Shown: piece by piece, positions 1 to 15,646 of the stretch | Position numbering within the stretch: the stretch's first letter is position 1 | Layout: the number at the start of each line of letters is the position of its first letter | DNA from: Bacteroidales bacterium | GTDB taxonomy: Bacteria; Bacteroidota; Bacteroidia; Bacteroidales; VadinHA17 | Assembly (NCBI GenBank): GCA_003155705.1 | Contig: PMEC01000103.1 | Span: 1 to 15,646 of the forward strand | DNA: 15,646 bases | Direction of reading: 5' to 3' | Translations under genes and position numbers: made by a program | Notes under the pieces: generated by a model | Seen by the model: the letters and a program-made list of their open reading frames with translations, nothing else | Told to the model about the DNA's origin: nothing | The model's database searches: none

Positions 1-399
1 GCAAATACAAAATATCTTGGTGATCTGAGAACTGAAATAATTCACTTCAGATCCGGAAGTGTAATCACCACCGATGCTCCGGTAGATAATAAAGGAAAAG
101 GAGAGAACTTCTCTCCAACAGACCTGGTCGCTTCAGCTTTGGGAAGCTGCATCTTTACTATTATGGGCATTGCAGCACGGGAACATGCATTCTCTATTGA
201 AGGCAGCAAATGCAGGATTACAAAGATTATGACTGACAATCCGAGAAAAATCGGGGAAATTAAAATTGAGTTCGATTTTCCCGGGAATGATTATTCAGCT
301 AAACAAAAGAAGATTCTTGAATATTGCGTAAAAACCTGTCCTGTGGCGCTTTCATTAAATGAATCTGTCTTTCAGAATGTCAGTCTTCATTTTGAATAA
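1..399 (+). CDS. OsmC family protein, 5' end cut off by window
   Basis: The frame is open from base 1, so the true start lies outside the window; 132 codons are visible before a TAA stop. OsmC/Ohr-family proteins are small dimeric enzymes, many of them thiol peroxidases that reduce organic hydroperoxides. The visible part has the family signature FSPTDLVASALGSC with its cysteine at fragment residue 50. A second cysteine in KTCPVALSL lies at residue 113. These match the two redox cysteines of the family, one on the central helix and one in the late CP motif. The sequence resembles the general OsmC branch more than Ohr, so its substrate is uncertain. It ends 69 bases from the convergent fabD, and I saw no clear terminator between them. 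Confidence 0.85.
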   Translation, partial: ANTKYLGDLRTEIIHFRSGSVITTDAPVDNKGKGENFSPTDLVASALGSCIFTIMGIAAREHAFSIEGSKCRITKIMTDNPRKIGEIKIEFDFPGNDYSAKQKKILEYCVKTCPVALSLNESVFQNVSLHFE

Positions 400-468
400 A
401 TCTGCGTTAATCTATGAAATATGTGAGAAGTCTGAAATTTCCGGCTGATCTTGCGGATTTTGGTTGAA

Positions 469-1350
469 TCAGAATATTGCTCCTTCTGTAGGAATATCTC
501 TGTTAACCTTCTTTATCAATCCTTGTAAAACGCTACCCGGACCTACCTCAATAAATGAAGTTGCTCCATCTGAAATCATATTAATCACACTTTGTGTCCA
601 CCTGACCGGAGAAGTTAATTGAGCAACAAGATTTCTTTTTATAACCTCTGGATCAGTTGAGGGTTTTGCATTGACGTTTTGATAAACAGGACAAATAGGT
701 TTGTTGAAAATAGTGTTTTTTATTGCTTCTTCCAGTTCCAGACGTGCGGGTTCCATCAGTGGGGAATGAAAAGCACCACCTACAGCAAGTTTTAGAGCTC
801 TTTTGGCACCTCGTTCCTTTAGTATTTCGATAGCCTTGTCGATCCCTTCATTTGAACCGGATATAACAATCTGTCCAGGGCTGTTATAATTGGCCGGAAC
901 CACGATTTCTTTTATGGAAGCACAGACCTCCTCAACAATATTATCATCAAGACCAAGGATTGCAGCCATCGTTGAAGGAGCTTTCTCGCAGGCTTTTTGC
1001 ATAGCCGCAGCTCTTTTTAATACAAGCACAAGGCCGTTTTCAAAGGATAAGGTTTTATTTGCAACAAGGGATGAGAACTCGCCTAATGAATGTCCGGCAA
1101 CCATATCGGGTTTAAAGGAATTCCCAAGTACAGCGGCGAGAATTGTGGAATGTAGAAAGATAGCAGGCTGTGTAACCTTTGTCTGCTTCAGATCCTCATC
1201 GGTTCCTGAAAACATTAGGTCTGTTATCCGGAATCCAATTATGGAATTGGCTTTTTCAAATAGTTCTTTTGCCAGATTTGAGTTATCATAAAGTTCTTTT
1301 CCCATCCCGACAAACTGGGCTCCCTGCCCCGGGAATACATATGCTTTCAT
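469..1350 (-). CDS. fabD: malonyl-CoA:ACP transacylase FabD
   Basis: This enzyme moves malonyl from malonyl-CoA to acyl carrier protein, supplying the extender unit for type II fatty acid synthesis in the cytoplasm. The 293-residue length is slightly under the usual 300-310. Key family features are present in order: GQGAQ (residues 8-12), the nucleophile elbow GHSLGE with Ser88, Arg113 in LKRAAAM for malonyl carboxylate binding, NYNSPGQIVISG (154-165), and the catalytic histidine His195 in GGAFHSPLM. It stands alone here, with no fabH, fabF or acpP beside it. The ATG start places the PGQGAQ motif at the usual distance from the N-terminus. A TACTTTTG -7 element lies about 38 bases upstream. 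It is convergent with the OsmC gene and is separated from folE by 164 bases. Confidence 0.96.
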   Translation of the reverse strand: MKAYVFPGQGAQFVGMGKELYDNSNLAKELFEKANSIIGFRITDLMFSGTDEDLKQTKVTQPAIFLHSTILAAVLGNSFKPDMVAGHSLGEFSSLVANKTLSFENGLVLVLKRAAAMQKACEKAPSTMAAILGLDDNIVEEVCASIKEIVVPANYNSPGQIVISGSNEGIDKAIEILKERGAKRALKLAVGGAFHSPLMEPARLELEEAIKNTIFNKPICPVYQNVNAKPSTDPEVIKRNLVAQLTSPVRWTQSVINMISDGATSFIEVGPGSVLQGLIKKVNRDIPTEGAIF

Positions 1351-1387
1351 GATCCGTTTTTTAATTTGAGGTAATGTAATATTTGGG

Positions 1388-1395
1388 CAAAAGTA
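1388..1395 (-). promoter_or_regulatory. candidate -7 promoter element for fabD
   Basis: On the minus strand this reads TACTTTTG, an exact match to the Bacteroidetes -7 consensus TAnnTTTG. It would start a transcript about 30 bases before the fabD ATG. No TTTG is seen at the expected -33 position; the nearest TTG is about 13 bases upstream, which is too close. The call rests on one box only. Confidence 0.45.
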
Positions 1396-1474
1396 TAAAA
1401 AAAATATTCAATGAATTCCTTCATGAATATTTGAAATCTATGTGATTATGAGATTAAAATCTCCAGCTGGTTTT

Positions 1475-1496
1475 CGAAGATCTTCATTCATCTTCG
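1475..1496 (-). repeat. short hairpin downstream of folE
   Basis: CGAAGAT and ATCTTCG form a perfect 7-bp stem around an 8-base loop, 18 bases past the folE stop on the minus strand. A second small inverted repeat, GAGATT-AA-AATCTC, lies at 1450-1463. Neither is followed by a run of T on the minus strand, so these are not convincing intrinsic terminators, though they could protect the 3' end of the folE transcript. Confidence 0.35.
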
Positions 1497-1514
1497 CGAT
1501 CCGCGGCAGATTAA

Positions 1515-2162
1515 CTAATGCAATCTTGTGCCGATAAGGTGAACAAACTCTTCGCGAGTATTAAGTTCTTCAAGAAAGATCCCGGTAAAGGCAGAGGTTG
1601 TGGTAACAGAATTTTGCTTTTGAACACCTCTGATCTGCATGCACATATGCTGAGCTTCTATGACAACTGCGACTCCCAATGGATTGAGTGTTTCCTGAAT
1701 ACAATTCCTGATCTGTGTGGTAAGTCTCTCCTGAACCTGAAGTCTTCTTGCGAATGTCTCAACAACCCTTGCTATCTTACTCAGTCCTGTAATATATCCA
1801 TCAGGAATGTAAGCAACATGAGCCTTCCCGAAAAATGGAAGCATATGATGCTCGCACATTGAATATATATCAATATCCTTAACTATAACCATTTGTTTAT
1901 ACTCCTCTTTGAACATGGCAGATTTAAGGATCTGTTCAGCATTCATGTTGTATCCGTTTGTCAGGAAATGCATAGCTTTTGCAACTCTTAAGGGTGTGCG
2001 CTTAAGCCCCTCTCTTTCAGGATCTTCTCCAATGATTTCTAAAACCCTGTAATAAATTCCAGAAAGCTCTTTAATGGTTTTTGCGTTCCAGGTCTCTATT
2101 TTATTGTAACCTCCGATTACTTCACCGGATCCGTCGTTAATTTTCTCAATTGTTTTAGCCAT
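1515..2162 (-). CDS. folE: GTP cyclohydrolase I
   Basis: FolE converts GTP to 7,8-dihydroneopterin triphosphate, the first step toward folate, tetrahydropterins and, through QueD, 7-deazaguanines. At 215 residues it has the usual length of the bacterial enzyme. Zinc ligands are visible as Cys103 and His106 in [10 protein letters not shown] and Cys174 in [10 protein letters not shown], with His105 as the neighbouring catalytic histidine. The spacing matches E. coli Cys110/His113/Cys181. Other conserved blocks are [12 protein letters not shown] (52-63), [10 protein letters not shown] (126-135) and the terminal [10 protein letters not shown] (185-194). Its start overlaps the end of the upstream pterin synthase gene by 8 bases on the same strand, which points to translational coupling and shared use of the pterin product. 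Confidence 0.97.
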
Positions 2163-2565
2163 AATATTCTATTGAATTATTTTCGGTTTCTTCAATCTTA
2201 ATACAATGAAGCATAGCTCCTGCCAGTTTAACAGAAGGTTCCAGCTCGTTCCATATTGCAACTGCAAGATTTTCGGTTGTCGCTAACCTTCCTTGCATGA
2301 ATTCAACCTCAAGGTTTATATTTTTATGATCAATTTTATCAATCACTTTCTCCAAAATTATCTGTTTCAGGATATTGATATTCATTACAAAACCTTGTTC
2401 CGGTGAAGGTTCACCTTTAATAGTCACCCATAAAACATAGTTATGTCCATGCCAATTCGGATTTGAACATTTGCCGAATACATTTTTATTTTCTTCATCA
2501 GACCAGTCAGTCCGGAACATCCTGTGGGCTGCACTGAATCTTTCTCTGCGTGTTAAAAATATCAT
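2155..2565 (-). CDS. 6-pyruvoyl-tetrahydropterin synthase family protein (PTPS-II-like)
   Basis: This is a 136-residue PTPS/QueD-family protein acting on dihydroneopterin triphosphate, the FolE product. The zinc histidines are His14 (FSAAHRM) and His39/His41 (WHGHNY). The catalytic cysteine is Cys33, and Asp79-His80 lie in KIDHKNIN. A conserved glutamate in TTENL and an EE pair near the C-terminus (125-126) complete the site. Cys33 is separated from HGH by five residues (C-x5-HGH), the spacing of true PTPS rather than the C-x3-HGH of QueD. I chose the ATG at 2565 because family members begin a few residues before the RERFSAAH block. An ATG at 2646 would add 27 residues that look like translated leader. 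The gene runs into folE with an 8-base overlap and is divergent from mqnB across about 104 bases. Confidence 0.88.
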
Positions 2566-2669
2566 CTTACAGAGATTTAGTATTACAATATTAACTAATA
2601 ATATTGAATTATTTTCTCTATAAATCAATATATTTATTCCATTCAAAATAAAAGAGTCAGTTACTTCTT

Positions 2670-3350
2670 ATGGCAACAAGAGTATTAATTGTTTTTGCAA
2701 CCTCGGCTGAGGCTGAAATTCTTCAAAGACTTGAAGGAACAGTATCTTCTGATGGAAGCAGGAGGTTTGGTAATTCAATCATTAGTTGCCTTGTCACAGG
2801 AGTTGGAGGTATCTCCACTGCCTGGGCTATGAAGCAATGGCTTAGTCAAAATTCTTATCCTGATCTTGCCATTAATGCCGGTATTGCCGGAAGTTATTCG
2901 GGTAAGATTAATGTTGGTGATGTTGTAATGACTTTAACTGATTGTTTCGCGGATATGGGTATTGAAACAGGTGCAAAAATTATCACTCTGGCCGAGGCCG
3001 GTCTGATGGATCCGGACAAGTTTCCTTTTAATAAAGGTGTCATTGTAGCAGACAACAAATTTGTTAAAAAGGCAGGTACAATTCTTAAAAAAGTAAACGG
3101 AATAACGGTAAATACTTGCTCCGGATCAGTCTCGACAATCGAAAGATTAAGAAGAAAATTTAATCCTGATATAGAAACAATGGAGGGCGCAACTTTTTTC
3201 TATATTTGCGCTTTGGAAAAAATTCCTTTTCTTTCGCTAAGGGCAATTTCGAATAAAGTTGAACCAGGCAACAGGGATTCATGGAACATCAAGCTTGCTT
3301 TGGATAACCTTGCCGGGAAGTTGGAAGAAATATTATTAATGCTGGAATAA
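2670..3350 (+). CDS. mqnB: futalosine hydrolase
   Basis: MqnB removes the base from futalosine to give dehypoxanthine futalosine in the alternative (futalosine) route to menaquinone. The 226-residue protein has the nucleoside phosphorylase/hydrolase fold. Visible motifs are the glycine-rich INAGIAGSY (68-76), the ribose-binding ETMEGA (169-174), and RAISNKVEP (191-199). The last motif carries Asn where MTA/SAH nucleosidases have the catalytic Asp, and the NKVEPGNRDSW context is typical of futalosine hydrolases. It lies 4 bases upstream of mqnD, so the two are almost certainly one operon. Upstream, a near-consensus TATATTTA at 2629-2636, with a TTG at 2604-2606, is a weak promoter candidate. 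The other mqn genes are not in the window. Confidence 0.94.
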   Translation: MATRVLIVFATSAEAEILQRLEGTVSSDGSRRFGNSIISCLVTGVGGISTAWAMKQWLSQNSYPDLAINAGIAGSYSGKINVGDVVMTLTDCFADMGIETGAKIITLAEAGLMDPDKFPFNKGVIVADNKFVKKAGTILKKVNGITVNTCSGSVSTIERLRRKFNPDIETMEGATFFYICALEKIPFLSLRAISNKVEPGNRDSWNIKLALDNLAGKLEEILLMLE

Positions 3351-3354
3351 GGGT

Positions 3355-4197
3355 ATGAAACTTACATTGGGGTTTTCACCATGTCCGAACGATACATTTC
3401 TATTCGATGCGATGGTTCATGGCAGAATTGATACAGAGGGATTGGAATTTGATTATTTACTTGCTAATGTTGAAGAACTCAATCGCAGAGCCTTCAAGGG
3501 GGATTTGGATATCACAAAAATGAGTTACCATGCATATGCTTATGCCGCAACTAATTACCTTATACTTGATTCCGGCAGTGCACTTGGAAGAAAAAACGGT
3601 CCTCTTTTGATTTCCAAAAAACATATAAACCTCGAAGAACTTTCAGAAAAACTTATTGCAATTCCAGGAAAATATACGACTGCAAATCTTCTCCTCGGCA
3701 TTGCATGGCCGGCTGCTTTAAATAAAAAGGAGTACCTCTTTTCTGATATCGAATCAGCTCTACTGGATGAAGAAGTTGATGCTGGTGTTATTATTCATGA
3801 AACGAGATTCACATATCATAAAAAAGGGCTTCTTAAAATTGCAGACCTGGGTGAATATTGGGAGGAGCTGACAACTTTGCCAATTCCCCTTGGGGCTATT
3901 GTAATAAACAGGTCGATACCGGAAGAGGTTGCATTAAAAGTTAACAGAATCCTTAAACGAAGTCTTGAATTTACCTATAAAGATTCGCTCGCTTCATATG
4001 ATTTTGTCGTGGACAATGCACAGGAAATGGACAGAGATGTGATGAATAAACATATTAAACTATTTGTAAATAGTTTCACTCTGAACCTTGGATCGGAGGG
4101 GAGAAAAGCGATTGAAAAATTATTCACTCTTGCAGTTGAAAGGAAGATTATCCCTAAAATCCCTCAGAGGATTTTCCTTACTTCGCCTGAGTCCTGA
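3355..4197 (+). CDS. mqnD: 1,4-dihydroxy-6-naphthoate synthase
   Basis: MqnD converts cyclic dehypoxanthine futalosine to 1,4-dihydroxy-6-naphthoate, the naphthoquinone ring precursor of menaquinone. The 280-residue protein has a periplasmic-binding-protein-like fold without a signal peptide, as expected for this cytoplasmic lyase. Family signatures are GFSPCPNDTFLFDA (6-19), DITKMSYHAY (52-61), GRKNGPLLIS (78-87), IPGKYTTANLLL (103-114), and the block DAGVIIHETR (142-151) with His148, the likely catalytic histidine. LPIPLGAIVINR (175-186) is also diagnostic. It directly follows mqnB. Its last 34 bases overlap the 3' end of the convergent MATE transporter gene. Confidence 0.96.
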   Translation: MKLTLGFSPCPNDTFLFDAMVHGRIDTEGLEFDYLLANVEELNRRAFKGDLDITKMSYHAYAYAATNYLILDSGSALGRKNGPLLISKKHINLEELSEKLIAIPGKYTTANLLLGIAWPAALNKKEYLFSDIESALLDEEVDAGVIIHETRFTYHKKGLLKIADLGEYWEELTTLPIPLGAIVINRSIPEEVALKVNRILKRSLEFTYKDSLASYDFVVDNAQEMDRDVMNKHIKLFVNSFTLNLGSEGRKAIEKLFTLAVERKIIPKIPQRIFLTSPES

Positions 4198-5516
4198 TAT
4201 TTAATTGTCTGGAATATGGCCTTAGGAGCCATCGCCCAAAGAGTAATTGTTCTTGATATCATGAAAAGGATGAAGGCAAGCCATAGTCCATGGTTCCCTA
4301 TGTATACCTGCAGTATGTAATACGCCGGGAAAAACACTGCTATTGATGAAATTAACATACTGTTTCTCATCGCTTTACCTGCTGTTGCCCCAATGTAAAT
4401 CCCATCCCATAAAAAGGCTGAAAAGGAGACAATTGGAATTATACTTATCCAGTAGAAATAGGGTTTCGCATTTGAAATTATGTTGGTATTATTGGTGAGT
4501 AACCTGATTATATTTTCACCTGCTAACAGATAAGTTATGGTAAATATAAGACTGCATCCTGAACCCCAGTAAAATGAAATGCGTATTAGTTTTTTTAACT
4601 TTGAACTGTCGCGAGCTCCAATAAACCTTCCAGCCATTGCCTCAGCAGCCTGCGCGAATCCATCAATCACAAATGAGAAAAACATAAAGAACTGCATCAG
4701 TATAGAGTTTACAGCCAACACTGTCTCTTTGCCATTTGTTCTTAAATCAGAAGAAGCAGAGACAGCGGTAAAAAATGAGAATACAAATATGAGGCACATT
4801 GTCCTGATAAAAATATCCATGTTCATGTTCATAAACTCTTTCATTTTTAGTCTGTTTAGAGACTCTTTAAGGTTCCAGTATTTTCCTAATTTATTGAAAT
4901 GTCTGAAATAGAAGAATATAGCCATAACAAGACCGGTGTACTGGCCCACCACATACCCAAGTGCAACACCTCTGATATCCAATTTAAGGAAAGCAACAAA
5001 TAAAACGCTGCAAAGGACATTCACAACATTAGCAGTAACTGCTACAATCATAGGGATTCTGGAATTTTGCATCCCTATAAACCAGCCAAACATGGCAAAT
5101 TGAACCAGAGAAGCAGGAGCAGCCCATATTTTTATCACGAAATATACTTCAGCAAAGTTCACGACATTGGGTTCTCCACTTAGCAGTTTGAAACCTGCCC
5201 ATGAAATTGGTTGATTGAGAATTATTAGGATCACTCCTGATATTAAACCGAGAGCCACTGCTCTTATCAGAACATGAAATGATCCTTCAATATCGCGCCT
5301 TCCCAGAGACTGGGAAGTGAAACCACTTGTTCCGAACCGCAGGAATCCAAATCCCCAGTAAATGAAATTAAGAATAAGTGAACCAAGAGCTACTCCGCCA
5401 ATATAATCTGCAGAAGGCATTCTTCCCATAAGAGCCATATCAACAATACCAATAAGGGGTACGGATATGCTGCTTATAATATTGGGTATGGCAAGATCAA
5501 GTATCTTTCTGTTCAT
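4164..5516 (-). CDS. MATE family efflux transporter (DinF/NorM-like)
   Basis: A 450-residue polytopic inner-membrane protein with about twelve hydrophobic segments, the normal size and topology for MATE transporters, which export cationic compounds in exchange for Na+ or H+. Family marks include the N-terminal block LAIPNIISSISVPLIGIVD, the segment IYWGFGFLRFGTSGFTSQ ending the second helix, and AMAGRFIGARDSSKL in the second half at the matching repeat position. The GFLRFGTSGFTSQ block is of the type found in the DinF subfamily. Substrate cannot be read from sequence. The gene ends inside mqnD on the opposite strand and its start faces the sodB promoter region. It shows no functional link with the menaquinone genes. 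Confidence 0.93.
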   Translation of the reverse strand: MNRKILDLAIPNIISSISVPLIGIVDMALMGRMPSADYIGGVALGSLILNFIYWGFGFLRFGTSGFTSQSLGRRDIEGSFHVLIRAVALGLISGVILIILNQPISWAGFKLLSGEPNVVNFAEVYFVIKIWAAPASLVQFAMFGWFIGMQNSRIPMIVAVTANVVNVLCSVLFVAFLKLDIRGVALGYVVGQYTGLVMAIFFYFRHFNKLGKYWNLKESLNRLKMKEFMNMNMDIFIRTMCLIFVFSFFTAVSASSDLRTNGKETVLAVNSILMQFFMFFSFVIDGFAQAAEAMAGRFIGARDSSKLKKLIRISFYWGSGCSLIFTITYLLAGENIIRLLTNNTNIISNAKPYFYWISIIPIVSFSAFLWDGIYIGATAGKAMRNSMLISSIAVFFPAYYILQVYIGNHGLWLAFILFMISRTITLWAMAPKAIFQTIKYQDSGEVRKIL

Positions 5517-5651
5517 TTATTATTTCAACAGACTGATTTATAGATATAGAACTGGTATAAAAACTCTTCTGATGTCATGATTTTACAGGTCACTAAATTA
5601 AGCATAAATTGAAATCAGATGAAATTGATATCTGTAAATTGATTAAATGCC

Positions 5652-5659
5652 TAAATTTG
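5652..5659 (+). promoter_or_regulatory. candidate -7 promoter element for superoxide dismutase
   Basis: TAAATTTG matches the Bacteroidetes -7 consensus TAnnTTTG exactly and would start transcription about 54 bases before the sodB ATG. The -33 region is weak: TTG at 5625-5627 is 24 bases upstream, longer than the usual spacing of about 19. The rest of the 203-base gap between the divergent MATE and sod genes is AT-rich with no other clear structure. Confidence 0.4.
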
Positions 5660-5719
5660 AACTTATGAACTGTTCAAGTGTTTTATTTCATGAAAATGTA
5701 GAACTAAAAATTAAGTATT

Positions 5720-6295
5720 ATGTCATTTGAATTGCCAAAATTACCATACAAGCTTAATTCGCTTGTTCCTTACATAAGTGAGGAGACGCTCGATTTTCAT
5801 TACGGGAAACACCATCAGACTTATGTTAATAATCTAAACGGACTTGTGCCGGGAACAGAATTTGAAAAGGCTGACCTTGAGACTATTATTAAAAAGGCAG
5901 ACGGAGGTATTTTCAATAATGCCGCTCAGGTGTGGAATCACACCTTCTATTTTGAGGGTTTTTCACCGGGTGGAAGAAGAATACCAACTGGTGTTCTTGC
6001 TGACGCTATAAACGGATCATTTGGCTCTTTCGATGCTTTTAAAGAGCAGTTTAACAAGGCTGCAGCTACTCTCTTCGGCGCAGGCTGGGCCTGGCTGGTT
6101 AAAAAGGACGATGGCACCCTTCAGATTATCCAGGAATCAAATGCAGGAAACCCTCTCCGTAAGGGTCTAAAACCTGTTATTACCTGTGATGTATGGGAAC
6201 ATGCTTACTATATCGATTACAGGAATAAACGTCCTGATTATATAAAATCCTTCTGGGAGATTATCGATTGGGATATAGCCGAAAAGCGTTATTGA
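5720..6295 (+). CDS. sodB: superoxide dismutase, Fe (or Fe/Mn cambialistic) type
   Basis: This cytoplasmic enzyme dismutates superoxide to oxygen and hydrogen peroxide. The 191-residue length is standard for bacterial Fe/MnSODs. The four metal ligands are all present: His27 (FHYGKHHQTYV), His74 (VWNHTFY), Asp157 and His161 (CDVWEHAYY). Gln70, in NNAAQVWNH, sits at the active-site glutamine position of iron-type enzymes, and there is no glutamine in the later position used by MnSOD. The WNHTFYF sequence resembles the cambialistic enzymes of Bacteroidales, so metal use may be flexible. The gene has its own promoter candidate and a strong terminator, so it is probably monocistronic. It indicates an organism that meets oxygen at times. 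Confidence 0.95.
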   Translation: MSFELPKLPYKLNSLVPYISEETLDFHYGKHHQTYVNNLNGLVPGTEFEKADLETIIKKADGGIFNNAAQVWNHTFYFEGFSPGGRRIPTGVLADAINGSFGSFDAFKEQFNKAAATLFGAGWAWLVKKDDGTLQIIQESNAGNPLRKGLKPVITCDVWEHAYYIDYRNKRPDYIKSFWEIIDWDIAEKRY

Positions 6296-6315
6296 TAATG
6301 AATAATTATTGTAGC

Positions 6316-6345
6316 GAGGGAATCTGGCAGAGATTCCCTCTTTTT
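6316..6345 (+). terminator. intrinsic terminator of sodB
   Basis: A perfect 10-bp stem, GAGGGAATCT pairing with AGATTCCCTC around a GGCAG loop, is followed immediately by TTTTT. It begins 20 bases after the sod stop codon and is a textbook rho-independent terminator. Confidence 0.93.
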
Positions 6346-6379
6346 ATTAATTTTACAGTATATCTTTTTTTAAAACTAT

Positions 6380-6952
6380 ATGAATATAAGAGATCTTGTA
6401 ATAAAAACCAGAACATACAGAAGATTTGATGAATCTTACAAAATTGAATATAAGACACTTGAACAACTTATCAATCTTGCAAGATTATCCGCTTCCGGTG
6501 CAAACAGACAGCCATTAAAATATCTTTTATTTAATTCACCTGAAGATTGCGCGCGTATTTTCCCATTCATTGCCTGGGCAGGTTATCTGACAGAATGGGC
6601 AGGTCCGGAATCCGGAGAGAGACCTTCAGCATATATAATTATCATTGGTGATATTACAATCAGCGCCTCTTTTGGTGTCGATCATGGGATTGCAGCACAG
6701 AGTATTATGCTTGGAGCAACGGAAGCAGGTATTGGTGGTTGCATTATCCAATCTATTAAGCACAGTGAACTCCGGCAAGAATTAAAATTGCCTCATCAAT
6801 ATGAAATATTGTTGGTCCTTGCTCTTGGCAAGCCTGTGGAAGATGTCATAATTGAGGAAATAAAAAACGGTGATGTTAAATACTGGAGGGACAAAGAGAA
6901 GAGACATCATGTTCCCAAAAGGAGTGTTGACGAATTGATATTGAAGCTATAA
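6380..6952 (+). CDS. nitroreductase family FMN protein
   Basis: A 190-residue flavoprotein of the nitroreductase superfamily, which uses FMN and usually NAD(P)H to reduce nitro compounds, quinones or other substrates. The FMN-phosphate-binding arginine motif RTYRRF is at residues 11-16, and the SGANRQPLKY block (39-48) is the family's second FMN-contacting region. The GATEAGIGGCII block (112-123) is the conserved glycine turn near the flavin. GKPVEDV follows LVLALG at 146-156, as in many family members. Its physiological substrate cannot be told. It starts 35 bases after the sodB terminator, and the next gene begins 12 bases after its stop, so those two may be co-transcribed. Confidence 0.87.
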   Translation: MNIRDLVIKTRTYRRFDESYKIEYKTLEQLINLARLSASGANRQPLKYLLFNSPEDCARIFPFIAWAGYLTEWAGPESGERPSAYIIIIGDITISASFGVDHGIAAQSIMLGATEAGIGGCIIQSIKHSELRQELKLPHQYEILLVLALGKPVEDVIIEEIKNGDVKYWRDKEKRHHVPKRSVDELILKL

Positions 6953-6964
6953 CAGACATTATTA

Positions 6965-7687
6965 ATGGTTAAAAGAACCCTTCTTTTCAGTCTTATTGTG
7001 GTTTTATATATGCACAATTGCTTTAGTCAGAAAGGGGTGACTGGAGGAAATCCCATTCTTTTCCGTGGTGTTGTTTTAGATGCTTCATCAAAGGCACATC
7101 TTAGCAGTTCACAGATATTGATTAACAGATCCAGGTCAGCAATAAGTGCTGAGGATGGGACCTTTTCATTTTATGCTTTAAAAAAAGATACAATTATATT
7201 TAGCATGCTAGGATATAAACCTGCATCATTGATTGTCAACGATACTTTGTCAGGAACAGAATTTTTAACCGGAGTCTATCTTGAAACAGATACATTGTTT
7301 ATCGGTGAGGTTATAATTGTCCCAAAACTGACCAACCTTAAAGCAGAAATGATGAATCCAAAGATCAATCCGGACACCAGACTTGATAATGCCCGGTCGA
7401 ATATCTCTGTTGCATCTTATCAGGGGAGAATCAGTCAGGGAAAAATGGGCGACCCAACCACTAATTACGAGGTGTTGAGACAGCAACAAAAAATTGATGC
7501 TTTTGAAAAGGGCGGCATTCCTTCCGATAAAATGGTTGGGATCAGCCCGCTCTTGCTTTTACCGGCAGCTTATCTTCTCATCCATGGTCCCCCTGAAATA
7601 CCATCTCCGCCAAAAGCACAAATATCCTCCAAAGATCTTGAAGAGTTGCAGAAGAGGTATAATGAATCATTGAAAAACAGGAAATAA
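6965..7687 (+). CDS. exported CarboxypepD_reg-like domain protein of unknown function
   Basis: A 240-residue protein with a signal peptide over residues 1-21 (basic VKR, hydrophobic core, then CFSQ). Residues about 31-120 look like a CarboxypepD_reg-like beta-sandwich, with FRGVVLDASSKAHL near the start, AISAEDGTFSF (59-69), and SMLGYKPASLIV (80-91), followed by EVIIVP. This domain is common in Bacteroidota at the start of outer-membrane receptors, but here no TonB plug or barrel follows. The second half is polar and glutamine/lysine-rich. It then has a hydrophobic stretch (193-207), a proline-rich stretch, and a charged C-terminal tail. The function is not known. The protein is probably periplasmic or membrane-attached. 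The stop codon touches the mirrored octamer array that follows. Confidence 0.75.
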   Translation: MVKRTLLFSLIVVLYMHNCFSQKGVTGGNPILFRGVVLDASSKAHLSSSQILINRSRSAISAEDGTFSFYALKKDTIIFSMLGYKPASLIVNDTLSGTEFLTGVYLETDTLFIGEVIIVPKLTNLKAEMMNPKINPDTRLDNARSNISVASYQGRISQGKMGDPTTNYEVLRQQQKIDAFEKGGIPSDKMVGISPLLLLPAAYLLIHGPPEIPSPPKAQISSKDLEELQKRYNESLKNRK

Positions 7688-7772
7688 CGGTATACTGGTG
7701 TTACGATATAACGGTATTACGGTATTGGCCATAATACCGTCACACCGTTATACCTTCGTACCTTTCTACCCC
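7687..7772. repeat. mirrored array of 8-bp repeats between convergent genes
   Basis: Five head-to-tail octamers with consensus ACGGTATT (7687-7726) are followed by a 6-base centre GGCCAT (7727-7732) and five octamers in inverse orientation, consensus AATACCGT (7733-7772). The two inner octamers on each side are best preserved; the arms 7707-7726 and 7733-7752 pair at 18 of 20 positions. The array fills the whole 78-base gap and touches both flanking stop codons. It may serve as a bidirectional transcript end for the exported protein gene and proline dehydrogenase, although neither side has a run of T. Confidence 0.85.
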
Positions 7773-8677
7773 TTATAAAATATAGCTTTAATAATGTGGC
7801 TTGCCATTTTAGGATTTTCTTTTAACCGGCGTGTTGAATAACCAAACCACTGTTTGCCGAATGGAACATACACTCTCATTGTATGTCCTTCATTTACAAT
7901 GCTTTCTCTTAGATTAGGCGTAACACCGTAAAGCATCTGGAACTCATACATGTTTTTAGGCACCTTATATTTTTCGATGAGTTTGTAAGCTTCATCGACA
8001 AGACGCTTATCGTGTGTTGCAATTCCAACATGAATTTTATTCCTGAATATTAATTCAAGATCTTCAATAAAATGATGGTTGATCTCTTCATATTTTTTAT
8101 ATGCAATAGTTTCCGGTTCGACATATATGCCTTTACATAATCTGTAGCTGACAGGAGAGTTCTCTTTATTAAGATCCAGCATGTTTTCAATATCCCTGTA
8201 AGTTCTTCTCAGGTAAGCTTGTAATACCAGCCCGACGTTATCAGGGAATTCACTTTTCAGCTTACGGAAAAGCTCGATCTCAAGATCAGTGCATGGAGAA
8301 TCCTCCATATCAATCCGGATGAAATTCTTATATGAAGCTGCCTTGGCAATTATCTCGCGCATATGTTTATGACACATACTTTTATCGATAAGCAATCCGA
8401 AACTTGTAGGTTTACATGAAAAATTAGCATCTATGCCACTCCCTTGCACAACATCTATTAGATGGAGATACTCCTTTTTATTTTCTTCTGCTTCTTCAAG
8501 GTTCTTAATAAATTCCCCCAGAACATCGAGAGTAACTTTTATCTTCTTGTTGTTCAAGTCTTTTGATACTCGCATAGCATCATCAATTGTTTCACCGGAG
8601 ATATATGGTCTTGAGAAAATCCAGATGAATTTCTTTGGAAAATATGGCAAAATTGCCGCTATAAATTTGTTAAACAT
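7766..8677 (-). CDS. proline dehydrogenase
   Basis: This FAD-dependent enzyme oxidises proline to delta-1-pyrroline-5-carboxylate, passing electrons to the quinone pool. The 303-residue length fits the monofunctional single-domain form (TIM barrel) rather than bifunctional PutA. Visible conserved blocks are RIDMEDS (121-127), LQAYLRRT (152-159), RLCKGIYVEP (179-188), ATHD (220-223), EFQMLYG (245-251) and YVPFGKQWFGY (270-280). The substrate-binding RRLKENP follows at 283-289. The N-terminus has a hydrophobic, basic stretch that could support membrane contact. No P5C dehydrogenase gene is next to it. It is convergent with the exported CarboxypepD_reg protein and divergent from the sigma factor gene, with a plausible promoter at 8697-8724. 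Confidence 0.92.
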   Translation of the reverse strand: MFNKFIAAILPYFPKKFIWIFSRPYISGETIDDAMRVSKDLNNKKIKVTLDVLGEFIKNLEEAEENKKEYLHLIDVVQGSGIDANFSCKPTSFGLLIDKSMCHKHMREIIAKAASYKNFIRIDMEDSPCTDLEIELFRKLKSEFPDNVGLVLQAYLRRTYRDIENMLDLNKENSPVSYRLCKGIYVEPETIAYKKYEEINHHFIEDLELIFRNKIHVGIATHDKRLVDEAYKLIEKYKVPKNMYEFQMLYGVTPNLRESIVNEGHTMRVYVPFGKQWFGYSTRRLKENPKMASHIIKAIFYKG

Positions 8678-8696
8678 CTTTCTCGGTTTTAAAGCT

Positions 8697-8724
8697 TAAA
8701 TATATATTAAAAAGAGTGTGACAA
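8697..8724 (-). promoter_or_regulatory. candidate promoter for proline dehydrogenase
   Basis: On the minus strand a TTG (8722-8724) lies 17 bases before TATATTTA (8697-8704), which matches the -7 consensus TAnnTTTG except at the last base. Transcription would begin just before the start codon at 8677. Spacing is close to but shorter than the usual 19, so this is a moderate candidate. Confidence 0.42.
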
Positions 8725-8900
8725 GAATTCCCCGTCAATTAATTTTCAAGATGCTAATAAAACTGATCACTTATCTAATTTTAATGACCTTTGTCACGTT
8801 AATGAGATGATATAAAACAGGAATTTTGTTATTTTGAAGAAATTATTTCAAACAGTGCAACCATTTACTTTTCATAGAAGTCTTAAAATTGTCGTTAGTA

Positions 8901-9452
8901 ATGTTGAATGACCTGCAAATAATAGAAGGATGCGCTAGGCACGAAAGAAGGGCGCAACAGATGCTTTACGACAAGTATTCTCGCTTTCTGCTGGGTATTT
9001 GTTTGAGATATGCAGGAGATAAAGCTGAAGCTGAAGACATTTTGCAGGATAGTTTTTTGAAAATATATTTCAGTATTAAGGATTTTTCGGGGACAGGTTC
9101 TTTCGCAGGATGGTTGAGGAAGGTTGCGGTAAATACGGCAATTACTCATTATCACAAAAACCTGAAGCACAGATATCATATTGAAATTGAGGAATATGTA
9201 TCTATCGAAACAGGGACGAGCAGCTTTGAAGAAAGTTTTTATACTTCAGAGGAGCTTTACATGGTGATGAATGAGTTGCCTTCTGGTTACAGAATGGTTT
9301 TCAACCTTTATGCTATAGAGGGTTATAAGCATAAAGAGATTGCCGAGATGCTTGGCATAGACACTAATACCTCCAAATCGCAGTACAGCAGAGCGAAAGC
9401 GGTTTTACGGGATAAACTGGAGAAACTTGGTAAGTTGAAGAACAGCTATTAA
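8901..9452 (+). CDS. ECF-type sigma-70 family RNA polymerase sigma factor
   Basis: A 183-residue extracytoplasmic-function sigma factor with only regions 2 and 4. Region 2 covers about residues 17-85, with the core-binding and -10-recognition blocks AEAEDILQDSFLKIY (42-56) and TGSFAGWLRKVAVNTA (65-80). Region 4 covers about 118-172, with MNELPSGYRMVFNLY and the helix-turn-helix GYKHKEIAEMLGID then SKSQYSRAKAVLRDKL. I chose the ATG at 8901; a TTG at 8889 in frame would add four residues. The next gene starts 55 bases after the stop and encodes a membrane protein in the anti-sigma position, so the two are probably one operon. Upstream, TACTTTTC (8866-8873) is a near-consensus -7 box without a clear -33. 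Confidence 0.93.
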   Translation: MLNDLQIIEGCARHERRAQQMLYDKYSRFLLGICLRYAGDKAEAEDILQDSFLKIYFSIKDFSGTGSFAGWLRKVAVNTAITHYHKNLKHRYHIEIEEYVSIETGTSSFEESFYTSEELYMVMNELPSGYRMVFNLYAIEGYKHKEIAEMLGIDTNTSKSQYSRAKAVLRDKLEKLGKLKNSY

Positions 9453-9507
9453 AGCAGGTTTTGGAATTAATAAGTTGAATTTAAAAGTGAAGGATAAAAA
9501 AGAAAAT

Positions 9508-10818
9508 ATGAATGTCAGGGAGTTATTCAGGGACAAACTTGAAAACTCAGAAGTAATCCCGGGTGATTCAGTCAGAAATGAACTGATGCGCAAGGTGGCG
9601 ATAAAAGAATTCATGCTCTACAATCCTTCACGGTTTAATATATATTATTTAGGCGGCATTGCAGCTGCTGCCCTTGCTTCAATTCTCATAATTACATCTA
9701 AACCTGATGTAATTAAAAATCAAAAGGAAGAGTTTAAAATTGAGAACTCAAAATCGTTAGATACGTTATCGTCTGTTCAACCTCAAAAACAACTTCCTGT
9801 AGAAAGAACCACAGAACCCGAACGCGTTGTCAAAAGTACTTCTAATAAGACTGTTCCAAAAATATCTGAAATTAATTATAGTGTCAAAAAACTTGATAAT
9901 GTAGTAATTGATAATAAGAAAGAAGCCGGTTCCACTGTTAAGCCCGATTCCTTAAAGATCAAAGCAATACTTCAGAATAAAGTTTCAGATAAAGACAATC
10001 TGGTTCAACTGCAAAGAAATATTGGAGCAGCATTCAATGTGTCAGTATCTGGCGGCTGCTTGCCCTTAAAGGTAAAGTTTCAGAATAAATCCACCTCATA
10101 CGATTCCTGCCACTGGATATTCGGCGACGGCGGGTTCTCAAATGAGAAGAACCCGGAATGGATTTTTGACCAGGAGGGAGAATATAAAATTATTTTAAAA
10201 GTTTTCAACACTGGAGGTAATCAGGCAATTACCTCATCAGTAATAACCGTTCATCCCAGGCCCGTTGCCCGTTTTGAGACAGCTCCTGAGAAACCAATCA
10301 TTCCTGATGATGATATCAGGTTCATTAATTATTCAAATGATGCAGTAAGATACAAATGGGAGTTTGGTGATGGAAATTATTCAGATGCCTTTGAACCTGA
10401 CCATCGATACAGACAATATGGCAATTATAATGTAAGGCTGATAGTATGGTCATCATATGGATGTACTGATTCGATGCTTGTGAAAAATGCATTCTCAGGA
10501 TCGGGTTGTTTTATCGATTTTCCTAATGCTTTTATTCCCGGTTCAGGAGGTCCTGCAGGGGGCTATTATTCAATCAAGAGCGACGAAGCTGCCCGTATTT
10601 TTCATCCTTCTACTTCCGGAGTTACTGATTACCATCTTAAAATATTCAGCAAGCTTGGAATTCCTATATTTGAGAGCAATGATATTAATATTGGTTGGGA
10701 TGGATATATTAAAGGACAACTCTGTGAGCCCGGAGTTTATATCTGGAAGGTGAGAGGTACATTCAAAAACGGAGAGCCTTTTGTTAAGATGGGAGATGTT
10801 ACATTGCTTAAAGATTGA
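9508..10818 (+). CDS. membrane-anchored PKD-domain protein with T9SS-type C-terminal domain; putative anti-sigma/sensor
   Basis: A 436-residue protein with an unusual order of parts. Residues 1-45 are polar and charged (cytoplasmic by the positive-inside rule). Residues 46-63 form one transmembrane helix, and about 65-172 form a low-complexity polar linker. Two PKD domains follow, at about 176-249 with WIFGDGG and 250-330 with WEFGDGN. The last about 100 residues resemble the CHU_C/gliding-motility type-B C-terminal domain: FPNAFIPG, YHLKIFSKLGIPIFES, GWDG, EPGVYIWKV, GDVTLLKD. Classic type-B cargo has a cleavable signal peptide, but here a cytoplasmic tail precedes the helix. Placed right after the sigma factor, it may hold it at the membrane. 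I see no known anti-sigma motif, so that role is inference. The ATG at 9508 follows an A-rich leader; a TTG at 9475 is in frame. Confidence 0.82.
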   Translation: MNVRELFRDKLENSEVIPGDSVRNELMRKVAIKEFMLYNPSRFNIYYLGGIAAAALASILIITSKPDVIKNQKEEFKIENSKSLDTLSSVQPQKQLPVERTTEPERVVKSTSNKTVPKISEINYSVKKLDNVVIDNKKEAGSTVKPDSLKIKAILQNKVSDKDNLVQLQRNIGAAFNVSVSGGCLPLKVKFQNKSTSYDSCHWIFGDGGFSNEKNPEWIFDQEGEYKIILKVFNTGGNQAITSSVITVHPRPVARFETAPEKPIIPDDDIRFINYSNDAVRYKWEFGDGNYSDAFEPDHRYRQYGNYNVRLIVWSSYGCTDSMLVKNAFSGSGCFIDFPNAFIPGSGGPAGGYYSIKSDEAARIFHPSTSGVTDYHLKIFSKLGIPIFESNDINIGWDGYIKGQLCEPGVYIWKVRGTFKNGEPFVKMGDVTLLKD

Positions 10819-10859
10819 GATTAATTGAAGTGCTTATAATATTTTCTTGTTATTCATCT

Positions 10860-10896
10860 AACAATTACTAATCTTCATCTATAATAAGTAATTGTT
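10860..10896. repeat. 10-bp inverted repeat upstream of porP-like gene
   Basis: AACAATTACT and AGTAATTGTT form a perfect 10-bp inverted repeat with a 17-base loop, in the 189-base gap between the PKD protein gene and the porP-like gene. The stem is AT-rich and is followed only by TTTGTTG, so it is a weak terminator at best. It could also be a binding site for a dimeric regulator. Confidence 0.5.
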
Positions 10897-11007
10897 TGTT
10901 GAAATATTCCCATTCTATATAACCTTTAGGGCAAAATTTCGTTAAATAAGTAATGAATTTTAAATTCAATTGACTATTTTCGTCAAGAGAAACCTAATTC
11001 TCCGATT

Positions 11008-11997
11008 TTGCTAAAGAAGTTAAAATATTTAGTCTTTATTTTCTCAATATTTTCTATTGATTGCTTTGGGCAGGATCCGACTTTTTCCCAGTTTTATGCC
11101 AATCCACTTTATCTTTCGCCATCTTTCGCTGGAGCAACTGATGAATACCGTTTTGCAATGAACGTCAGAGACCAGTGGCCATCTGTCCCGGGCGTTTTTC
11201 AAACTTACAGCATAAGCCTCGACAAGGCAATGCCCAATTTCAATTCAGGAATAGGAGTCCTTGCAACTTATGATGTAGCAGGTTCAGGTGATCTGAGCAC
11301 AACAAATATTGGTATTCTTTATTCCTATGACTTCAATATTAATAAGCAATGGCATATCCGACCTGGCGTTAATTTTAAATTCTACTATCTTGGTCTGGAT
11401 ATCGCTAAACTTGTTTTTAACAGCCAGATTACAGGTAGCGGGACAACACCTCCTATATCGCCACCTCCATTCAATAAAGTCGCAGATATAGATTTTGCCA
11501 CCTCTGCACTTATATATGATGATCAGGTTTGGGCCGGGGTTACTCTGGATCATCTATTTACTCCAAAACAATCTTTCTACGGAGACGACTCCAAATTGCC
11601 AATTAAGTTCAATCTATATGGAGGAATACGCCTTATTGGTCAGACCAGGCTCAGAAGAAAGCTTTCAGAAGCGCTTTCAGTGGCAACCAACTTTCAGATT
11701 CAGGGCAAATTCTACCAGACTGACATAGGGCTTTATTATTTTAAGGAACCTCTGATCTTCGGTATCTGGTACAGGGGAATTCCTTTCATGACTTCTCAGG
11801 CAGGAGATGCAATAATAGGGCTTATCGGAATTAAAACTAAACAATTACATATTGGGTACAGTTACGACTTTACTATTTCAAATCTGATTGCTTCAACAGG
11901 AGGAGCTCATGAGATTTCACTCGTCTATGAGTTCAATTCATTCTCTATTGGGGGCTCAAGGAAAAAAATCCACGCTATTCCATGTCCTGAGTTCTGA
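11008..11997 (+). CDS. PorP/SprF family type IX secretion system membrane protein
   Basis: A 329-residue outer-membrane beta-barrel of the PorP/SprF family. Members are associated with T9SS, and many are encoded next to cargo that carries type-B C-terminal domains, which they help to secrete or attach. The start is TTG: no ATG or GTG occurs in frame between the upstream stop at 10954 and a typical signal peptide, LKKLKYLVFIFSIFSIDCFG. The mature protein begins with the family block DPTFSQFYANPLYLSPSFAG (23-42), followed by NVRDQWP and many alternating beta strands. It ends in IHAIPCPEF, the usual PorP C-terminal cysteine signature. A weak -7 box TATTTTCG is at 10975-10982. The preceding gene encodes a protein with a T9SS type-B domain, which fits this family's usual partnership. 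Confidence 0.93.
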   Translation: MLKKLKYLVFIFSIFSIDCFGQDPTFSQFYANPLYLSPSFAGATDEYRFAMNVRDQWPSVPGVFQTYSISLDKAMPNFNSGIGVLATYDVAGSGDLSTTNIGILYSYDFNINKQWHIRPGVNFKFYYLGLDIAKLVFNSQITGSGTTPPISPPPFNKVADIDFATSALIYDDQVWAGVTLDHLFTPKQSFYGDDSKLPIKFNLYGGIRLIGQTRLRRKLSEALSVATNFQIQGKFYQTDIGLYYFKEPLIFGIWYRGIPFMTSQAGDAIIGLIGIKTKQLHIGYSYDFTISNLIASTGGAHEISLVYEFNSFSIGGSRKKIHAIPCPEF

Positions 11998-12052
11998 TCC
12001 TGATCTATTTTATTTGGAATTTTAATTTCAGGGAGAGTTCAATCGGGCTTTC

Positions 12053-12083
12053 TTTGACTCTGATATTAATTTTTTTATATTTG
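12053..12083 (+). promoter_or_regulatory. Bacteroidetes housekeeping promoter of the ompH-like gene
   Basis: TTTG at 12053-12056 and TATATTTG at 12076-12083 match both the -33 (TTTG) and -7 (TAnnTTTG) consensus boxes with 19-base spacing. Transcription would begin near 12090, about 28 bases before the ATG at 12118. It is the best-matched promoter in the window and separates the OmpH-like/glycosyltransferase unit from the porP-like gene. Confidence 0.75.
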
Positions 12084-12117
12084 CGCCTGATAAATGTTTA
12101 ATAATAATTGACTTAAA

Positions 12118-12717
12118 ATGAAGAAACTAACTGTTATTCTGTTCGTTGTTCTGTTCTTAGCTGTTGCAGTTCTATATTTTTTCCAGTTTAAAGGCAATAA
12201 CAAAGCCAACAAAATCAATGTGTCCGGAACTATTAATGAAATGCCCGGACAGGGAATCGTATATGTAAATATAGACTCAGTTATATTCAATTTCAAGATG
12301 TTCACTGACAGGAAAAATGATTTAATGTCGAAACAGAAAAATGCAGAAGCTGAGCTGAATTCAAAAAGCGCTCTGTATCAGAATGGTGTAAAAGATTACC
12401 AGGATAAGGTTAACAAAGGGCTGGTCACAAGGGCAACTGCCGCTGATATGGAACAGGGACTTCTTCAGCAGCAGCAGGAACTCGTTAATCTTCGCGACAA
12501 ACTTCAATCAAACCTTGTCGAGGAAGAACAGGTTATGAACCGTCAGATACTCGATTACATAACAAAGTTCATTGAAGATAACAAGACGCAATATAATTAT
12601 CAATTCATTCTTGGTAAAAGTTTCGGAGGTCCGGTTCTCTATAGCAATAGTTCTCTGGAGATAACCCAGCAGTTACTTACTGCACTGAATAAAAAATATC
12701 AGACCGAGAAAAAATAA
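12118..12717 (+). CDS. OmpH/Skp-like periplasmic protein
   Basis: A 199-residue protein with an N-terminal hydrophobic helix (about 4-22), a short linker, the beta strand IVYVNIDSVIFNF (47-59), a long charged coiled coil (about 60-150) and a C-terminal strand region with YQFILGKSFGGPVLYSN (161-177). This is the OmpH/Skp family layout, in which trimeric coiled-coil arms hold unfolded outer-membrane proteins in the periplasm. No clear AxA cleavage site follows the helix, so the protein may remain anchored to the inner membrane. It is not next to bamA or lpxD, where skp genes are often found. Instead it sits after a porP-like gene and 6 bases before a glycosyltransferase gene. Confidence 0.82.
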   Translation: MKKLTVILFVVLFLAVAVLYFFQFKGNNKANKINVSGTINEMPGQGIVYVNIDSVIFNFKMFTDRKNDLMSKQKNAEAELNSKSALYQNGVKDYQDKVNKGLVTRATAADMEQGLLQQQQELVNLRDKLQSNLVEEEQVMNRQILDYITKFIEDNKTQYNYQFILGKSFGGPVLYSNSSLEITQQLLTALNKKYQTEKK

Positions 12718-12723
12718 CAAAAA

Positions 12724-13986
12724 ATGAGTTTTGCCACGTCCTGGCTGGAGTCTGGCACATTATTTCCTTTACTTATTGATGAGGCGCCTGATAAGTCTAC
12801 AGGTATAATTGTCGTTGTACCTGCTTATGATGAGCCTTCTATAATAGAAATGATTGATTCACTGGCTCTATGCAACCAGCCTTTATGCAAGACGGAGGTA
12901 ATAATTATTATAAATGCAGCCTTAAATGCCTCCGCAGAAAGTCTGGGAAATAATCGTGACACATTTAATACAATAGAGAAGTGGAAGAAGAAAAACACAA
13001 AATGCTTCTTTAGGATTTACGCAATAAACCTGGGTACGCCAGATATAAAGAATTGGGGAGTGGGTCTGGCAAGAAAAGCAGGAATGGATGAAGCCGCTAA
13101 AAGATTCAACTTAATTGACAAACCCGACGGAATAATTGCAAATCTTGATGCGGACTGCACTGTCCGGAAAAACTATTTTGTATCACTCGAAAATGAATTG
13201 TTAAAAAGAAAGGATAGAAAAGGTTGCTCAATTTATTTTGAACATCCGGTTACAGGAGACAGATTCCCGGTAAAGGTTTACGATGCAATATATCAGTACG
13301 AACTACATCTCAGATATTTGTTTCAGGCCCTTTCCTATACTGGTTTTCCAAATGTTTTTCATACAGTTGGTTCTTCAATTGCCATCAAATGCCTTTCATA
13401 TGTTAAAGCAGGGGGCATGAATCGCAGGCAGGCAGGGGAGGATTTCTATTTTGTACAGAAACTTGTTCCTGCCGGAGGATATTTCAGTCTTAATTCAACT
13501 GCAGTTTATCCTTCACCCAGAGCTTCTGAAAGGGTGCCATTTGGTACAGGGGCTGCCGTAGGAAAGATGTTATCAGAGAATGGAAATAATTTCATGACGT
13601 ATAACCCATTGGCATTCAGGGATCTTTATCTTTTTTTCGAATATTTGAAGAAGATATTCGAAAGAGATAATGAGGAACTAGTTGAATTATCTTACGGTTT
13701 TCCGGAGAGCATAAAGATTTTTCTTGAAGAGCAAAAATGGCTTTTAAAGATTACTGAAATAAAAAACAATACTGCCGGGTTCGTCTCTTTCAGAAAAAGA
13801 TTCTTTGATTGGTTTAATATGTTTAAGGTTGTCAAATACCTTAATTTCAGTCATAAATCGATTTTCAAAAAAATACCGGTAAGCCTGGCTGCTAAAGAAC
13901 TGATGAGATATATGAAAATGGATGTGATGATCGAAAAAGATATGAAATTGCTTCAGATCTACCGGAACATGGAAAAATCTGACTAA
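12724..13986 (+). CDS. family 2-like glycosyltransferase
   Basis: A 420-residue protein with a GT-A fold N-terminal domain. VVVPAYDEPSI (30-40) is the nucleotide-binding first strand, WGVGLARKAGMDEA (111-124) is the helix near the sugar nucleotide, and NLDADCTV (140-147) carries the DxD-type metal-binding motif. AGEDFYFVQKL (237-247) contains the ED pair that supplies the catalytic base region in GT2 enzymes. After about residue 290 the sequence is a lysine-rich, mostly helical extension of unknown role. No transmembrane helix is apparent, so it is likely a cytoplasmic or peripheral membrane enzyme. Donor and acceptor are unknown. It follows the ompH-like gene by 6 bases, and its stop codon interleaves with that of the convergent divIC-like gene (4-base overlap). 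Confidence 0.83.
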   Translation: MSFATSWLESGTLFPLLIDEAPDKSTGIIVVVPAYDEPSIIEMIDSLALCNQPLCKTEVIIIINAALNASAESLGNNRDTFNTIEKWKKKNTKCFFRIYAINLGTPDIKNWGVGLARKAGMDEAAKRFNLIDKPDGIIANLDADCTVRKNYFVSLENELLKRKDRKGCSIYFEHPVTGDRFPVKVYDAIYQYELHLRYLFQALSYTGFPNVFHTVGSSIAIKCLSYVKAGGMNRRQAGEDFYFVQKLVPAGGYFSLNSTAVYPSPRASERVPFGTGAAVGKMLSENGNNFMTYNPLAFRDLYLFFEYLKKIFERDNEELVELSYGFPESIKIFLEEQKWLLKITEIKNNTAGFVSFRKRFFDWFNMFKVVKYLNFSHKSIFKKIPVSLAAKELMRYMKMDVMIEKDMKLLQIYRNMEKSD

Positions 13987-14324
13987 TTGTTTCCATTTCT
14001 TATTTTCCGGTCTTCCTGGGGAGTAAGTACGATATACAGATCTTCGTTCTTCTTTTTCATTTTGTACTGTTCCCTGGCGAATTTTTCCAGATTATGGTCA
14101 TCTGTCTTAAGCTCATTAAGTTTTCTGTGGTCTTCATCAATTTTCCTGATATAGTATTCCTTATCCTTATTCAGCTTTTGCAACTCACTTATCTGTCTGT
14201 ACCTGCCAACAAGATTATTTGTATCTAATAAAACAATCCAGATAATAAATATAGTAAGAGTAAGGAAGTATTTGTTCCTCAGAAAAGGCGGGATTTTGTC
14301 GGCATATTTAAATCTGATAACCAC
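13983..14324 (-). CDS. DivIC/FtsB-family septum formation protein
   Basis: A 113-residue bitopic membrane protein. It has a short basic N-terminus, one transmembrane helix (about 19-38), a coiled coil (about 41-78), and the family C-terminal block LEKFAREQYKMKKKNEDLYI (79-98). DivIC/FtsB proteins pair with FtsL and FtsQ/DivIB to activate septal peptidoglycan synthesis at the division site. The start is GTG; upstream in frame a TAG stop lies four codons away, and no ATG occurs before the helix. Its 3' end overlaps the glycosyltransferase stop by 4 bases on the other strand. It lies 33 bases downstream of the ThiS-like gene on the same strand and may be read from it. Confidence 0.88.
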   Translation of the reverse strand: MVIRFKYADKIPPFLRNKYFLTLTIFIIWIVLLDTNNLVGRYRQISELQKLNKDKEYYIRKIDEDHRKLNELKTDDHNLEKFAREQYKMKKKNEDLYIVLTPQEDRKIRNGNN

Positions 14325-14357
14325 AGTACAAACCTACAATATTTTATTACATCTTAT

Positions 14358-14561
14358 TCAACCTCCACTCATGAGATAAAGAATCTGAACATTATCACTA
14401 TCTTTTATATAAGTGTTGTCGTATGAATCTTTTTGCACCAGAGTCCCATTAATTTTAATTATACGCATTTTGAATGAAAGCTTTTTCAGAATAAGCAATT
14501 CATTTATAGAAAAGGATTCTTTATCAAATTCTTCCTCCCGGTTATTTAATAAAATCTTCAT
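14358..14561 (-). CDS. ThiS/MoaD-like sulfur carrier protein
   Basis: A 67-residue beta-grasp ubiquitin-like protein that ends in Gly-Gly (LYLMSGG), the tail that is adenylated and then carries a thiocarboxylate. The N-terminal strand MKILLNN, the INELL helix start (19-23), the IKINGTLVQKD strand-turn (35-45) and the DSDNVQILYLMSGG ending follow ThiS more closely than MoaD. ThiS donates sulfur for the thiamine thiazole, and MoaD-type carriers for molybdopterin; the tail alone does not decide between them. It lies 13 bases downstream of a ThiF-like activating enzyme on the same strand. No thiG, thiH, thiC or moaE gene is nearby, while an aldehyde ferredoxin oxidoreductase gene begins on the other side of the pair. 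Confidence 0.85.
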   Translation of the reverse strand: MKILLNNREEEFDKESFSINELLILKKLSFKMRIIKINGTLVQKDSYDNTYIKDSDNVQILYLMSGG

Positions 14562-14574
14562 CAGTGGTGGATTA

Positions 14575-15159
14575 TCATTTTTTCATCAGGATCTCAATGA
14601 CAAGGTTTGCCTGCATGTTTGCCACAATTCCGACACGTGGAGCCATCGGAGGCAGATCTTCCGATACTTCAGTCGTTTCATCCCCGCAGACAAACAGTTG
14701 ATCATCAATTTTACGGCACTTTATATATTCATTTTTACCCCAACCAGCCATTCCTGAACCAATTATTAAAGGAATTCCCGGCATTCTGATCAGCACAGTT
14801 TCGATAAGCATTTCTTTCATGTCAGCCATGTCAAAGGCTTCAACTATTACCTCGCATCCTGAAAAAATCAGAGGTATATTATCCGGATTAAGTTCGATCT
14901 GATTTGCAATGACCCTTGTTGCGGAACCTGTTCTTTCAATATTCTCCTTCAGCGCCAGAGTTTTCTTCATTCCTATCTGGTTCGCAAAATAAAATTGCCG
15001 GTTCAGATTGGCCTCCACAATTAAATCAAAATCGGAAATTACCAGTGTCCCAATTCCGCTTCTTGCCAGAGCCATAGCACAATTTGATCCCAATCCTCCT
15101 GCACCGGCAATGCCGACCCGGAATTTAGCCAGATGGGATTTAATTTCCGAAAATTTCAT
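14575..15159 (-). CDS. ThiF-like sulfur carrier adenylyltransferase
   Basis: A 194-residue E1-like enzyme that would adenylate the C-terminal glycine of the adjacent ThiS-like protein. The nucleotide-binding loop GAGGLGSN is at 19-26, DFD at 43-45, the catalytic-site block NLNRQFYF at 51-58, and EAFDMADMK at 107-115. The C-terminal APRVGIVANMQAN spans 173-185. It lacks the paired CxxC zinc motifs of MoeB and E. coli ThiF and fits the shorter 'type 2' ThiF form. I chose the ATG at 15159 rather than 15219 because family members begin shortly before the KxRVGIAGAGG strand. In addition, a consensus -7 promoter box lies inside the longer alternative. Confidence 0.87.
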   Translation of the reverse strand: MKFSEIKSHLAKFRVGIAGAGGLGSNCAMALARSGIGTLVISDFDLIVEANLNRQFYFANQIGMKKTLALKENIERTGSATRVIANQIELNPDNIPLIFSGCEVIVEAFDMADMKEMLIETVLIRMPGIPLIIGSGMAGWGKNEYIKCRKIDDQLFVCGDETTEVSEDLPPMAPRVGIVANMQANLVIEILMKK

Positions 15160-15182
15160 AATTTGAAATGTCCTTCCGAAGT

Positions 15183-15190
15183 CAAATATA
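15183..15190 (-). promoter_or_regulatory. candidate -7 promoter element for the thiF-thiS-like operon
   Basis: On the minus strand this reads TATATTTG, an exact match to TAnnTTTG, about 24 bases before the ATG at 15159. No -33 TTTG is seen. It supports the shorter ThiF-like protein, since the box would otherwise lie within coding sequence. Confidence 0.48.
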
Positions 15191-15321
15191 CGAAAATTAC
15201 TTCTTATCTTTTTTAACATTTTTCAATCCAGATCCGGACCTTTCGCCTACGGTGATATATATAATCATTCATATTGATTAAAGTCATTAATTACCTGATT
15301 TATATTTCATAATTTCGGTTT

Positions 15322-15363
15322 ATGGGAATATTCGCGGAGAGACCAAACCTAGACAGGCACTAA
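15322..15363 (+). other. possible 13-codon leader ORF before the aldehyde ferredoxin oxidoreductase gene
   Basis: An ATG at 15322 opens a 13-codon frame (MGIFAERPNLDRH) whose TAA stop shares its last base with the ATG of the next gene (TAATG). Such an overlap can couple translation. The short frame has no recognisable attenuator features and could be chance. Near-consensus -7 boxes, TATATTTC at 15301 and TAATTTCG at 15310, lie just upstream. Confidence 0.25.
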
Positions 15364-15646
15364 TGGACATAAATTTGATAAAATCACATCATAATCTTTT
15401 AAAGAGGTGGGATTACAACTGGACTCCGCTTTCAAAAGGATATACCGATAAGGTCCTTTATATAAATGTGGGAACAACTGATATAATGGAAAAGGATGTT
15501 CCTGTTATTATGAAAGAAAAATTCATCGGGGGCAAAGGTTACGGGTTACGTCTTCTTTGGGATGCCACAAAGCCTGATACAAAATGGAATGATCCTGAAA
15601 ATGAAATAATTATATCATCAGGTCCGATTGGTGGGATAACCCAGTA
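15363..15646 (+). CDS. aldehyde ferredoxin oxidoreductase family protein, 3' end beyond window
   Basis: Only the first 94 residues are present. Family members are tungsten (sometimes molybdenum) bis-pterin enzymes with a 4Fe-4S cluster that oxidise aldehydes to acids or run the reverse reaction with ferredoxin. The diagnostic N-terminal block FIGGKGYGLRLLWD (54-67) is followed by a variable stretch and IISSGPIGG (83-91), matching the usual FxGGxGxGxxLLxD...GPxxG pattern. The N-terminus is about 25-30 residues longer than in typical members, with LLKRWDYNWTPLSKGYTDK before the first strand. It is divergent from the ThiF/ThiS-like pair, which could supply sulfur for its pterin cofactor. Iron-sulfur ligands and substrate class cannot be judged from this fragment. 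Confidence 0.88.
   Translation, partial: MDINLIKSHHNLLKRWDYNWTPLSKGYTDKVLYINVGTTDIMEKDVPVIMKEKFIGGKGYGLRLLWDATKPDTKWNDPENEIIISSGPIGGITQ

Follow-up and report, generated by a model that had tools for sequence, protein, structure and literature searches.

A candidate trans-envelope switch formed by an ECF sigma factor, a PKD-domain protein and a neighbouring PorP protein in Bacteroidales

Three adjacent genes of a Bacteroidales bacterium (VadinHA17; GCA_003155705.1, contig PMEC01000103.1) encode, in this order on the + strand, an ECF sigma factor, a PKD protein and a PorP protein. They probably constitute a trans-envelope sigma/anti-sigma switch that would sense via PorP or the T9SS and that resembles a Dma protein with its outer-membrane part split off ("split Dma"). 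The pairing of the sigma factor with the PKD protein is strongly supported by comparison of homologous loci, PorP is the loosest member of the trio, and we infer that a state is sensed through PorP or T9SS. The window, namely the whole stretch of 15,646 nt that was analysed, carries the trio at 8901..11997, and all three genes lie where an earlier note on this DNA had placed a sigma factor, a PKD/T9SS-domain protein and PorP. The features are as follows.

8856..8882, + strand: ECF-type promoter of the sigma gene, TGCAACC-N17-GTC (strict motif, scan of the window)
8901..9452, + strand: ECF sigma factor, regions 2 and 4 (PF04542 57.6 bits, PF08281 57.9 bits, TIGR02937 99.7 bits)
9508..10818, + strand: very likely trans-envelope anti-sigma protein, 436 aa (homologue comparison, structure model)
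9508..9633, + strand: cytoplasmic tail of ~42 residues, predicted modular two-helix anti-sigma domain (profile A1 and model helices)
9634..9702, + strand: inner-membrane helix, approximate limits (model helix 44-62)
9703..10017, + strand: disordered tether of ~100 residues (homologue lengths, pLDDT under 50)
10018..10506, + strand: two PKD domains, the second from ~10252 (PF18911 in two stretches, model)
10507..10815, + strand: T9SS type-B-like C-terminal domain, CTD (PF13585/TIGR04131 in family members)
10973..10984, + strand: ACTATTTTCGTC, a conserved element 5′ of PorP, unlike the sigma motif (PorP upstream alignment, window scan)
11008..11997, + strand: PorP/SprF-family outer-membrane barrel (PF11751 197.8 bits, TIGR03519 215.5 bits)
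11980-11994, + strand: PorP C-terminal tail PCPEF (tail Cys in 51 of 52 PorP proteins)

Pairing and architecture of the anti-sigma protein

The product of the first gene consists of the Sigma70_r2 and Sigma70_r4_2 domains, and the matches to PF04542, PF08281 and TIGR02937 bear out its earlier description as a sigma factor with regions 2 and 4. The likely start of its gene is ATG 8901; the same frame also opens at TTG 8889, but both the promoter conserved at 8856-8882 and the start sites in relatives speak for the ATG. The PKD protein likely starts at ATG 9508, the listed ORF opening at TTG 9475. A search for the trio across Bacteroidota genomes had been proposed in the earlier note. The sigma gene lies immediately 5′ of the PKD gene in all 65 testable full-length homologues, and PorP is the next gene after the PKD gene in 55 of the 61 loci of a second sample, reaching proteins of ~34% identity. 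The order of the trio is kept in dozens of loci, and the arrangement is therefore not a matter of chance. Among 58 genomes of the genus, 42 carry the sigma gene together with the anti-sigma gene and 14 lack both, the genomes compared being MAGs and the Fisher tests on genome counts ignoring kinship.

A profile of the N-terminal tail (A1) was searched in 296 Bacteroidota genomes and yielded 52 rows, two of which were dropped (one frame of 48 aa, and one of 34 aa containing stops); all 50 usable proteins are encoded directly 3′ of an ECF sigma gene. The tail domain is common to the window protein and 49 others, many of them barrel-ended, and these barrel-ended relatives, one of which is encoded in the same genome, share both tail and tether. 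The earlier note recognised no anti-sigma domain in the tail; this holds for Pfam/NCBIfam, where the window PKD protein finds no curated anti-sigma match and likewise no FecR domain, but the tail does belong to a modular domain family located, in the genomes sampled, behind ECF sigma genes. This family, together with the joint presence and absence of the two genes, supports the proposed role of the PKD protein, and the sigma factor very likely has its anti-sigma partner in it.

The predicted structure of the PKD protein (mean pLDDT 73) contains N-terminal helices at residues 2-10 and 19-35, the membrane helix at 44-62, a linker of pLDDT <50 at residues 66-166, and beta domains thereafter. The layout described earlier, that is a tail, one transmembrane helix, a long linker, two PKD domains and a type-B-like end, is thereby confirmed, the type-B end being clear at the family level. 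The PKD domains match PF18911 with 78.7 bits; the CTD of the window protein is weak, under the cut-offs of both models (PF13585 20.0 bits for a cut-off of 27, TIGR04131 E 0.094), and at E<=0.01 PF13585 is matched by 30/30 and TIGR04131 by 25/30 aligned members of the family. In a sequence search of solved structures the PKD domains alone were matched, and a fold search returned Ig/PKD-like proteins, the best-ranked being mainly giant adhesins; a T9SS type-B end did not figure among the matches listed. The earlier note had considered that the membrane helix might prove to be a cleaved signal peptide; since a helical tail of ~42 residues precedes it, an ordinary cleaved signal peptide was rejected.

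In the alignment of homologues no segment of the anti-sigma protein is as strongly conserved as the CTD. The tether measures 89-110 aa in 47 homologues with ~15% identity, so that its length is conserved and its sequence is not. In a tree of C-terminal regions, those of all 35 verified anti-sigma proteins fall into a single group (97/93), which stands beside the CTDs of large T9SS-type cargo. The anti-sigma label of this tree covers 36 rows; the extra one, L050 (genome G063), had initially been taken for an anti-sigma end beside PorP and was dropped from the counts, because the contig does not include its N-terminus and it groups with cargo in the tree. The idea of a non-secreted cargo mimic held at the inner membrane, put forward in the earlier note, agrees with this tree.

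Promoter and predicted regulon

Strict TGCAACC-N17-GTC motifs precede the sigma genes in 42 of 46 cases in the first sample and in 61 of 62 in the second. TGCAACC also occurs 5′ of sigma genes belonging to other anti-sigma pairs, and therefore other sigma factors may read such promoters. Between the proline dehydrogenase and sigma genes lies the palindrome AATGACCTTTGTCA; it was set aside as a sigma box because it also occurs in a sigma-less locus (L053, genome G022) and has one exact copy in the genome.

Across the genus, TGCAACC-N17-GTC is also found 5′ of genes for giant secreted proteins, a sugar transferase and a DUF1573 protein. Such regulon-type targets were detected in 30 of 44 sigma-positive genomes vs 1 of 14 sigma-less ones; in G007 and G054, which are sigma-less, the giant genes do not carry the motif, and G045 has three regulon-type matches with no sigma gene found. 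Most giant ORFs extend past contig ends, and a complete giant target in G014 comprises 5,503 aa with PKD and CHU_C domains and a related T9SS end. A regulon of giant proteins, the sugar transferase and the DUF1573 protein is moderately supported by these motif positions. The switch appears to control giant surface proteins, so that the cell may sense its own route of secretion through the outer membrane. Of the 58 genomes, 18 encode giant cargo that bears the related end, and its occurrence is linked neither to PorP nor to the anti-sigma gene; as a strict pair, PorP and giant cargo show no association (PorP in 16/18 genomes with the cargo end and in 38/40 without it).

PorP and the reading of the trio

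The tail Cys of PorP is lacking in a single protein of the 52, which is cut by a contig end. PorP proteins linked to the anti-sigma gene form one clade of 35 rows. PorP occurs without the sigma/anti-sigma pair in 12 of 58 genus genomes, where it adjoins OmpH, and G041 has the anti-sigma gene with PorP absent beside it. Of the 7 loci from other families in the first sample, 6 have no PorP next to the anti-sigma gene. The idea that the sigma factor acts on PorP was rejected, for the sigma motif occurs 5′ of PorP in 1/40 cases with <=1 mismatch and in 2/40 with <=2 mismatches. The element ACTATTTTCGTC was not seen by eye in three sigma-less loci.

These observations bear on a serious competitor of our reading, to which we give about half its weight. 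The pair would be real, and the PKD-CTD part would sense another ligand such as a glycan, peptidoglycan or another outer-membrane protein, with PorP a mere neighbouring shuttle of surface cargo. It gains from the genomes with PorP beside OmpH and no pair, from the other families without PorP beside the anti-sigma gene, and from the 38/40 PorP genes not preceded by the sigma motif at <=2 mismatches. It accounts less well for PorP as the next gene in 55/61 second-sample loci down to such distant proteins, for the single clade of anti-sigma-linked PorP, and for a CTD conserved above every other segment.

In the split Dma reading, the cytoplasmic tail would hold the sigma factor, the tether would give the CTD its reach to the outer membrane, and the CTD would dock like cargo on PorP or on the T9SS translocon, which the anti-sigma protein could not leave because it is anchored inside. 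Occupation of PorP by real cargo, its blockage, or a pull from the T9SS/gliding track would alter the docking. In response the anti-sigma protein would be cleaved or shifted, and the freed sigma factor would act on its own operon, the giant surface proteins (at least one of which has a related T9SS end), the sugar transferase and the DUF1573 protein. As a tentative specific form of this, the protein may be a tethered decoy cargo, its CTD loaded on PorP or the T9SS translocon as a substrate unable to leave; competition by giant cargo, or a proton-driven pull of the track on PorP (perhaps via the tail Cys), would determine the amount of free sigma factor, which would in turn make the giant cargo. 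If true, secretion and transcription would be coupled by a feedback loop that senses flux or force and has the architecture of a split Dma.

It is rather improbable that the CTD is a mere remnant keeping the protein close to the outer membrane, with general envelope stress or intermembrane distance as the signal, as may hold for barrel-type Dma; a tether kept in length and not in sequence, and a tail and tether common to barrel-ended relatives, would agree with this, but the conservation of the CTD exceeds the needs of parking and T9SS-type cargo is among the predicted targets. The disfavoured reading in which the PKD protein is ordinary T9SS cargo, its signal peptide cleaved off and its sigma neighbour accidental, can scarcely be upheld, as the PKD domains, CHU_C-like end and PorP neighbour are typical of type-B cargo but the helical tail ahead of the helix, the invariable sigma adjacency of both homologues (65/65) and tail family (50/50), and the joint loss of the PKD protein with the sigma factor all speak against it.

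Relation to known systems and implications

In FecI/FecR cell-surface signalling, an anti-sigma protein senses the state of an outer-membrane protein on the far side of the periplasm. The split Dma switch would work alike, with no FecR domain and with PorP/T9SS in place of the TonB-dependent receptor. Dma itself has an N-terminal anti-sigma domain, one membrane helix, a long disordered tether, a C-terminal beta-barrel and an adjacent ECF21 sigma gene (PMC13088901), and a similar pair is described in Phocaeicola vulgatus (PMC9308784). Compared by these published features, the window protein shares with Dma the adjacent ECF sigma gene (group ECF21 in Dma, recognised here at the ECF level with the libraries used), a putative N-terminal anti-sigma domain, the membrane helix, the long disordered tether and a part meant for the outer membrane. 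Where Dma ends in its barrel, it has a pair of PKD domains followed by a type-B-like T9SS end, and the barrel, PorP, is encoded by a separate next gene.

With T9SS type-B cargo and its cognate PorP/SprF shuttles, which bind type-B ends, the protein shares PKD domains, a type-B-like end and a PorP neighbour (PMC12618676, PMC9143113). Unlike such cargo it has no ordinary Sec signal peptide and would be anchored in the inner membrane by a helix behind its ~42-residue helical cytoplasmic tail; its sigma gene is adjacent, and the anti-sigma C-terminal regions are grouped separately in the tree. In Porphyromonas gingivalis, a T9SS C-terminal-domain protein influences an ECF sigma factor and the expression of T9SS genes through PorA/PorXY/SigP, a two-component route (PMC7712824), whereas a one-protein anti-sigma route is proposed here. 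By prediction, the tail resembles class II anti-sigma domains such as CnrY in being a short two-helix domain (PMC7406223, PMC8103513). In Bacteroidetes only ~6% of ECF sigma factors are accompanied by a class I anti-sigma domain in their vicinity, and the authors of this figure suggest that other anti-sigma classes may dominate there (PMC7406223).

In the open-licence literature we found neither an anti-sigma protein with a T9SS end nor a sensor of the T9SS export/gliding machinery that tunes giant surface proteins. The short tail motif marks anti-sigma partners and is directly searchable. If the CTD docks on PorP, these bacteria would measure their own T9SS export/gliding machinery and tune their output of giant surface proteins to it.

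The sigma factor, the PKD protein and their neighbours

The source genome is 3.2 Mb in size and 76% complete, and the window is its contig C17. The layout of 8901-11997 was confirmed, and the grouping of sigma factor, PKD protein and PorP proposed in the earlier note is real, the first two forming an obligate pair across loci.

8856-8882: TGCAACC-N17-GTC motif, immediately upstream of the sigma start
8901-9452: ECF sigma factor
9508-10818: membrane protein of 436 aa, two PKD domains followed by a T9SS type-B-like end
11008-11997: PorP/SprF barrel
11980-11994: PCP motif near the PorP C-terminus
12118-13986: OmpH-like and glycosyltransferase family 2 (GT2) genes, downstream of PorP

The order of the first two genes is conserved outside this genome: the sigma gene lies upstream of the PKD gene in 40/40 loci of the genus (L002-L041; two sigma genes are cut by the contig start), in 7/7 full-length loci from other families (L042, L044-L049) and in 65/65 testable loci of a second sample (80 loci partially overlapping with the first, 66 of them with a full-length tail-bearing protein). 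Conservation of the whole trio held only in part: PorP follows in 38 of the 39 genus loci where the contig continues (the exception is G041) and in 55/61 testable loci of the second sample, with gaps of 37-364 bp, but in one of the seven other-family loci. Among 58 genus genomes, scored by eye, 42 have both the sigma and the anti-sigma (PKD protein) gene and 14 have neither; the two that do not match are G056, with a partial sigma gene, and G047, where an anti-sigma end lies at the edge of a contig. PorP is found in 54 of the 58; 42 of these also have the anti-sigma gene and 12 lack it. In G050, the promoter and first sigma codons are kept and the remainder of the trio is lost; this remnant is flanked by the genes for OmpH and proline dehydrogenase (L220, contig C46, around 2160-2458). 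Therefore, from both adjacency and presence across genomes, the sigma factor and the PKD protein behave as an obligate pair, and PorP as a frequent yet separable neighbour. Downstream of PorP, OmpH is present in 8/8 and GT2 in 6/8 genus loci fetched at sufficient length, and both are also present in three loci lacking the sigma gene (L051-L053), indicating that PorP has its own conserved neighbourhood.

Nearly all of the 80 loci kept in the second sample come from Bacteroidales or Bacteroidota MAGs; none belongs to a cultured, named species with a full-length homologue, and the sole cultured species listed, Thermophagus xiamenensis, matches in the C-terminal part only. The proline dehydrogenase and sigma genes diverge, and the palindrome-like AATGACCTTTGTCA (8783-8796) between them is well conserved across the genus. 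It is exact in the sigma-less L053, has a single exact copy in the genome, and is probably an operator for the proline dehydrogenase side.

The tail, the tether and the C-terminal end

The earlier note recognised no anti-sigma domain in the N-terminal cytoplasmic tail, here put at about 42 residues, and the window protein matches none of the curated anti-sigma models. A profile from 25 tails was run against 296 Bacteroidota genomes and returned 52 rows from 46 of them; two were left out as too short or broken, and all 50 remaining proteins, window protein included, lie directly behind a same-strand ECF sigma gene. Judged from sequence, the tail is a newly delimited anti-sigma domain. Profile-profile comparison of two tail sets gave 98.8%, the second set having been found with the first profile and so not being independent. 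One anti-sigma protein (L401, 975-2084 of contig C27 in G169) seems to carry the tail motif twice in tandem at its N-terminus.

The distal parts vary: of 42 scanned tail proteins other than that of the window, 15 match PF13568 and 15 PF13505 (outer-membrane barrels), with no match to PKD or CHU_C in any. The window's genome encodes a second sigma/anti-sigma pair with the same tail and a barrel end (L092, contig C137, 1255-3121). Its model, of low mean confidence (58.5), comprises a helix, about 117 residues with pLDDT below 50 and, at the C-terminus, a barrel whose PDB matches include OmpA, OmpW and OmpX; on this model the pair appears Dma-like. Dma anti-sigma factors are described as consisting of an anti-sigma domain, membrane helix, disordered tether and barrel in this order, with an adjoining ECF21 sigma gene (PMC13088901). 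The window protein shares the first three parts, and a T9SS-type end replaces the barrel; hence we use the name "split Dma" for it and do not count it among the Dma proteins.

Across 47 homologues (one was dropped for its broken N-terminus), the linker is 89-110 aa long with about 15% mean identity; within the genus, identity is 57% for the tail, 49-54% for the PKD domains and 72% for the C-terminal domain (CTD). A stretch of 100 residues can extend to about 35 nm, sufficient to span the periplasm. A tree built from 57 C-terminal regions places the 35 verified anti-sigma proteins in a single group (97/93) adjoining large cargo-type proteins, several rows being long-branched.

Promoter motif and predicted regulon

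The motif has one exact match in the window. In the first sample, GCAAC precedes 46/46 sigma genes with enough upstream sequence and the strict two-box motif 42/46, the other four being divergent other-family loci (L044, L047, L048, L049); in the second, the strict motif precedes 61/62. TGCAACC is a wider ECF-type box, since several further pairs that share the tail also have it upstream of their sigma genes.

In the 58 genomes, TGCAACC-N17-GTCWT was counted 160 times, against 12 for the reversed pattern. Among the matches listed, 117 distinct ones were classed, the rest of the 160 being mainly the sigma genes' own promoters and unlisted matches. Of the 117, four were scored as sigma gene, 42 lie within genes and 13 have nothing. 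Another 43, one in a sigma-less genome, lie 13-240 bp upstream of ORFs that have a hydrophobic stretch at the N-terminus and are either 450 aa or longer or run on to the end of the fetched stretch or contig; five of these are sugar transferases. The remaining 15 precede other ORFs (two further sigma genes, nine DUF1573 genes, the window genome's sugar transferase, the G050 remnant and two others). Hits before giant-protein-type ORFs, sugar transferases or DUF1573 genes occur in 30/44 sigma-positive genomes (G047 included) versus 1/14 sigma-less ones (p 9e-5, not corrected for kinship). This one, G045, is 89% complete and has three such hits; other sigma factors may read the motif.

A complete 5,503-aa ORF with PKD and CHU_C domains in G014 has the motif 48 bp upstream, and its end and the anti-sigma C-terminus are related. 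In sigma-less G007 and G054, the giant genes, which share the upstream-neighbour type of the G026 giant gene, have no motif within three mismatches. Before PF02397 sugar-transferase genes, which might serve a surface glycan, the motif is found within two mismatches in 17/25 sigma-positive genomes (two of the 25 upstream regions are below 150 bp), 0/5 sigma-less genomes and 4% of shuffled sequences.

L273, 1618-3015: PF02397 sugar transferase gene, motif upstream
L157 (window's genome), 491-1396: PF02397 sugar transferase gene, motif upstream
L239, 1560-2654: DUF1573 protein of 366 aa, motif just upstream, with eight further genus copies

Most giant ORFs run off their contigs, leaving their ends uncovered, and a giant cargo end, found in 18/58 genomes, shows no link with the sigma pair or with PorP. 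A regulon of giant surface proteins is predicted from these sequences.

PorP and the proposed signalling step

The 27 PorP proteins beside anti-sigma genes belong to a single 35-row clade (100/100), together with four beside cargo-type genes and four without such a gene in the stretch. A cysteine in the PCP motif of the PorP tail is present in 51/52, the exception being cut by a contig end. It recalls the tail cysteines through which SprF and PorG of F. johnsoniae are disulfide-linked to GldK (PMC12635249), and by analogy we infer that a similar bond to GldK may form here.

The tail would hold the sigma factor, as family and neighbourhood suggest, and the tether would let the PKD-PKD-CTD part reach the outer membrane. 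Docking of the CTD there, on PorP or the translocon, is probable, since PorP/SprF proteins bind type-B ends (PMC9143113; PMC12618676). A change at the docking site would then free the sigma factor, raising expression of its own operon and giant surface proteins. The giant cargo could share this PorP, because none lies beside the giant-cargo-end gene in L217-L219, the three cases where the sequence continues past that gene; in F. johnsoniae, three orphan type-B proteins have one shuttle in common (PMC12618676). There are precedents for an ECF-T9SS link in F. psychrophilum, with an ECF-type motif upstream of T9SS genes and a sigma/anti-sigma pair (PMC9723704), and in PorA-PorXY-SigP of P. gingivalis (PMC7712824).

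The PorP-sensing step is a good hypothesis and not a result. The finding itself is real and more informative than at first reading: an obligate sigma/anti-sigma pair with a newly delimited tail, in which a T9SS-type end replaces the Dma barrel.
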